Source: Magnetospirillum sp. XM-1 (GTDB lineage: Bacteria; Pseudomonadota; Alphaproteobacteria; Rhodospirillales; Magnetospirillaceae). From it: 64,000 nucleotides of DNA. Below are positions 1-64,000 of this stretch, in pieces. Within the stretch, counting starts at the first letter, position 1. Every line of letters starts with the position of its first letter. The notes below the pieces were generated by a model that saw nothing but the letters and a program-made list of their open reading frames with translations, did not search any database and was not told where the DNA came from. The position numbers were made by a program, and so were the translations under genes. Where the stretch lies: the NCBI RefSeq assembly GCF_001511835.1, contig NZ_LN997848.1, positions 4,182,001-4,246,000 on the forward strand, read 5' to 3'.

Positions 1-1333
1 TTACGAACCCTTCACCAATCGCATCGATTGCCGCGTTCAGGATCTCGGTCGCATTCTTATGCCTCTCGGCGACATATTCATTAACTTGAAAAAGCTCGGC
101 GTTGAGTATCAGTGTTTCTCTGAACTTCTCGATGTTGCGCGTAATTTCTCCGATCTCATTTGGGTGACTGGAAACAGTGATATTCTGATCAAGTTTCCCA
201 CTTGCTAAAGCCTGCATGTCTCTGCTGATGGTGGCAAGAGACTTGGATAAAGAGAGGGATTGCCGTAACGCAATCACGACGGCAGTGGTGATTAAAATGC
301 CCATGACCGTGAGGTCAAGTATGATGGAGATCAAGTTGTCCCTGATCAACGTCCCGGCATGCGACCGCAGATCGTTCTCAAGGATAGTCTCGACGTCACG
401 CAGAAGGGCTATCCGTTCGGAGGTCGCCTTGATCCATTCATCTGCATTGACAGAGCCTGTGTCTTTATTCAGACGATCGGTCATCTGATTTATGGTGGCC
501 GACAGGCTCTTGAACTCGCTGCTTTTCATCTGAGATGCGAGCGGCTTGATGCCCTGATGTCTGGCGAATGTCTCCAGCACAGAAATGGCATCTTCCCCTT
601 TGCGCGCCAGTGTCAGCGCATCTCTTCTCCTTTCTTCCGAACTACCCTTGCCCCAAAAGGCATTAACCCCCGTACCCCGAGACCTTCCAAGTGTCTCGGT
701 TACATCGGCTATCAGGAACAGAGCGGACAAATCCAATGCGGATTGTGCATCCGCCGCATGGGTCCTGCCGATAGACGACCACGACATGAGCCTTGAAATG
801 ATGTTGGTATAATTAGCGAATACCGTGGTGTGGTCGATGCGGGTATCCTCCGACAAGCCTCGGAGGGTGCCCACGGCGGCGGACAAACCGTCGATGATGG
901 CATAATTTGAGCTGTGATCGTCTATGAACAGAAGGCTTTGCTTGGTGCCATCGACAGCCAATTGCAGCGCCTTGATTGTAGAGGAAGTCTTCTCCCGCTG
1001 ATCCTCTAACCGCACCTTAGCATTCTGAAAATCTTGTGATCCCGTAGAGACAGTGAGGCCACGCTCTAGTTGAAGTTCGTGAATGGTGTCATTGACTAAA
1101 TTGGAGATGTCGATAAATTTTTCAAATCTCAAAGTAGATCGTATTGAACTAATCCGATTCAATGAATCATGAATCGCATAGACAGCAATGCCAAAGATTG
1201 GAAGAATCAGAATCAGTGCAATTTGTTGTTTTATCTTAAGACCGGACAGCACGTCATCGTTCCCATAAATTAGTATTGGCCCAAGCTTTGGCCTGTAGCC
1301 TGAAAATAAGGAGGATCGCTCGACATTTAACAT
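1..1333 (-). CDS. NIT-HAMP sensor protein, C-terminus beyond the left edge
   Basis: A continuous open frame of 444 codons enters from the left edge and starts at an ATG at 1331-1333. An AAGGAG ribosome site lies about 11 bases upstream of that ATG (1346-1351). TM1 is near residues 37-54. The following region has HELQLERGLTVSTGS, the signature of nitrate/nitrite-sensing (NIT) domains. TM2 is near 329-351, then a HAMP domain (about 352-405). The last visible residues, ILNAAIDAIGEGF, look like the opening of a PAS domain. The output domain (kinase, GGDEF or methyl-accepting) is outside the window. It probably senses a small ligand in the periplasm. A GTG at about residue 28 is an alternative start. 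Lower GC than the core genes fits an island location. Confidence 0.8.
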   Translation of the reverse strand, partial: MLNVERSSLFSGYRPKLGPILIYGNDDVLSGLKIKQQIALILILPIFGIAVYAIHDSLNRISSIRSTLRFEKFIDISNLVNDTIHELQLERGLTVSTGSQDFQNAKVRLEDQREKTSSTIKALQLAVDGTKQSLLFIDDHSSNYAIIDGLSAAVGTLRGLSEDTRIDHTTVFANYTNIISRLMSWSSIGRTHAADAQSALDLSALFLIADVTETLGRSRGTGVNAFWGKGSSEERRRDALTLARKGEDAISVLETFARHQGIKPLASQMKSSEFKSLSATINQMTDRLNKDTGSVNADEWIKATSERIALLRDVETILENDLRSHAGTLIRDNLISIILDLTVMGILITTAVVIALRQSLSLSKSLATISRDMQALASGKLDQNITVSSHPNEIGEITRNIEKFRETLILNAELFQVNEYVAERHKNATEILNAAIDAIGEGFV

Positions 1334-1440
1334 GTAGGGCGTCTGCTCCTTATAATGTGCCAGCACGCAGTGCCACTACCCCCAAATGGGATGGGGCAAA
1401 TTTATCTGGCCTCATTGGGTCAGGTAGGGGCGTCGCTGAC

Positions 1441-1460
1441 AAGCGGCCAGACGGCCGCTT
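1441..1460. terminator. hairpin, possible terminator
   Basis: AAGCGGCC and GGCCGCTT form an 8-bp stem with a 4-base loop, followed on the + strand by TCTC rather than a good T-run. It sits in the 1334-1548 gap, where I see no gene. It may be a weak terminator or only a relic. Confidence 0.3.
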
Positions 1461-1548
1461 TCTCAGTTAGCGGACATTCGGATCGTCAGTCATAATGCCA
1501 GTATTGGGCCGCCGCTTGTTCTCTACCGCTGAAAAATGGGTGCTTCCT

Positions 1549-2219
1549 TTAGGATTTCGCGTCCTTTGATATTTCGACATCATCACACGGGCTGATTGCA
1601 TCTAAAATGGCCCGAAAGCGTTCAAGGTCTTGACGTAACGCCACCCGCTGCGGTTCCGCCAGTCGCTTTTCCCGAAGCATGTCTTCGGCATCGGCTGCAG
1701 CCCGGGTCCAAGCTGGCCTGTGACGTTCGGTGATGCAGGCATTCGGGCAGCGGATCGGCTGGCACAAGGAGATCAGTGGTGCTTGTCGTTTCGCAGCCGT
1801 TGAATCCTGAAGACACAACGCGGTCGACGGATCGAAGAAGCAGTCAGCTAGGACACCAACATGTAGCGTGCGGGCAAGGTGGAGAGCAACGCGCGCACCC
1901 GTCCACGATCTGCGATTATGACAGGAGACGAGCCTAATTCGGCGGCCGCGTCCAGGGCGCCGACAATCCTTGGTCCTGCCGGTCCCGAGGGAGAGTTCCC
2001 AGCGTGATGGTCATCGAAATAGACTAGCAGATCATCGAGTTGGCCGAGGTGACGCTCCGCTTCAACCTCAGCCAGGAAACCGGAGCGGCTGGAACCGGCA
2101 TAGCCCTCGAAGGCGGCGACCGACGCATGCTTGGCCGTGAGGGGAATCTTGTTCCAGGGTGACCCAAGCGGTCGGCGACTGCGCTCCCATGTTGGCTGAT
2201 TTATGTGATGTGACGTCAC
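1549..2219 (-). pseudogene. frameshifted and truncated integrase/transposase remnant
   Basis: Two minus-strand frames join into one protein. The upstream part (1848-2219) contains IPLTAKHASVAAFEGYAGSS and ends LPARYMLVS-stop. A different frame continues through ADCFFDPSTALCLQ and CQPIRCPNACITERHRPAW down to 1549. The join needs one frameshift near 1845-1860. The Cys-rich CQPxRCPNACIT block followed by a basic helical tail resembles the C-terminus of large Tn554-like site-specific recombinases. That family call is from memory and moderate at best. No recombinase catalytic core is visible upstream of 2219, so the gene has also lost its N-terminus. It is decayed mobile DNA. Confidence 0.55.
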
Positions 2220-2220
2220 A
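2209..2220. repeat. 12-bp perfect palindrome
   Basis: TGTGACGTCACA reads the same on both strands. It lies at the truncated 5' edge of the integrase remnant, so it may be a regulator site or a recombination end. Function unknown. Confidence 0.35.
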
Positions 2221-2319
2221 GATATGTCTAACTTAAATGCGCGTTAAAGTATTATCGACAATGGGCTTTCAGCGTGCCATTCTGACCATGTTATCGCTAT
2301 TTGACATCGTGAATCTCTT

Positions 2320-2353
2320 GGAACTGGCCGCGGCTTTGGCTGCGGCCAGTTCC
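2320..2353. repeat. long inverted repeat in intergenic DNA
   Basis: GGAACTGGCCGCGGC and GCTGCGGCCAGTTCC pair over 15 bp with one mismatch around a 4-base loop. No T-run follows directly on either strand. The 2221-2479 gap has no convincing gene, so this may be a terminator relic or a protein site at the integrase 3' end. Confidence 0.45.
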
Positions 2354-2479
2354 AAATCGTTTTCCTCAGAATTGAGGGGCTTCGCGACAGGGTTCGGCGC
2401 AAATACTATTCATGGTTGTTATCTCTGTGGCTGTTCAGGACCGCAAAAATGCTGATGCCCGGCCCTTGAACCGACGCCC

Positions 2480-4183
2480 CTAAAGAACGGCGCTGGACTC
2501 GTCCTCAAGAACTTCGATCACCAGAACCAAAAAATCGTTTGCTTCCACAGAATTAAAGCCGTGCTCCCCCACAAAGTTGTGGATTTCGCCCAGCTTTTGA
2601 TCGACTGGGAGATTGACGAACCTATCGCCATAGACATCCCGCATGATCCGCAAGAACTCCCTCACGTCGCCGCCCCATTCTTTCCTGCGTCGATCCAGGT
2701 CAAATGCAGGCTCAATCGCCTTTGCTGTATTGAAAATGGTCGGCCCTTCTTCCGTTGGATCGACATCGGCCTTCCCCAGCAGATACTCTAAGCTATGGGG
2801 TAGCACGACAACGGTGTTCGGCGGTCGAGGCTCCTGATGTTCCATCTCGTTCAGAACGTGGCTGTAATGCCGATCGATCATCTCGATGGATGTTCCTGTC
2901 CAGCGCGAGACAAAACCCAAATCTTGGCGTTCATAGAGCCTGTCCGTGATAAAGGTGTGGCGAAACGATCCCAATGCATAATGGCTTTTGTAACGCACCC
3001 CCCTGGAAAACTTCGCGGCATCCAGCAGTTCAATAAATGGCTTCGCTGTGTTGCGATTCATTGTTCCATCTTTGTCATGGAACACAAAATCGTCCTCGGT
3101 CACCTCATATTTATCAAAGTGGGCGTAAGCCTTCTTGAGGTTGTCCACGATTGACTTGAATCCTGACTGTGGCGTCACCGTCCGCAGGTGTTTTCTGACA
3201 TCAGCCTTTTTCAAATGCTCGGGCCGCAGCCGGACGAGGTATGAGATTTCCCCCGCCTTATCTACCCCAGAAATGAGATCGCGAAATCTAAGGCGCGACG
3301 CCTCAACGGTGCGCAAGCCTGATAAGTATAACACCATCATGCGGTAGTGGTTAATTACCATGGCACGGCGCTGGATGGCGTGAAGGTGTTTACGACATCG
3401 CGATGCTGATACCTTTTGCAGGCGCTCGATTTCGTCGGGAGAAAAGGCCAAGCGGACACTGCCAGTGCCGGAAAGTCGCTTAAAACGAGGAATGGCCTCC
3501 GCACGCAAATATCCCCTGGACGCCGAGAACTCCATGAACTGGTAGAACTGTTGGCGCTCCTTCCTGATCGTGGCGGGGCTTGGGGTGACCGGGGTGAAGG
3601 GGCGAACCAGTTCCTTGCCATTACGTTCATATTTAATGAACGTCTTACCTTTGTAGGCGATGGCATAGCTCTCGCGCCATTCATGATATCGCACGAGATC
3701 AGCGGCGGTGATGGTGTCGATCAACTTGTCGTCGAAGAATGGAACGAAATACCGTTCCAAGGTGGTGCTGACGCGGGCACGGACGTATGGTTTGACGAAG
3801 CCAAGATTGACCCGCTCATCGAGCCATCGCAGATATTCCGACACCAACCCGTTGAAGCTCTTGGGGTGAAGGCTCTCGCCTCGTTCCGCCCGATAATTCA
3901 GGGCCGCGTAAAGCTGCCGGGCCTTGTCTTTAGCCCTTTCAAGGTCGCTTTCGCCGGTGGTGCGTTCCAGCCGATTGCCATCATTGTTGATGGCGAACAT
4001 CCCTGGAGCGGGAGCCATGGTGACGCGGGCGGTCCAAATGGATCGACCTTGTTTCCGGCGCAGAATTACTGGGATATCTATAAACCGGAACTCGTTGAGC
4101 GATTCCGTTGCCAGATCTGAAACCCCTGCCTTACGGCCCTTGGAGTGGTTGCCTTTGCGGGTCAATGGTTTGGCTGCGTTCAT
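2480..4183 (-). CDS. tyrosine recombinase / site-specific integrase
   Basis: About 567 residues. The catalytic half shows the family residues in order: Arg in LYLSGLRTVEASRLRF, the H-x-x-R-like box in HYALGSFRHTF, and the C-terminal box with the nucleophile in TSIEMIDRHYSHV. The N-terminal half has an arm/core-binding region (SFNGLVSEYLRWLDERV). The start chosen is the ATG at 4183, preceded by GGGGA at good spacing. An in-frame start 23 codons upstream (4252) is possible but looks less natural. The gene begins about 170 bp from a 3' tRNA-Arg fragment, so it is the likely enzyme for integration into that tRNA gene. It appears intact. Confidence 0.88.
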   Translation of the reverse strand: MNAAKPLTRKGNHSKGRKAGVSDLATESLNEFRFIDIPVILRRKQGRSIWTARVTMAPAPGMFAINNDGNRLERTTGESDLERAKDKARQLYAALNYRAERGESLHPKSFNGLVSEYLRWLDERVNLGFVKPYVRARVSTTLERYFVPFFDDKLIDTITAADLVRYHEWRESYAIAYKGKTFIKYERNGKELVRPFTPVTPSPATIRKERQQFYQFMEFSASRGYLRAEAIPRFKRLSGTGSVRLAFSPDEIERLQKVSASRCRKHLHAIQRRAMVINHYRMMVLYLSGLRTVEASRLRFRDLISGVDKAGEISYLVRLRPEHLKKADVRKHLRTVTPQSGFKSIVDNLKKAYAHFDKYEVTEDDFVFHDKDGTMNRNTAKPFIELLDAAKFSRGVRYKSHYALGSFRHTFITDRLYERQDLGFVSRWTGTSIEMIDRHYSHVLNEMEHQEPRPPNTVVVLPHSLEYLLGKADVDPTEEGPTIFNTAKAIEPAFDLDRRRKEWGGDVREFLRIMRDVYGDRFVNLPVDQKLGEIHNFVGEHGFNSVEANDFLVLVIEVLEDESSAVL

Positions 4184-4352
4184 AAGCGTCCCCGGATCGT
4201 CCCCAAAACCTGCCACCAAGCTATGGTAGAAAGTATGGCATAGGTCTGTCAATTCCAGGAACGATGAAAGTCGCAGTTTTCCTATATTTAAACCATCAAA
4301 GATATCGATTTATAGTCGCAATATGATGAAGTCAATAGGAGAACAGGAAACT

Positions 4353-4397
4353 CTCCGAAGGCAGAGGTCGTAGGTTCGAATCCTACCGGTTGCGCCA
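4353..4397 (+). other. 3' tRNA-Arg(CCG) fragment, putative attachment site
   Basis: The sequence runs from a 7-base anticodon loop CTCCGAA (anticodon CCG) through a full T-arm (GTAGG-TTCGAAT-CCTAC) to a 3' end TGCGCCA. The 5' half is missing: the bases before the loop cannot pair with GGCAG, and no matching acceptor strand lies upstream. A 45-bp tRNA 3' end beside an integrase gene is the usual form of an att site. It marks the island/chromosome border. Confidence 0.7.
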
Positions 4398-4519
4398 AAT
4401 CTTTCTCAATGAAATCAAACGATTGACACCAACTCCAGGCTGACACCTCTGGACGCAAAGTGGTTTTGCGCGGCACTTGGGCTGTAAAGCGTCGTGTAAG
4501 CCGCCCATGGCGGCGGCAC

Positions 4520-6511
<1,992 letters not shown>

Positions 6512-6603
6512 GGCTGGCATTATAGAAATGCGAGCCCGATGCGCAAGCGCATGCTGTAGCGTCATCGGAGTTAACCACAAGATATTGTGAGATTGGGACT
6601 TTC

Positions 6604-7008
6604 ATGAGCGAGAGCATCGAAATCAGCGGCGCGCCGCGCGGCCGCCTGTCCACCCGGGCCATCGCCATGCCCGCCGACACCAACCCGTTCGGCCACGTGT
6701 TCGGCGGCTGGCTGATGAGCCAGATGGATCTGGCCGGCGGGACGCATTCCTATCGCCGGGCGCGGGGCCACACCCCCACCGTGGCGGTCGAAGGCATGGA
6801 ATTCCACCAGCCGGTCTATGTGGGCGACGAGGTCAGTTGCTACACCGAGATCATCCGGGTGGGCCGGACCTCGCTGTCGGTGCGGGTCGAGGCCTGGGTG
6901 CGCCGCCACGGCGGTTCCGACGCCCTGGTCAAGGTGACCAGCGCGGTGTTCACCTATGTGGCGGTGGACGACAAGGGAAAGAAGCGCCCCGTACCGCCCG
7001 AGGAATGA
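6604..7008 (+). CDS. YciA-type acyl-CoA thioesterase
   Basis: 134 residues, a single hotdog domain. It has ADTNPFGHVFGGWLMSQMDLAGG, with the Asn/Asp and Gly residues of the YciA/cytosolic acyl-CoA hydrolase family, and a C-terminal TSAVFTYVAVDDKGK strand. It should hydrolyse acyl-CoA thioesters in the cytoplasm; chain-length preference cannot be read from sequence. It is divergent from parE and convergent with the lipoprotein gene, with which it shares a strong terminator. Confidence 0.88.
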   Translation: MSESIEISGAPRGRLSTRAIAMPADTNPFGHVFGGWLMSQMDLAGGTHSYRRARGHTPTVAVEGMEFHQPVYVGDEVSCYTEIIRVGRTSLSVRVEAWVRRHGGSDALVKVTSAVFTYVAVDDKGKKRPVPPEE

Positions 7009-7019
7009 CCCCCAATAAG

Positions 7020-7043
7020 AAAGGGCCCCGGATGGGGCCCTTT
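7020..7043. terminator. bidirectional intrinsic terminator
   Basis: AAAGGGCCCC and GGGGCCCTTT form a 10-bp perfect stem with a 4-base loop. It lies between the convergent thioesterase and lipoprotein genes, and the A/T ends let it work in both directions. Confidence 0.85.
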
Positions 7044-7069
7044 CCACGAAAACGCACTGGAAGGAAGGC

Positions 7070-7273
7070 TTACTTGGCCTTGTTCCAGGAGCAGTTTTCC
7101 CTGGTCGCACGCGGGGTGCCCAGGTTGCCCTTGTCGTCGGCCTGCTGGTAGAACGAGACCGAGCCGTCGGGCATGCACACCGGATCGTTGAAGGCGCCGA
7201 AGGGCTCCCAACGGCCCGGGCCACAGGCGGTCAGCAGCATCGCGGTGCCCACGACGAGAATGATCTTCTTCAT
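7070..7273 (-). CDS. small lipoprotein of unknown function
   Basis: 67 residues. MKKIILVVGTAMLLTAC is a clear lipoprotein signal peptide with lipobox LTAC, so the mature protein should start at Cys17 and be about 50 residues long, anchored in the outer or inner membrane. The mature part is polar and has two further Cys, which may form a disulfide. AGGAG lies 8 bases before the ATG, which decides this start over a longer in-frame option. No family recognised. Confidence 0.75.
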   Translation of the reverse strand: MKKIILVVGTAMLLTACGPGRWEPFGAFNDPVCMPDGSVSFYQQADDKGNLGTPRATRENCSWNKAK

Positions 7274-7346
7274 ACCCCAATCTCCTCTCTTATGACCAAA
7301 GCAACTGTAGAAACGATACAAGCGGTTGGGAACGGAGTCCACCGGT

Positions 7347-8537
7347 CTAAACGATTTCCTCCGCCTGATGGCCGGCGAAATCGGCGTCGATCACCGCCAC
7401 CCGGTCGGAATGCATGCCGTTGTAGCGGGCCGCCATCTCGCGGCCATAGGCGCCGATCAGGTTGAACTCGATGTAGTCGCCCTCGGCCGCATCCTGAGGC
7501 AGGTCCAGCGGCCAGGGCAGCTTGTCGTTGCCGTCGCAGGTGGGGCCGAAGGCGGCAAACGACCCCGCCGGGCCGTTCTTCAGCCTGCCTTGGGCGTCCA
7601 GCAGCCGGAAAGGCAGGGACAGCTGGTCCTTGCCCCAATAGGTCTCGGTCAGGCCGCCGAAGATGCCGTCGTTGAGATAGACCGCGTCCGGCTTCCTTAA
7701 ATTGATGCGGACCAGCAGCGAGCCGCCCTCGGCCATCAGGGCGCGCCCCGGCTCGCAGGCCAGGCGGATGCCGCGGGGCGCGGTCAGCTCGTGGTGCGCC
7801 TGGGCGATCACCTCGAAATAGGCGGAAAGCGGCGGGGCCTGGGTCAGGCGGTAATAGGCGGGAAAGCCGCCGCCGACATCCATCCAGTCGATGGCGATGC
7901 CGGTCCGGTCGAGGGAGGCGCAGGCCATCTCGATCCCTAGGCGGAAGGCCGCCGGGTCCAGGCATTGCGAACCCACATGGAAGGTCACGGCGGGTTTCAG
8001 CCCCATCTGGGCCGCCCGGCGAAGCGTGGCCTCGAACACGTCGGGTACCGCGCCGAACTTGGTGGACAGGTCGTAGACGGCGCCAGAGCCCTTGGGGATG
8101 GCCAGGCGCACCACCGGCCGCATGGTGGCATCGGTCAGCGCCGCCACCTTCTCCAGCTCGGGGACGCAATCCACGGCGAAGAAGCGCACCCCGCATTCCC
8201 AGGCCAGACGGATCTGGCCCGGCGTCTTGGCGGGATGGTGGTAGAACATGGTGCCGTCGGGCACGCATTCCACCACCCGGGCGATCTCCATGGGCGAGGC
8301 CACGTCGAAATGGCGGATGCCGGCGCGGTGCATGGTCCACAGCACCAGGGGATGGGCGTTGCACTTGACGGCGTAGAGGGTGTCGCCGGGAAAGCCGGCC
8401 ACGAAGTCCCGCGCCAGCGCTTCCAGGCGGCGGGGCCGCAGCAGATGGACGGGAGATTCGGGGCGCTCGGCCGCCACGAAGGCGGCGACCGACGGGAAGG
8501 AGTCCGTCACCCCGCGCGCAGGCGCGTGCCCGGTCAC
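7347..8537 (-). CDS. group IV PLP-dependent decarboxylase (ornithine/lysine type)
   Basis: 396 residues of alanine-racemase fold. YAVKCN carries the PLP Lys, followed by HVGSQ, DVGGGFPAYY, EPGRALMAEG (phosphate and PLP binding) and GPTCDGNDKLPW, with the active-site Cys-Asp of eukaryotic-type ornithine decarboxylases. It should decarboxylate ornithine and/or lysine to putrescine or cadaverine. The specificity helix would have to be aligned to decide, and meso-DAP decarboxylase is less likely. The GTG start (8535-8537) overlaps the TGA of the upstream SET gene, which implies translational coupling. A second, unrelated fold-type I decarboxylase lies at 24403-26754. Confidence 0.88.
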   Translation of the reverse strand: MTGHAPARGVTDSFPSVAAFVAAERPESPVHLLRPRRLEALARDFVAGFPGDTLYAVKCNAHPLVLWTMHRAGIRHFDVASPMEIARVVECVPDGTMFYHHPAKTPGQIRLAWECGVRFFAVDCVPELEKVAALTDATMRPVVRLAIPKGSGAVYDLSTKFGAVPDVFEATLRRAAQMGLKPAVTFHVGSQCLDPAAFRLGIEMACASLDRTGIAIDWMDVGGGFPAYYRLTQAPPLSAYFEVIAQAHHELTAPRGIRLACEPGRALMAEGGSLLVRINLRKPDAVYLNDGIFGGLTETYWGKDQLSLPFRLLDAQGRLKNGPAGSFAAFGPTCDGNDKLPWPLDLPQDAAEGDYIEFNLIGAYGREMAARYNGMHSDRVAVIDADFAGHQAEEIV

Positions 8538-9034
8538 CTCGCACCCCGATGAACGCGGGGAAGCTTGCCGGCCAGCCCGGCGAGGTAGGCCCGGCCCTCC
8601 TCGTTGACCGCCTCGCGCCGTCCGGTGATCCAGCGGCGGCAATGGGACGAGCCGCAATTGCAGGGAAATTGCCGGTAAAGGGTATCTTCCGTCACCGCGT
8701 AGTCGATGGTCAGCAGCTCGCCCGGCTCGATATCCAGCAGGGCCAGGATTTCCAGGCGCTGCATGTCCAGCACGCAATTGGGCGCGCAGGAATGGGACAG
8801 CAGGCCGACGAAATAAGGGTCGTGCAGGTGGGTCTCGGGCGAGACCTGCAGGCTGTGCTGGAAGACGGTGTTGGACAGGGTACCGGCGAACTTGGCGACC
8901 CGCGTGCCCCGCTCGAACGGGATTTTTGCCCGGATACCCCTGCCGACCCGGCCATTCACCGCGGTCACGGCGAACTGATCGGAATCGGGCAGAGCGGCAT
9001 CGACGATCAGGTCGCGGGGGTAGATCTCGGTCAT
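8534..9034 (-). CDS. SET-domain protein (putative protein-lysine methyltransferase)
   Basis: 166 residues. RGIRAKIPFERGTRVAKF matches the N-terminal SET segment. LLSHSCAPNCVLD matches the N-H-S-C pseudoknot block in a degenerate form. GELLTIDYAV gives the catalytic Tyr region, and CNCGSSHCRRWITG is a post-SET Cys cluster that can hold zinc. Such small SET proteins use S-adenosylmethionine to methylate lysine. The substrate here is unknown. Its stop overlaps the start of the decarboxylase gene, so the two are co-translated and a functional link is likely. The Asn of NHSC appears as S, which may weaken activity. Confidence 0.78.
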   Translation of the reverse strand: MTEIYPRDLIVDAALPDSDQFAVTAVNGRVGRGIRAKIPFERGTRVAKFAGTLSNTVFQHSLQVSPETHLHDPYFVGLLSHSCAPNCVLDMQRLEILALLDIEPGELLTIDYAVTEDTLYRQFPCNCGSSHCRRWITGRREAVNEEGRAYLAGLAGKLPRVHRGAR

Positions 9035-9184
9035 GGCGGTCAGCGCACCTCGATCCGGGAGCCAAAGGAGAGTATTCCCCTATCAAGGTAGTCTTGAGCC
9101 CAGGCCCCGTCAACGGAGGATACCCCATCTGGGCAGCCGAATTAGCCGATTGATTTAATTAGATAATAACATTTGCCGCCTACC

Positions 9185-12100
9185 ATGGGCGCGGGCGGTT
9201 CCCCGCGATGGTTCCTGCGGACCTTTCGGGGCGGGCCGGCTCATGGTACACAGGTATTCAGACCCATTGGAAAGGTTTGGCCCACCTTGGCGGATTCGAG
9301 CCCGATCAGTGCCGGAGCAAGCGCGCCCCGCAGCCTGTCCGAGTGGGAACGGATCACCCGCGAGCTGTTGGAGGAGGGCCAGAACTTCCTGGCCCACGAC
9401 ACGGCGCGGGAAGGCCTGAGGCAGTATCCCGACAGTTTCAAGCTGGCCATCTTCGGCGCGGTGGCACTGTCGCAGACCGGCGCGGTGGACGAGGCGCGCA
9501 AGCTGCTGCAGCCGGTGCTCGACGTCATCCTGATCGACGAGGGCCCCTTCCATCGCCTGCACAACTCCTTGCGCCGCGCCGTCGAGGGGCTGGACGAAGC
9601 CGACAGCCAGGACACCCTGGCCTCCATGGCCGAACTGGCCGAGGCGCTGGAACTGGTGCGCGGCAAGAAGCTGGTGGCCAGCGCCGACGCCGAGACCTAC
9701 ACCGCGCTGGCCGGCGTGTTCCGCGAGGCCTGGCTGGCCTCGGGATCCAGGGGCGATCTCGAGCATTGCCGCGAATTGTTCCTGCGCGCCTTCCACATCA
9801 GCGGCGCGCCCAGGGACGGCATCGACGCGGCGGTGACCTCGTGGCTGCTGGGCGACCACGACGGGGCGCGGGAACTGGCGCGCCGGGTCCGCGACCGGGT
9901 CAGCCATGCCGAGACCGATCTCTCGCTGTCGCCGGAAGAACGCTACCAGATGCTGGCCACGGTGGCCGAGGCGCATCTGCTGCTGGGCGAGGTGCAGGAC
10001 GCGCTGGCCTCCTTCGCCTGGGCCAGCACGCTGGAAGGCATCCATTACGGCAGCACGGTGGCGGCCTTGAAGCAGCTGGCCCTGCTGCAGGAAGGCGGGC
10101 TTTCCGTCCCGGCGGCCGTCTTCGACATCATCAAGCCGCCCACCGTGGTGGTGTTCACCGGCCACGCCCTGGACCGGCCGGGCGAGGGCCCCCACTTCCC
10201 GCCCGAGCTGGAAAGCGCGGTGCGCGCCGAGATCGCCAAGTCCCTGGACGAACTGGGGGCCCAGGTGGGCTATTCCACCGCGGCTTGCGGCTCGGACCTC
10301 CTGTTCATCGAGGCCATGCTGGAGCGCGGCGCCGAGGTCAACGTGGTGATGCCCTACGCCATCGACGATTTCATCGCCGAGAACGTGCGCTATGGCGGAT
10401 CGCGCTGGGAAATGCGCTTCAGGAACGCGCTGAAGCTGGCCAACACCGTGACCTACGCCACCGAGGAGCGGTTCCTCGGCCATGGCATGCTTTATCGCTT
10501 CGCCAACCAGTGCCTGCACGGCCTGGCGACGCTCAGGGCCAATTTCCTGCGCACCGCTCCTTATCTGCTGGCGGTGTGGGACATGATGCCCGGCTCGCTG
10601 GCCGGCGGCGCCGCCGACTTCATCGACCAGTGGGAGGATATCTCCCAGCTGCGCATCATCGACCTGGACGGTTTGCTGCAACAGCACCCCGAACTGGCCG
10701 GCGACGCCATGCCCATGATGCCGGACCTGGACGGCGAGGCCGACGAGGAGCAGGGCGAGGGCCGGGTCATCCGCTCCATGATGTTCTGCGACATCGCCGG
10801 CTATTCCAAGCTGAAGGAGGAGCACACGCCGGTGTTCCTCGACTTCCTGCGCCTCATTTCCGAGGGCATGGCGGGGCTCGAGCACCAGCCGCTGGCCATC
10901 AACACCTGGGGCGACGCCATCTTCGCGGTGATGGACAAGGCCACCCCCATGGCCGAATACGCCCAGACCCTGCAGGAGATGGTGCTGAAGGCTGACGAGG
11001 AGCTGGCCGACCGCCTGCCCCATCCCCTTTCCCTGCGCATCTCGCTGCATGCCGGCCCGGTGTTCCAGGCCATCGACCCCATCTGCGGCCGCCAGAACTT
11101 CTACGGCAGCCACATCAACCGCGCCGCCCGGCTCGAGCCGGTGACGGTGATCGGTCACGTCTACGCCACCCAGCAATTCGTCGCCGTGCTGACCGCCGAG
11201 CAGAGCGCCATGCGCTCGGAGGCCCAGAACCGGGGCGAGGATTTCGTCGAACGCTTCGCCTGCGAATACGTGGGCGTGCTGTCGCTGGCCAAGGATTTCG
11301 GCAAGCAGACCGTCTACCACATGCGCCGCCGGGTGACGCCCGAGGCGATGGAGCCCGAAGCGGCCGAGCCGCCGCTGCCGCCGCCTGAACCCAACCCCCA
11401 GGCGATGCTGTCCACCGAATTGCTGGCGGTGCTGCGCGACATCCCCGCCGAGGAGGGGGGCACTTCTCCGCCGGAAGAGCCCTTCGTCACGGAGGAAGAG
11501 CCCTTTGTCGCCGAGGAGGAACCCTTCGCGGCCGAGGAAGAGCCCGTCGCCGTCGAGGAGGAGGCTTCGCCGCCGGCCGTGGCCGAGGGCGCCATTTCCG
11601 ACGACGATCTGGCCGCCATCCTGGCCATGGGCGACGTGGAGGAACTGGGGGACGACGAGGAGCCCGCGCCTTGCGCGCCGGCCGATCTGGGCGATCTGGG
11701 CTCGCCCATCCTGTCCGACGACGACATGGCCGCCCTGCTGGGCGAGGCCGCGCCGCCGCTGTCGGAAGGCACCCTGTCCGACGACGATCTGGCCGCCATC
11801 CTGGCCATGGGCGAGGTGGAGGAGCTGGGAGACGACGAGGAGCCCGCGCCCTGCGCGCCGGCCGATCTCGGCGATCTGGCCTCCACCATCCTGTCCGACG
11901 ACGACATGGCCGCCCTGCTCGACGAAGCCCTGCCGCTCGACGAGACGGGGGAGCCCGAGCCGCCGCTTTCGGAAGGCACGATCCCCGACGACGATCTGGC
12001 CGCCATCCTGGCCATGGGCGAGGTCGAGGAACTGGCGGACGACGAGGAGCCGGCTCCTTGCGCCCCGGCCGATCTGGGCGATCTGGGCTCGACCATCCTG

Positions 12101-12910
12101 TCGGAAGAAGACATGGTCGCCCTGCTGGAGGAAGCCGCGCCGCTGGACGATGCCGCGGAGCCCGAAACGTCCGGGGGAACCCTCTCCGACGAGGATCTGG
12201 CCGCCATTCTCGCCATGGGCGACGTGGAGGAGGAGGAGAAGGGCGAGATGCCGGCGGAGGCCGCCGATCTCACCTCCACCACCCTGTCCGACGCCGATCT
12301 GTCCACCTTGTTGGCCGAGGCCACCGAGGAAGAGGAATTCAACGCCCAATTGGCCGCCGACGAGAGCGTGCCGAAGCCCGATTTCTCCTTCCGCACCGCC
12401 ATGAGCGACGACGAAATCGCCGCCCTGCTGGAGGAAAGTGAGGACGAGGAGGCCATTCCCGCCGGCGACCTGCCCGAAATAGGCTCGTCGACCGGCTTTT
12501 CCGACGCCGATCTGGCCGCCCTGTCACAGCAGGCGGAGCCCTGCGCCCCCGACGGTCCGCCGCATTCGCCGTTCGATCTGGGGGGCGCCATGAGCGACGA
12601 TGAAATCGCCGCCCTGCTGGAGGAAGGCGAGCGCGGCGAGGACTTCGCCCCCGCCGGGGATCTGCCGGAGATCGGCTCCGCCACCGGCTTTTCCGATGAC
12701 GACATGCAGGCCCTGCTGGCCGAGGCCGGCGAGGCGCCCGCCGAATCTTCCGACGACGACCTGGCCGAGGTGGCCGCCGCCGTCGAGGCGGCCATGGCCA
12801 AGATGGAAGCCGAGGAGGACGGCATCGCCCTGGCGCCGCCCCGGCCCAAGCCGGTCGTGCGGCCCTTCACCGGCAAGGTGGAGATTTCCCTGGCGCCGCC
12901 CAGGAAGTAG
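9185..12910 (+). CDS. TRAFs/TPR-like, SLOG-like and class III cyclase protein with repetitive acidic tail
   Basis: About 1,240 residues. The N-terminal helical part (to about 310) resembles the TPR-like TRAFs-binding region. At about 320-400, VVVFTGHALDRPGEGPHFPP and STAACGSDLLFIEAMLERGA look like a Rossmann SLOG-type nucleotide-binding domain. At about 525-700 a class III nucleotide cyclase domain has both metal Asp residues (MFCDIAGYSKL, NTWGDAIFAVMD) and the C-terminal INRAARLEP block. The Lys normally before the second Asp block is Asn, so substrate is uncertain. Residues from about 800 are an acidic repeat array (separate entry). The protein looks cytoplasmic. The first 33 residues look non-native; a TTG at 9287 with GGAAAGG upstream is a good alternative start. 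Confidence 0.85.
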   Translation: MGAGGSPRWFLRTFRGGPAHGTQVFRPIGKVWPTLADSSPISAGASAPRSLSEWERITRELLEEGQNFLAHDTAREGLRQYPDSFKLAIFGAVALSQTGAVDEARKLLQPVLDVILIDEGPFHRLHNSLRRAVEGLDEADSQDTLASMAELAEALELVRGKKLVASADAETYTALAGVFREAWLASGSRGDLEHCRELFLRAFHISGAPRDGIDAAVTSWLLGDHDGARELARRVRDRVSHAETDLSLSPEERYQMLATVAEAHLLLGEVQDALASFAWASTLEGIHYGSTVAALKQLALLQEGGLSVPAAVFDIIKPPTVVVFTGHALDRPGEGPHFPPELESAVRAEIAKSLDELGAQVGYSTAACGSDLLFIEAMLERGAEVNVVMPYAIDDFIAENVRYGGSRWEMRFRNALKLANTVTYATEERFLGHGMLYRFANQCLHGLATLRANFLRTAPYLLAVWDMMPGSLAGGAADFIDQWEDISQLRIIDLDGLLQQHPELAGDAMPMMPDLDGEADEEQGEGRVIRSMMFCDIAGYSKLKEEHTPVFLDFLRLISEGMAGLEHQPLAINTWGDAIFAVMDKATPMAEYAQTLQEMVLKADEELADRLPHPLSLRISLHAGPVFQAIDPICGRQNFYGSHINRAARLEPVTVIGHVYATQQFVAVLTAEQSAMRSEAQNRGEDFVERFACEYVGVLSLAKDFGKQTVYHMRRRVTPEAMEPEAAEPPLPPPEPNPQAMLSTELLAVLRDIPAEEGGTSPPEEPFVTEEEPFVAEEEPFAAEEEPVAVEEEASPPAVAEGAISDDDLAAILAMGDVEELGDDEEPAPCAPADLGDLGSPILSDDDMAALLGEAAPPLSEGTLSDDDLAAILAMGEVEELGDDEEPAPCAPADLGDLASTILSDDDMAALLDEALPLDETGEPEPPLSEGTIPDDDLAAILAMGEVEELADDEEPAPCAPADLGDLGSTILSEEDMVALLEEAAPLDDAAEPETSGGTLSDEDLAAILAMGDVEEEEKGEMPAEAADLTSTTLSDADLSTLLAEATEEEEFNAQLAADESVPKPDFSFRTAMSDDEIAALLEESEDEEAIPAGDLPEIGSSTGFSDADLAALSQQAEPCAPDGPPHSPFDLGGAMSDDEIAALLEEGERGEDFAPAGDLPEIGSATGFSDDDMQALLAEAGEAPAESSDDDLAEVAAAVEAAMAKMEAEEDGIALAPPRPKPVVRPFTGKVEISLAPPRK
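11590..12785 (+). repeat. tandem FliM-N-like motif array in the cyclase tail
   Basis: About 13 copies of a short motif of pattern (I/T/A)-(L/M/F)-S-D-(D/E/A)-(D/E)-(L/M/I)-A-A-(I/L)-L, near 11593, 11709, 11770, 11887, 11980, 12097, 12178, 12283, 12400, 12493, 12589, 12688 and 12745. The first six to eight alternate as DDDLAAILAMG and DDDMAALL. They form a larger unit of about 180-200 bp that includes VEELGDDEEPAPCAPADLGDL and is nearly identical at DNA level between 11590 and 12130, so recent tandem duplication is likely. Confidence 0.85.
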
Positions 12911-12959
12911 AGGGCGGGGGATTGGGGCGGCCTTTTGCCCGCCGTCTCCCCCCACACAT

Positions 12960-14312
12960 TCACCGCATGGCGAACAGTTCCTGGTGAAAGCGCCGCTTCA
13001 CCGGCAGCCCCTGCTTGTGGAAGTCATGCCGCAGGGCGGTGCCGAATCCGGCTGGGCCGCAGAACCACAGGCTGGCTTGGCGCCAGTCCGGCACCAATTC
13101 CCGGATGCGATCTCCGCCGAGGCGGCCGTCGCGGGCATCGATCAGGATGTGCAGACGCACCCCGGCGGCGGCGGCGTCGGCCTTCAGGCGGTCCAGGGCG
13201 CCTTCGTCCACGTCGGTGGTGGTGTGGAACAGGTCGATGATCTGCTCGGGCAGCCGGCCGGTCGCTTCCCGCTGCAAGATGCGATGATGCATGCGGGCGA
13301 TGAACGGCGTGATGCCGATTCCGCCGCCGACCCAAATCTGGCGCGGGCAGTCGTCGTCGAAGGTGAAGCAGCCATAGGGGCCTTCCACCGTCACCGTCTG
13401 GCCGGCATGCAGCTTTTCCCGCAGGCGCCGCGTGTGGTCGCCCAGTTCCTTGATGACGAAGGTGATGCGGCGTTCGGCATCGTTCCAGGCGGAGGCGATG
13501 GTGTAGGGATGGGCGCCCTCGGAGGCGTCCGAGGTGACGAAGGCGAACTGGCCGCTCTGGTGGCCGGGCCAGCCTTCCGGGATGCGGATGCCGGTTTCCA
13601 GCACCCGTACCCCGGGATAGTAGTGGATGGAGACGATTTCCCCCCCGACCCGCCGATGGGCTGCGACGCGCCGCCGCAGCACGACCACCGCCGCCCAGGT
13701 GCCGCAGGCCAGCAATAGCGCCACCGCCAGCCCCAGGGGGGACATCCAGTCGGCGAAGTTCAGCAAGATCAAGGAATGAAAGACCAGCACCAGGAACGCC
13801 GCCGCCAGGATGCGGTGGGTCTTGAAGAACTGCCGGTACGGAATGCGGGGCAGCAGCGCCGCCAAGATCAGCAGGGCGGCGGCGTAGAAGGCCCATTCCC
13901 CCACATCCTCGGCGAAGCCTCGCGATGTCCTGAAAAGCTGCTCGACCATGTTGTCGGGAACCGGCTTGGGGCCGCGCTCCGGCCGGTCCAGCCAGCCCCA
14001 GCCCACCGCCCATTTGGGGCCCTTGGCCCACAGCCAGTGGATCACGCCGGTGACCAGCGCGGCGATGCCGAACCATTTGTGCAGGCGGTACATCTTGTCC
14101 AGTCCGCCCAGCCGCTTTTCCGGCCAGCGCGGCCGCAAGGCCAGGATCATGCACAGGCTCATGCAGCCCACGGCGAGGATGCCGGTGTATTGGACCATGA
14201 TGGCGCGGAACTGGAAGAAGTTGGCCGACGCAGCCGCGAAGGGAGAGGTGGCGAGCCACAGGACGCTCAGCAGCGCGAGAGTGGCCCAGAATGAGACGGC
14301 GATCCGCTGCAT
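12960..14312 (-). CDS. ferric reductase-like membrane flavoprotein (COG4097 type)
   Basis: 450 residues. About six membrane helices in the first 210 residues carry His residues on helices (MYRLHKWFGIAALVTGVIHW, KTHRILAAAFLVLVFHS) that can bind heme b. An FAD-binding part (HQSGQFAFVT, HPYTIAS) and an NAD-binding part (IWVGGGIGITPFIA, LWFCGPAGFG) follow. It should move electrons from NAD(P)H through FAD and heme across the membrane; the acceptor is unknown. It starts 28 bp after the histidine kinase stop on the same strand, so it is probably the third gene of the regulator-kinase-reductase operon. Confidence 0.88.
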   Translation of the reverse strand: MQRIAVSFWATLALLSVLWLATSPFAAASANFFQFRAIMVQYTGILAVGCMSLCMILALRPRWPEKRLGGLDKMYRLHKWFGIAALVTGVIHWLWAKGPKWAVGWGWLDRPERGPKPVPDNMVEQLFRTSRGFAEDVGEWAFYAAALLILAALLPRIPYRQFFKTHRILAAAFLVLVFHSLILLNFADWMSPLGLAVALLLACGTWAAVVVLRRRVAAHRRVGGEIVSIHYYPGVRVLETGIRIPEGWPGHQSGQFAFVTSDASEGAHPYTIASAWNDAERRITFVIKELGDHTRRLREKLHAGQTVTVEGPYGCFTFDDDCPRQIWVGGGIGITPFIARMHHRILQREATGRLPEQIIDLFHTTTDVDEGALDRLKADAAAAGVRLHILIDARDGRLGGDRIRELVPDWRQASLWFCGPAGFGTALRHDFHKQGLPVKRRFHQELFAMR

Positions 14313-14340
14313 GGCGGCCCCCTTGTTCAGTCGATACGCC

Positions 14341-15810
14341 CTAGTTTTCCAATCCCGGCAGGCTGACCGTCACCCGCAGACCGCCGCCCGTGTTGTCGGC
14401 CCTGGGGCGATCGGCCAGGGTGATGTCGCCGCCGTGCGCGCGGATGGCGGCCCGCGCCACGGCAAGGCCCAGGCCGGTGCCGCCGGTATCCCTCGACCGC
14501 GACGTCTCCAGCCGCACGAAGGGGGCGAACACCCGTTCGCGGGCTTCCAGGGGGATGCCGGGCCCCTGGTCGTCGATGGTGACCAGGGCGTTGCCGCCGC
14601 CCGACGCCAGGGTCACGTCGGCGCAACCGCCATACTTGATGGCATTGTCGATCAGATTGGCCAGCGCCCGCTTCAGCGCCGCCGGGCGGGCCTCGATCAC
14701 CAGGGCGGCGGGACCGTCATAGGTGCAGTGCGCCCCCAGGTCGTCCAGATCCTCGACCATGCCCTGAAGCATGGAGGCGAGGTCGAGGCGGATGCGCGGC
14801 TCGCTGGCGGCGTCGTCGCGGGCGAAGGCCAGGGTGGCGGCGATCATCGCCTCCATCTCCGCCAGATCGGCCAGCATCTTGGTGCGCTGGTCGTCGTCCT
14901 CCATGAACTCGGCCCTGAGACGCAGCCGGGTGATGGGGGTCTTCAGGTCGTGGCTGATGGCCGCCAGCATCTGGGTGCGGTCCTGGACAAAGCGGGTGAT
15001 GCGGCCTTGCATGACGTTGAAGGCCTGGGCCGCCTGGCGCACCTCGCGCGGGCCGGTTTCGGCCAGCGGCGGCGCCGAAACGTCGACGCCCAGACGCTCG
15101 GCCGCCTGGGCGAAGGTGGCGAAGGGTTTGGTGGCGCTGCGCACCGCCCGCAGGGCGACCAGGGTGACCAGGACCAGGGCGATGATCAGCGGAGCGACGA
15201 AGCGCGGCCGCCACAGGGGATCGCCCAGGTCCAGCGGCGCCAGCACGTTCAGCCAGGTCCCGTCCGTCAGCGGGACCGAGACGCGGAGCGCCGGGCCGAT
15301 CACCCGGCCGCCCCCACCACCGGGGCCGCCGCCCGGGCCGCCGCCGGGACCAATTCCGGGGCCGCCCGGCCCATGCATGTGGCGGCCGCCGCGTCCGATG
15401 CCGGTGACGGGCCCACCCAGCAAGGGGCCGGGGCGGGTGGAAACCTTGATGTCGCGCCCGTCCAGCCCCTCTTCCAGGGCCGAGCGCACATAGGCGGCCA
15501 GTCCGAAATCCTCGTTGTCCAGGGCGATGGACTGGGGGCCCCAGCCGACGCGGAAATTGGGAGTGTCCTGACTGGAAAGGGTGTCCTGGCGCAGGTTCGG
15601 CGGCAATTGCTCGGCCAGGGAGACCAGGGCGGACACCCGTTCGGCGGCATTGCGCCCGCCGATGGTTTCCAGCGCTTCCTGGCGCTGGATGGTGAACAGC
15701 GCCGCAGCAGCAGCAGCCGAGATCATCAGCGCCGCCACCAGGACCAGGGCGGTGCGCCCGACCACGCTGTCGGGCAGCAGGCGGAAGCGGGCGGCGGGGC
15801 AAGGGCTCAT
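14341..15810 (-). CDS. EnvZ-type sensor histidine kinase
   Basis: 489 residues. TM1 is near residues 18-40. The periplasmic loop contains a glycine/proline run (GPGGPGIGPGGGPGGGPGGG) preceded by HMHGPG. TM2 (FVAPLIIALVLVTLVAL) is followed by HAMP, an H-box with the phospho-acceptor His (AAISHDLKTPITRLRLR), an N-box (LANLIDNAIKYG), and G-boxes (DDQGPGI, GGTGLGLAVARA). It should phosphorylate the upstream response regulator, whose stop codon overlaps this ATG (ATGA). The His/Gly-rich loop could bind metal, which is a guess. Control of the downstream ferric-reductase-like gene is plausible. Confidence 0.92.
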   Translation of the reverse strand: MSPCPAARFRLLPDSVVGRTALVLVAALMISAAAAAALFTIQRQEALETIGGRNAAERVSALVSLAEQLPPNLRQDTLSSQDTPNFRVGWGPQSIALDNEDFGLAAYVRSALEEGLDGRDIKVSTRPGPLLGGPVTGIGRGGRHMHGPGGPGIGPGGGPGGGPGGGGGRVIGPALRVSVPLTDGTWLNVLAPLDLGDPLWRPRFVAPLIIALVLVTLVALRAVRSATKPFATFAQAAERLGVDVSAPPLAETGPREVRQAAQAFNVMQGRITRFVQDRTQMLAAISHDLKTPITRLRLRAEFMEDDDQRTKMLADLAEMEAMIAATLAFARDDAASEPRIRLDLASMLQGMVEDLDDLGAHCTYDGPAALVIEARPAALKRALANLIDNAIKYGGCADVTLASGGGNALVTIDDQGPGIPLEARERVFAPFVRLETSRSRDTGGTGLGLAVARAAIRAHGGDITLADRPRADNTGGGLRVTVSLPGLEN

Positions 15811-16532
15811 AGGCGCTCCACCTCGGGCGTGAAGAGATAGCCGCCGCCCCGCACCGTCTTGATGATCTGCGGGTCGCGGGCGTCGTCGCCGATGCGGCGC
15901 CGCAGACGGCTGACCTGGATGTCGATGGAGCGGTCGAAGGGCACCGCCGAGCGGCCGCGGGCGAAGTCCAGCAACTGGTCGCGCGACAGCACCCGGCGCG
16001 GATGCTCGACGAACACCTGCAGCAGCCCGAACTCGCCCGCCGACAGCGCCACCATCACGCCGTCGGGCGACAGCAGGTCGCGGCTGGCCAGGTCCAGAAT
16101 CCAGCCCAGGAAGCGGACCTTGGTTCCGCCGCGCTCGGGCGGCGTTTCCTCCGGGGTCTGGGTCCGGCGCAGCACCGCCTTGATGCGGGCCAGCAATTCG
16201 CGGGGGTTGAAGGGCTTGGCCACGTAATCGTCGGCGCCCATCTCCAGGCCGACGATGCGGTCGGTGTCCTCGCCCATGGCGGTCAGCATGATGACCGCCG
16301 TGCCCGAGCGGGTCTCGCGCAGGCGGCGGCAGAGCGAAAGACCGTCCTCGCCCGGCAGCATCAGGTCGAGAACCACCAGATCGATGCGGCGCTCGTCCAG
16401 CGTCTTCATCATCTCGACGCCGTCCTTGGCGACGCTGACCCGAAGGCCGTGGCGCACCATGAACTTGGCCAGCAGGTCGCGGATTTCGCGGTCGTCGTCG
16501 ACGACCAGAATATGTGGATTGGTGTTGTCCAT
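15807..16532 (-). CDS. OmpR-family response regulator
   Basis: 241 residues. The receiver has the DDD acidic pocket (HILVVDDDREIRD), phospho-Asp in LVVLDLMLPGEDG, a Thr in MLTAMG and Lys in AKPFNP. The C-terminal winged helix ends with SRLRRRIGDDARDPQIIKTVRGGGYLF, typical of OmpR. It is the first gene of a three-gene operon with the kinase (4-base overlap) and the ferric-reductase-like gene. It is divergent from hisG across about 145 bp. Confidence 0.94.
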   Translation of the reverse strand: MDNTNPHILVVDDDREIRDLLAKFMVRHGLRVSVAKDGVEMMKTLDERRIDLVVLDLMLPGEDGLSLCRRLRETRSGTAVIMLTAMGEDTDRIVGLEMGADDYVAKPFNPRELLARIKAVLRRTQTPEETPPERGGTKVRFLGWILDLASRDLLSPDGVMVALSAGEFGLLQVFVEHPRRVLSRDQLLDFARGRSAVPFDRSIDIQVSRLRRRIGDDARDPQIIKTVRGGGYLFTPEVERL

Positions 16533-16678
16533 GGCTTCCGTTATACCCCGCCCCGCTCCCCGCGTCGGTTGGTTTTCGGTAACCGATGGTAACAGGCGAA
16601 AGATTGTTTCTCAGTACTGGAATGGGGGCGCGAAACCGGGTAAACAGGGCTCCCCGGATTCTATGAGTTTCAAGTGAC

Positions 16679-17338
16679 GTGAGCCCGCAAGACAAACTGG
16701 TCATCGCCCTGCCCAAGGGCCGCATCCTCGACGAGGCCATGCCCCTGGTCCGCGCCGCCGGCATCGAGCCCGAGCCCGCCTTCGACGATCCCAAGTCGCG
16801 GCTGTTGCGATTCGCCACCAACCATCCCCATATCGACATCATCCGGGTGCGCTCGTTCGACGTCGCCACGTTCGTGGCCTTCGGAGCCGCCCATCTGGGA
16901 GTGGCCGGCAACGACGTGCTGATGGAATTCGACTATCCCGAGATCTACGCGCCGCTCGACCTCGGCATCGGCGCCTGCCGCCTGTCGGTGGCCGAGCCCG
17001 ACGACCTGGCCGCCTCGGACGATCCGAAGCGCTGGAGCCACGTGCGCATCGCCACCAAGTATCCGGAAGTGACCAAGCGCCATTTCGCGGCGCGCGGCGT
17101 CCAGGCCGAATGCGTCAAGCTCAACGGCGCCATGGAACTGGCCCCCTCGCTGGGCCTTTGCACCCGCATCGTCGACCTGGTGTCGTCGGGCGCGACGCTG
17201 AAGGCCAACGGCCTGAAGGAGGTCGAGGTGCTGGCCGAGGTGACGAGCCGCCTGATCGTCAACCGCGCCGCGCTGAAGACCCGCCCCGACGAGATCGGCG
17301 GCTGGATCGACGCTTTCCGTAAGGCCTGCGGAGGCTGA
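16679..17338 (+). CDS. hisG: ATP phosphoribosyltransferase, short form
   Basis: 219 residues. [17 protein letters not shown] and the PRPP loop region with [13 protein letters not shown] identify HisG. The length is that of the short form, which lacks the C-terminal regulatory domain and needs HisZ for activity and histidine feedback. hisZ is not in this window. The start is GTG; an ATG 16 bases upstream is closed by a stop. It makes phosphoribosyl-ATP, the first step of histidine synthesis. Its TGA overlaps the hisD ATG by one base. Confidence 0.95.
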
Positions 17339-18639
17339 TGGTGCAAAGCCTCGATTCCCGCGACCCTGGCTTCGAAACCGCCTTCCTGGCCCTGTTGGCC
17401 ATGAAGCGCGAGGTGGACGAGGACGTGGATCAGGCGGTGTCGGCCATCCTGGCCGAGGTGCGGACCAAGGGCGACGCGGCGCTGATCGAGTACACCAACC
17501 GCTTCGACCGCCTCGAGCTTACGCCCGCCGGCTTGCGCATCACCGCCGCCGAGGTGGAGGCCGCCTATGCGTCCTGCGATCCCGGGCTGATCGAGGCCCT
17601 GGAACTGGCCGCGACGCGCATCCGCGACTTCCATGCCCGTCAGGTACCGGCCGACGATGCCTTCACCGACGCCGCCGGGGTGCGGCTGGGCCTGCGCTGG
17701 AGCCCGGTTTCCGCCGCCGGCCTTTATGTCCCGGGCGGCACCGCCGCCTATCCCTCGTCGGTTCTGATGAACGCCATTCCCGCCAAGGCCGCCGGCGTGC
17801 CGCGTCTGGTGATGGTGGTGCCCACCCCCGACGGCAGGCTGAACCCGCTGGTCCTGGCCGCCGCCAAGGTGGCCGGCGTGGACGAGATCTACCGCGTGGG
17901 CGGGGCCCAGGCGGTGGGCGCGCTAGCCTACGGCACCGCCACCATCCGCCCGGTGGACAAGATCGTCGGGCCCGGCAACGCCTGGGTCGCCGCCGCCAAG
18001 CGCCGGGTGTTCGGCACAGTGGGCATCGACATGATCGCCGGTCCCTCCGAGATCCTGGTGGTGGCCGACCGCTTCAACGATCCCGCCTGGATCGCCGCCG
18101 ATTTGCTGTCCCAGGCCGAGCACGACACCGCCGCGCAATCCATCCTGATCACCGACGACGCCCAATTCGGCCAAAGGGTGGCCGAGGCGGTGGAGTCCCA
18201 CCTGAAGACCTTGCCCCGCGCCAAGATCGCCCGGGAAAGCTGGGACGGCCACGGCGCCATCATCGTGGTGCCCGATCTGGAGGCCGCGCTGCCGCTGATC
18301 GACCGCATTGCGCCCGAGCATCTGGAACTGGCGGTGGAAGACCCCGATGCCCTGGCCGCCAAGGTCCGGCACGCCGGCGCCATCTTCCTCGGCCGCTACA
18401 CCCCCGAGGCGGTGGGCGACTATATCGGCGGCCCCAACCACGTGCTGCCCACGGCGCGCTCGGCGCGCTTCTCGTCGGGCCTCGGCGTGCTGGACTTCAT
18501 GAAGCGCACCACGCTCTTGGGGTGCGACGCCCAGTCCCTGCGGGCTATCGGCCCGGCGGCGGTGCGTCTGGCCGAGGCGGAGGGGCTGGGGGCGCACGGC
18601 TTGTCGGTGGCGCTCAGGCTCAATATGGGGGCCGGCTGA
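17338..18639 (+). CDS. hisD: histidinol dehydrogenase
   Basis: 433 residues, full length. [22 protein letters not shown], the [17 protein letters not shown] region, [11 protein letters not shown] and [11 protein letters not shown] (zinc and catalytic residues) are all present. The C-terminus has [17 protein letters not shown]. It performs the last two oxidations of histidine synthesis in the cytoplasm. It is coupled to hisG upstream and to the UPF0262 gene downstream, with one- or two-base overlaps. Confidence 0.96.
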
Positions 18640-19112
18640 TGCCGCACCGCCAGAAGCTGGCCAAGATCGAGCTGGTGGAGAAGTATCAGGTGCGCCGCGC
18701 CGCCGAGGTCGAGCACGAGCGCGCCGTCGCCGTCTACGACCTGCTGGAGGAGAATTACTTCGCCCCCAACGGCGATTTCGTCGGCCCCTACGCGCTGTAC
18801 ATCAAGCTGGAGGACACGCGGCTGATCTTCGACGTGCGCAAGGAGGACGAAACCCCCCTGGTGCAGGTGCCGCTGCCGCTCAAAACCTTCCAGTCCATCG
18901 TCAAGGACTACTTCCTGATCTGCGAAAGCTATTTCGCCGCCATCAAGAAATCGACGCCCAGCCAGATCGAAGCCATCGACATGGGCCGCCGCGGCCTGCA
19001 CAACGAAGGCTCGGAACTGCTGCGCGAGCGCCTGGGGGGAAAGATCGACGTGGATTTCGACACCGCGAGACGCCTGTTCACCCTCATCTGCGTATTGCAC
19101 ATCCGAGGCTAG
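18639..19112 (+). CDS. UPF0262 family protein
   Basis: 157 residues. IKLEDTRLIFDVRKEDETPL and LICESYFAAIKKSTPSQIEAIDMGRRGLHNEGSE are hallmarks of this conserved alphaproteobacterial family, whose function is unknown. The ATG overlaps the hisD stop (TGATG). Its fixed place between hisD and the phosphatase gene in many alphaproteobacteria supports the call, but gives no function. Confidence 0.9.
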   Translation: MPHRQKLAKIELVEKYQVRRAAEVEHERAVAVYDLLEENYFAPNGDFVGPYALYIKLEDTRLIFDVRKEDETPLVQVPLPLKTFQSIVKDYFLICESYFAAIKKSTPSQIEAIDMGRRGLHNEGSELLRERLGGKIDVDFDTARRLFTLICVLHIRG

Positions 19113-19118
19113 GCCGGG

Positions 19119-19562
19119 ATGGGGGACCTGCCCTCCGCCGTACTGTTCTGCTGCACCATGAACGCGGTGCGCTCGCCCATGGCGGAAGGCATCATGAAGC
19201 GCATCCACGGCAAGCGCATCTATGTTTATTCCGTGGGCGTGCGCCGGGGCGAGCCCGACCCCTTCGTGGTCCAGGTGATGGACGAGATCGGCATCGACGT
19301 CTCCAAGCACAAGCCGCGCCTGTTCGAGGAGCTCGAGGACGACAGCTTCGACGTGGTGGTGTCGCTGTCGCCCGAGGCCCAGCACAAGGCGGTGGACCTG
19401 ACCCGCCACAATGCCTGCGAGGTGGAGTTCTGGCCCACCTTCGACCCCACGTTGATCGAGGGCAGCCGCGAGGTCCGCCTCGACGCCTACCGCGCGGTCC
19501 GGGACGAATTGGAGCGCCATATCCGCAAGCGCTTCCCGCCCCACGGCATGGCAAGGGAATAA
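19119..19562 (+). CDS. low-molecular-weight phosphatase / arsenate reductase-like protein
   Basis: 147 residues. [18 protein letters not shown] holds the C-x5-R phosphate loop of low-molecular-weight protein tyrosine phosphatases. [14 protein letters not shown] takes the place of the usual D-P acid loop, and the general acid Asp is not obvious there (WPTFDPT is a candidate). It could be a protein-tyrosine phosphatase or a thioredoxin-type arsenate reductase. Housekeeping synteny with infA argues against a dedicated arsenic role. Confidence 0.85.
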
Positions 19563-19650
19563 TAACCCCGCCGACGCTCGAAAAGGCTTGACCAAAACCC
19601 TGGCTGCGCTCACTTATCTTCGCGCGCGCAAAACCCTGTTCGGAGGCCAA

Positions 19651-19869
19651 ATGGCGAAAGAGGATGTGATCGAGTTTTCGGGAACGGTGACGGAATTGCT
19701 TCCGAACGCCATGTTTCGCGTCAAGCTCGACAATGACCATGAGATTCTTGCCCATACCTCCGGCAAGATGCGCAAGAACCGCATTCGCGTGCTGGCCGGT
19801 GACCGGGTGAACGTCGAGATGACGCCCTACGACCTGACCAAGGGCCGCATCACCTTCCGCTATAAGTAA
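19651..19869 (+). CDS. infA: translation initiation factor IF-1
   Basis: 72 residues of S1/OB fold, with [36 protein letters not shown] and the end KGRITFRYK. This is the normal length. The ATG at 19651 has GGAGG just upstream, which decides it over an in-frame start at 19588. It binds the 30S A site during initiation. Confidence 0.97.
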
Positions 19870-19873
19870 TCCC

Positions 19874-20446
19874 ATGGCCGTTCTGGTGCTGGCGTCGGCA
19901 TCGCCCAGGCGCCTCGACCTGCTTCGCCAGATCGCCATCACGCCCGGTCTCGTCGACCCCGCCCATATCGACGAGACGCCCCTCAAAGGCGAATTGCCGG
20001 TTCCCCACGCCCGCCGTCTGGCCGAGGCGAAAGCCCTGGCGGTGGCCGAACGCCATCCGGGAGCCTTCGTGCTGGCCGCCGACACGGTGGTGGCCTGCGG
20101 AAGGCGCATCCTGCCCAAGGCCGAGGACGCCGCCACGGCGCGCAAATGCCTGGAACTGCTGTCGGGACGCCGCCACCGCGTGGTGGGCGGCATCTGCCTG
20201 ATCGCCCCCGACGGACGGGTGGGACGGCGCACCGTGACCACCTCGGTGACCTTCAAGCGCCTGTCCCATGACGAGGAAGCCGCCTACGTCGCCTCGGGCG
20301 AGTGGGAGGGCAAGGCCGGCGGCTACGCCATCCAGGGCCTCGCCGCGCGCTATGTGCGCGACATCCAGGGCTCCTATTCCAACATCGTCGGCCTGTCGCT
20401 GTTCGAGACGGCGCAGCTGCTGGACGGGTTCGGCTTTCGGCCGTGA
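19874..20446 (+). CDS. maf: Maf-family nucleotide pyrophosphatase
   Basis: 190 residues. VLASASPRRLDLL is the nucleotide-binding start, ADTVVACGRRILPKAED holds the catalytic Asp, and GGYAIQGLAARYVRDIQGSYSNIVGLSL is the Maf C-terminal signature. It should hydrolyse non-canonical or modified (d)NTPs, such as dTTP/UTP analogues. It starts 4 bp after infA and overlaps the next gene by GTGA. Confidence 0.94.
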   Translation: MAVLVLASASPRRLDLLRQIAITPGLVDPAHIDETPLKGELPVPHARRLAEAKALAVAERHPGAFVLAADTVVACGRRILPKAEDAATARKCLELLSGRRHRVVGGICLIAPDGRVGRRTVTTSVTFKRLSHDEEAAYVASGEWEGKAGGYAIQGLAARYVRDIQGSYSNIVGLSLFETAQLLDGFGFRP

Positions 20447-21480
20447 GCCGGGAAAGCATCGACATCCTCATTTCCGCCGGTCCGGGCGAGGCCCGCTATC
20501 TGGTGCTGGCCGACGGCCGCCCCCTTGACCTGATCGTCGACCGTCCCACCCTGCTGCAAGATTGCGTCTTCAGCGGCCGGGTGACGGCGCTGGACAAGGG
20601 CCTGGACGCCGCCTTCGTGGAATTGGGCCGGGGCGGACGCGCCGGCTTCCTGCCCGGCGCCAAGGCTCTGGGCCTGTCCGAGGGCGCCGCCATCGTCGTC
20701 CGGGTACGGGCGGAAGCCAGGGGCGGCAAGGGGCCGCTGCTGAGCCCCCAGGAAGGCTTTGCCGCCCTGGGCGAGGCCCCGACCCTGCTACACCGTCCCG
20801 ACCCGCTGGAACGCCTGCGCACCGCCTTTCCTGAAGCCCGTACGGTGCCGGACGCCCACCACGAGGTGGACGAGGCGCTCGACGCCGCGCTGGACCCGGT
20901 GGCGCCTCTGCCGGGCGGCGGGCGGCTGGTCATCGAGCAGGCCGCCGCGCTCACCGCCATCGACGTGGATTCGGCCGGCGCCCGTCCCGCCGAGACCAAC
21001 GCGGCGGCCGTGGCCGAAATCGCCCGCCAGCTGCGCCTGCGCAATATCGGCGGACAGGTGGTGGTGGACTTCGTCTCGGGCCGCGATAGGAAGCCGCTGT
21101 TCCGCCTGGCCGAGGCCTTGAAACAGGCGGTGGGCGCCGACCCCACCCCCACCCATGTGTTCGGCGTGTCGCCGCTGGGGCTGGTGGAGCTGACCCGCGA
21201 GCGGCGCGGGCCGTCCTTGGGCGAACTGCTGTGCCGCCGGGCCCTGGCCGCCACCCCCGAAACCCTGGCCCTGGCGGCCTTGCGCCGGCTGCTGGCCGAG
21301 GCCCTGGCGGCGCCTGGCCGGATACTCGCCATCCGCGCCGCGCCCGGCGTGGCCGCAGCCCTAATGGGCCTTGGCCCCGAGCGGGCCGAGGCCGAACGCC
21401 TGCTGGGCCATTCCCTGTCCATCAGCGAGGATGCCGCCCGCGCGCCTGAGGACGTGCTGATCGAGGAAGCGACCCGATGA
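20443..21480 (+). CDS. ribonuclease E/G-like protein, short form
   Basis: 345 residues from a GTG that overlaps the maf stop. An S1-like part (CVFSGRVTALDKGLDAAFVELG, RAGFLPGAK) precedes a catalytic part with AIDVDSAGARPAETN and GGQVVVDFVSGRDRK. These carry the two metal-binding Asp positions of RNase E/G. It is shorter than RNase G (about 490), and no CPxCxG zinc-link is seen, so it may differ in oligomer state. This short form next to maf and yacG is common in alphaproteobacteria. RNA cleavage is likely but not certain. Confidence 0.85.
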   Translation: MSRESIDILISAGPGEARYLVLADGRPLDLIVDRPTLLQDCVFSGRVTALDKGLDAAFVELGRGGRAGFLPGAKALGLSEGAAIVVRVRAEARGGKGPLLSPQEGFAALGEAPTLLHRPDPLERLRTAFPEARTVPDAHHEVDEALDAALDPVAPLPGGGRLVIEQAAALTAIDVDSAGARPAETNAAAVAEIARQLRLRNIGGQVVVDFVSGRDRKPLFRLAEALKQAVGADPTPTHVFGVSPLGLVELTRERRGPSLGELLCRRALAATPETLALAALRRLLAEALAAPGRILAIRAAPGVAAALMGLGPERAEAERLLGHSLSISEDAARAPEDVLIEEATR

Positions 21481-21647
21481 CCGAGCCAACCGTGCCCGCC
21501 TGCCCCATCTGCGGCAAGCCCGCCGAGCCCAGGTACAAGCCCTTCTGCTCCACCCGCTGCGCCGACGTGGACCTGCATCGCTGGATGAACGAATCCTACC
21601 GGGCCCCGGCGGTGGAAGACCCGGAAGGGCTTCCCGAAGACGAATGA
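21477..21647 (+). CDS. yacG: DNA gyrase inhibitor YacG
   Basis: 56 residues. CPICGKPAEPRYKPFCSTRCADVDLHRWMNESY has the C-x2-C and C-x3-C zinc ligands and the LxxWxxxxY tail of YacG. Its ATG overlaps the preceding stop (ATGA). It is a zinc protein reported to bind GyrB and inhibit gyrase. Confidence 0.92.
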   Translation: MTEPTVPACPICGKPAEPRYKPFCSTRCADVDLHRWMNESYRAPAVEDPEGLPEDE

Positions 21648-21727
21648 ACTTTTTTGCCTTGAGGGGGCTTGACCGAGGCGGCGAAAGTCGCCTATAAGCG
21701 CCTCCTCTTCGCCGCGAGGCGTGCGAG

Positions 21728-21803
21728 GCCCAGGTAGCTCAGTTGGTAGAGCATGCGACTGAAAATCGCAGTGTCGGTGGTTCGATTCCGCCCCTGGGCA
21801 CCA
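21728..21803 (+). tRNA. tRNA-Phe (GAA)
   Basis: 76 bases. Acceptor GCCCAGG pairs with CCTGGGC, followed by ACCA. D-arm GCTC-AGTTGGTA-GAGC, anticodon loop with GAA, and T-arm GGTGG-TTCGATT-CCGCC. The encoded CCA is present. Its place after yacG is typical. Confidence 0.97.
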
Positions 21804-21806
21804 TTT

Positions 21807-21840
21807 AAGCCCCCGGAGCCTGACGGCTTTCGGGGGCTTT
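21807..21840 (+). terminator. intrinsic terminator after tRNA-Phe
   Basis: AAGCCCCCGGAGCC pairs with GGCTTTCGGGGGCTT, with one internal mismatch region and a TGAC loop, then TTTCC. It ends the his-infA-tRNA block. The 21841-22084 gap after it shows no gene that I can support. Confidence 0.8.
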
Positions 21841-22084
21841 CCATTTGCGTGGTCCGGTTCGCGTTGCCGTCCGGGTTGGGGACGTGTAGTTTGTCCTCAG
21901 GGGTGCCTGCGCAAATGTCGTGACCATGCAGGCAGGTTTCGTGCTGGTCGGGCCGCCGCACGGGAGCCGTCACGCCCGTGTTCTCCCCATCCGCCCGCTC
22001 TCTGTTTCCATCATACGCTCCGTCCACCGGCCGTTCACGCCGGGCGCCGGCCCTTGTTTCCATCCATCGTCGGAGGCTCGCCGC

Positions 22085-23374
22085 ATGCTGACCGCGCTCG
22101 TCGTCATTTTCATCCTCGCCTATGCGGCGATCGCTCTCGAGCATCCCATCCGGATCAACAAGGCGGCGTCCGCCCTGGTCGGCGCCGGACTGCTGTGGAC
22201 CGTCTACGCCGTGTCGCAGGGCAATCCGCCCAAGGTCGGCGCCCAATTGGGCGAAACGATCATGGCCACGGCGCAGATCATCTTCTTCCTGATGGGGGCC
22301 ATGACCATCGTCGAAGTGGTGGACGCCCATGACGGCTTCGACGTGGTGACAAGGCGGATCCGCACGTCGAGCCTGTCCACCCTGCTGTGGCTGGTGGGCG
22401 GCGTGACCTTCTTTCTCAGCGCCATTCTCGACAACCTGACCACCACCATCGTCATGGTGTCGCTGATGCGCAAGCTCCTGGCCCGGCAGGACGACCGGCT
22501 GTTCTTCGCCGGCATCATCATCATCGCCGCCAATTCGGGCGGCGCCTGGTCGCCCATCGGCGATGTGACCACCACCATGCTGTGGATCGGCGGCCAGATC
22601 ACCACGCTCGCCATCGTCACCGGCGTGTTCCTGCCTTCGGCGGTCAGCCTGCTGGTCCCCCTGGCCATCACCGCCTATACCCTGCGCGGACGCGAGGTGA
22701 CGGCCCGCGCGGCCGCCGAAGGCGATGCCGGACCCGATCCCCGGACCACCGAATTCGAGCGCAACCTGATGTTCTTCCTGGGGCTCGGCACCCTGGTGGC
22801 GGTGCCGGTGTTCAAGACCGTGACCCATCTGCCGCCCTTCCTCGGCATCCTGTTCGGCCTGGGCGTCGTCTGGCTGGTGGGCGACCTGCTTCACCGCAAC
22901 AAGGACGATGTCTTCCGGGCCCGCCTGACGCTCACCCATGCACTTTCGCGCATCGACATGAGTTCCATCGTGTTCTTCATCGGCATCCTGCTGGCGGTAG
23001 CGACGCTGGAGCACACCCATATCCTGACCAATCTGGCCCAGTGGCTGGACCAGGTGGTCGGCCGCCAGGACGTCATCGTCATGATCATCGGGGTCGCCAG
23101 CGCCATCGTCGACAACGTGCCCCTGGTGGCGGCCTCCATGGGCATGTACAGCCTGGAACAGTATCCGCCGGACCACTTCCTGTGGGAGTTCCTGGCCTAT
23201 TGCGCCGGCACCGGCGGCTCGATCCTGGTGATCGGCTCGGCCGCCGGCGTCGCCGCCATGGGATTGGAGAAGATCCACTTCTTCTGGTACGTGCGCAAAA
23301 TCAGCGGATTGGCGCTGGCCGGCTACCTGGCCGGGGCGGCGGTCTACCTGATCGAGCACGGCCTGCGAGGCTGA
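22085..23374 (+). CDS. nhaD: NhaD-type Na+/H+ antiporter
   Basis: 429 residues, about 12 membrane segments. FLSAILDNLTTTIVMVSLMRKL and IIIIAANSGGAWSPIGDVTTTMLWI are the conserved ion-path segments of NhaD/IT-superfamily antiporters. A second repeat half has ASAIVDNVPLVAASMGMY and AYCAGTGGSILVIGSAAG. It should expel Na+ (or Li+) in exchange for H+ at the inner membrane. The start is the ATG with CGGAGG upstream. It stands alone on its strand. Confidence 0.92.
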   Translation: MLTALVVIFILAYAAIALEHPIRINKAASALVGAGLLWTVYAVSQGNPPKVGAQLGETIMATAQIIFFLMGAMTIVEVVDAHDGFDVVTRRIRTSSLSTLLWLVGGVTFFLSAILDNLTTTIVMVSLMRKLLARQDDRLFFAGIIIIAANSGGAWSPIGDVTTTMLWIGGQITTLAIVTGVFLPSAVSLLVPLAITAYTLRGREVTARAAAEGDAGPDPRTTEFERNLMFFLGLGTLVAVPVFKTVTHLPPFLGILFGLGVVWLVGDLLHRNKDDVFRARLTLTHALSRIDMSSIVFFIGILLAVATLEHTHILTNLAQWLDQVVGRQDVIVMIIGVASAIVDNVPLVAASMGMYSLEQYPPDHFLWEFLAYCAGTGGSILVIGSAAGVAAMGLEKIHFFWYVRKISGLALAGYLAGAAVYLIEHGLRG

Positions 23375-23530
23375 CCGCCGCGGCATCGCGACAATTGGGA
23401 AGAGATTGCGGCAAGGGCCAGCCGGACCGGTCTCTTCCCCGTCGCGGCCGAATGATGGCTGCCAGGGCAGGTCAGCCGTCTTTTCGCAACGTCCGCCATG
23501 CCTTTGACCAAAATCAGGATTGGCCGACTC

Positions 23531-23549
23531 ATTAAAATCATGGCAGACC
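23531..23549. repeat. copy 1 of an intergenic motif
   Basis: ATTAAAATCATGGCAGACC. It matches the sequence at 24238-24256 at 17 of 19 positions, and similarity continues for several bases on each side. It lies about 40 bp before the membrane protein gene, so a promoter or operator role is possible. Confidence 0.45.
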
Positions 23550-23587
23550 TATTCTGACCTCATGCCCAAACCGACACAGGCGCCGGA

Positions 23588-24145
23588 TTGTCCGACACAT
23601 TCCTCATCTGCCAGACTCCCAAGGCGCTGCTGAAGCCCGGCCTGATTTTCGCGGTCTGCGCCTCCCTGGCTTGGTGCGTGGTCTTCCATCCCGATGGGTC
23701 GCCCACGGAATGGGATGGCGAATGGCTGCCTTTCCTGATCCTGGTCATTCCCGTGCTGGCGTCGCTGTGGATGTTCGTCCGATATGCCCGGAACAAGCCG
23801 GTGGCCGAATTGTCGCCCCGGGGGCTGCGTGCGGAGGCCCTGGGAGACGCGTTGGTGCCCTGGAATCTGGTGACATCGGTCACCCTGACCAGCCGCACCA
23901 TGACCGTGATAACGCCGGGCGGCTCGCCCGAGATCGAGGCCGCCCTGGAGGCCAAGACCCGCCAGAAGGTGTTCGAGGTGCTGCTGGACCTCAAGGCCGC
24001 CAAGGTCGGGGTCAAGCATTCGGAGAACCTGCTGACCCTGGGATTTTCCCTGGTTCCGTACGAGCTCAACCGGTCGGCCGACGCCATCGGACAGGCCTTC
24101 CTGGCCCATCTGCCCCCCGAGCGCTGCCTGGGGTTCGGCCCCTGA
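23588..24145 (+). CDS. membrane protein with PH-like domain, unknown function
   Basis: 185 residues. Two N-terminal membrane segments (GLIFAVCASLAWCVVF, FLILVIPVLASLWMFV) are followed by a soluble part of alternating strands (LSPRGLRAEALGDALVPWNLVTSVTL), like bacterial PH domains. No family assigned with confidence. The start is TTG without a good ribosome site, so the true start may differ. The opposite strand has open frames too, but this frame has the coherent hydrophobic pattern. Confidence 0.55.
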   Translation: MSDTFLICQTPKALLKPGLIFAVCASLAWCVVFHPDGSPTEWDGEWLPFLILVIPVLASLWMFVRYARNKPVAELSPRGLRAEALGDALVPWNLVTSVTLTSRTMTVITPGGSPEIEAALEAKTRQKVFEVLLDLKAAKVGVKHSENLLTLGFSLVPYELNRSADAIGQAFLAHLPPERCLGFGP

Positions 24146-24237
24146 GCCCAATGGCCACGGCATTGGGCGCGTCTCGGCCTTTCTGGGCTTACGGCCATGT
24201 TTTAGTATCTTATGGTTAAAATCGATTTGCCCAACCT

Positions 24238-24256
24238 ATTGAAATCATGGCAAACC
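24238..24256. repeat. copy 2 of an intergenic motif
   Basis: ATTGAAATCATGGCAAACC, the partner of 23531-23549. It lies about 150 bp before the Orn/Lys/Arg decarboxylase start. Confidence 0.45.
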
Positions 24257-24402
24257 GGTTCTCGTCAGATGCCCCCGCCGACAGCCGGCCGAGCGGTGAA
24301 TCTTTTGTGTCACCTCGACCGCGCCATGGAAGCCGCCGCCAACCCTGATTAGGCTGCGGCAGAGTTAGCCGACCACACCGCCACCCCATATTGGAGCGCC
24401 CC

Positions 24403-26754
24403 ATGGAGTTCTTTCGCCGCCTGACCTTCCTGGTCTGCGCTCCCGCTTTCGACACCGACGACCTGGAAGGCGTGCGGGTGCAGCAGATCATCACCGAGGT
24501 GGAGCGCCTGGGCTTCGAGGTGGTCCGCGCCCGGCGCATCGAGGACGCGGAGATCGCGGTGCAGACCGACGCCGCCATCGGCTGCGTGCTGGTGGACTGG
24601 GAAAAGGGCGGCAAGGGGGCGGAAGCCACCGAGCTGATCAACCTGATGCGCCGGCGCGGCCTGGAGATGCCCATCGTCATCCTGGTCCGCGGCGAGCGGT
24701 TCGAGGACATTCCGGTGGACGTGCTGGACTATATCGACGGCTACGTCTTCCTGGCCGAGGAAACCCCCGACTTCATCGCCAAGAATCTGGTCAGCCGCTT
24801 GAAGCAGTTCGCCGAGACCCTGAAGACCCCGTTCTTCGGCGCCCTGGTGGATTACGCCGAGGAAGGCAACCAGCTGTGGACCTGTCCCGGCCATAACGGC
24901 GGCATCTTCTACAACCGCAGCCCCATCGGGCGGATCTTCGTCGAGCATCTGGGCGAGGCGGTGTTCAGAGACGATCTCGACAATTCCGTGCTCGAGCTGG
25001 GCGACCTTCTGACCCATGAAGGCCCGGCGCTGCAGGCCCAGAAGGAAGCCGCCAAGATCTTCGGGGCGGAAAAGACCTATTTCGTGCTGAACGGCACCTC
25101 GGCCTCCAACAAGATCGTGCTGTCGGCCCTGGTGGCCGAGGATGATCTGGTGCTGTTCGACCGCAACAACCACAAGGCGGCCCATCACGGCGCCCTGCTG
25201 CTGGGCGGCGGCATTCCCATCTTCCTGGAAACCGACCGCAACGCCATGGGTATGATCGGCCCCATCTTCGCCGACGCCTTCGACGAGCAGGCCATCCGCG
25301 CCAAGATCCGGGACAATCCCCTGGTCAAGGACCCCGACGCCTGGAAGAAGCCCCGCCCCTTCCGGGTGGCGGTGATCGAGCAGTGCACCTATGACGGCAC
25401 CATCTACAACGCCGAGCGCATCCTCGAACGCATCGGCCATCTGTGCGACTACATCCTGTTCGACGAGGCCTGGGCCGGCTTCCTCAAGTTCCACCCCCTG
25501 TTCCGCGGCTGCTACGGCATGGGGCTGAAGGACCGTCTGGACGAGAACTCGCCCGGCATCATCTCGACCCAGTCCACCCACAAGCAGATGGCCGGCTTCT
25601 CCCAGGCGTCGCAGATCCACGTACGCGACCGCCACATCAAGGGCCAGAGCCGCCGCATCGAGCATCGCCGCTTCAACGAGACCTTCCTGCTGCACGCCTC
25701 GACCTCGCCGTTCTATCCGCTGTTCGCCTCGCTGGACGTGGGCGCCCAGATGATGCGCGGCCGCTCGGGCGAGGTGCTGTGGGACGACACCATCGATCTC
25801 GGCATCGAGCTGCGCAAGAAGGTCCGCGCCATCAAGCGGGAATTCGGCGAGAAGGAGAAGGACCCGGCGCGCCACTGGTTCTTCGAGCCCTTCGTCCCCG
25901 ACGTGGTGGCCGAACCCGGCGGCGGCAAGACCCTGGTGGCCTGGGAGGACCTGCCCACCGAGACCATCGCGTCCGACGCCCGTTTCTGGGAATTCACCCC
26001 CGGCGCCCAGTGGCACGGCTTCAAGCACGTGACCCGGCCCGGCTACGCCATGACCGATCCCAACAAGCTGACCCTGATCACGCCCGGCTTCGACCGCAAG
26101 ACCGGGGCCTATGCCGATTACGGCATCCCCGCCCCCGTCGTCGCCCAGTACCTGCGCGAGAACCGGGTGGTGCCGGAGAAGAACGACCTCAATTCCATGC
26201 TGTTCCTGCTGACGCCGGGCATCGAATCCAGCAAGGCCGGCACCCTGCTCAGCACCCTGGTGGCCTTCAAGCGCCGCCATGACGACAACGCCCTGCTGGA
26301 CGACGCCATCCCGGAATTCGTCCGGCGCCGCCCGCACCGCTATCGCGGCCTGCGCATCCAGGAATTGTGCGCCGAGATGCACGCCTTCTTCCGCGACCGC
26401 AACGTCAGCTCGCTGCAGCGCGCCCAGTTCGCGCCCGAACATCGCCCCAACATGGTGATGCGCCCCAACGACGCGGTGCGCATGCTGACCCGTAATCAGG
26501 TGGACTACCTGCCCATCGACCAGATCGAGGGCCGCATCGCCACCACGCTGTGGGTGGTCTATCCGCCGGGCATCGCCACCATCATCCCCGGCGAGCGCCT
26601 GTGCGAGCGGGCCAAGCCCATGCTCGACTACCTCAAGATGTTCGAGCGAAGCGCCAACCTGTTCCCCGGCTTCGAGGCCGAGATCCAGGGGCTCTACCGC
26701 GAGATCGAGCCGGACGGGTCGATCCGCTTCTACACCTACGTGGCCAAGGAGTAA
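24403..26754 (+). CDS. Orn/Lys/Arg decarboxylase (fold type I), ornithine-type likely
   Basis: 783 residues. The N-terminal wing domain (about 1-135) is receiver-like. The PLP core follows with VLNGTSASNKIVL, the Asp-Glu-Ala block DYILFDEAWAGF, and the Schiff-base Lys in STQSTHKQMAGFSQASQIH. The HKQxAGFSQ form and HASTSPFYPLFASL are closest to SpeC/SpeF ornithine decarboxylases rather than AdiA (HKLLNALSQ). The C-terminal domain ends with PPGIATIIPGER. The ATG at 24403 is chosen over an in-frame start 12 bases upstream. It is followed by the small HTH and Crp/Fnr genes. Putrescine synthesis is the likely role. Confidence 0.88.
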   Translation: MEFFRRLTFLVCAPAFDTDDLEGVRVQQIITEVERLGFEVVRARRIEDAEIAVQTDAAIGCVLVDWEKGGKGAEATELINLMRRRGLEMPIVILVRGERFEDIPVDVLDYIDGYVFLAEETPDFIAKNLVSRLKQFAETLKTPFFGALVDYAEEGNQLWTCPGHNGGIFYNRSPIGRIFVEHLGEAVFRDDLDNSVLELGDLLTHEGPALQAQKEAAKIFGAEKTYFVLNGTSASNKIVLSALVAEDDLVLFDRNNHKAAHHGALLLGGGIPIFLETDRNAMGMIGPIFADAFDEQAIRAKIRDNPLVKDPDAWKKPRPFRVAVIEQCTYDGTIYNAERILERIGHLCDYILFDEAWAGFLKFHPLFRGCYGMGLKDRLDENSPGIISTQSTHKQMAGFSQASQIHVRDRHIKGQSRRIEHRRFNETFLLHASTSPFYPLFASLDVGAQMMRGRSGEVLWDDTIDLGIELRKKVRAIKREFGEKEKDPARHWFFEPFVPDVVAEPGGGKTLVAWEDLPTETIASDARFWEFTPGAQWHGFKHVTRPGYAMTDPNKLTLITPGFDRKTGAYADYGIPAPVVAQYLRENRVVPEKNDLNSMLFLLTPGIESSKAGTLLSTLVAFKRRHDDNALLDDAIPEFVRRRPHRYRGLRIQELCAEMHAFFRDRNVSSLQRAQFAPEHRPNMVMRPNDAVRMLTRNQVDYLPIDQIEGRIATTLWVVYPPGIATIIPGERLCERAKPMLDYLKMFERSANLFPGFEAEIQGLYREIEPDGSIRFYTYVAKE

Positions 26755-26822
26755 GCCCCTCGACTCAAGGGTTGGTTTCTCGCATCATCGCCGCCGCCAC
26801 ATTCACATTGGAGTAATTCATC

Positions 26823-26996
26823 ATGGCCGACGAGAATTTGAGCCCCGGCAACATCGCCAAGGCGCTGGGCGTTTCCGACGGCAAGGTGAAGAAGGCCATC
26901 AAGGATCTGGGCCTGGAGCCCGCCGCCAAGCGCGGAGTGTGCAGCTTCTACGCCCCCGATCAGGTGGCCAGGATCAAGGCGGCGGTCGGGGCTTAA
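26823..26996 (+). CDS. small helix-turn-helix protein
   Basis: 57 residues. LSPGNIAKALGVSDGKVKKAIKDLGLEPAAKRGVCSFYAPDQVARIKAAV reads as a MerR-like winged-helix/HTH with a single Cys. GGAG lies about 9 bases before the ATG. It ends 6 bp before the Crp/Fnr gene, so the two are co-transcribed. It is likely a small DNA-binding regulator; target unknown. Confidence 0.75.
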   Translation: MADENLSPGNIAKALGVSDGKVKKAIKDLGLEPAAKRGVCSFYAPDQVARIKAAVGA

Positions 26997-27002
26997 GGGG
27001 CC

Positions 27003-27665
27003 ATGGCCGTTCCCGGCTCCGAGGACTGGACCCGCTCGGTTCCCGCCCTTTCGGACCTGGACGAGGCGACCCGCGAGCGGCTGCGGGCCATCAGCCGCCG
27101 CGCCGCCCTGCCCGCCGGCACCAAGGTGTTCGGCGAGGGCAATCCCTGCCAGGCCTATCTGATCGTGCTGGCGGGCGAGGTGCGGGTGCAGAAGGTGGCG
27201 GAATCGGGCCGCGAAATCGTCCTTTACCGCGTCGGCGCGGGCGAGACCTGCATCGTCACCACCGCCTGCCTGATGAGCGGCGTGGATTACGACGCCGAGG
27301 GCATCGCCGAAAGCGACATCACCGCCCAGATCCTGCCCGCCCCGGCCTTCCGAGAGTTGCTGGGCCGCTCGGAATCCTTCCGCGACTTCGTGTTCCGCGC
27401 CTACGGCACCCGCATTTCCAGCCTCTTGATGCTGATCGACGAGGTGGCGTTCGGGCGCATGGACCGCCGCCTCGCCGCCTGCCTGCTGGCGCGGGCCAAG
27501 GGAACCGGCACGGTCGCCGCCACCCACCAGGATCTGGCGGTGGAACTGGGCAGCGCCCGCGAGGTGGTCAGCCGCCTGCTCAAGGATTTCGAACGCCGGG
27601 GCTGGGTCACCCTGTCCCGGGGCAGCGTGACGCTGCTCGACGCCGCTGCCCTGGGTGAAAATTAG
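27003..27665 (+). CDS. Crp/Fnr-family transcription regulator
   Basis: 220 residues. The effector domain (LPAGTKVFGEGNPCQAYLIVLAGEVRV, LYRVGAGETCIVTTACLM) lacks an FNR-type N-terminal Cys cluster. Two Cys in ETCIVTTAC might serve as a redox or sulfide sensor, which is a guess. The C-terminal HTH is THQDLAVELGSAREVVSRLLKDFERRGWV. The next gene downstream is a DUF2892 protein, preceded by a palindrome that may be this regulator's site. Confidence 0.9.
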   Translation: MAVPGSEDWTRSVPALSDLDEATRERLRAISRRAALPAGTKVFGEGNPCQAYLIVLAGEVRVQKVAESGREIVLYRVGAGETCIVTTACLMSGVDYDAEGIAESDITAQILPAPAFRELLGRSESFRDFVFRAYGTRISSLLMLIDEVAFGRMDRRLAACLLARAKGTGTVAATHQDLAVELGSAREVVSRLLKDFERRGWVTLSRGSVTLLDAAALGEN

Positions 27666-27673
27666 CAAAGTGT

Positions 27674-27686
27674 GTGACTAGGTCAC
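27674..27686. promoter_or_regulatory. palindromic operator candidate
   Basis: GTGAC-TAG-GTCAC, perfect 5-bp arms around 3 bases, 9 bp after the Crp/Fnr gene and centred 78 bp before the DUF2892 start. The half-sites resemble Crp-family TGTGA/TCACA. Confidence 0.45.
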
Positions 27687-27757
27687 CGACACGCCCGCCC
27701 CTCCTTCCTATTCTGCCGTCCAGTTCCCTTGGCTGAATCTTTCGAGGAGTGGATGAC

Positions 27758-27946
27758 ATGAACAAGAACGTCGGCGGCATCGACCGCATCCTGCGCATCG
27801 TGGTGGGCCTGGTCCTGATCGGCCTGACCCTTGCCGGGCTCATCGGCCTGTGGGGCTGGATCGGCGTGGTGCCGCTGGCCACCGCCGCCATCGGCTGGTG
27901 CCCGGCCTACCTGCCGTTCGGCATCAAGACCTGCAAGACCGGCTGA
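27758..27946 (+). CDS. DUF2892 (YgaP-type) membrane protein
   Basis: 62 residues. NVGGIDRILRIVVGLVLIGLTL and GLWGWIGVVPLATAAIGWCPAYLPFGIKTC form the two-helix DUF2892 unit with its WCP-Y--FG--TC end. In YgaP this unit anchors a rhodanese domain; here it stands alone. GAGGAG lies 8 bases before the ATG. Families like this are often linked to sulfide or sulfane-sulfur response, so it fits the sulfur theme of the window. Confidence 0.85.
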   Translation: MNKNVGGIDRILRIVVGLVLIGLTLAGLIGLWGWIGVVPLATAAIGWCPAYLPFGIKTCKTG

Positions 27947-27997
27947 TTTCTTCCGGTCGGGCGGCCGGCGGCTTCCACCGCCGGCCGGTCCCGCCCG

Positions 27998-28303
27998 TCA
28001 CGCCGTGATCTCGAAGGTGTCGCCGGCCTCGGTGAGTTCCAGCAGGCGCTTCACCCCGCTTTGCGGCCGGGCCAGACTCATGGAGGCTCCGGCGCGGTCC
28101 AGTTCCTCCTGGGCGATGTAAAGCAGTCCCAGACCCACCGAATCGATGTGGCTCAAGGCCGACAGGTCGAACACCACCTTGGCCTTGCCGACTCCGTCCA
28201 GATCCCGCAGCAGGACCGCGAAGGTGTCGTTGGCCGCGAAGTTCAGCTGTCCCTGCAGGGCGACGGTGACCGCCTGACCGTTTCTGGCGACGTTGTACTG
28301 CAT
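27998..28303 (-). CDS. STAS-domain protein (anti-sigma antagonist type)
   Basis: 101 residues. VTVALQGQLNFAANDTFAVLLRDL and KVVFDLSALSHIDSVGLGLLYIAQEEL match STAS, with the Ser that is phosphorylated in SpoIIAA-type proteins in the DSVGLG loop. GGGAGG just upstream fixes the start at 28303. It follows the chemoreceptor stop by 29 bp on the same strand, so the two form an operon. It may be part of a partner-switch pathway; no kinase or PP2C partner is in the window. Confidence 0.88.
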   Translation of the reverse strand: MQYNVARNGQAVTVALQGQLNFAANDTFAVLLRDLDGVGKAKVVFDLSALSHIDSVGLGLLYIAQEELDRAGASMSLARPQSGVKRLLELTEAGDTFEITA

Positions 28304-28332
28304 GATCTTCCTCCCCAATGGAAAGTCGTAGG

Positions 28333-30306
28333 TTACTGCCGGACCCGGACCAGGAAGCGGTCGGTCTCGGCGGTCAGGGTTTCCACCACCTGGCTCAGGC
28401 TCTTGGCGCTCCAGATCACGCGGACCGTGCCGGCGCAGGTCTGGGCGGACGAGCGCGACAGGTCACCCACATTGGCCGAGACGGACTGGGCCTGACGGGC
28501 CACCTCGTCGATGTCGTCGGCGATCTCGCGGGTGGCCGCCTCCTGCTCCTGCACCGCGCCGGCGATGGCCGCCGAAACCTCGTCCAGCGACTTGATGATG
28601 TCGACCACCGCAGTGATGGCGTCGGCCATGCTGTGCGACGAGGCCTGGATCTCGCCCACCTGGCGGGCGATCTCGTCGGTGGCCCGGGCGGTCTGGTTGG
28701 CCAGGGTCTTCACCTCGCCCGCCACCACGGCGAAGCCCTTGCCCGCCTCGCCGGCACGCGCCGCCTCGATGGTGGCGTTCAGGGCCAGCAGGTTGGTCTG
28801 GGACGCGATGTCGTTGATCAGCCTGACCACCTCGCCGATGGACTGCACCGAATTAGCCAGCCCGCCCATCTGCCGGGCGGTGGCGTTGACGTCCTCCACC
28901 GTGCGCCGCGCGATGTCGGTGGAATTGGCCACCTGCCGGGCGATCTCGTTGATGGCCAGGGCCAGCTGGCGGGTCGCCTCGGCGGCGCCGGTGGCGCGTT
29001 CGGTGGTGATGCGCACCGCGTCGCCCACGTCGAGCGAGCGCGAGCCGCTGCGTTCCGAACGCCCGGCCATGACCTGGGCGGTCTGGCGGATGCCGCCGGT
29101 GGCGCGCTCGACCTCGGCGACCTTGCTCTTGACGCTGGCCTCGAAATCGTCGGCCATGGCCATCAGGGCGGCGGCCTTCTCCTCCTCGGAACGGATGCGT
29201 TCGGCCTCGCGCGCCTCGCGCAGCCGGTCGGCCTCGACCATGACGTCGTGGAAGACCTGGACGGCACGCGCCATCTCGCCCACCTCGTCGTGACGGTCCT
29301 GGGCGGGAATGGCGGCGGCCTTGTCGCCGTCGGCCAGGGCCTTCATCACCTCGGCCATGCGCTTGATCGGCCGCTCGATGGAAGCCCCCAGCCACAGCCC
29401 CAGGGTCAGGATCAGGGCGAAGCCGCCGCCCATCACCGCCTGCAGGGTCAGCTGGGCGGCTCGCCCGACCTCGACGGCCCTGGTCTCGGCGGCGACGGCG
29501 GCGTTCCGGGCGTCGGCCACCATGGAGGCCAGCACGCCCTCGAGCCAATCCTTGTGGACGGCGATCATCTCGCGTTCCAGGCCGGCGACGGCGTCGATGC
29601 CATCGGCGGCGGCGCTAAAATCGCGGTGATAGCGGTCCAGGCTTTCCCCCAGCTGCGCCCGCTCCGCGGCGCCGAGACCGCCCGTCGGCAAGGCCTTGGC
29701 GAACGCCGCCACCAGGCCGTCCAGCTCGGCCCGATCCGCCGGCTGGCGACGCAGCAGGAAGTTCTTTTCCGCCCGGCGCATCTGCAGCACCAGGATGGTC
29801 AAATCGGACAGGTCGCGGGCCTTCAGCACCTTTTCCATATCGAGCGCCGAGCCCCTGAGCGCGCCCAGCAGCCCGACCTGATCGGTGAATCCCACCTTGC
29901 GCTGGGTCTCGACCATGGCGGCGAAGGCGCGGCCGTAACGCTCGGCGCCGTCCTTGACCTTGGCGATCAGCTCGCGCCGGGGCGGCCCGTCACCGGGCAG
30001 CACGGCGGCCATACGGTCGAGGGCCTCGCGGGCCTCGGCCACATGGCGGGGCTGCTTGGAGGCCGAATCCTCGTCATGGCGCAGCAGGAAGTTCTTTTCC
30101 TGGCGCCGGGCCTGCAGCAGGGCGATGTCCACCTGATCGGTCTGGGTCATCACCGTCCGGAAGGAATCGGCTTCGCGGCGGGCGGCGTCCTCGCGCTGGC
30201 GGCTGTTCCACAGCAGCAGCGCCGCCGCCAGAAACACCAGACCGGCCATGACCACCAGGGAAGCAACCTGGCGCCGCAGCGCCAATCGAGAGAGAAGGCG
30301 TTCCAT
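28333..30306 (-). CDS. methyl-accepting chemotaxis protein with HBM-like sensor
   Basis: About 657 residues. TM1 is near 12-32. The large periplasmic region contains two RRxEKNFLLR motifs, the mark of helical bimodular (HBM) sensors of McpS type, which bind organic acids. TM2 ([20 protein letters not shown]) is followed by HAMP and a signalling domain with the hairpin core [38 protein letters not shown]. The end ([17 protein letters not shown]) has no CheR-binding pentapeptide. The start is ambiguous between ATGs at 30306, 30309 and 30336; GAGAGG favours the first. Confidence 0.92.
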
Positions 30307-30444
30307 CATGCCTCTCTTGCCGGTTCGCCGGCCCATATCGTAGGTGTTTTCCACTATAGCCCTACAGGGTATCCGCCTCAACCATCGGATATATACTTTT
30401 GTAAAAGCCCCCCTCACCCACCGCCGGACGAAATTTCCTCCGGG

Positions 30445-30463
30445 CTGCGAATTGTCAATGCGG
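30445..30463. repeat. 19-bp direct repeat, copy 1
   Basis: CTGCGAATTGTCAATGCGG, identical to 30664-30682. A CTAG follows 35 bases after its start. It stands before a stretch that ends in a strong hairpin, so it may drive a short transcript. Confidence 0.6.
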
Positions 30464-30483
30464 CCGGGCCCGGGCTTGCCTAG

Positions 30484-30640
30484 CCTGATGAGACCTCCCG
30501 GGCGGAAAACGGCAGAAGGCTTAAGCCCCCATCCACCCTCTCCGCCGCTTCCGTCCCGGATGACCGGCTGACGCCTCGCCCTCCCTTGGCGTCATTATGA
30601 CAAGGCCGCTGAGCGCTCCCCGTCGGCGGCCTTGTTCATT
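30484..30640 (+). ncRNA. candidate small RNA (or short leader ORF)
   Basis: Between copy 1 of the repeat and the hairpin at 30600-30635 is about 150 bp with no normal gene. If copy 1 is a promoter element like copy 2 before ccoG, the product is a short terminated RNA. A 27-codon ORF (30488-30571) lies inside but has no ribosome site. The remaining part of the 30307-30739 gap holds the chemoreceptor promoter side and the ccoG leader. Confidence 0.25.
30600..30640 (+). terminator. intrinsic terminator
   Basis: ACAAGGCCGC and GCGGCCTTGT form a perfect 10-bp stem (30600-30609 with 30626-30635) around a 16-base loop, followed by TCATTTCT. No annotated gene ends just before it on the + strand, which supports a short transcript upstream. 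Confidence 0.6.
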
Positions 30641-30663
30641 TCTATAAAAATTCCAGACCAGCT

Positions 30664-30682
30664 CTGCGAATTGTCAATGCGG
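30664..30682. promoter_or_regulatory. 19-bp direct repeat, copy 2, upstream of ccoG
   Basis: Identical to 30445-30463. It contains ATTG-T-CAAT and is followed 36 bases from its start by CTAGGTT, 58 bp before the ccoG start. Position suits an activator site for a Crp/Fnr-type regulator, but it does not match the full TTGAT-N4-ATCAA box. Confidence 0.4.
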
Positions 30683-30739
30683 GCGCACCGTCGCTCCCCC
30701 TAGGTTGGTTCCGCCCAATCCAAGAGGAGAGCCTCCCCC

Positions 30740-32185
30740 ATGTCGATGATCGGCAAGACGCCCGAGCCGTCCACGGCCTGCCCATCGAGCCCGGCCTACG
30801 CCGCCTCGGCCAAGGTCCAGCCGCGCGGCGTGAAGGGGCGTTACCGCAGCCTGAAGTGGTGGGCCAGCGCCCTGTTGCTGGCCTATTGGCATCTGGCGCC
30901 GTTCATCCGCTGGGATCGCGGCCCCGGCGCGCCATCCCAGGCCATCCTGGCCGACATGGCGGGACGGCGGGGCTATTTCTTCTCCATCGAGATCTGGCCG
31001 CAGGAGGTCTACTTCCTGACCGGCCTGCTGTTCATGGCGGCCATCGCCCTGTTCCTGATGACCTCGCTGGTGGGGCGCGTCTGGTGCGGCTTCTTGTGCT
31101 GGCAGACGGTCTACACCGACCTGTTCGTGGCGGTGGAGCGCCTGGTGATCGGCGAGCGCAACCAGCGCATCGCCTTCGAGCGCGCCCCGCTTTCCGCCGG
31201 CAAACTGGCCAAGAAGGCGGTGGTCAACGCCCTGTGGCTGGCCATCGCGGGCGCCTGCGGCATCGGCTTCACGCTGTATTTCGGCGACGCCTTCGAGCAG
31301 TTGCGCGACATCTTCACCGGCCAGGCCAGCACCGCCACCTATGGCGCCATCGCCGTGGTGGGGGGCCTTTGCTTCCTGCTGGCCGGCTATGCCCGCGAGC
31401 AGGTGTGCATCTATATGTGCCCCTATGCCCGCTTCCAGTCGGCCATGTTCGACGAGCATTCGCTGATCATCTCCTACGAGGCGTGGCGGGGCGAGGCCCG
31501 CGGCCCGGCGCCGGCCGACCGCGATTTCAGCGGGCGCGGCCATTGCGTCGATTGTCTGGCCTGCGTCCAGGCCTGCCCTACCGGCATCGACATCAGGAAC
31601 GGCAACCAGCTGGCCTGCATCGGCTGCGGGCTGTGCATCGACGCCTGCAACCAGGTGATGGACCGCTTCAAGCTGCCGCGCGGGCTGGTGTCCTACGATT
31701 CCTCGGCCAATCTGGCGGCCAGGGGCGAGAACCGCCAGGGCGGGCTGCGCCTGTTGCGCCCGCGCACCCTGGCCTATGGCGGCATCCTGGCCCTGGTCGC
31801 CGCGGTGATGCTGTTCCGCCTCACCACGCGCCCCGACGTGGACGTCAACGTGCTGCACGAACGCTCGCCGCTGTTCGTGCAGATGTCGGACGGCAGCATC
31901 CGCAACGGCTATGCCTACAAGGTGCTGAACATGAAGGGCGAGGACCGCAGCTTCACGCTCCGGCTCGATGGTGAGACCGGCGGCACCATCTCGGTGGTGG
32001 GCGGGGCCAGCGACGCGGCTTCGGCCGAGTTGCGGGTGCCGCGCGATTCCGTGGGCGATTTCCGCCTCTACGTCACCCTGCCGGCCGACAAGGTGGCGTC
32101 GCGGAAGATGCCGCTCGTCTTCGTGCTGTCCGGCCAGGGCCGCGAGGTCAGGACCGAGACCCTGTTCGCCGGGCCGGAGAAGTAG
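30740..32185 (+). CDS. ccoG: CcoG/RdxA-type 4Fe-4S membrane protein
   Basis: 481 residues, with several membrane helices. VWCGFLCWQTVYTDLFV and CIYMCPYARFQSAMFD are CcoG signatures. Two 4Fe-4S motifs follow (CVDCLACVQACP, CIGCGLCIDACN). The C-terminal part is an Ig-like periplasmic domain (CcoG C). CcoG helps supply reduced copper for cbb3 oxidase assembly. ccoNOQP are not in this window, so the usual neighbourhood is absent. It is convergent with an FNR-like gene 5 bp downstream. Confidence 0.92.
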   Translation: MSMIGKTPEPSTACPSSPAYAASAKVQPRGVKGRYRSLKWWASALLLAYWHLAPFIRWDRGPGAPSQAILADMAGRRGYFFSIEIWPQEVYFLTGLLFMAAIALFLMTSLVGRVWCGFLCWQTVYTDLFVAVERLVIGERNQRIAFERAPLSAGKLAKKAVVNALWLAIAGACGIGFTLYFGDAFEQLRDIFTGQASTATYGAIAVVGGLCFLLAGYAREQVCIYMCPYARFQSAMFDEHSLIISYEAWRGEARGPAPADRDFSGRGHCVDCLACVQACPTGIDIRNGNQLACIGCGLCIDACNQVMDRFKLPRGLVSYDSSANLAARGENRQGGLRLLRPRTLAYGGILALVAAVMLFRLTTRPDVDVNVLHERSPLFVQMSDGSIRNGYAYKVLNMKGEDRSFTLRLDGETGGTISVVGGASDAASAELRVPRDSVGDFRLYVTLPADKVASRKMPLVFVLSGQGREVRTETLFAGPEK

Positions 32186-32190
32186 GAGGC

Positions 32191-32886
32191 TTATCCCTCG
32201 CCGGCGATGGCGTCCAATTGGCCAAGGTCGCGCCGGAACACGTTCGGCGCGGTCTCGGTCACCACGCCCAGCCGCTTGAACTCCGCCACCACCCGGCTGG
32301 CGGTTTCGGGCGTGATGCCCAGCAGGGCGCCCAGGTCTTCGCGCCCGAACAGGCGGCAATCGGGGGCCGCCTCGGGGGCCAGCAGGCGGAACAGCCGGGC
32401 GATCCGCTGCCGGGCGCTGCCGGTGGACAATTCGCGGGTGCATTCGTGCGAGCGCTGCACCGCGTCGTGCCACTTCTTCATGAGCTGGCGGTGCAACTTG
32501 GGCGTCAGACGGCTGACCACGTCGCGGGGAATGCGGCAGACCTTGGCCGGCGACAGCGCCACCGCCGTGTGCTCGTAGGACTCGGCCACCGTGGCCTCCA
32601 GCCCGGCCACGTCGCCCTGGCCCAGCAGGCTGACGATGCGGTGGCTGCCGTCGGGCAGGTACTGTTCCAGCTTGAACAGGCCTTCGCGCACGGTGAAGAC
32701 GTGCCCGGCCGCCTGGCCCGCCTGATAGAGCGCGGCCCCGGCGGCGAGGCGGATATCCTCGATGGGCAGGTGGATGATGCCGAAATCCTCGCCCTTGAGG
32801 TCGGCGAACAGCACAAGGTCGCGGATGGAGCATTGCTCGCACGAGGCCAGCCCGCGCCAGGCCGCCTCGATCTCATGGTCACGCAT
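32191..32886 (-). CDS. FNR-like regulator with incomplete Cys cluster
   Basis: 231 residues. The N-terminus has CEQCSIRDLVLF, matching FNR C20 and C23, but the third ligand position (C29 in E. coli, or C-x7 in FnrL) is V, L or F. The Cys matching C122 is kept (AKVCRIPR). The recognition helix ITPETASRVVAEFKRLG keeps the E-x2-SR that reads TTGAT half-sites. It may still bind a cluster with another ligand (SHECTREL) or may sense differently. It lies just beyond ccoG, a common oxygen-control neighbourhood. Confidence 0.9.
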   Translation of the reverse strand: MRDHEIEAAWRGLASCEQCSIRDLVLFADLKGEDFGIIHLPIEDIRLAAGAALYQAGQAAGHVFTVREGLFKLEQYLPDGSHRIVSLLGQGDVAGLEATVAESYEHTAVALSPAKVCRIPRDVVSRLTPKLHRQLMKKWHDAVQRSHECTRELSTGSARQRIARLFRLLAPEAAPDCRLFGREDLGALLGITPETASRVVAEFKRLGVVTETAPNVFRRDLGQLDAIAGEG

Positions 32887-32955
32887 ATGGGGTCCGGCCG
32901 CAATCCGAGTTGGAGCGGCAAGGATAGCCCGGCAGGCCCCCGGGGCGGAAACAGT

Positions 32956-33369
32956 TTATCCTTTGCCGCCCAGCCGGGAGATTCCCAGCAATCCGGCGAC
33001 GAAGCCCGCCACGAACAGCAGGGCCAGCGGATTTTGCGCCGACACCGCCAGGGCCGGCGCCGGGCACAGCCCCGCCAGCCCCCAGCCCGCGCCAAAGATG
33101 ACCGACCCGGCCACCAGCCGGAGATCGATGCGCGTAGGCGGCGGCGCCGGACTCTCGGCACACAGCAGGGGACGGCCCCAGCGGCGGATCAGCCCCTGCC
33201 CCAGGGCGGCGACGGCCACCGCGCCGCCCATGGTGGCGGTCAGCCGGGGGTCCCAGCGTCCGAAGAAATCCAGGAAGCCGACCACCTTGGCGGGGTCGGT
33301 CATGCCCGACAGCGCCAGCCCGGCGCCGAACACCAGACCGCAGAGCAGGAAGACCAGCGCCCGGCTCAT
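32956..33369 (-). CDS. YeeE/YedE-family half transporter (second)
   Basis: 137 residues, about four membrane helices. LVFGAGLALSGMTDPAKVVGFLDFFGRWDPRL and GAGWGLAGLCPAPAL are the signature of the shorter YeeE half (PmpB type). The conserved Cys in GLCPAPA matches the sulfur-transfer Cys of thiosulfate importers. The ATG overlaps the stop of the first half (ATGA). It likely works with that half as a two-piece sulfur-compound transporter in the inner membrane. Confidence 0.88.
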   Translation of the reverse strand: MSRALVFLLCGLVFGAGLALSGMTDPAKVVGFLDFFGRWDPRLTATMGGAVAVAALGQGLIRRWGRPLLCAESPAPPPTRIDLRLVAGSVIFGAGWGLAGLCPAPALAVSAQNPLALLFVAGFVAGLLGISRLGGKG

Positions 33370-33785
33370 GATCCCGGCACTCCCACCAGGGCGACCATTC
33401 CGGCGCCGACCGCGATGAACAGCATGGTGGCGACCAGCGAACGCGGCGACAGGCGGGCGATGCCGCACACCGAGTGGCCGCTGGTGCAGCCGTTGGCCAG
33501 CCCGGCGCCGATCCCCACCAGCAGCCCGGCCAGAACCAGCCGCCCGGGCGAGGCCAGCGAAACCGCGCCGCCGGCGCCGGTCAGGCCCTGCACCAGAAGG
33601 GCGCCGAGCGGCAGGCCGACGACGAAGGCGATGGCCTCGAACCGCCCGGCCAGGGCGCCCCGCACCAATCCGCTGACCCCGGCCACCCGGCCGAAGGCCA
33701 GCATCAATCCGGCCGCCGCCAGCCCGATCAGGGCCCCGCCCGCCAGGGCGAGGCTCCAATCGGCGGCGGAAAGCGCCACGATCAT
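33366..33785 (-). CDS. YeeE/YedE-family half transporter (first)
   Basis: 139 residues, about four membrane helices. LVGIGAGLANGCTSGHSVCGIARLSPRSLVAT is the PmpA-type signature with its conserved Cys. It is the middle gene of an operon with an AhpD-like gene upstream (4-base overlap) and the second half downstream (4-base overlap). Import of thiosulfate or another sulfur compound is the family expectation. Confidence 0.88.
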   Translation of the reverse strand: MIVALSAADWSLALAGGALIGLAAAGLMLAFGRVAGVSGLVRGALAGRFEAIAFVVGLPLGALLVQGLTGAGGAVSLASPGRLVLAGLLVGIGAGLANGCTSGHSVCGIARLSPRSLVATMLFIAVGAGMVALVGVPGS

Positions 33786-34141
33786 TCGGCGGCCTGCTTC
33801 TTGGCGGCGAACTGGTCGTAGGCTTCCAGCGCCAGGGCGCCGTACATCAGGGACGGGCCGCCGCCCATGTAGACCGACATGGCGATGGTCTCCATCACCT
33901 CGTCGCGCGAGCCGCCCAGGTCCACCACCGCCTTGGCGTGAAAGGCCAGGCAGCCGTCGCAGCGCGCCGCAATGCCCAGCGCCAGCGCGATCAGCTCCTT
34001 GGTCTTGGCGTCCAGCGCGCCGTCGGCGGTGGCCGCCTTGGCCATGGCGGAAAAGCCCTTCATCACCTCGGGCACCCCGCCGCGCACCTGGCCGACCATC
34101 TTCGACAGGCCGTTGGCCAGTTCGTTCCAATCCTTGAGCAT
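33782..34141 (-). CDS. AhpD/carboxymuconolactone decarboxylase-family protein
   Basis: 119 residues. ARCDGCLAFHAKAVVDLGGSRDEV has the C-x2-C-x3-H redox motif of AhpD-like proteins. It is probably a thiol peroxidase-type or disulfide-reducing protein. It is the first gene of the operon with the two YeeE halves and overlaps the next start. An inverted repeat just upstream (34170-34193) is a likely operator. Confidence 0.88.
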   Translation of the reverse strand: MLKDWNELANGLSKMVGQVRGGVPEVMKGFSAMAKAATADGALDAKTKELIALALGIAARCDGCLAFHAKAVVDLGGSRDEVMETIAMSVYMGGGPSLMYGALALEAYDQFAAKKQAAE

Positions 34142-34169
34142 CACGCACCTCGTCCTTAGAATCAGCACA

Positions 34170-34193
34170 ATATGTTAGATTGCGCTAATATAT
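34170..34193. promoter_or_regulatory. inverted-repeat operator candidate
   Basis: ATATGTTAG-N6-CTAATATAT, 8 of 9 matched positions per arm, 29 bp upstream of the AhpD-like start, in an AT-rich stretch that should hold the promoter. The size and spacing suit a small dimeric repressor such as an ArsR-family sulfide sensor; no such gene is in the window. Confidence 0.5.
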
Positions 34194-34232
34194 AAGGACC
34201 GCGGCGGATTTCAAGGCCCGAGCGGGCCACAG

Positions 34233-34254
34233 CCCCGCATGGGGGCATGCGGGG
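34233..34254. repeat. GC-rich hairpin after the small membrane protein gene
   Basis: CCCCGCATG and CATGCGGGG form a 9-bp perfect stem. No T-run follows on the minus strand. It may end or protect the 34292-34627 mRNA. Confidence 0.4.
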
Positions 34255-34291
34255 AACGAAGGGGCGGAACGCGGCGGGCGGGCGGCGGGCG

Positions 34292-34627
34292 TCAGTGACC
34301 GCCCGAGCGGGCCGGCGGACGGGAGCTGGGCGGCGGCGGCGCGCTGGGCGCCGGGCGGCGGGGCGGCATGTCGTCGGATTCCTCCTCCGCCGCCTTCTGG
34401 CGGATGATGAAGCCCTGAAGCGCCCAGCCGATCACATAGAAGGTCCCGACGAAGAACCAGAGGCCCGCCAGGGTGAAGATGACCGTCCGGTGCAGGGCGT
34501 CGTCGCCGTTGCCGAAGACGCCCAGCGCCCACAGCATGGGGCCGCCGAACAAAACCGCCACGGCCCCGGCCAATCCCAGCCGGGTCCACCCTGCTGAACG
34601 TATGTACGATATCCTGTAGGTCGACAT
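34292..34627 (-). CDS. small two-helix membrane protein, unknown
   Basis: 111 residues from MSTYRISYIRSAGW. Two membrane helices (LGLAGAVAVLFGGPMLWALG, VIFTLAGLWFFVGTFYVIGWAL) are followed by a charged stretch (RQKAAEEESDD) and a proline-rich tail. No family recognised. The start was taken from the AAGG just before the ATG; a longer upstream frame looks non-coding. Confidence 0.6.
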   Translation of the reverse strand: MSTYRISYIRSAGWTRLGLAGAVAVLFGGPMLWALGVFGNGDDALHRTVIFTLAGLWFFVGTFYVIGWALQGFIIRQKAAEEESDDMPPRRPAPSAPPPPSSRPPARSGGH

Positions 34628-34841
34628 CGCCTTGTGTCCTCCCCCGGCCCGGTCCCCTTGGATCACCTTGGATTCTGGACGTTTCTGCGGCGGTTCGCAA
34701 CCCGCCAGAAGGACATGGCGCCCTGGCGGACATTTGAATAATTCCGTGACACGATGTGTCGCCAATGGTTATTTTTCTCGGATGCGCTCGGAACTTGGGG
34801 GGTCGGAGCGGCAAACCAAGTTGTGGCGGGCGAGGACCAGA

Positions 34842-36545
34842 ATGGTCTCCAGTCGGGAAAACTTTGAAGTCCAGGTCAACAAGGGCGGCCGCTGGGCGAC
34901 CGAAACGGTGGTCGCCAAGGAAGACGAGGCGCGGGCGCTCGCCAAGAAATTCCTGGCCGACAAGAAATGCGAGGGTGCGCGAATCGTCCGTAACTGGATG
35001 CGCTCCGACGGCACCATGGACGAGTCGGAGATCTTCTCCCAGACCCGTTCGGGCGTCGATGATGGCCCGATCCGCATCTCTCCCATCGAGGACGTGCCTC
35101 CCGAAAAGTGCGAGACCCCGGACGAGCTGATGGCTCCGTCGGGCCGCAACGTGGTCAACCGGGTGTTCCGCTCCTATCTCGACAAGGCGATCCTGACGCC
35201 CACCGAGCTGATGCACAATTACAAGGAGCTGAAGCGGCTTCAGGAAAAGGACACCCTGGTCCCCAACGCCGTCGATCGCGTCGCCCAGCTTCAGACCAAG
35301 GATACCGAGCAGGATTCCAAGTCGCGCAGCGCCGAGCTGTTCAAGACCATCGACGAGATGTCGGCCCGCGCCAAACGGGTAGAGAACGTCAAGCTGCCCA
35401 AGCTGGACGGGCGCTTCTCCGACGCCATCCGGTCGATCCGCGCCCAGGCCGGGGCCGAGGACGTCGATTACCTGGCCATGGTGCTGCTGTCGCGCGACCT
35501 GATCAATGCGCGCTCGTGGGTGGGCAAGCTGGAATTCCTGTGCAAGCTGGCTGTCGAAGACACCGACCCCCACGCGGTCGAGATGCTGGACGGTGTCATC
35601 GCCGACGTGCTGGGCTCATCCGTGGTGCAGGAGATCCTGGGCTGGCAGCCGGGGCTGGGCGCCGCCATCTGCCGCATGTTCGACCTGGCCGACGGCAAGT
35701 TCCCCACCGAGAAGAGCGAGGCCGGCGAATCCGCCGAAATCCTCAATCGGCTGTTCGCCGAGAAGAAGCTGCCCATCAGCCGCGCCTGCCTGCTCGACCG
35801 GGCCCACCGCCAGATCAAGTCGCCCAACCCGCTGTACCGCAGCGAGGACGGCAAGGAGCTGGAGGAGCTGAAGAAGCTGGTGGAGCGCACCATGACGCCC
35901 ACCGGCTTCGTCTCGGGCCCCGAGACGGCCGAGGCGCTGACCATCCGCTATTCCCGCCAGATCGAGCAGGGCGGCGCGCCCGGCCGCAAGGCCACCGTCA
36001 ACGGCCTGTACCGCATGCTGCCCGACCGGGCCCTGGGCTTGATCTACATCCTGGACCTGGCAGGCACGCCCTGGGGCGCCACCGCCACCCCCGACATCGC
36101 CGAACTGGTGGATTACTGCCTGTCGGCCCGCCATCTGGGCGATTTCTGCCTGCGCTCGCTTCCCCCTAAGGAAAAGATGCTGCGCGCCACCCTGGCCCAC
36201 AAGACGGCGGCGGCCAACACCGCCCTGCCGCAGGTGGTGCGCGACAAGATCTGCGGCTTCATCGACACCATGCTGGAAGCCTATCTGGTCACCGAGCAGA
36301 TCGTCGAGAAGCTGGACCACCAGGATTCGCCGCTGCGCGACCGCGCCGTGCGGCTGGTGCAGTTCTGCGCCGCCGGCGTGCTGCCCGAGGGCAAGGCCAT
36401 GACGAGGGCGCGCCAGCGCATCCTGGCCCTGCTGCGCCAGCCCAATTTCGACGCCCATTTCATCGACGGCTTCACCGATCCGGTGCGGGCCCAGAAGGCG
36501 CTGCGCGACTTCCACGTCCTGCTGGTCAAGGCCGGGTTCGGCTGA
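34842..36545 (+). CDS. conserved hypothetical protein, unknown function
   Basis: 567 residues, soluble, mostly helical by composition. GAGGA 6 bases before the ATG (34842) supports the start. The N-terminal 60 residues (FEVQVNKGGRWATETVVAKEDEARALAKKFLADKKCEGARIVR) form a small alpha/beta unit. The rest has no motif that I know: no nucleotide-binding loop, Cys cluster or membrane segment. It stands alone on its strand. Codon use is like its neighbours, so it is likely a native core gene of this lineage. Confidence 0.75.
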   Translation: MVSSRENFEVQVNKGGRWATETVVAKEDEARALAKKFLADKKCEGARIVRNWMRSDGTMDESEIFSQTRSGVDDGPIRISPIEDVPPEKCETPDELMAPSGRNVVNRVFRSYLDKAILTPTELMHNYKELKRLQEKDTLVPNAVDRVAQLQTKDTEQDSKSRSAELFKTIDEMSARAKRVENVKLPKLDGRFSDAIRSIRAQAGAEDVDYLAMVLLSRDLINARSWVGKLEFLCKLAVEDTDPHAVEMLDGVIADVLGSSVVQEILGWQPGLGAAICRMFDLADGKFPTEKSEAGESAEILNRLFAEKKLPISRACLLDRAHRQIKSPNPLYRSEDGKELEELKKLVERTMTPTGFVSGPETAEALTIRYSRQIEQGGAPGRKATVNGLYRMLPDRALGLIYILDLAGTPWGATATPDIAELVDYCLSARHLGDFCLRSLPPKEKMLRATLAHKTAAANTALPQVVRDKICGFIDTMLEAYLVTEQIVEKLDHQDSPLRDRAVRLVQFCAAGVLPEGKAMTRARQRILALLRQPNFDAHFIDGFTDPVRAQKALRDFHVLLVKAGFG

Positions 36546-36618
36546 TGCGGCCGGGACGGCCGCGCTCCTGACAAAGGCTTTCCATGGAGCGCGGGCATCT
36601 TGCCCCCACGCCGTGCCC

Positions 36619-37701
36619 TCAGTCTTCCTCGGGATGGGCATGGGCACCGCGCAACGGCTTGGCGCAGTGGGGACACAGATGCCCGGTCTCCACCGACTGA
36701 CGCAGAATCAGCGACGCCTCTTCCTCGGAGAGCTGCAGGGTGCGCCGCGTGCGTTCCAGCAACCGGCGTTCGGAGCGGTTGATGGAGCCGTCCTCCAGCG
36801 CCTTTTCCACCGCCTCGCGGTATTCCTCGCGGCGGATGCGCATCTGCTCGGAGAAGCCCGAGGCCAGCACACCGGCGGGCAGCGCGATCATGCCCACACC
36901 CAGGATGGCGGTCAGCGCCCCCAATAATCGGCCCAGGGGGGTGATGGGCACCATGTCGCCATAGCCCAGCGTGGTCAGCGTCACCACCGCCCACCACATG
37001 GAGGTGGGGATGTCGCTGAACACATGCGGCTGGGCGCGGTGCTCGAACAGGTAGATCAGGCTGGACGTCAGCACCAGGATCACCACCATGACGAACAGCA
37101 CGGCCGAGATGGACCGCGCCTCCTGGCGGGCCACCGCCGCCATCACCGTCATGGCCATGGAATAGCGGCCCAGCTTGAAGACGCGCAGCACGCGCAGCAC
37201 GCGGATGGCCCGCAGGTCCAGCTCGACGAACATGCCCAGATAGAACGGCAGCACCGCCAGCAGGTCGACGATGGCCATGGGCGACACCGCCCAGCGCAGC
37301 CGCCCCCAGACAGGATGGCGGAATTTTGGATCGTCGATCTCCACCGCCGTCCACAGCCGCAGCAGGTATTCCAGGCTGAAGATCGCTACCGAGGCCAGGT
37401 CGAAGGCGTGGAAGGCCGGTCCGTGGGCGATGGACAGGTGCTCGATGGATTCAAGCACCACCGCCAGCACGTTCAGCACGATCAGCGCGATCAGGAAGGC
37501 GTCGACCACCTTGACCAGCAGGTCGGAATGGCCTTCGCCGCCCAGCATGTGGTAGACCGTGCGCCGCAACGTGCGCCGGCGGCGCACGTGCCGCTGCCCC
37601 GGATGCGGATGTCCCGGATGCGGGGAGGTCGGATGCGGATGGGCGGAATGGCTATTGGTCACAAAACGGCCGATGTCAAAGACGCTTATTTGCGCCACCA
37701 T
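36619..37701 (-). CDS. Kv-type voltage-gated potassium channel
   Basis: 360 residues. Six membrane segments lie between about 60 and 280. S4 (162-180) is LDLRAIRVLRVLRVFKLGR, with Arg or Lys at every third place. The selectivity filter is TTLGYGD (243-249). The N-terminus is His/Pro-rich (HPHPTSPHPGHPHPG, about 21-35), and the C-terminus has CPHC-AKP, a small possible metal site. It should be a tetrameric K+ channel in the inner membrane opened by depolarisation. The start is not certain; a start nearer TVYHML would drop the His-rich tail. Confidence 0.9.
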   Translation of the reverse strand: MVAQISVFDIGRFVTNSHSAHPHPTSPHPGHPHPGQRHVRRRRTLRRTVYHMLGGEGHSDLLVKVVDAFLIALIVLNVLAVVLESIEHLSIAHGPAFHAFDLASVAIFSLEYLLRLWTAVEIDDPKFRHPVWGRLRWAVSPMAIVDLLAVLPFYLGMFVELDLRAIRVLRVLRVFKLGRYSMAMTVMAAVARQEARSISAVLFVMVVILVLTSSLIYLFEHRAQPHVFSDIPTSMWWAVVTLTTLGYGDMVPITPLGRLLGALTAILGVGMIALPAGVLASGFSEQMRIRREEYREAVEKALEDGSINRSERRLLERTRRTLQLSEEEASLILRQSVETGHLCPHCAKPLRGAHAHPEED

Positions 37702-37808
37702 ATCCGACCGCCCCCCGTAAGGGGAAGGGGCGGACGGTGACGGAAAGTCATGGCGCGGAGCACGCCATGTACTTTAGTGTGTTTTAATATACTGGAGCGG
37801 GAGAGGCC

Positions 37809-38582
37809 ATGAGCACGGCCGGGTCGAATGCCAAGGCGGGGCGGGTGTTTCTGATCGGGGCGGGGCCGGGCGATCCGGACCTGTTGACGGTCAAAGCGTT
37901 GCGCCTGATTCAGGGCGCCGCCCTGGTGGTGTATGACCGACTGGTCAGTCAGGAGATCATGGAGCTGATCCCCCCCGCCGCCGAGCGCGTCTACGCCGGC
38001 AAGGCGCTGGGCAACCATCATCTGGTGCAGGACGAGATCAACGACCTGCTGCTGCGCCTCGCCCGCTCGGGCCGCGACGTGGTGCGCCTCAAGGGCGGCG
38101 ACCCCTTCGTCTTCGGACGCGGCAGCGAGGAGGCGCTTCATCTGGCGCGCCACCACATCGCCTTCGAGGTGGTGCCGGGCATCAGCGCCGCCGCCGGCTG
38201 CTCCACCTATGCCGGCATTCCGCTCACCCATCGCGGGCTGGCCACCGGCGTGCGCTTCGTCACCGGCCATCTGCGCGACGACCGCTCGCTGGACCTGGAC
38301 TGGACCAAGCTGGCCGACCCCGACGTCACCCTGGCGGTCTATATGGGCCTGCAGGCCCTGCCGGAAATCGCCGCCCAGCTGATGGCCGCCGGCCTGTCCG
38401 CCGACACGCCGGCCGCCGCCGTCGAAAGCGGCACCACGCCGCGCCAGCGCCGGGTGGTCGGCACCCTGGCCACCTTGCTGGACCTGACGCGGGACGCCGG
38501 GCTGCAGGCTCCCACCCTGCTGATCATCGGCAAGGTCGTCGGGCTGGCCGACGAGCTGGACTGGTTCGGCAAGCATGCTTGA
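37809..38582 (+). CDS. cobA: uroporphyrinogen-III C-methyltransferase
   Basis: 257 residues. VFLIGAGPGDPDLLTVKALRLIQ, VVRLKGGDPFVFGRG and EVVPGISAAAGCSTYAGIPLTHRG are the SUMT signatures. It adds two methyl groups to uroporphyrinogen III to give precorrin-2, on the route to siroheme and cobalamin. It lacks the CysG N-terminal domain. The ATG follows GGAGCGGGAGAGG. The next gene, cbiX, overlaps by 8 bases. Siroheme is the cofactor of DsrAB encoded 3 kb downstream, so supply for the dsr system is the likely role here. Confidence 0.94.
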   Translation: MSTAGSNAKAGRVFLIGAGPGDPDLLTVKALRLIQGAALVVYDRLVSQEIMELIPPAAERVYAGKALGNHHLVQDEINDLLLRLARSGRDVVRLKGGDPFVFGRGSEEALHLARHHIAFEVVPGISAAAGCSTYAGIPLTHRGLATGVRFVTGHLRDDRSLDLDWTKLADPDVTLAVYMGLQALPEIAAQLMAAGLSADTPAAAVESGTTPRQRRVVGTLATLLDLTRDAGLQAPTLLIIGKVVGLADELDWFGKHA

Positions 38583-39333
38583 GAATTCCGCCCTGGTCCT
38601 GGTCGGCCATGGCTCGGGACGATATCCCGACGCCGCCAAGCCCGTCCTGGCCCTGGCGGAGTCCATCCGGCGCCGCAATCTGTTCACCGAGGTGGCGGCG
38701 GTGTTCATGAAGCAGGACCCGCCGCTGTCGGCCGCCCTGTCCCTGGTCGGCGCCGCCACCGTCTACGTGGTTCCGGTCTTCGCCGGGCGCGGCTTTTATA
38801 CCGGCACCCTGATCCCGCGTGAAATTGGACTGACCGGTCAGGTAACCGAGCGCGACGGTCGCCGCGTGGTCTATACCGAGCCGGCGGGGACCCATCCCCG
38901 CCTGCCCGGCCTGTTGGCCTGCCGCGCCGACGGCGTGGCGCGGTCCTGCGGCTGGGAACCGGGGCAAACCAGCCTGCTGCTCATCGCCCACGGCTCGGCC
39001 CGGCCGGGCGGCGCGGGCGAGACGCCGCGGGCCATCGCCCGCGCCTTAACCGCCATGAACCACTTCGCCGAGGTGGAACTGGTCTTCCTGGAACAAGAGC
39101 CCCTGGCCCAGACCTGGCCGGAACGGGTCAAGGGCGAGAGGGTCGTGGCGCTGCCCCTGCTGGTGGCGCAAGGTCTGCACGCCGGCCAGGACATCCCGCC
39201 GCTGTTCGGCCTGATCCAGGGCCAGACCGGCCCGGTGGACAGCCACGGGCGGCAGGTGGCCCTGGCCACCGGCCTGGGCGCCGAGCCGGAGTTGGAGGAG
39301 ATCATCCTCGATCTGGTGCGGGGCTCCCCTTAG
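38575..39333 (+). CDS. cbiX: CbiX/SirB-type chelatase
   Basis: 252 residues. LVLVGHGSGRYPDAAKP and LLLIAHGSARPGGAGETPRA show two CbiX halves, each with the GHGS or AHGS metal-site His. VVPVFAGRGFYT lies between them. It should insert Fe2+ (or Co2+) into sirohydrochlorin. It is coupled to cobA. Its stop codon TAG is formed at the TA target of the IS630-type insertion: TA from the target and G from the first IS base. The original stop was TAG as well. Confidence 0.85.
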   Translation: MLENSALVLVGHGSGRYPDAAKPVLALAESIRRRNLFTEVAAVFMKQDPPLSAALSLVGAATVYVVPVFAGRGFYTGTLIPREIGLTGQVTERDGRRVVYTEPAGTHPRLPGLLACRADGVARSCGWEPGQTSLLLIAHGSARPGGAGETPRAIARALTAMNHFAEVELVFLEQEPLAQTWPERVKGERVVALPLLVAQGLHAGQDIPPLFGLIQGQTGPVDSHGRQVALATGLGAEPELEEIILDLVRGSP

Positions 39334-39345
39334 AGCAATTCGCGA

Positions 39346-39951
39346 TCACACTGGTTCATATCCGGCAGCCTTGAAGAAATTTCGGCACTCTTGAGGTTCG
39401 TAGAGATCGCAGATTCGGCCGATGGCGTCCCATAGGTCCTGAATGGTCCTGGCAGCCGTTTTTCTGAGGTGTGCCTTGAGCTTCGAGAAGGCCATTTCGA
39501 TGGGATTGAGGTCGGGGGAATACGGCGGCAAGAACAGCATGAAGGCACCACGATCTTGGATGATCCGTTCTGCCCGAGGACTTTTGTGAGCTGAGAGATT
39601 GTCGAGGATCACGACGTCGCCCGGCTCCAGGGTTGGGGCCAGTTGGGTCTCGATATAGGCCTCGAACATCTTCCGGTTCATCGGGCAATTGATGACAAAG
39701 GGCGCCACCAAGCCATCATGACGCAGCCCGGCGATGAATGTTTCCGTCTTCCAATGTCCGAAGGGCACAGCGGCTTTCAACCGCGCCCCTTTGGGTGAGC
39801 GGCCCCGCAGACGGGTCATTTTGGTATTGGTTCCGGTCTCGTCGAGGAACACCAGGCGATGGGCCTGACGCCGCATCAGCGGTTGGCGGCCTTTAATCCA
39901 CTCCTCGCGCAGCAACCGGACGTCCGGCCTCATCTGCTCGGACGCGACCAA
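39346..39951 (-). CDS. IS630 transposase, DDE frame (orfB)
   Basis: 201 residues. The catalytic triad is visible: Asp in VFLDETGTN, Asp in VVILDNLSAHKS and Glu in SPDLNPIEMAFSKLK. This frame is +1 relative to orfA and would be joined to it by slippage at the run of eight A on the coding strand (T-run at 39954-39961). The listed start is a TTG-like codon; a free start is not needed if slippage occurs. Confidence 0.85.
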   Translation of the reverse strand: MVASEQMRPDVRLLREEWIKGRQPLMRRQAHRLVFLDETGTNTKMTRLRGRSPKGARLKAAVPFGHWKTETFIAGLRHDGLVAPFVINCPMNRKMFEAYIETQLAPTLEPGDVVILDNLSAHKSPRAERIIQDRGAFMLFLPPYSPDLNPIEMAFSKLKAHLRKTAARTIQDLWDAIGRICDLYEPQECRNFFKAAGYEPV

Positions 39952-40297
39952 AGTTTTTTTTATAGGTCAGCCCCTGTGCCCGGAGAAACCGGGCAAGGTT
40001 GGAAAGATGGATTTGAACGCCCCGCTCGGCCAGTTCTTTGGTTAAATCGGCCAGCGAGATATCCGGAACCTGCTTAACACGCAGCAGCACATAGGCCCGA
40101 TGGTCGCCCAATTTACTGCGCCGATCACCGCCTTGCCGCTTTGGCGCCACCGTCCCACTCGACAGATATTGCGCCACATAGCGTACCGCCGAGCTCACCG
40201 AGATATTGAAGACACTGGCCGCCTGTCGGCGCGAATGGCCAGCCAGAACATATCGCGCAACACGGTCGCGCAGATCTACGGATAAAGGTCGAGTCAT
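39893..40297 (-). CDS. IS630 transposase, HTH frame (orfA)
   Basis: 134 residues. SVDLRDRVARYVLAGHSRRQAASVFNISVSSAVRYVAQY is the DNA-binding N-terminus; GGDRRSKLGDH and PDISLADLTKELAERG follow. The frame crosses TAT AAA AAA AAC near 39954-39964 and then runs on to a stop beyond the start of orfB. The fusion product is the likely transposase. Confidence 0.82.
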   Translation of the reverse strand: MTRPLSVDLRDRVARYVLAGHSRRQAASVFNISVSSAVRYVAQYLSSGTVAPKRQGGDRRSKLGDHRAYVLLRVKQVPDISLADLTKELAERGVQIHLSNLARFLRAQGLTYKKNFGRVRADEAGRPVAARGVD

Positions 40298-40329
40298 CGT
40301 GGGCCACCTCCACAGGAAGTGAATCACGA

Positions 40330-40599
40330 TTAGCCGCGCCTGTGAATCCCCTGCGATTCCGTTAGATCGCGAACCGCTCTAGCCCACTCCCCCATCACCG
40401 CCATCATCTCGCCGACCGTCTTCTCGTCCAGATCGACGATGGTGAAGCGGGCGCGGCCTTCCTTGATGCGCATCCTTAAGATTCGCATGCCGCTTTCGTG
40501 ATCCACGGCGGAAAAGCTGATCTCGCGGCTCCACGGCGCGGCCAGGGTGGCGATGGGGGTGACGTCTTCCTTGGCGAAGTCGGGAGTGTCGGTGGTCAT
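40330..40599 (-). CDS. small protein near dsr, 3' end replaced by IS sequence
   Basis: 89 residues. APWSREISFSAVDHESGMRILRMRIKEGRARFTIVDLDEKTVGEMM is the conserved-looking body. I cannot assign it firmly; it resembles small DUF6967-type proteins. The last 16 or so codons and the stop lie inside the IS right end (up to 40379), so the native C-terminus after GEWA was lost or changed. The ATG overlaps the dioxygenase stop (ATGA), so the two are coupled. Function may survive if the tail is not essential. Confidence 0.6.
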   Translation of the reverse strand: MTTDTPDFAKEDVTPIATLAAPWSREISFSAVDHESGMRILRMRIKEGRARFTIVDLDEKTVGEMMAVMGEWARAVRDLTESQGIHRRG

Positions 40600-41462
40600 G
40601 AAATCCTCTCGTGATAGCGCGCCCGGTAGAGCAGGCGGGGCGATCGGGGATCGTCCCTGAACGGCTCGCGGGTATGCAGCGGGTTGTTGGAGACCAGTCC
40701 CTGGCCTTCCTCCAGCACATGCTCGAAGATATGGGGCGACGGCCCGTCCAGCAGGCGCCTGATGGCCGCCGCCGCCGGTGCAGCCTCGTCCGACCAGACG
40801 GCGTTGCGGGTGCGCGCCGTGTAGCGCATGTGCAAGCTTCCGTCGGCATTGAACGAGAACACCGGCCCCACCGTCTCGGGCCGTGTCATCCCCTCCTCCT
40901 CGTTGCCGGGAATGGTCAGCGCGTCGGGCCGCATCAGCGCCCGGATCAGCTCCGGGTCCTCGTCACGCAGCTGGATATAGAGCATCTCGTGGTCCATCAG
41001 CCGGTTGGCCCCGCCCTCGGCCGCCTTTCCGGCGCAATGGAGCAGCAGGGCGCGCACCGTCCTGTCCGGCGGATTGTAATAGCCGTCGGTATGCCAGGTG
41101 ATGGGCCGCTCGGTATAGGGGATGTAGCGCGACCGCGTGCCCTCGCGATGCACGGACAGCGGCGTGATGCCGTCGTCGTCGGCCAGGGCGTTGGAATCCA
41201 GCGAGGCGAGGCCCAATTGGGCGGCCAGGGCCTTCAGCGCCGCCTTGTGGTCGCGGCCCGGCTTCGGCCCCTCGGCATAGACCGCCGTGTTGGCGCGGCC
41301 CAGACGGTGGTGCAGCGCCTGCCTTTCACCAGGGGTCAGTGCGGCGATGTCGCCCACCTCCACCACCAGATCGCAGGTCGCGACAGGCGCCCGCGCCAGT
41401 CTTCCGCCCCGCCAGCGGGCATAGGACTCGGTATCGTCGAGGCGGAAACAGGCTGGAATCAT
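40596..41462 (-). CDS. TauD/TfdA-like Fe(II)/2-oxoglutarate dioxygenase
   Basis: 288 residues. ITWHTDGYYN carries the H-x-D iron site. The distal His is probably in NNPLHTREPF, with RLLYRARYHE as the 2-oxoglutarate-binding Arg region. The substrate is unknown; TauD relatives release sulfite from taurine, which would suit the setting but is only a suggestion. GGGAGG before the ATG at 41462 fixes the start. It is divergent from dsrA across 239 bp. Confidence 0.82.
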   Translation of the reverse strand: MIPACFRLDDTESYARWRGGRLARAPVATCDLVVEVGDIAALTPGERQALHHRLGRANTAVYAEGPKPGRDHKAALKALAAQLGLASLDSNALADDDGITPLSVHREGTRSRYIPYTERPITWHTDGYYNPPDRTVRALLLHCAGKAAEGGANRLMDHEMLYIQLRDEDPELIRALMRPDALTIPGNEEEGMTRPETVGPVFSFNADGSLHMRYTARTRNAVWSDEAAPAAAAIRRLLDGPSPHIFEHVLEEGQGLVSNNPLHTREPFRDDPRSPRLLYRARYHERIS

Positions 41463-41513
41463 TGGAATTTTTCCTCCCACCTCATTTTCATGCGAATTTC
41501 CTAAAGAATCCAC

Positions 41514-41540
41514 TTGGATCGTAGGGTTCTGCAATATTAT
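41514..41540 (+). promoter_or_regulatory. possible dsr operon promoter
   Basis: TTGGAT and TATTAT are separated by 15 bases (or ATTATC by 16) in the AT-rich part of the gap before dsrA, about 160 bp upstream of the start. It is only a weak sigma70-like match. The long leader that would result has GC-rich inverted stretches. Confidence 0.3.
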
Positions 41541-41701
41541 CATCCTCGAATGTAACGAGCCGCATAGAACGGCCGGACGAATCAGGAGAGGTCCGGGAGC
41601 AGAGCTTCCCAACGGATCGGATATTCATCCAGCGTATTGCCGCGCCCGGCTGAAGGCGCGCGTGCGAACGCTTCGTGACGAATGCGAGGGAGCGAGAAGC
41701 A

Positions 41702-42955
41702 ATGTCGAAGAAGATGCCGCCCACCCCCATGCTCGACCAGCTGGAAAGCGGTCCGTGGCCCAGCTTCGTGACGGGCCTGAAGCGCCTGGCCGAGGTGGAG
41801 GGCAAAGCCCATTCCGGCATCATGAAGAGCCTCCTGGGCCAGCTGGAGCACAGCTACCAGACCCGCAAGGGCTATTGGAAAGGCGGCACGGTCGGCGTGT
41901 TCGGCTATGGCGCCGGCGTCATCCCGCGCTTTTCCGAGGTGGCCGACCAGTACCCGGAAAGCTCGGAATTCCACACGCTGCGCATCATGCCGGCCCCGGG
42001 CTTCTTCTACGACACCAAGACGCTGCGCCAGATGTGCGACATCTGGGAGGAGCACGGCTCGGGCCTGATCGCGCTGCACGGCCAATCGGGCGACATCATG
42101 TTCCAGGGCTGCCGCACCGAGCAGGTCCAGGCCGCCTGGGACAAGATCAACGAGATGGGCTTCGACATGGGTGGCGCGGGTGCGGGCGTGCGCACCTCGG
42201 CGTCCTGCGTCGGCCCGGCGCGCTGCGAGCAGGCCTGCTTCGACACCCTGGCCGCGCACCGCGCCATCATCAACGACTTCGTCGATGACATCCACCGCCC
42301 CTCGCTGCCCTACAAGCTGAAGTTCAAGTTCTCGGGCTGCGCCAACGACTGCGCCAACGCCACCCAGCGCGCCGACGTGGCGATCTTAGGGACCTGGAAG
42401 GACGACATGCAGGTCGACCAGAAGGAGGTGCAGGCCAAGGTCAAGCAACTGGGCCGCAAGGAATTCATCAACCAGGTGATCCGCATGTGCCCGACCCAGG
42501 CGCTGGGGCTCAACGACGACGACACGCTGGACGTGGACAACAAGTCCTGCGTGCGCTGTATGCACTGCATCAACGTCTGCACCAAGGCGCTCAAGCCCGG
42601 TAAGGAGCGTGGCATCTGCATCCTGGTGGGCGGCAAGCGCACGCTCAAGATCGGCGACCTGATGGGCACCGTGGTGGTCCCCTTCATGAAGCTGGAGACC
42701 GAAGAGGACTACGAGAAGCTGCTGGAGCTGGCCCACAACATGCTCGACTTCTTCGCCGACAACGCGCTGGAGCACGAGCGCACCGGCGAGATGATCGAGC
42801 GCATCGGGCTGGTCAACTACCTCGACGCCCTGGGCCTCGACCTCGACGTCAACATGATCAACCAGCCGCGCACCAATTCCTACATCCGCACCGACGGATG
42901 GGAAGAGGAGGCCCGCAAGTGGGCCGAGCGCAAGACCAACAACGCCGCCGAGTAA
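41702..42955 (+). CDS. dsrA: reverse dissimilatory sulfite reductase, alpha subunit
   Basis: 417 residues. Siroheme-[4Fe-4S] ligands are in CVGPARC (Cys169/175) and SGCANDCANA (Cys213/217). A ferredoxin insert has CVRCMHCINVCTKAL. With DsrB it oxidises reduced sulfur, delivered as DsrC persulfide or trisulfide, to sulfite in the cytoplasm. The operon's dsrEFH and dsrL are markers of the oxidative type. The ATG at 41702 follows GGGAGCGAGAAG. It is the first gene of a 12-gene operon. Confidence 0.97.
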   Translation: MSKKMPPTPMLDQLESGPWPSFVTGLKRLAEVEGKAHSGIMKSLLGQLEHSYQTRKGYWKGGTVGVFGYGAGVIPRFSEVADQYPESSEFHTLRIMPAPGFFYDTKTLRQMCDIWEEHGSGLIALHGQSGDIMFQGCRTEQVQAAWDKINEMGFDMGGAGAGVRTSASCVGPARCEQACFDTLAAHRAIINDFVDDIHRPSLPYKLKFKFSGCANDCANATQRADVAILGTWKDDMQVDQKEVQAKVKQLGRKEFINQVIRMCPTQALGLNDDDTLDVDNKSCVRCMHCINVCTKALKPGKERGICILVGGKRTLKIGDLMGTVVVPFMKLETEEDYEKLLELAHNMLDFFADNALEHERTGEMIERIGLVNYLDALGLDLDVNMINQPRTNSYIRTDGWEEEARKWAERKTNNAAE

Positions 42956-42969
42956 GGGAGACAGGACCC

Positions 42970-44040
42970 ATGAGCGAACTTCGTCGTCCCGTTGAAAGCG
43001 GCGTGCCGGATTCCAAGCAATTCATGCACCCCGCCTTGGTGCGCAATTACGGCAAGTGGACCCACCATGACCGCCCGCGTCCCGGCGTGCTGCGCCACGT
43101 CGCCGAAAGCGGCGAGGCGGTGTACACCGTCAAGGCCGGCACCCAGCGCCAGCTGGACGTGTTCACCATCCGCCGGCTGTGCGACATCGCCGATGCCTTC
43201 TGCGACGGCCACATCCGCTTCACCGTGCGGTCCTCGGCCGAGTTCATGACCACCGACGAGTCCAAGGTTCCGGCCCTGATCCAGCGCCTGGAGGACGAGG
43301 GCTTCCCGGTGGGCGGCACCGGCAACTCGGTGGGCTTCATCAGCCACACCCAGGGCTGGCTGCACTGCGACATCCCCGGCACCGATGCGTCCGGCGTGGT
43401 CAAGGCGCTGATGGACGAACTCGTCGACGAGTTCAAGTCCGAGGAGATGCCCAACCGCGTCAAGATCACCACCAGCTGCTGCCAGATCAATTGCGGCGGC
43501 CAGGGCGACATCGCCATCAACGTCCAGCACACCAAGCCGCCGGTGATCAACCACGCCTTGGTGGCCGGCATCTGCGAACGCCCGACGGTGATCGCGCGCT
43601 GCCCCGTGGCGGCCATCCGGCCCGCTTTGGTGGACGGCAAGCCGTCGCTGGAAGTGGACGAGAAGAAGTGCGTGTGCTGTGGCGCCTGCTATCCGCCCTG
43701 CCCGCCCATGCAGATCAACGACCCGGTCCATTCCAAGATCGCCATCTGGGTGGGCGGCAAGCATTCATCGACCCGCTCCAAGCCCATGTTCCACAAGCTG
43801 GTGGCCGCCGGTCTGCCCAACAACGCGCCGCGCTGGCCGGAAGTGGCCGAGGTGGTGAAGAAGATCCTGTCGGTCTACAAGGCCGACGCCCGGGCCTGGG
43901 AGCGCATGGGCGAGTGGATCGAGCGCATCGGCTGGCCCCGCTTCTTCGAGCTGACCGAGCTGCCCTTCACCAAGTACCACGTGGACAACTGGCGGGGCGG
44001 CCGGGCCAATCTCAACGCCTCGGCGCATCTGCACTTCTAA
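42970..44040 (+). CDS. dsrB: reverse dissimilatory sulfite reductase, beta subunit
   Basis: 356 residues. TTSCCQINCGGQGDIA gives cluster ligands next to siroheme, and CVCCGACYPPCPPM is the ferredoxin-type 4Fe-4S motif. FTVRSSAEFMTTDES is the substrate/siroheme region. It forms the alpha2beta2 enzyme with DsrA, 14 bp upstream. Confidence 0.97.
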   Translation: MSELRRPVESGVPDSKQFMHPALVRNYGKWTHHDRPRPGVLRHVAESGEAVYTVKAGTQRQLDVFTIRRLCDIADAFCDGHIRFTVRSSAEFMTTDESKVPALIQRLEDEGFPVGGTGNSVGFISHTQGWLHCDIPGTDASGVVKALMDELVDEFKSEEMPNRVKITTSCCQINCGGQGDIAINVQHTKPPVINHALVAGICERPTVIARCPVAAIRPALVDGKPSLEVDEKKCVCCGACYPPCPPMQINDPVHSKIAIWVGGKHSSTRSKPMFHKLVAAGLPNNAPRWPEVAEVVKKILSVYKADARAWERMGEWIERIGWPRFFELTELPFTKYHVDNWRGGRANLNASAHLHF

Positions 44041-44055
44041 GGGAGGGGATTGGAC

Positions 44056-44415
44056 ATGAAGTTCGCCATCCTCGTCAACGAAGGCCCCTACAACCATCAG
44101 GCCGCCGACTCAGCCTTCCAGTTCTGCAAGGCCGCCTTGGAGAAGGGCCACGAGATTTTCCGGGTGTTCTTCTATTACGACGGCGTCAACAACGCGACCA
44201 AACTGGGCGAGCCGCCCTCGGACGACCGCAACGTGACCAAGAACTGGCAGAAGCTGGCGGACGATCACAAGGTCGATCTGGTGGTCTGCGTCGCCGCCGG
44301 TCTGCGCCGCGGCATCACCGAGGCCAATCTCGCCCCGGGCTTCCGCATCTCGGGCCTGGGCCAGCTGATCGAGGCCGGCATCCATGCCGACCGTCTCGTG
44401 ACTTTCGGGGATTAA
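44056..44415 (+). CDS. dsrE: sulfur relay protein DsrE
   Basis: 119 residues. The active Cys is Cys78 in LVVCVAAGLRRG, the same place as in Allochromatium DsrE. It forms the DsrE2F2H2 hexamer that passes persulfide sulfur to DsrC. The ATG at 44056 follows GGGAGGGG. Confidence 0.95.
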   Translation: MKFAILVNEGPYNHQAADSAFQFCKAALEKGHEIFRVFFYYDGVNNATKLGEPPSDDRNVTKNWQKLADDHKVDLVVCVAAGLRRGITEANLAPGFRISGLGQLIEAGIHADRLVTFGD

Positions 44416-44419
44416 AGCC

Positions 44420-44800
44420 ATGGACGATATGGAAAGCGGCATCGTCAAGAAGTTCATGTTCATCAACCGCAAGGCCCCCCACGGCACGGTCTACGCCCTG
44501 GAAGTGCTGGAAATGGTGCTGATCTCGGCGGCCTTCGACCAGGATGTGCATCTGGCCTTCCTGGACGACGGCGTGCTGCAGATCAAGAAGGGCCAGACGC
44601 CCGCCGGCATCGGGGTCAAGAACTTCTCGCCCACCTACCGGGCGTTGGAGGGCTACGACATAGAGAAGCTGTACGTGGAGGCGGAAAGCCTGGCCGAACG
44701 CGGCCTGACCGAGGACGACCTGCTGGTCGACGTCGAGGTCCTGAGCCGCGCCGAGATGGGCAAGCTGATGGCCGAGATGGACGTGGTTCTGACGGCGTAA
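44420..44800 (+). CDS. dsrF: sulfur relay protein DsrF
   Basis: 126 residues. FMFINRKAPHGTVYALEVLEMVLISAAF and LAFLDDGVLQIKKGQ fit DsrF/TusC. There is no catalytic Cys, as expected for this subunit. It starts 4 bp after dsrE. The gap to dsrH is unusually long (114 bp) and structured. Confidence 0.95.
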   Translation: MDDMESGIVKKFMFINRKAPHGTVYALEVLEMVLISAAFDQDVHLAFLDDGVLQIKKGQTPAGIGVKNFSPTYRALEGYDIEKLYVEAESLAERGLTEDDLLVDVEVLSRAEMGKLMAEMDVVLTA

Positions 44801-44806
44801 CTCCGA

Positions 44807-44881
44807 GGGGCGCAAGCCCCGAGGCAAGGGCAAGGCCCGCCGCGGCTTATGCCGCGAAAGCCAAGGGTTTCGAAGAAACCC
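44807..44881 (+). other. three consecutive hairpins between dsrF and dsrH
   Basis: Hairpin 1: GGGGC-GCAA-GCCCC (44807-44820, GNRA-type loop). Hairpin 2: CGCGGC-TTAT-GCCGCG (44841-44856). Hairpin 3: GGGTTTC-GAA-GAAACCC (44865-44881). None has a T-run, so termination is unlikely. They may mark an mRNA processing or stability site. Confidence 0.6.
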
Positions 44882-44914
44882 GCCCGGCGATTGAGGGACA
44901 AAAGGAATCATGCA

Positions 44915-45223
44915 ATGAGCATTCTGCACACCGTCAACAAATCCCCCTTCGAGCGGTCCTGCCTCGATTCCTGCCTGGGCCACGCCCAGCCGGGCGATAG
45001 CGTCCTGCTGATGGAGGACGCGGTCATCGCCGCGCTGTCCGGCACCGCCTTCGAGGGCAAGATGGCCGATGCGGCCAAGACCATGAAGCTGCATGTCCTC
45101 GGCCCCGATCTGGCGGCCAGGGGACTGGACCCCGCAAAGGTGGTAAAAGACATTACCGTCGTGGATTACGCCGGATTCGTGGATCTGGCGGCCGGGACCA
45201 AGGCGACCAACGCCTGGCTGTAA
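44915..45223 (+). CDS. dsrH: sulfur relay protein DsrH
   Basis: 102 residues. MSILHTVNKSPFERSCLDSC has Cys20, the conserved Cys of DsrH/TusB. PGDSVLLMEDAVIAAL is typical. An ATG 6 bases earlier is closed by a stop at once, so 44915 is the start. It completes the DsrEFH hexamer. Confidence 0.95.
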   Translation: MSILHTVNKSPFERSCLDSCLGHAQPGDSVLLMEDAVIAALSGTAFEGKMADAAKTMKLHVLGPDLAARGLDPAKVVKDITVVDYAGFVDLAAGTKATNAWL

Positions 45224-45252
45224 TTCAAGAAAAGACCTGAGGAGAGAAACAC

Positions 45253-45585
45253 ATGGCTTATACCAGCAACGGCGCCACCATCGAGGCCGATGAAGAGGGC
45301 TACCTCACCGACATCAACCAGTGGAACGAGGACTTGGCCGGCCAGATCGCCAAGGACGAGGGCATCACCATGAGCCCCGAGCACTGGGAAGTGGTCAACT
45401 TCCTGCGCGAGTACTACGCCGAGTACCAGATCGCCCCGGCGGTGCGCGTGCTGACCAAGGCCATCGCCAAGAAGATGGGGCCCGACAAGGGCAACAACAA
45501 ATACCTCTACGAGCTGTTCCCCTACGGCCCCGGCAAGCAGGCGTGCAAGATCGCCGGCCTGCCCAAGCCCACCGGCTGCGTGTAG
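45253..45585 (+). CDS. dsrC: sulfur carrier protein DsrC
   Basis: 110 residues. The C-terminal arm has both redox Cys, Cys98 (QACKIAG) and Cys109 (TGCV), ten residues apart; the second is penultimate, as in true DsrC. It carries sulfur from DsrEFH to DsrAB, and its trisulfide or disulfide form is the partner of the DsrMKJOP complex. GAGGAGAG lies before the ATG. Confidence 0.97.
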   Translation: MAYTSNGATIEADEEGYLTDINQWNEDLAGQIAKDEGITMSPEHWEVVNFLREYYAEYQIAPAVRVLTKAIAKKMGPDKGNNKYLYELFPYGPGKQACKIAGLPKPTGCV

Positions 45586-45602
45586 CGGATACTGTCCGCA
45601 GC

Positions 45603-45662
45603 CGTCATGGCCGGGCTTGACCCGGCCATCCATGGACCCCCGGGCCACGCCCGGGGGTGACG
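45603..45662. repeat. two-hairpin palindromic element, copy 1
   Basis: Hairpin A: GGCCGGG-CTTGA-CCCGGCC region; hairpin B: CCCCCGGGCCACGCCCGGGGG; ends GTGACG. It lies between dsrC and dsrM. It is the most divergent of four copies and ends 15 bp before the dsrM start. Confidence 0.8.
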
Positions 45663-45677
45663 AGGAAGGGTGCCGTC

Positions 45678-46403
45678 GTGACGATCTTTTTCGCCATTCT
45701 CTTCAGCGTCTCGAGCCTGGTCCTGGTGGCCGGGCTGGCCATGAAGATCGCCCAATACGCCAAGACGCCGGCGCCCTTGAAGATTCCCACCACCCCGGCG
45801 CCGCTCACCAAGGGCGGCGTGGCCCTGCGCCTGGGCCGCGAGGCGGTGCTGTTCGAAAGCCTCTATCGCGCCAACCGGCTGCTGTGGCTGTTCGCCATTG
45901 TCTTCCACTTAGGCCTGGCCGTGGTGCTGATCCGCCACGGCCGCTATTTCCAGGCGGAAATCGGCTTTCTCACCGGGCTGGTCCAGCCCCTGGCCCAGCC
46001 GGCCGGGCTGGCCATGGTGGCGGGCCTTAGCCTGCTGCTGGCCCGGCGCCTCGTCTCCGAACGGGTGCGCTACGTCACCCGGCCCTCGGACATCCTGATG
46101 CTGGTCCTGCTGCTGGGCATCGGGGTGACCGGCATGGCCATGAAATGCGTCGTCCACACCGACATCGTCACGGTGAAGGCCTTCTTCACCGGCCTGATGG
46201 GGTTCGAGCTGCGGCCGCTGCCCGCCGACCCGCTGCTGGGTCTTCACCTCCTGCTGGTCTGCCTGCTGATGATCGTCTTCCCGTTCTCCAAGCTGCTGCA
46301 CGCGCCGGGCCTGTTCTTCAGCCCGACCCGCAACCAGACCGATAATCCGCGCGAAGTGCGCCATCTGGCGCCCTGGGCCGCCAAGCTGGAAGAGAGGGGC
46401 TAG
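45678..46403 (+). CDS. dsrM: DsrM, heme b membrane subunit
   Basis: 241 residues, about five membrane helices. His residues on helices (FAIVFHLGLAVVLIRHG, CVVHTDIV, LLGLHLLLVCLL) can bind two hemes b, as in NarI-like DsrM. GAGGAAGGG before the GTG at 45678 supports this start over an earlier GTG (45657) that lies in the palindromic element's tail. It is the membrane quinone-side part of DsrMKJOP. Confidence 0.94.
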   Translation: MTIFFAILFSVSSLVLVAGLAMKIAQYAKTPAPLKIPTTPAPLTKGGVALRLGREAVLFESLYRANRLLWLFAIVFHLGLAVVLIRHGRYFQAEIGFLTGLVQPLAQPAGLAMVAGLSLLLARRLVSERVRYVTRPSDILMLVLLLGIGVTGMAMKCVVHTDIVTVKAFFTGLMGFELRPLPADPLLGLHLLLVCLLMIVFPFSKLLHAPGLFFSPTRNQTDNPREVRHLAPWAAKLEERG

Positions 46404-46406
46404 ACC

Positions 46407-47909
<1,503 letters not shown>

Positions 47910-47957
47910 CAACAACGAGAAGGACCGTCCCAACAGAAGAACCCATCCCCTGTTCAT

Positions 47958-48017
47958 CGTCATGCCCGGGCTTGACCCGGGCATCCATGGACCCCCGGAT
48001 CAAGTCCGGGGGTGACG
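47958..48017. repeat. two-hairpin palindromic element, copy 2
   Basis: Hairpin A: GCCCGGG-CTTGA-CCCGGGC (with CAT and ATC flanks); hairpin B: CCCCCGGATCAAGTCCGGGGG; ends GTGACG. It lies between dsrK and dsrL. Confidence 0.85.
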
Positions 48018-48066
48018 GGAAAGGGAAACGGTCAAAAGGGACGGAACAACGAGAGGGAGAGCCCGC

Positions 48067-50016
48067 ATGGCCGCCAAAGCCGAGACCACCACCGAGGGAC
48101 GGAATTACCGCCGCTACAAGGATGGCGATTCCCAGCCCCAGCACTGGCAGGAAGAGATCTTCAAGGCCGGCTGGTCGCACAAATGCCCGACCTATGTGCT
48201 GAGGACGCCGCCCTGCTCGGGCTCGTGCCCCTCGGGTCACGACATCCGCGGCTGGCTGGACATCGTGCGCGGCGTGGAAAAGCCCCCGGCGGGCATGGCC
48301 TGGCAGGAATACGCCTTCCGCCGCATGACCGAGGCCAACCCCTTCCCCGCCATCATGGGCCGCGTCTGCCCGGCGCCGTGCGAAAGCGGCTGCAACCGCA
48401 ACATGGTCGAGGAACACGTCGGCATCAATTCGGTCGAACACCATATCGGCGACTGGGCCATCGCCAACAAGCTCACCTTCCCCAAGCCCGAGCGCGAGAC
48501 GGGCAAGCACGTCGCCGTGGTGGGCGGCGGCCCGGCCGGCCTGTCGGCGGCCTATCACCTGCGCCGCGCCGGCCATGCGGTGACGGTGTTCGAGGAAAAG
48601 GCCGAGCTGGGCGGCTATGTCCGCTACGGCATCCCCGGCTACCGCACGCCGCGTGAAGTGCTGGACGCCGAGATCAACCGCATCCTGAACATGGGCATCA
48701 CCGTGCGCGCCAAGTGCCGCATCGGCACCGACATCACCGTGTCGGAACTGGAAGAGAAGTTCGACGCCATCTTCTGGGGCATCGGCACCCATGCGGGCCG
48801 CGGCCTGCCCATTCCCGGCTGGAAGGACACCGTCAACTGCGTGTCGGGCGTCGCCTTCCTGAAGGCCTTCAACGAAGGGCGCCTGCAGCACGTTCCCGGA
48901 CGCATCATCGTGGTGGGCGGCGGCGACACCTCCATCGACGTGGCCTCGGTGGCGCGCCGCCTGGGTCATATCGACAAGGTCTCCGAGCAGGACCGCGCCG
49001 ACAACGTCATCTTAGGCCACGTGGCCCACGACGTGGCGGCCACGGCGCGCCGCGAAGGCGCGACTGTCACGCTGACCTCGCTGTTCCCGGTGGAGAAGAT
49101 GTTTGCCGCCCAGCGCGAGATCGACGACGCCAAGCGTGAAGGCGTCGACATCCGGGGCGGCATCATGCCGCTGGAAGTGATCAAGGGGCCGGACGGCCGC
49201 GCCGTGGGCCTCAAGCTCTGCCAATGCACCATGGAGGGCACCACCCCCAAGCCGGTCGAGGGCACCGAGTTCACCCTGGACGCCGATCTGGTGGTCTCCG
49301 CCATCGGCCAGGCGGGCGACCTGGCCGACCTGCCCGAGATGGACAACGGCAAGGGCTTCATCAACGCCGACAAGGCCTATCGCGTGCCGGGCAAGCCCAA
49401 GCACTTCGTGGGCGGCGACGTGGTCAAGCCGCATCTGCTCACCACCGCCATCGGCCATGGCCGCGTGGCCTCGGCCGGCATCGGCGAGTTCCTGGAAACC
49501 GGCGACGTGGCGAAAAGGCCCAAGGTGGACGTGCATCACTTCAACCTGCTGGCCAAGCTGCACGAAAGCAACCTGGACCCGGCCCATTACGAGCCCGGCC
49601 CGGTGCGCGGCACCTTCGAGGCCAAGTTCGCCGTCCACAATTTCGAGAACCGGGCGGCGGCCGAGATCATCCCCCACGACGACCTGTATCTGGGGCACTT
49701 CACCCGCACGGCGCGCCACCACCGCCACGAGGTGCATATCGACGCCGACAAGGTGATCGGCAATTTCGACGAGCGCCTGCTGCTGCTCACCGATGCCGAG
49801 GTGGTGGACGAGGCCAAGCGCTGCATGTCCTGCGGCCTATGCTTCGAATGCGACAATTGCGTGGTGTTCTGCCCGCAGACCGCCGTCAGCCGGGTCAAGA
49901 AGAGCGAGCGCACCACCGGCCGCTATGTGGAAACCGACTATTCCAAGTGCATCGGCTGCCACATCTGCAAGGACGTCTGCCCCACCGGCTACATCCAGAT
50001 GGGGCTGGGGGAATAG
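48067..50016 (+). CDS. dsrL: DsrL, NAD(P)H:acceptor oxidoreductase
   Basis: 649 residues. The N-terminal Cys region (CPTYVLRTPPCSGSCPSGHDIRGW), FAD site (VAVVGGGPAGLSAAYHLRRAG), NAD(P) site (IIVVGGGDTSIDVASVARRLG) and C-terminal ferredoxin part (CMSCGLCFECDNCVVFCPQTA, CIGCHICKDVCPTGYI) are all present. It links electrons from rDsrAB to NAD+. It is the marker gene of oxidative dsr pathways. GAGAGGGAGAG precedes the ATG. Confidence 0.96.
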   Translation: MAAKAETTTEGRNYRRYKDGDSQPQHWQEEIFKAGWSHKCPTYVLRTPPCSGSCPSGHDIRGWLDIVRGVEKPPAGMAWQEYAFRRMTEANPFPAIMGRVCPAPCESGCNRNMVEEHVGINSVEHHIGDWAIANKLTFPKPERETGKHVAVVGGGPAGLSAAYHLRRAGHAVTVFEEKAELGGYVRYGIPGYRTPREVLDAEINRILNMGITVRAKCRIGTDITVSELEEKFDAIFWGIGTHAGRGLPIPGWKDTVNCVSGVAFLKAFNEGRLQHVPGRIIVVGGGDTSIDVASVARRLGHIDKVSEQDRADNVILGHVAHDVAATARREGATVTLTSLFPVEKMFAAQREIDDAKREGVDIRGGIMPLEVIKGPDGRAVGLKLCQCTMEGTTPKPVEGTEFTLDADLVVSAIGQAGDLADLPEMDNGKGFINADKAYRVPGKPKHFVGGDVVKPHLLTTAIGHGRVASAGIGEFLETGDVAKRPKVDVHHFNLLAKLHESNLDPAHYEPGPVRGTFEAKFAVHNFENRAAAEIIPHDDLYLGHFTRTARHHRHEVHIDADKVIGNFDERLLLLTDAEVVDEAKRCMSCGLCFECDNCVVFCPQTAVSRVKKSERTTGRYVETDYSKCIGCHICKDVCPTGYIQMGLGE

Positions 50017-50018
50017 GG

Positions 50019-50399
50019 ATGCTGGCTCGGCTGCTGTTGGGAGTGCTGTTGATGGTGAGCGCGGCGGCGGCTTCGGCCTTCGCCGCCGACCTGCCCCACT
50101 GGCCCAAACCCAAGGGCGAGGCCTGCATCGCCCCCAACGAGGTGATGCGGCGCGACCACGCGGACATGCTGAAGCACCAGCGTGACGACACGCTGCGGCT
50201 TGGTATCCGGGGCGCCAAGGCGTCGCTGAAGGCCTGCGTCGAGTGCCACGCCGCCACCGATTCTGCGGGCAAGGTACTGCCGGTCAACGATCCCGGCCAG
50301 TTCTGCCAGTCGTGCCATTCTTACGTGGCGGCCAAGCCCGATTGCTTCGAATGCCACGCCGCCACGCCCAAATCCCCGGTCAGGGAGGCGTCGCGATGA
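50019..50399 (+). CDS. dsrJ: DsrJ, triheme cytochrome c
   Basis: 126 residues. A signal peptide (about 1-22, ending AFA-ADLP) is followed by three CxxCH motifs: CVECH, CQSCH and CFECH. It is the periplasmic heme subunit of DsrMKJOP. It starts 2 bp after dsrL and overlaps dsrO by ATGA. Confidence 0.95.
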   Translation: MLARLLLGVLLMVSAAAASAFAADLPHWPKPKGEACIAPNEVMRRDHADMLKHQRDDTLRLGIRGAKASLKACVECHAATDSAGKVLPVNDPGQFCQSCHSYVAAKPDCFECHAATPKSPVREASR

Positions 50400-51097
50400 C
50401 CGAACTGTCCCGCCGCCAGGTGATCCTTGCCTCGGGCGCGGTGCTGGTCGCCGCCCCTGCTCTTGCCCGCGCACCGGGCGAGCCGGCGTCGGCGCGGAAC
50501 CGCTGGGCAATGCTGATCGACACCGCCAAATGCGGCGCCGAATGCACCGTTTGCGTCGAAGCCTGCAAGACGGAAATGGGTCTCGCCGGCCATGACCGGC
50601 CGCTGACCGACGCCCAGTACGTGCGCAAGGTCAACCTGCGCGACCCCGCCACCGGGGCGGCCCACTCGCTGCCGGTCATGTGCCAGCACTGCGCCAAGCC
50701 GGCTTGCGTCGACGTCTGCCCCACCGGCGCCTCCATGAAGCGGGCCGACGGCATCGTGCTGGTGGACCGTCACATCTGCATCGGCTGCCGCTATTGCATG
50801 ATGGCGTGCCCCTACAAGGCGCGCTCCTTCGCCCACGAGGACCAGAAGGGCCAGCAGCCCCACCTGCCCCGCGGCAAGGGCACGGTGGAGGGCTGCACGC
50901 TGTGCGTCCACCGCATCGACGAGGGACGCCCGCCGGCCTGCGTCGAGGCCTGCGCGGCAAAGGCCAAGGGCGCCATGCTGTTCGGGGATTTGAACGACCC
51001 CAAGTCCGAGATTGCGCAACGGGTGGCGCGCGAGGCCACCACCCGCATCCGCGCCGATCTGGGGCTGGAGCCCGCCATCCGGTACCAGGGGATCTGA
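50396..51097 (+). CDS. dsrO: DsrO, periplasmic ferredoxin subunit
   Basis: 233 residues. A Tat-type signal (SRRQVILASGAVLVAAPALA) is followed by four 4Fe-4S groups: CGAECTVCVEAC, CQHCAKPACVDVCPTG, CIGCRYCMMACPY and CTLCVHR/CVEAC. It links DsrJ and DsrP on the outer face of the inner membrane. Confidence 0.95.
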   Translation: MTELSRRQVILASGAVLVAAPALARAPGEPASARNRWAMLIDTAKCGAECTVCVEACKTEMGLAGHDRPLTDAQYVRKVNLRDPATGAAHSLPVMCQHCAKPACVDVCPTGASMKRADGIVLVDRHICIGCRYCMMACPYKARSFAHEDQKGQQPHLPRGKGTVEGCTLCVHRIDEGRPPACVEACAAKAKGAMLFGDLNDPKSEIAQRVAREATTRIRADLGLEPAIRYQGI

Positions 51098-51100
51098 GCC

Positions 51101-52312
51101 ATGAGCACCACCACCACCTACACCCAGGTGCGCCCCTACACGCGGGGCTGGCTGGCCCTGATGGCGGGCCTTGGCGCCGTGATCTTGGTGGCGCTGGGCG
51201 CCGTCTTCCACATGGAGCACCAGGGCCATTGGGTCACCGGCATGACCAATCAGGTGGTGTGGGGCGTGCCCCACGTCTTCGCCGTGTTCCTGATCGTCGC
51301 GGCTTCCGGCGCGCTCAACGTCGCCTCCATGGGTTCGGTGTTCGGGCGGGGTGATTACCAGCCGCTGGGCCGCCTGTCGGCCCTGCTGGCGGTGGCGCTG
51401 CTGGGGGGCGGCCTCGCCGTGCTGGTCCTCGATCTCGGGCGGCCCGACCGCCTGTTCGTCGCCATGACCCATTTCAATTTCAAGTCCATCTTCGCCTGGA
51501 ACGTCATCCTCTATTCCGGCTTCATGGCCGTGGTGGGCGTCTATCTGTGGACCATGATGGACTGGCGGGCCAAGCGCTTCTACAAGCCGGCCGCCCTGGC
51601 CGCCTTTCTCTGGCGGCTGGTCCTGACCACCGGCACCGGGTGCATCTTCGGCTTCCTGGCGGCGCGCGAGGCCTATGGCGCGGCGGTGATGGCGCCGCTC
51701 TTCATCGCCATGTCCTTCGCCTACGGCCTGGCGGCGTTCATCCTGGTCCTGTCGGTGTCGTTCAAGATGACCCGGCGCCCGCTGGGCGACGATTTGTCCG
51801 CCCGGCTGGTGCGCCTGCTGGGCCTGTTCGTCGCCGCCAATCTCTATTTCACCGCGCTCCATCACGTCACCCAGCTGTATTTCGCCGGACGCGGCGGGGT
51901 GGAAGCCTTCATCCTGTGGAACGGCGGCCTTCACACCACCCTGTTCTGGGTGGGTCAGGTGGGCCTGGGCGGCATCGCCCCCCTGGCCATCGCCTATGGC
52001 GGCTGCGGCCATGCGGCCCGCAAGCGCGCCATGATGGCCTCGATCCTGGTGGTGCTGGGCGGACTGGCTCAGGTCTGGGTGATCATCATCGGCGGCCAGG
52101 TCTGGCCGCTGGACCTGTTTCCCGGCATGGAGGCGTCGTCCACCTTCGCCGACGGCCACGTCCACGCCTATGCCCCCAGCGCCTGGGAAGTGATGCTGGG
52201 CCTGGGCGGCATGGCCATCGCCCTGGCCATCGCCACCCTGGGCATGACGGCGCTTCGTCTGCTGCCGCAACAATTGGGGACGACAACCGAATCGGGCTGT
52301 CGTCACAACTAG
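51101..52312 (+). CDS. dsrP: DsrP, NrfD-type quinone subunit
   Basis: 403 residues, about ten membrane helices. VWGVPHVFAVFLIVAASGALNVASM, LVLDLGRPDRLF and FAWNVILYSGFMAVVGVYLW are NrfD-family features. It is the membrane quinone-binding partner of DsrO. It is the last dsr gene here; dsrN is absent. Confidence 0.95.
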   Translation: MSTTTTYTQVRPYTRGWLALMAGLGAVILVALGAVFHMEHQGHWVTGMTNQVVWGVPHVFAVFLIVAASGALNVASMGSVFGRGDYQPLGRLSALLAVALLGGGLAVLVLDLGRPDRLFVAMTHFNFKSIFAWNVILYSGFMAVVGVYLWTMMDWRAKRFYKPAALAAFLWRLVLTTGTGCIFGFLAAREAYGAAVMAPLFIAMSFAYGLAAFILVLSVSFKMTRRPLGDDLSARLVRLLGLFVAANLYFTALHHVTQLYFAGRGGVEAFILWNGGLHTTLFWVGQVGLGGIAPLAIAYGGCGHAARKRAMMASILVVLGGLAQVWVIIIGGQVWPLDLFPGMEASSTFADGHVHAYAPSAWEVMLGLGGMAIALAIATLGMTALRLLPQQLGTTTESGCRHN

Positions 52313-52436
52313 GCATATATGGCGAACCACAAACTGAAGTATGGATTTATTAACAATTTATTGATGTTTGCGCCAATCCATGACCATTCTGATCGTAGGG
52401 TTATGGGCATAATCATCACTTCCCGGGGGGGAGAGT

Positions 52437-53708
52437 GTGAGCGCAAGCATCAAAGCCCGCAAAGGGCCAGAGCCGCAGAAGGACGACGGGCTGGACGTAG
52501 TGCGCGATACCTTGCGCACCCAGGTCGCGGACATCCTCCGAGTCAATATCGGACAGCTTTCCACCGTTGCGCCGCACGAGGTCTACGACCACGTGCTGAA
52601 CACGCCTGGGCTGCTGCACGAATGCTTCCAGGTGTTCCGCAACCAGCCTGACCTGTTCCGCAAGATCGTCATGCGCAGGGACAAGCGTCCCATCACCGCC
52701 GGCGACGAGGAAATGTGGTGCGGCCGCACCCTGGACCACGTGGTGGCGCTGGTGGTGCGGGCCTCGGCCAAGCGCTATTTCCGCGAGGCCATGCCGGCCC
52801 CCGAGGCGCCGCCCATCGTGGTCCAGGCGCCGTCGCTGCTGCACAAGACCGCCATCAAGCTGGGCATCAAGAAGCCCGTCCACCGCGCCCCCGTCGCGGC
52901 GCCCAAGGGACCGGGCGACAAGCTCTACGAGGTCTTCCGCGACAATTTGCGCTACGAATGGCAGGCCCAGCTGATCCCCAGCTATTCGACCCTGCATCCC
53001 AGCACGGTGCGCGTCCTGGGGCCGCGCATCCTGAAGCTGCGCGAATCGGCGCAGATCGACATCCTGGCGGCCGAGGGGCTGGGGCCCGACGGGCGCCTGC
53101 CGCTGCTGCTGGAAGACGCCAGACGCCTGCGCGCCGTGGACGGCAGCATCGATTCCAACGCCCTGATGGAAGCCTTCACCAAGCAGGGCCTGGACGCCGT
53201 GTTCACCGACATGGACGAGGTGGCGCTGCGCAAGGCGGTGTCGCAGATCGCCGTCATGGAGAACAAGGCGGTGGACATGATCTTCCCCGCCATGGAATAC
53301 GCGCTGAAGCCGGTGACGGTGTTCCTGTTCACCGCCTATACCCGGCTGGAGATGAAGGGCTTCCGCCAGGCCTTCGGCCCCCACTGCGCCCTGTGGGCGG
53401 TCCAGAAGCTGGCCAAGCATCTGGAGACCCAGCGTCCCTGGCCGCGTTCCATGCCCGGCATGAAGTCGGCCACCCTGGCGGCGCTGGCCTACGCCATCGA
53501 CCTGGACAGCGGCATGCCGGCCAGCGCGCCGGTGCGCCCCGCGCCGCAAGCGGTGAGCGGCGTGCCCAGCAACGCCGCTGTGCCCTCCATGGCCTCGGCC
53601 CCGCCGCCCCTTCCGCCCTCGCTGAAGAAGCCGGCACCCAAGTCCAACGCCGATCTGGAGCGCGCCTCGCGGCGGGCCAAGCCGTTGTCCTCGGCCGGGG
53701 CGCGGTAG
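52437..53708 (+). CDS. conserved hypothetical protein downstream of dsrP
   Basis: 423 residues from a GTG preceded by GGGGGGGAGA. It is soluble. HEVYDHVLNTPGLLHECFQVFRNQPDLFRKIVMRRD and VALRKAVSQIAVMENKAVDMIFPAMEYALKPVTVFLFTAYTRLEMKGFR are coherent helical parts. The C-terminus (about 365-423) is low-complexity Pro/Ala. No family recognised. It begins 124 bp after dsrP on the same strand; it is not DsrN, R or S. An AT-rich gap before it suggests its own promoter. Confidence 0.75.
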   Translation: MSASIKARKGPEPQKDDGLDVVRDTLRTQVADILRVNIGQLSTVAPHEVYDHVLNTPGLLHECFQVFRNQPDLFRKIVMRRDKRPITAGDEEMWCGRTLDHVVALVVRASAKRYFREAMPAPEAPPIVVQAPSLLHKTAIKLGIKKPVHRAPVAAPKGPGDKLYEVFRDNLRYEWQAQLIPSYSTLHPSTVRVLGPRILKLRESAQIDILAAEGLGPDGRLPLLLEDARRLRAVDGSIDSNALMEAFTKQGLDAVFTDMDEVALRKAVSQIAVMENKAVDMIFPAMEYALKPVTVFLFTAYTRLEMKGFRQAFGPHCALWAVQKLAKHLETQRPWPRSMPGMKSATLAALAYAIDLDSGMPASAPVRPAPQAVSGVPSNAAVPSMASAPPPLPPSLKKPAPKSNADLERASRRAKPLSSAGAR

Positions 53709-53732
53709 ACCGTAAAGTCTTAACCCATTGAC

Positions 53733-53790
53733 CGTCATTGCCGGGCTTGACCCGGCAATCCAGACCCCCGGATCAAGTCCGGGGGTGACG
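53733..53790. repeat. two-hairpin palindromic element, copy 3
   Basis: Hairpin A: TGCCGGG-CTTGA-CCCGGCA; hairpin B: CCCCCGGATCAAGTCCGGGGG; ends GTGACG. It lies between the convergent hypothetical and SulP genes and could help end both mRNAs. Confidence 0.88.
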
Positions 53791-53828
53791 GAGAAAGGAA
53801 GGGCGCCTCAACGTCGAGTTGCCGAATC

Positions 53829-56051
53829 CTACCCCCTCAGGGCATGGATTTCCGAGACCGTCGCCCTCAACCTGTCCGCCAGGTTGAGGGCGACGTTTTC
53901 GATCAGCCGGAACGCCAGGCCGGGGTGCCGCTCGCCCAGCGCGGTGAACCCCTCGCGGCTCAGCACATAGACTTCCACCTCGGTTATGGCCACGGCGTCG
54001 GCGGCATGGTTGCCGGCGTCGAGAAAGCCGATGCCGCCGATGATCTCGCCCGGGCCGCAGGTGGCCAGGTGGTAATGCTCCTTCTTGTGGATGGGCAGCG
54101 TGATCCTGACGGTTCCCCGCCGGATCAGGAACAGTTCGTCGCCCGCCACGCCCGCCTTGAACACCTTCTTGCCGGCATGGACGGGCCGCAACGTCACCGT
54201 CGCGTTCAGATCGGCCAGGGTCTCGGGCGGCAATCCGGCGAACATGGGCATGTCGGCGATGCCCAGAACCAGCTCGCCGTCGCCCTCGGCGTCGCGGACG
54301 CCGGTGCGCTGCTCCTCCACCCATTCCAGAGCCTCGTCCAGCTGGCGGAAGGCGAAGGCCTTGTTGGTGGGGCGCACCACGCCGGTATCCTTGAGAAAGC
54401 GCTTCATCTTGAGGCCGCTGGGCAGCCCCTTGGGGATGTCGCAGAACACCAGGAAGGCGTCGTTCTCCTCCAGCCGGTCCTTGATCTGCTCCAGCACGTG
54501 GGTGGCGGTAAGGTCGAGCGACTGCACCCGGCGCATACTGAGGATGACGAACTTGCGGCTGTGGGTCTCGGGTTCCAGGGCGGCGTGCAGCTGGCTGGCG
54601 GTGCCGAAGAACAGGCTGCCCTGCAATTCGAAGACGACGGTGTCGCACGGCCCCTGCTCGGCCTGGGCCGTCTCGTCGGAACTGCGCAGGCGCTTGGAGA
54701 AGATCTGGTTGCCCTCGATGCGGTTGCGGACCACCGTGCTGCGGGTCTGCTCGCGGATGAACAGCAGAATGGCGAAGGCCACCCCCACCCCCGACGCGGC
54801 GATCAGGTTGCCGAACAGGGCGACGACGATCACCGCGGTGATGACCAGGAAATCCAGCCGCGTGGCCGGGGTATAGAAGAACGCCAGCGAATGGCGGTCG
54901 ATCATGCGAAAGCCGATGACGATCAGGATGGCCGCCAGGGCCGGCACCGGCACCCAGGCGATCACCGGCGACAGCACCAGAAAGGCGGCGAAGCACAGGC
55001 TTCCCGCCAGCAGGCCCGACACCCTGGTGCTGGCCCCGCTGTTGACGTTGATCAGCGAGGCCCCCATGGTCCCGGCCCCGGGTACGCCGCCCACCAGGGC
55101 GGAAGCCGCGTTGCCGATCCCCTGGCCCAGCAGGTCGCGGTCGGGATTGCTGGTGGAATTGGTCATGGCGTCGAGCACGACGCAGGTCTTCAGCGTGTCG
55201 ATGGACAACAGCGCCGCCAGGGTGAGCGCCGGAATCACCACCTCGAGCAGGATTTCCGGCTCCAATGCCCCCAGCGAGCGCCAATGCTGGCCGATGGTGG
55301 CGCCCACGCCATAGCCTCCGGCGGAGATCTTTCCCACCAGCAGGCGGTTGCCGTCGATGGTCATCAGGGCGGGATCGAAGGCCGCCAGGGCGAAATAGGC
55401 GGCCAGCCCCGCCGCCAGGGCCAGGATGGCCGGCGGCACCGATCGGGTGATGCGCGGCGTCAGCACCATCACGGCGATCACCACCGCGCCGACCACCACG
55501 CTTTGCCACACCCACAGGGACGGAAGGCTGAGGGCGGCCCACAGGCTGACGCCCCCGGGCACGCCCAGCAGCTTGGGGATCTGGCTGCCGATGATGATCA
55601 GGCCGACGCCGCTGAGATAGCCGCAGACCACGGGATAGGGAATGAACTTGATCAGCCGGCCGATGCGCAGCAATCCCAGCGCGATCTGGAACAGCCCGGC
55701 CAGCAAGGCGGTCAGGCCCAGCAGCAGCACGATGCTGCCCGCCGGCAGCCCCTGGCCGGTCAGGGTATAGGCCTGGGCCGACAGCATGGCCGCCGCAGGC
55801 GCGCAGGGCGCGCTGATCAGCCGGGCGCTGCTGCCGAACAGCGGGGCGAGCATGCCGAGAGCCGTGGCGCCGAGAATGCCGGCCATGGCGCCTTGCGCCG
55901 CCAGCGAGCCGCCCAGGGGCGCGAAGATGGTGACGCCGAAGGCGATGGCCGACGGCAGCGCCACCAGCATGGCGGCCAGCCCGCCCCAGGCGTCGCCGGT
56001 AAGCTTCACCCGGCCGTAGCGCTCATTCCCGCAGGCGATGTCCAGCCCCAT
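53829..56051 (-). CDS. SulP transporter with STAS and cyclic-nucleotide-binding domains
   Basis: 740 residues. About 12 membrane helices (about 1-410) include FIPYPVVCGYLSGVGLIII and the SLC26-type NSTSNPDRDLLGQGIGN region. A STAS domain follows (TVVFELQGSLFFGTASQLHAAL, FVILSMRRVQSLDLTATHVLEQ), then a Crp-like cNMP domain (LRPVHAGKKVFKAGVAGDELFLIRRGTVRI, CGPGEIIGGIGFLDAGNHAADAVAI). It probably moves sulfate, bicarbonate or another anion under nucleotide control. The ATG at 56051 is used; a TTG 60 bases upstream is possible. Confidence 0.9.
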   Translation of the reverse strand: MGLDIACGNERYGRVKLTGDAWGGLAAMLVALPSAIAFGVTIFAPLGGSLAAQGAMAGILGATALGMLAPLFGSSARLISAPCAPAAAMLSAQAYTLTGQGLPAGSIVLLLGLTALLAGLFQIALGLLRIGRLIKFIPYPVVCGYLSGVGLIIIGSQIPKLLGVPGGVSLWAALSLPSLWVWQSVVVGAVVIAVMVLTPRITRSVPPAILALAAGLAAYFALAAFDPALMTIDGNRLLVGKISAGGYGVGATIGQHWRSLGALEPEILLEVVIPALTLAALLSIDTLKTCVVLDAMTNSTSNPDRDLLGQGIGNAASALVGGVPGAGTMGASLINVNSGASTRVSGLLAGSLCFAAFLVLSPVIAWVPVPALAAILIVIGFRMIDRHSLAFFYTPATRLDFLVITAVIVVALFGNLIAASGVGVAFAILLFIREQTRSTVVRNRIEGNQIFSKRLRSSDETAQAEQGPCDTVVFELQGSLFFGTASQLHAALEPETHSRKFVILSMRRVQSLDLTATHVLEQIKDRLEENDAFLVFCDIPKGLPSGLKMKRFLKDTGVVRPTNKAFAFRQLDEALEWVEEQRTGVRDAEGDGELVLGIADMPMFAGLPPETLADLNATVTLRPVHAGKKVFKAGVAGDELFLIRRGTVRITLPIHKKEHYHLATCGPGEIIGGIGFLDAGNHAADAVAITEVEVYVLSREGFTALGERHPGLAFRLIENVALNLADRLRATVSEIHALRG

Positions 56052-56228
56052 CCCGCCCCCGTTGACCGGCCTATCCTTAGGAAGTATCCGCCTCGCCGGA
56101 GAATCGGTCAATCGAGCGTAACAATTCGTGCCCGGGGGGCGAAGCCCAAGAACCGGATGCGCGCCGTCATTGACACCCGATAGCCGGCGGTGCTGTTGTT
56201 CCGGCCACGTATTCCAAGGAAGGCGGTC

Positions 56229-58325
56229 ATGGTGCGGATGAACTGGTTACGGACGATGCTGATGGCGGCCCTGCTGGCGGTTGTCGGACTGCCCGCCACG
56301 GCGGCGGAGCCGGGAGCGTCGGAATGGGCGACCAGCGAATCCGGCAAGGTCCGCCTGATTTCCGCCGCCACGGGCACGGGAGAGACCGGCCAGTTGCGCC
56401 TGGGCCTGCATTTCAAGCTGGAGCCGGGTTGGAAGATCTATTGGCGCACGCCGGGCGACGCCGGCTATCCGCCCAAGCTGGACTGGGCCGGTTCCGCCAA
56501 TCTGGACAATCCCCAGCCGCGCTGGCCCGCCCCCCACCGCTTCGTATTGGCCGGGTTGCAGAATTACGGCTATATGGGCGAGGTGATCCTGCCGCTCGAC
56601 GCCCGCGCGCCCGAGCCCTCGCGGCCCGTGGCGGCCCGCCTGGCGGTGGACTTCCTGGCCTGCGCCCAGATCTGCGTGCCGCAGAAGGCCGAGCTGAGCC
56701 TGGACCTGTCGACCGGCCCGGCCGAGCCCTCGGCCTTCGCCCACGATATCGGCCGCTTTGCCGCCCTGGTGCCCGGCGACGGCCGCCGCCACGGCCTGTC
56801 CCTGGAGTCCGCCGAGGCCCTGGGCGGCGGCGAGACGTCCGCCTTGCGCCTCGCCGTCTCGTCCATGGAGCCGTTCAGCGATCCCGACGCCTTCGTCGAG
56901 GCCGAGGACGTGGCCGCCTTCGGCCAGCCCCGAATCAGCCTGTCGTCCGACCGCCGCCGGGCGGTGTTCGACATTCCGGTGCCCGCCGGCGCGCTGATGA
57001 AGCCCCTGGCCGGCGCCCCCATGACCGTCACCGTCACCGACGGAATGCGCGCCTTCGAGACCGCCATGGTTCCGGTTGCCGGCACGGCATCGCCGGTGGC
57101 GGCGGGCGAGGCCCCCGGGCTGGCCGGCATGCTGCTGGTGGCGCTGTTGGGCGGGCTGATCCTCAACCTGATGCCCTGCGTGCTGCCGGTGCTGTCCATC
57201 AAGGTGATCGGCGTGCTGGGCCATGGCGGCGGCGAGCGTTCCCATGTGCGGGCCAGCTTCGTCGCCTCTGGCGTGGGCATCGTCGCCTCGTTCCTGGCGC
57301 TGGCCGCCCTGGCCATCGGGCTGAAACAGGCGGGCGCGGCGGTGGGCTGGGGCATCCAGTTCCAGCAGCCGGGCTTCCTGGCCCTGATGGTGGTGCTGTT
57401 GGCCCTGTTCGCCGCCAATCTGTGGGGCATGTTCGAGATTCCCATGCCCGCCTTCCTGTTCAACCGGGGCGGCGGCATCCCCCATCACACCGTGCTGGGC
57501 CATTTCCTGTCGGGCGCCTTCGCCACCTTGCTGGCCACCCCGTGCTCGGCCCCCTTCCTGGGCACCGCCATCGGCTTCGCCCTGGCGCGGGGCCCGGCCG
57601 AGATCGTGCTGATCTTCGCCGCGCTGGGCATCGGCATGGCGGTCCCCTATCTGGCGGTGGCGATCTGGCCCGATCTGGCCCTGAAGCTGCCCAAGCCCGG
57701 ACGCTGGATGGTCACGGTGCGCAAGGTCCTGGGCCTCGCTTTGGCCGGCACCGGGCTGTGGTTGCTCAGCGTGCTGATGGTCCAGGCGGGAATTTGGGCC
57801 GCGCTGATCACCGGCGGGGCCATGGCGGCGGCCGTCGCCACCCTGGGCCTGCGCCACAAGCTGCCGGCGGCGGCGCGGCCGGCGGTGACCGCCTGCGTGG
57901 TGGCCCTGGCCGGGCTGGCCCTGGCCGCCCCCTTCCACGGCTCGGCCAACGGCGAAACCGGCCCCGAGACCGGCGGCGCCGTGACCTGGGGCCGCTTTGA
58001 GTCCCAGACCGTGGCGCGGCTGGTGGCCGACGGCAAGGTGGTGTTCGTGGACGTCACCGCCGATTGGTGCATCACCTGCAAGGTCAACAAGGCGGCGGTG
58101 ATCGAGCGGGGCGAGGTGGCCCGTCGCCTGACCTCGCCCGGCGTGGAGGCCTTGCGCGCCGACTGGACCCGGCCCGACGAAAGCATTTCCCGCTATCTGG
58201 CCTCGTTCGGGCGCTATGGCATCCCCTTCAACGCCGTCTACGGCCCCAGCGCCCCCGACGGCATCGCCCTACCCGAACTGCTGAGCGAAGCGGAAGTGCT
58301 GGCGGCGCTGGACAAGGCGCGCTGA
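56229..58325 (+). CDS. ScsB/DsbD-type thiol:disulfide interchange protein
   Basis: 698 residues. A signal peptide (about 1-25) leads to a periplasmic domain with the Cys pair CAQIC. The membrane core has MPCVLPVLSIK and TPCSAPFLG, each with the redox Cys-Pro motif of DsbD. The C-terminal thioredoxin-like domain has DWCITCK. It brings electrons across the inner membrane to periplasmic thiol partners; ScsB relatives aid copper tolerance. AAGGAAGG before 56229 supports the start. In this window it might serve periplasmic cytochrome or sulfur proteins such as DsrJ, which is inference. Confidence 0.9.
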   Translation: MVRMNWLRTMLMAALLAVVGLPATAAEPGASEWATSESGKVRLISAATGTGETGQLRLGLHFKLEPGWKIYWRTPGDAGYPPKLDWAGSANLDNPQPRWPAPHRFVLAGLQNYGYMGEVILPLDARAPEPSRPVAARLAVDFLACAQICVPQKAELSLDLSTGPAEPSAFAHDIGRFAALVPGDGRRHGLSLESAEALGGGETSALRLAVSSMEPFSDPDAFVEAEDVAAFGQPRISLSSDRRRAVFDIPVPAGALMKPLAGAPMTVTVTDGMRAFETAMVPVAGTASPVAAGEAPGLAGMLLVALLGGLILNLMPCVLPVLSIKVIGVLGHGGGERSHVRASFVASGVGIVASFLALAALAIGLKQAGAAVGWGIQFQQPGFLALMVVLLALFAANLWGMFEIPMPAFLFNRGGGIPHHTVLGHFLSGAFATLLATPCSAPFLGTAIGFALARGPAEIVLIFAALGIGMAVPYLAVAIWPDLALKLPKPGRWMVTVRKVLGLALAGTGLWLLSVLMVQAGIWAALITGGAMAAAVATLGLRHKLPAAARPAVTACVVALAGLALAAPFHGSANGETGPETGGAVTWGRFESQTVARLVADGKVVFVDVTADWCITCKVNKAAVIERGEVARRLTSPGVEALRADWTRPDESISRYLASFGRYGIPFNAVYGPSAPDGIALPELLSEAEVLAALDKAR

Positions 58326-58359
58326 GGCATCCGCAAGCCGTCCATTTTACGCCAATGAC

Positions 58360-58419
58360 CGTCATTGCCGGGCTTGACCCGGCAATCCATGGCCCCCCGG
58401 ATCAAGTCCGGGGGTGACG
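58360..58419. repeat. two-hairpin palindromic element, copy 4
   Basis: Hairpin A TGCCGGG-CTTGA-CCCGGCA and hairpin B CCCCCGGATCAAGTCCGGGGG, nearly identical to copy 3. It lies between the convergent ScsB-like gene and the chemoreceptor gene. Confidence 0.88.
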
Positions 58420-58432
58420 ATGGTGGCCCCCC

Positions 58433-60484
58433 CTACACCGCCCGGATATCGCCCAGGAAGCCGTCGATGGTGGTCTTGAGGCGTACCGCCTCGTCACCCA
58501 TGGCCTTCGACGCGCCCAGCACCTCGTCGGCGGCGGCGCCGGTGCGGCCGGCGGCATCCTGAACCCCGCCCACATTGGCCGAGACCTCGGCGGTGCCGGC
58601 GGCGGCCTGCTCGACGCTGCGGGCGATTTCCTGGGTGGCGGCGCTCTGCTCCTCCACCGCGCTGGCGATGCCGGCGGTGATCTCGCCCACCTCGCGGATG
58701 ATGGCGACGATGTCGTGGATGGCCTGGACCACCCGTTCGGTCTGCTGCTGCACCGAGGCGATCTGCTGGCCGATCTCGCCGGTGGCGCGCGCCGTCTGGT
58801 TGGCGAGATTCTTCACCTCGCCCGCCACCACGGCGAAGCCCTTGCCCGCCTCGCCGGCGCGGGCCGCCTCGATGGTGGCGTTCAAGGCCAGCAGGTTGGT
58901 CTGGGACGCGATGTCGTTGATCAGGGTCACCACCTCGCCGATCTTGCCGACCATGGTGGCCAGGCCGGCGACCGTGTCCTGGGCCTCGCCGGCCTCGGCC
59001 ACGGCGTTGCCGGAGATTTCGGCCGAACGGTGGACCTGCCGGCCGATCTCCTGGATCGACGAGGTCAGTTCCTCGGCGGCGGCCGCCACCGTCTGGACAT
59101 TGGCCGAGGCCAGTTCGGTGGCGCCCGCCACCACGGTGGCGCGGCTGTTGGTGTCGCTGGCGGCAGAACTCATGGAGGCGGCGGTGCCCTGCAGGCGCAC
59201 CGAGGCGGCGGAGACCGCCTCGACCATGCGCTCGGCCGAGCCCTGGAAGCGGTTGACCAGCGTCTCGATGGCCTGGCCGCGCAATTCGCGCTGATGGGCC
59301 TCGGCCAGCTGCTTGTCGGCCAGATCGTGGCCCCTCATCATGGCGTCCTTGAAGACCTGCACCGAGCGGGCCATGGCCCCCATCTCGTCGCCGCGCTCGA
59401 CGCCGCCCACGCTCACCGAGAAATCGTCGGCCGACAGCCGCTCCATGGTGGCGACCAGCGAGCCGATGGCCGAGGTCATCTGGCGCACCACGGTCCAGGC
59501 TACCGCCAGGGCGACGACCAGGGCGGCGACGACGCCCAGGATGGTGGTCCACAAGATCGCCCTGGCGTCGCCGTTGACCTGGGCGGCCAGGGCCTGCACG
59601 TCGGCCGCCATGCGGTCCTCGACCTTCTTCAGCAGGTTGATGCGCGACGTGGCGGCGGCGAACCAGGCGGGGCCGGTGACGTCGCCCACATTGCCCGTGG
59701 CCGGGCTGTCGAGGCCGATCTTGCGCATGCGCTCCACCGTGCGGGTGGCCTCGTCGTCCAGGGCGGTGCGGTAGAATTCGACCTGCTCGGAGGCGGCGTT
59801 GGTCTGGAACTCGCTCAGAAACTGCTGCTGCTCGGCGACGATGGAGACGAAACGGCGATAGATGTCGGGCTCGAATTTTCCGGCGGCGAAGGCGCCGGCG
59901 GCGGTGGCCCGCTCCTGTCCCGCCTTTTCCTTGCCTTCCATCAGGCGGAGATAGGCACCGATCATGCGCCCCACCCGCACGTCGCTGGACAGCAGCGCGA
60001 TCTGGTCGACCACGTCCAGCTGGAAGCGGATGGTTTCGGTGAAATTGGCGAGCGTGGCCCGCCCGTCGATGGCCAGGGTGTCGATGGCGCCGCGCGTGGC
60101 GATCAGCGCGTCGAGGCGCTTGGCGGCGGCCTCCACCTTGGGCGGGAAGCTCTTGCCGAGCGCGGCGGTGTCCACGCCGGCCAAAGAGCGGAGCAGCTTT
60201 TCGCGCGCCTCGTCGGTCAGCTTGCGCTGGGCCTTGAGCTCGGTTCCGAATTTCTCGCCCTTGCTGCCGAGATAGACGGCCGAGGCACCGCGCTCCTTCT
60301 GCACTTCGTGGACCAGGGCGCTGATGTCGGCGGTGAGCGGAGCGACGCCGGCCAGGGTGGAGGTTTCCCCCACCACCCGCGCCTTGTCGCTGATCACATA
60401 AGCCGCCAACCCGAGGATCAGGAGAACCGGGAACAAAAACGACAGGCCGATCTTGGCCGAAATCCTGATGTCGGTCAGCCGCAT
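58433..60484 (-). CDS. methyl-accepting chemotaxis protein with NIT sensor domain
   Basis: 683 residues. TM1 ([20 protein letters not shown]) is followed by a periplasmic NIT domain with [22 protein letters not shown]2 is near 310-335 ([21 protein letters not shown]). Then come HAMP and a signalling domain with the core [37 protein letters not shown]. There is no C-terminal pentapeptide for CheR. NIT domains are linked to nitrate/nitrite sensing, which would suit anaerobic respiration. It is monocistronic. Confidence 0.94.
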
Positions 60485-60547
60485 GATGGGTACGCCTCCG
60501 CATTGAAACCTACGGAAAAGCCCCCAACCCTTTCCGACCTCTCTGGA

Positions 60548-60565
60548 ACAATACTAAAGTATTGT
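60548..60565. promoter_or_regulatory. inverted repeat upstream of the NIT chemoreceptor
   Basis: ACAATAC-TAAA-GTATTGT, perfect 7-bp arms, 64 bp before the chemoreceptor ATG (60484), in its promoter region. It may be an operator. Confidence 0.4.
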
Positions 60566-60606
60566 AGTCCAGTAGGCTAAATGTTGTATCTGGCGGAAGA
60601 GCTTTC

Positions 60607-60642
60607 AAGGCTGAAATTGCACTGATTGCAATTTACAGCCTT
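60607..60642. terminator. imperfect hairpin after the receiver-pentapeptide gene
   Basis: AAGGCTG-AAATTGC pairs with GCAATTT-A-CAGCCTT, a 14-bp stem with one bulged base. It lies just past the stop at 60654. No long T-run on the minus strand, so termination may be partial. Confidence 0.45.
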
Positions 60643-60653
60643 GTATGGCGCAC

Positions 60654-62225
60654 TCAGGACAGACGTTCATCTTCCGCGAGTGGACGGAAGATCCCTGGCG
60701 GCAACCGGGTCGCTTTGTCGCAGATTGCCTTATCCACCTGGAGTTGGGTGAGATTCTCCACCCGGGACAAATCGGCGTCGCGCAGGTCGGCGCCCATCAT
60801 GACGGCACCCTTGAAGTCGGCACCGGCGGTGCGGGCGCCGGTCAAGGAGGCGCCCGACAGGTCGGTGCCGCGCAGCACGGCGCCTTCAAGGTTGCTGAGG
60901 TTCAGCTTGGCATGGCGAAGGGCCGCCACGCCGAGATTGGCCCCGCCCAGATTGGCCGCCGACAGGGTGGCATAGCGAAAGTCCGACCCATCGAGACGGG
61001 CTTCGGCCAGGCAGGAATCCGACAGGTCCACCTCGCGGAAGGTGGCGTTGGCGAGAATGGCGCCCGACAGGTCGACGCCGGCCAGGTCCATGCCGGTGAA
61101 GGTGGCGCGCTTGCCCTCGGCCCCCTTGCTCTGCAGCCACTGGCCATGCTCGGCCACCACCGCCGAGACATCCAGCGCCGCCACGTCGCGGCCCTTTCTG
61201 GCCTTGTGCCCGGACTGGGCCATGGCCTCTTCCCATTGCTGGCGGCGTTTCGCGGCGCGGCGCCGGGCCTCCTCGGCGTCGGGATCGGGACGGATGCCCG
61301 CCACTTCGATGGAACCGTCGGACAGCTTGCGGACCGGGGCCAGATCCTCGTCGGACAGCTTGCCCCCCGACGGCCGCCGAACCGGCACGTCGGCCCCGGC
61401 CGAGGCGAAGCCGCCATTGCCGCCGCCCGAAGACGGGCGCGGCGCGGCGGACGGGGATGCGGGGGCCGCACTCGGGGCCGGGCTCTTTGGCGCCGGAGAT
61501 GGGGCAGCGGGCGCGGCGGGCGCGGCGGGAACCGCCGCCGGCTTGTCTTTCCCGGTCAAGGCGATGGCCGGTCCGTTGCGCGCCGGGCGAGGGTCCGACG
61601 GCGACGCCGAAACGCCGACCCGCGCCTCCAGCCGGGCCATCAGGGCGGCCACTTCCGGAACGGCTTCGGGTTGGGATTGCGCCGCCTTGGCTTCGGCGGG
61701 CGGCGGAGCGTCGCCGCCATCCCCAAGCTCGGGCAGCGGCTCGGCCTCCTTGATGAAATTGCGCTTCGGCGCGTCGGCCAGCCGGGCGGGCGGGGCCATG
61801 CGCACCGGCTTGGCCAGGGTCTCGCCCACCCGGTGCCCCAGTTCATGGCCGGAGATGGGCTTGGGCACCACGCCTTCGATGCCCAGCACCTTGGCGCGGT
61901 CGATGGAATCCTTCAGGGTCGAGGGCGCCACCGCCAGCACCGGCAGGGATTCGTTGGGATTGCCCAGCGGGCGGCGGACGCCTTCGAGCACCTTCAGGCC
62001 GTCTTCCGGCTTGGACGCCAGGTCGACGAGCAGGATGTCGAACCCCTGGCCCAACAACCTGCCCAGATCGGCGACCTGATCGAAGGACGTCACTTCTCGC
62101 ACATTCAGCTTGCGGAACGTCTGGCGGGCAAGAAAGCGGAACTGGTCGTCCAGGCCGAACACCAGCACCCTGATCTTCTTCCAGTCCGTCCCTTCGACCG
62201 ACTGGGTCACCGTCGGATGACGCAT
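60654..62225 (-). CDS. receiver domain fused to pentapeptide repeats
   Basis: 523 residues. Residues about 18-135 are receiver-like: RVLVFGLDDQFRF, phospho-Asp in FDILLVDLASKPEDG, and Lys in VVPKPISGHELG. A 200-residue Ala/Pro-rich linker follows, ending with KLSDEDLAPVRKLSDGSIE. From about 390 there are pentapeptide repeats (ATFTGMDLAGVDLSGAILAN and on to ADLRDADLSR), which should fold as a right-handed beta-helix. No DNA-binding or enzyme output is seen. It may be a phosphorylation-controlled scaffold. The LSDEDLA segment recalls the repeat in the cyclase tail. Confidence 0.85.
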   Translation of the reverse strand: MRHPTVTQSVEGTDWKKIRVLVFGLDDQFRFLARQTFRKLNVREVTSFDQVADLGRLLGQGFDILLVDLASKPEDGLKVLEGVRRPLGNPNESLPVLAVAPSTLKDSIDRAKVLGIEGVVPKPISGHELGHRVGETLAKPVRMAPPARLADAPKRNFIKEAEPLPELGDGGDAPPPAEAKAAQSQPEAVPEVAALMARLEARVGVSASPSDPRPARNGPAIALTGKDKPAAVPAAPAAPAAPSPAPKSPAPSAAPASPSAAPRPSSGGGNGGFASAGADVPVRRPSGGKLSDEDLAPVRKLSDGSIEVAGIRPDPDAEEARRRAAKRRQQWEEAMAQSGHKARKGRDVAALDVSAVVAEHGQWLQSKGAEGKRATFTGMDLAGVDLSGAILANATFREVDLSDSCLAEARLDGSDFRYATLSAANLGGANLGVAALRHAKLNLSNLEGAVLRGTDLSGASLTGARTAGADFKGAVMMGADLRDADLSRVENLTQLQVDKAICDKATRLPPGIFRPLAEDERLS

Positions 62226-62322
62226 CTACGTATGAGCCCTCATTTTTCCCGCGCCGCTACAATAGTCATACGCCCCTTGCCGGAGCAATCGTCGAAGCGT
62301 GCCGGAATTTGTTGGGCTTGCG

Positions 62323-62796
62323 TCAGTGGCCGACCGGCTTCCAGCCGGGATGGTCGAAATGGGCCTGGTAGCGGTCCAGCGCCTTGAGCGCCGACACCAC
62401 GCCGCCGGCGCGGTCGCCGCCCTTGCCCTTCATGACGTCGGTGGCCGAGATCAGATCGGCCAGCACGATATGCAGCTGGGCGTCCACCGCCTCGGGCAGC
62501 TTGCACTGCTGGGCGATGGTGTCGATATGGCCCTGGATCGAGGCGGCCAGGGCCTCGAACTCGCGGGGGGAATAGCGCTTGTCGTGGACCGGCCCCAGGG
62601 CGGCGCGCAGGTCGCCGCCGATGGCGGCCATGCCCTGGCGCAGGGGGGCGTCGGTCTGCCACTTCCGTCCGTGGTCGAGGGTCAGGCCGCCGGCGGCGGG
62701 CCCGGATTCGTCGTGGGAATGGCCGGAGGCGGCCAGAACGGGCGCGGAAAGGGACAGGGCGGCCAGCAAGGTGGCCAATATGACGGGACGGGACAT
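62323..62796 (-). CDS. small periplasmic His-containing protein
   Basis: 157 residues. A signal peptide (about 1-22, ending VLA-ASG) is followed by HSHDE. The mature part has LTLDHGRKWQTDAPLRQGM, a His in SIQGHIDTIAQQCKL, and HFDHPGWKPVGH at the end. The pattern is like small DnrO/cytochrome-b562-like helical proteins found near metal or nitric-oxide genes. Metal binding is possible. Family call is weak. Confidence 0.7.
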   Translation of the reverse strand: MSRPVILATLLAALSLSAPVLAASGHSHDESGPAAGGLTLDHGRKWQTDAPLRQGMAAIGGDLRAALGPVHDKRYSPREFEALAASIQGHIDTIAQQCKLPEAVDAQLHIVLADLISATDVMKGKGGDRAGGVVSALKALDRYQAHFDHPGWKPVGH

Positions 62797-62927
62797 GGAA
62801 CGTTTCTCCGGGTTGATGTGACGCGCCAGACCCTAGCCGCGGTAACATGAACCGCCGATGAACCTTTAACCCTCATGAAAATGACTCCAAGGTTGCGGCG
62901 CGGCGTTTCCCCCCTCATCTTGGAAGG

Positions 62928-64000
62928 ATGAGACGACGCGATCCTTCCTCGTGGGACAAGGGGCGCGGCCAGGGGCCGGCCGCCGACTGGACCACGCTCC
63001 GCACGCTGTTCCCCTATCTTTGGCCGCCGGGCGAGCCCGAATTGCGCATGCGCGTGGTAGCGGCCATGATCCTGCTGGTGGCGGCCAAGGGGGTCGGCGT
63101 CGGCATTCCCCTGCTCTACAAGCAGGCGGTCGACAGCTTGTCGCTGACCCCGGTCCTGGTGCCGCTGGCCCTGCTGGTGGCCTATGGCGCGGCCCGCGTC
63201 ATGGCCGGCAGCTTCGCCGAGCTGCGCGACATCGTCTTCGTCAAGGTGGCGCAGCGGGCCATCCGCAAGGTGGGCCTGGGCGTGTTCACCCACCTGCACC
63301 GCCTTGGCCTGCGCTTCCACCTGGACCGCCAGACCGGCGGGGTGTCCAGGGCCATCGAGCGCGGCACCAAGGGCATCGAGTTCCTGTTGAACTTCATGCT
63401 GTTCAACATCCTGCCGACCCTGCTGGAAATCGGGCTGGTCACCGCCATCCTGTGGGGCCTCTATGACGGTGTGTTCGCGCTGATCACCGCGGCGACCATC
63501 GCCGTCTACATCGCCTTCACCCTAGGGGTCACCGAGTGGCGGACCAAGTTCCGCCGCGCCATGAACGAGACGGATTCCGAGGCCTCGACCAAGGCCATCG
63601 ATTCGCTGCTCAATTTCGAGACGGTGAAGTACTTCTGCAACGAGGCGCACGAGGCCGGGCGCTACGACAAGGCCCTGGCCCGCTACGAGCAGGCCGCCAG
63701 CAAGAGCAAGGTGACGCTGTCCATGCTCAACATGGGCCAGGGGGCGGTCATCGCCATCGGCCTGACCCTGGTGATGATCCGCGCCGCCCAAGGGGTGGCC
63801 GACGGCACCATGACGCTGGGCGATTTCGTGCTGGTCAACGCCTATCTGGTCCAGCTGTACCTGCCGCTGAACTTCCTGGGCTTCGTCTACCGCGAGATCA
63901 AGCAGTCGCTGACCGACATGGAATCCATGTTCCGGCTGCTGAAGGAAAACGCCGAGATCGAGGATTCGCCCGGCGCCACCCCGCTGGCGCTGGCGGGCGG
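62928..64000 (+). CDS. Atm1/HMT1-type ABC exporter, cut by right edge
   Basis: 357 codons visible. GGAAGG before the ATG at 62928 fits the start. Membrane helices include MILLVAAKGVGVGIPLLYKQAVD and LLNFMLFNILPTLLEIGLVTAILW. The motifs HRLGLRFHLDRQTGGVSRAIERGTKGI and ETVKYFCNEAHEAGRYDKAL are typical of the Atm1/HMT1 subfamily, which exports glutathione-linked sulfur or metal species. The nucleotide-binding domain lies outside the window. Confidence 0.9.
   Translation, partial: MRRRDPSSWDKGRGQGPAADWTTLRTLFPYLWPPGEPELRMRVVAAMILLVAAKGVGVGIPLLYKQAVDSLSLTPVLVPLALLVAYGAARVMAGSFAELRDIVFVKVAQRAIRKVGLGVFTHLHRLGLRFHLDRQTGGVSRAIERGTKGIEFLLNFMLFNILPTLLEIGLVTAILWGLYDGVFALITAATIAVYIAFTLGVTEWRTKFRRAMNETDSEASTKAIDSLLNFETVKYFCNEAHEAGRYDKALARYEQAASKSKVTLSMLNMGQGAVIAIGLTLVMIRAAQGVADGTMTLGDFVLVNAYLVQLYLPLNFLGFVYREIKQSLTDMESMFRLLKENAEIEDSPGATPLALAG

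Follow-up and report, generated by a model that had tools for sequence, protein, structure and literature searches.

What might a long, acidic and repetitive tail do on a bacterial nucleotide cyclase? The window analysed here, a 64,000-nucleotide stretch of the Magnetospirillum sp. XM-1 genome, contains a gene (9287..12910, + strand) with a TTG start codon at 9287, whose 1207-residue product comprises TPR, TPR-S, SLOG-fold and class III cyclase regions followed by a tail with a motif array. The N-terminal sequence MADS(S/T)PISAG is common to several orthologues. Pfam matches of the protein to TPR-S (PF20308, 30.4 bits, cut-off 27.6) and Guanylate_cyc (45.7 bits) lay above their cut-offs; nothing in NCBIfam did so, and PADLOC gave no match at E ≤ 1. 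AlphaFold2 predicted the core with pLDDT values of mostly 85-98. A structure comparison using the whole model revealed only cyclase-domain entries among the 50 matches listed, and the middle domain was therefore folded separately; the modelled segment (10091..10735, + strand) adopts a SLOG fold. The cyclase domain (10751..11338, + strand) belongs to the class III catalytic domains by both family and fold, and structure comparison matched it to the fold of CyaB. Its sequence contains FCDIAGY and INRAAR, elements with recognised roles in class III cyclases, and NTWGD stands at a site where these enzymes usually have Lys. The TPR, SLOG and cyclase regions carry net charges of -17, -9 and -14, respectively.

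The tail of about 527 residues has a net charge of -133 and contains 12 copies of the motif [MLIF]-S-[DE]-x-[DE]-[MLI]-x-A-[LMI]-L-x-E, a short capped amphipathic helix, between 11594 and 12724 on the + strand, as judged by pattern, profile and predicted helices with disorder between them. The copies lie at 11594-11629, 11711-11746, 11774-11809, 11891-11926, 11981-12016 (with P for S), 12098-12133, 12182-12217, 12284-12319, 12401-12436, 12497-12532, 12590-12625 and 12689-12724, and LGGAMSDDEIAALLEEGERGE is an example of a 21-residue motif peptide. A divergent 13th helix, DDDLAEVAAAVEAAMAKMEAEE (12752..12817, + strand; AlphaFold2 helix at model residues 1141-1162), has similar counterparts in the array-clade tails that were inspected. 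The earlier note had placed about 13 motifs at 11590-12785, and the array is indeed there; the count is fair because the divergent element comes after the 12 copies. Tandem Repeats Finder located five copies of a 21-bp repeat encoding EEPFVAE-type heptads upstream of the array (11473..11575, + strand) and, when compared with the motif positions, a 207-bp tandem duplication of 2.4 copies with about two motifs per unit (11740..12231, + strand). Part of the likeness between copies is due to recent duplications. The C-terminal end is of the ISLAPPR type (12863..12907, + strand); the short-tailed relatives finish with WPG[TGSA] instead.

A relaxed pattern found 11 copies, against a mean of 0.18 and a maximum of 3 in 5000 shuffles of the same tail, and a strict pattern found 10, against a mean of 0.007 and a maximum of 1 in as many shuffles. 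The remaining copy, IPDDDLAAILAM, in which P replaces S (11981-12016), scored 21.2 bits with an array profile built from 59 of 158 distinct motif rows; it lies outside those rows, whereas the other 11 copies match the profile partly by construction. Because the regular expression restricts the residues at the cap and at +3, +4, +6, +7 and +8 (+1, +2, +5 and +9 onward are free), we also ran a pattern-free sampler on 280 chunks from 27 tails, including this one, and it recovered the same consensus. In the AlphaFold2 model a helix starts one or two residues past each of the 12 caps and another covers the DDDLAEVAAAVEAAMAKMEAEE element; the helices, whose ten-residue blocks have pLDDT values of about 45-84, alternate with stretches below 50, and two extra tail helices are found upstream of the array (model residues 669-672 and 688-701). 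A Pfam search with three single motif units and with the tail gave nothing above the cut-offs. Calcium binding, to which the name "Calphotin" in one source alludes, was set aside, acidity being its sole pointer.

We then compared the tails of 94 homologues with a VYH[LM]R anchor, taken from the best 120 of 124 found; six of ten genus loci were scanned, the four on the other strand being left out, and the class-wide sample covers relatives beyond the genus at E ≤ 1e-4. Besides a single Magnetospirillum-like clade, one further relative carries the array. In 27 of the 28 tails longer than 200 residues, residue type is conserved at the cap and at the acidic and hydrophobic positions, while the linkers vary in length and sequence; the exception, P0079, repeats a different acidic helix. 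Copy number by pattern ranges from 3 to 12, as expected of an avidity device (P0025 of M. magneticum has 9), and the single motif counted in L176 is probably a chance occurrence. The short-tailed relatives (13 loci) have cores 71-77% identical to this one and tails of 72-112 residues that end in WPG[TGSA] and lack the array. On a core tree of 40 of 57 rows (17 were too short or had no anchor), well-supported branches force at least two changes of the array label: 22 rows with the array group in a single clade, whereas P0071, on another part of the tree, has near-identical SDSDIEALLEES units of its own. For the three closest pairs with the XM-1 gene, motif codons had dN/dS values of 0.14-0.17, compared with 0.29-0.33 for linkers and 0.08-0.11 for the core; motif values were below linker values in only four of six more distant pairs, in which copy-number change blurs the alignments.

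These observations lead us to favour, with modest confidence, a tail that serves as a multivalent docking scaffold for a putative partner. Each motif would be a disordered stretch that folds, on binding a groove of the partner, into an amphipathic helix of about 10 residues with a Ser N-cap, an acidic capping residue at +3, a hydrophobic face at +4, +7 and +8 and a small residue at +6. A dozen such motifs on flexible acidic linkers could allow one TPR-SLOG-cyclase protein to hold many partner copies or, alternatively, to grip one multimeric partner tightly. The tail might thereby concentrate the partner at a nucleotide-signalling enzyme and perhaps affect the cyclase. Counting against this reading are the less consistent dN/dS contrast in the more distant pairs, the recent duplications behind some of the likeness between copies, the chance occurrence of motif-like helices in other proteins and the want of a convincing second motif protein in the genome.

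The resemblance to FliM, from which the earlier note started, is real in part. The FliM N-terminal helix is described as binding the alpha4-beta5-alpha5 face of CheY (PMC11528121), and another article gives the site as the groove of alpha4 and alpha5 (PMC9126983). In hhalign, the array motif aligned with the FliM N-terminal (EIDALL)/CheZ C-terminal motif without gaps and in register (score 20.3): both are short capped amphipathic helices with hydrophobic residues at +4, +7 and +8. The array's likeness to FliM is somewhat greater than that of a generic acidic helix, since the score was reached by none of 150 column shuffles and by 2 of 150 with the hydrophobic columns fixed; the comparison with shuffled acidic helices proposed in the earlier note thus came out in favour of the likeness. 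Two residues that nearly all the FliM/CheZ rows share, however, are absent or rare in the array. Gln at +1 is present in 26 of 28 FliM/CheZ rows (16 FliM and 12 CheZ, hand-picked, with XM-1's own FliM and its three CheZ proteins among them) and in 0 of 210 array copies (0/11 in this protein), and Asp at +5 in 26 of 28 rows and 15 of 210 copies (0/11 here); the array usually has Glu at +10, unlike FliM/CheZ. Among the 19 distinct FliM 13-mers used for a scoring matrix, 17 have the Gln and 18 the Asp. At the loci read, the FliM N-terminus has one motif, against 12 in the array protein.

In the XM-1 genome, the FliM/CheZ profile found FliM and all three CheZ proteins at E ≤ 0.013 (all four are rows of the profile), followed by five weak matches (E 0.14-2.4); none of the array copies came up at E ≤ 10. 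Conversely, the array profile did not find FliM at E ≤ 10, its first pass having let through 82 candidates. Against a background of 52,101 peptides, i.e., all 13-mers from window open reading frames of 200 or more codons, antisense frames included, two of 11 array copies, both AMSDDEIAALLEE, scored above every background peptide with the FliM matrix, and only four background peptides equalled or exceeded the genome's own FliM with the array matrix. The mean FliM-matrix score of the 11 copies was 0.8, versus 44.8 for this FliM, which is a training row. Co-evolution with FliM was tried and was of no use because 28 of the 30 FliM loci given (36 of 40 genomes of the order matched) have identical cores; the other two differ at the same two positions.

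In the reading of the earlier note, phosphorylated CheY or a related receiver would bind each motif much as CheY binds the FliM N-terminus, and the tail would gather or titrate receivers and link the cyclase to chemotaxis. The shared register and helix pattern, the shuffles and the matrix ranks speak for it, as do chemoreceptor matches within 3 kb at 7 of 25 related loci, some of them short-tailed relatives and none array-bearing. There is also a precedent in Pseudomonas aeruginosa Pil-Chp, in which PilG activates the class III adenylate cyclase CyaB (PMC12632253). Against it stand the missing Gln and Asp, the failure of the FliM/CheZ profile to recognise the array, the low mean score of the copies and two surveys of array-bearing loci that found no chemoreceptor match nearby (0/10, one of these with almost no flank, and 0/9). 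We consider this reading, and CheY-type receivers as partners, unlikely; the partner is probably not the CheY receivers bound by FliM and CheZ. A speculative variant, which we regard as rather improbable, is that helices derived from FliM/CheZ, or converged on them, let one SLOG-cyclase bind many receivers of a type that FliM and CheZ do not serve; the tail would then soak up or count receivers and pass on, through a nucleotide messenger, what proportion of them is phosphorylated.

The target could also lie within the protein itself: the motifs might bind its TPR, SLOG or cyclase region, or one another, so that molecules cluster or the enzyme is autoinhibited. Short peptides are common ligands of TPR domains, and a private target would fit the genome searches. 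The tail found only itself in its own genome at E ≤ 10 (34 candidates), and the best further array-profile match in the whole genome (14.7 bits, E 0.24) lay in an ABC-type ATPase reading frame; with no convincing second copy, no other protein hints at a shared target. However, all three of these regions bear a net negative charge, as does the tail, and the AlphaFold2 model, judged by pLDDT, lends such contacts no support, which makes self-association fairly improbable. Nor does a tail that binds nothing in particular seem probable to us, in which repeat slippage would have spread an acidic, helix-prone spacer whose role is that of a charged brush or a tag for solubility. The charge, the clear 207-bp and 21-bp tandem duplications and the different acidic helix repeated in P0079 favour it, but the uncharged Ser cap, Ala +6 and Leu +8 vary about as little as the acids, motif codons are more constrained than linkers in the closest pairs, and a second lineage carries almost the same motif.

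CyaB is not known to us to carry a motif array, and there is, to our knowledge, little description of bacterial signalling enzymes that bear some twelve helical docking motifs in tandem. PilG is CheY-like, and in Pil-Chp a chemosensory response regulator activates the cyclase; the cyclase domain of the array protein shares the CyaB fold, but a receiver link of this cyclase would be hypothetical. Short-tailed TPR-S/SLOG/class III cyclase relatives have the same core without the array, some of them beside chemoreceptor genes. The polar hubs HubP and FimV have long acidic repeat-bearing cytoplasmic regions that serve as scaffolds, and a LysM domain is one of their features; the array protein is alike in its long acidic repeat region, but its core is of the cyclase family, and LysM was absent among its five Pfam matches at E ≤ 1. 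Among the matches listed from open-access PMC text, neither this protein nor any tandem FliM-like array was described. The tail alone had no match at E ≤ 1e-5 in 5.8 billion proteins (7997 candidates of 0.55-1.75 times its length), a search in which full-length orthologues are too long to be candidates and biased composition may mask relatives. The motif profile had eight chance-like matches to solved structures (best E 0.05), with motif-like helices in cytochromes c, in aldo-keto reductases and, at E 0.05, in a glycosyltransferase.

If a partner is found, the natural variants with 3-12 copies would provide a clean system for studying how a bacterial second-messenger enzyme is tuned by multivalency. 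A further product of the comparison is a description of the genus's FliM/CheZ motif, drawn from FliM and the three CheZ proteins. Around the array gene, no chemoreceptor was seen in the six array-clade regions compared; gyrase-B-type and thioesterase-type genes recur in all six.

In the tail of the cyclase protein, a relaxed pattern matches 11 motif copies and a strict pattern 10, against means of 0.18 and 0.007 in shuffled tails. A profile of 59 motif rows recovered a 12th copy in the own genome, in which Pro replaces Ser; its next genome match (14.7 bits, E 0.24) lies within an ABC-type ATPase frame. The array of repeated motifs described in the earlier note is therefore real. The motif cores, located by pattern and profile, occupy positions 11594-12724 (+) of the window, and a divergent helix, assigned from sequence and a helix in the AlphaFold2 model, follows at 12752-12817 (+). 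Part of the array is made up of a 207-bp tandem duplication. Directly before it, five copies of a 21-bp tandem repeat (11473-11575, +) give EEPFVAE-type heptads. In the AlphaFold2 model (1191 residues, 63 sequences), the core was confident, and the tail helices alternated with low-confidence stretches. A helix began 1 or 2 residues past each of the 12 caps, a further helix was found at the divergent element, and two additional helices lay ahead of the array.

The core-end anchor was present in 94 of the 120 listed homologues, 28 of which have tails longer than 200 residues (P0001-P0026, P0071 and P0079). The count of motif copies in these long tails is 209 when full windows are used and 210 in all, with none detected by pattern in P0079. 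A pattern-free sampler applied to 280 chunks of 27 tails (P0079 omitted) yielded [LMIF]-S-[DE]-x-[DE]-[LMI]-A-A-[LIM]-L-x-E. Because the hydrophobic face, Ser cap and small residue are conserved, the motif helix may fold upon a partner surface, and because the copies are separated by disorder and vary in number, the tail would dock multivalently. We infer binding, a partner and an effect on the cyclase, and we lean towards the tail being a multivalent docking device for a putative partner. Self-association of the tail seems quite unlikely, and a non-specific acidic spacer very unlikely. For the own gene's three closest pairs, dN/dS was 0.170, 0.138 and 0.165 for the motifs, 0.291, 0.331 and 0.315 for the linkers, and 0.081, 0.114 and 0.085 for the core. 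The motif value was also below the linker value in both pairs without the own gene (0.414 vs 0.479; 0.186 vs 0.360) and in four of six more distant own-gene pairs, where copy number differs and the alignment is unsure.

The other alternative is that the array copies bind CheY-type receivers, as the earlier note proposed from a likeness to the FliM N-terminus. The FliM N-terminal helix contacts the alpha4-beta5-alpha5 face of CheY (PMC11528121), and an EIDALL motif mediates this binding (PMC9126983). FliM N-terminal motifs were gathered at 59 loci, giving 58 matches and 19 distinct 13-mers, and CheZ C-termini in the own genome and relatives; E. coli K-12 served as the control (FliM SILSQAEIDALLN; CheZ ASQDQVDDLLDSLGF). 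The own-genome FliM motif is VLNQDEIDSLLGF; the C-termini of the three CheZ proteins read NQAEIDALLASFD, ISQDEIDKLFG and VSQADVDRMLGQDAIDKLFG. In A4, an alignment of 28 hand-picked rows from this collection, Gln(+1) and Asp(+5), counted from the cap Ser, each occur in 26 rows. In contrast, the 210 array copies have Gln(+1) in none, Asp(+5) in 15 and both together in none; neither residue occurs among 11 copies of the own protein. Searched against the own genome, the A4 profile found FliM (33 bits) and the CheZs (27, 24.3 and 19.2 bits), all four also being A4 rows, then five weak matches, and no array copy at E<=10. FliM was absent at E<=10 from the array profile search of this genome, among only 82 candidates passing the first look.

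The array and FliM/CheZ profiles nevertheless align in register with a profile-profile score of 20.3, reached by 0 of 150 column shuffles and by 2 of 150 with four hydrophobic columns fixed. On a FliM matrix, the own copies scored -15.0 to 15.4 (mean 0.8), compared with a 99th percentile of -0.1 for shuffled copies and 44.8 for the own FliM, a training row. Both AMSDDEIAALLEE copies outscored all 52,101 background peptides; on the array matrix, 4 of these 52,101 equalled or beat the own FliM. The likeness is greater than a shuffled acidic helix gives, but, judged by sequence, the array copies are not FliM/CheZ sites of this genus's make. The proposed likeness thus holds above shuffled helices but not in the Gln(+1) and Asp(+5) positions or in the A4 search, and CheY-type binding appears unlikely. 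In one of the three CheZ proteins (L130, G000:C1:326200-328300), the C-terminus consists of two CheY-binding-type motifs in tandem, VSQADVDRML followed by GQDAIDKLFG, and the same or similar pairs end CheZ in relatives (loci L133, L135, L138 and L139); by its motif make-up, this pair is a genuine, if small, tandem array of FliM/CheZ motifs.

In Pseudomonas aeruginosa, PilG activates the adenylate cyclase CyaB, a precedent for a chemosensory response regulator controlling a cyclase (PMC12632253). In bacterial conflict systems, SLOG and cNMP-cyclase domains are described among the components for nucleotide signalling (PMC7159879), the cyclase domain likewise in PMC8195603. The literature matches listed contained no account of tandem FliM-like or CheY-binding arrays or of this protein, and only general or unrelated papers on the TPR-S/SLOG/cyclase architecture.

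Of 199 genomes from the order, 18 matched the core at E<=1e-40, and these include 10 of the 12 listed for the genus, own genome counted; each of six genus loci scanned, of the ten with the core, has 4-11 copies. At E<=1e-4, the motif profile matched one of 289 class-sample genomes, the own genome, the sample listing no other genus member. Among 25 loci on titled genome contigs, 10 have 4-12 copies, 13 are short-tailed (0 or 1 pattern match) and 2 were unreadable. On a core tree (40 rows used of 57 offered), array-bearing rows form one clade of 22, plus P0071 elsewhere, and well-supported branches force at least two changes of the array label. In P0071, six SDSD units of the tail are nearly identical and two further copies diverge more; the tail may have passed between lineages by transfer. 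P0079 sits in P0071's small clade on a long branch. The repeat in its tail is another acidic helix, FELDDDDLLEQFAEKTAETL, present in four near-identical copies, which suggests that helix arrays evolved repeatedly on this enzyme.

In the array clade, gyrase-B-type and acyl-CoA thioesterase-type genes each flank the locus in all six regions compared, and two of the six also have a flanking decarboxylase-type gene; no chemoreceptor match was found in nine array regions. In another, short-tailed genus of the family, a same-strand chemoreceptor gene lies directly upstream of the cyclase gene in four of six genomes; in the fifth a different, convergent one adjoins, and in the sixth one lies ~4 kb off. 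Among the 25 titled loci, whose genomes partly overlap with these six, seven have a chemoreceptor match within 3 kb: five of one family, same-strand and just upstream, perhaps one event, and two others. None of the 10 array loci, one with almost no flank, has such a match. Because M. gryphiswaldense has more than 50 chemoreceptor genes (PMC12442639), a chance chemoreceptor neighbour is not rare. These neighbours weakly support a chemosensory link of the cyclase family, not of the array.

At L148, L149, L150 and L152, a short-tailed orthologue lies directly downstream of a related same-strand chemoreceptor gene, with 4HB, HAMP and MCPsignal domains confirmed in three of the four; at L148, a CheB-CheR-histidine kinase gene also adjoins. 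WPG[TGSA] is the C-terminal peptide of all 13 short-tailed orthologues read (L176-L184, L188, L189, L191 and L192) and was not seen at the C-terminal ends of 10 array loci. In the window itself, a chemoreceptor gene (HAMP, MCPsignal) lies at 28336-30591 (-), ~15 kb from the cyclase gene.
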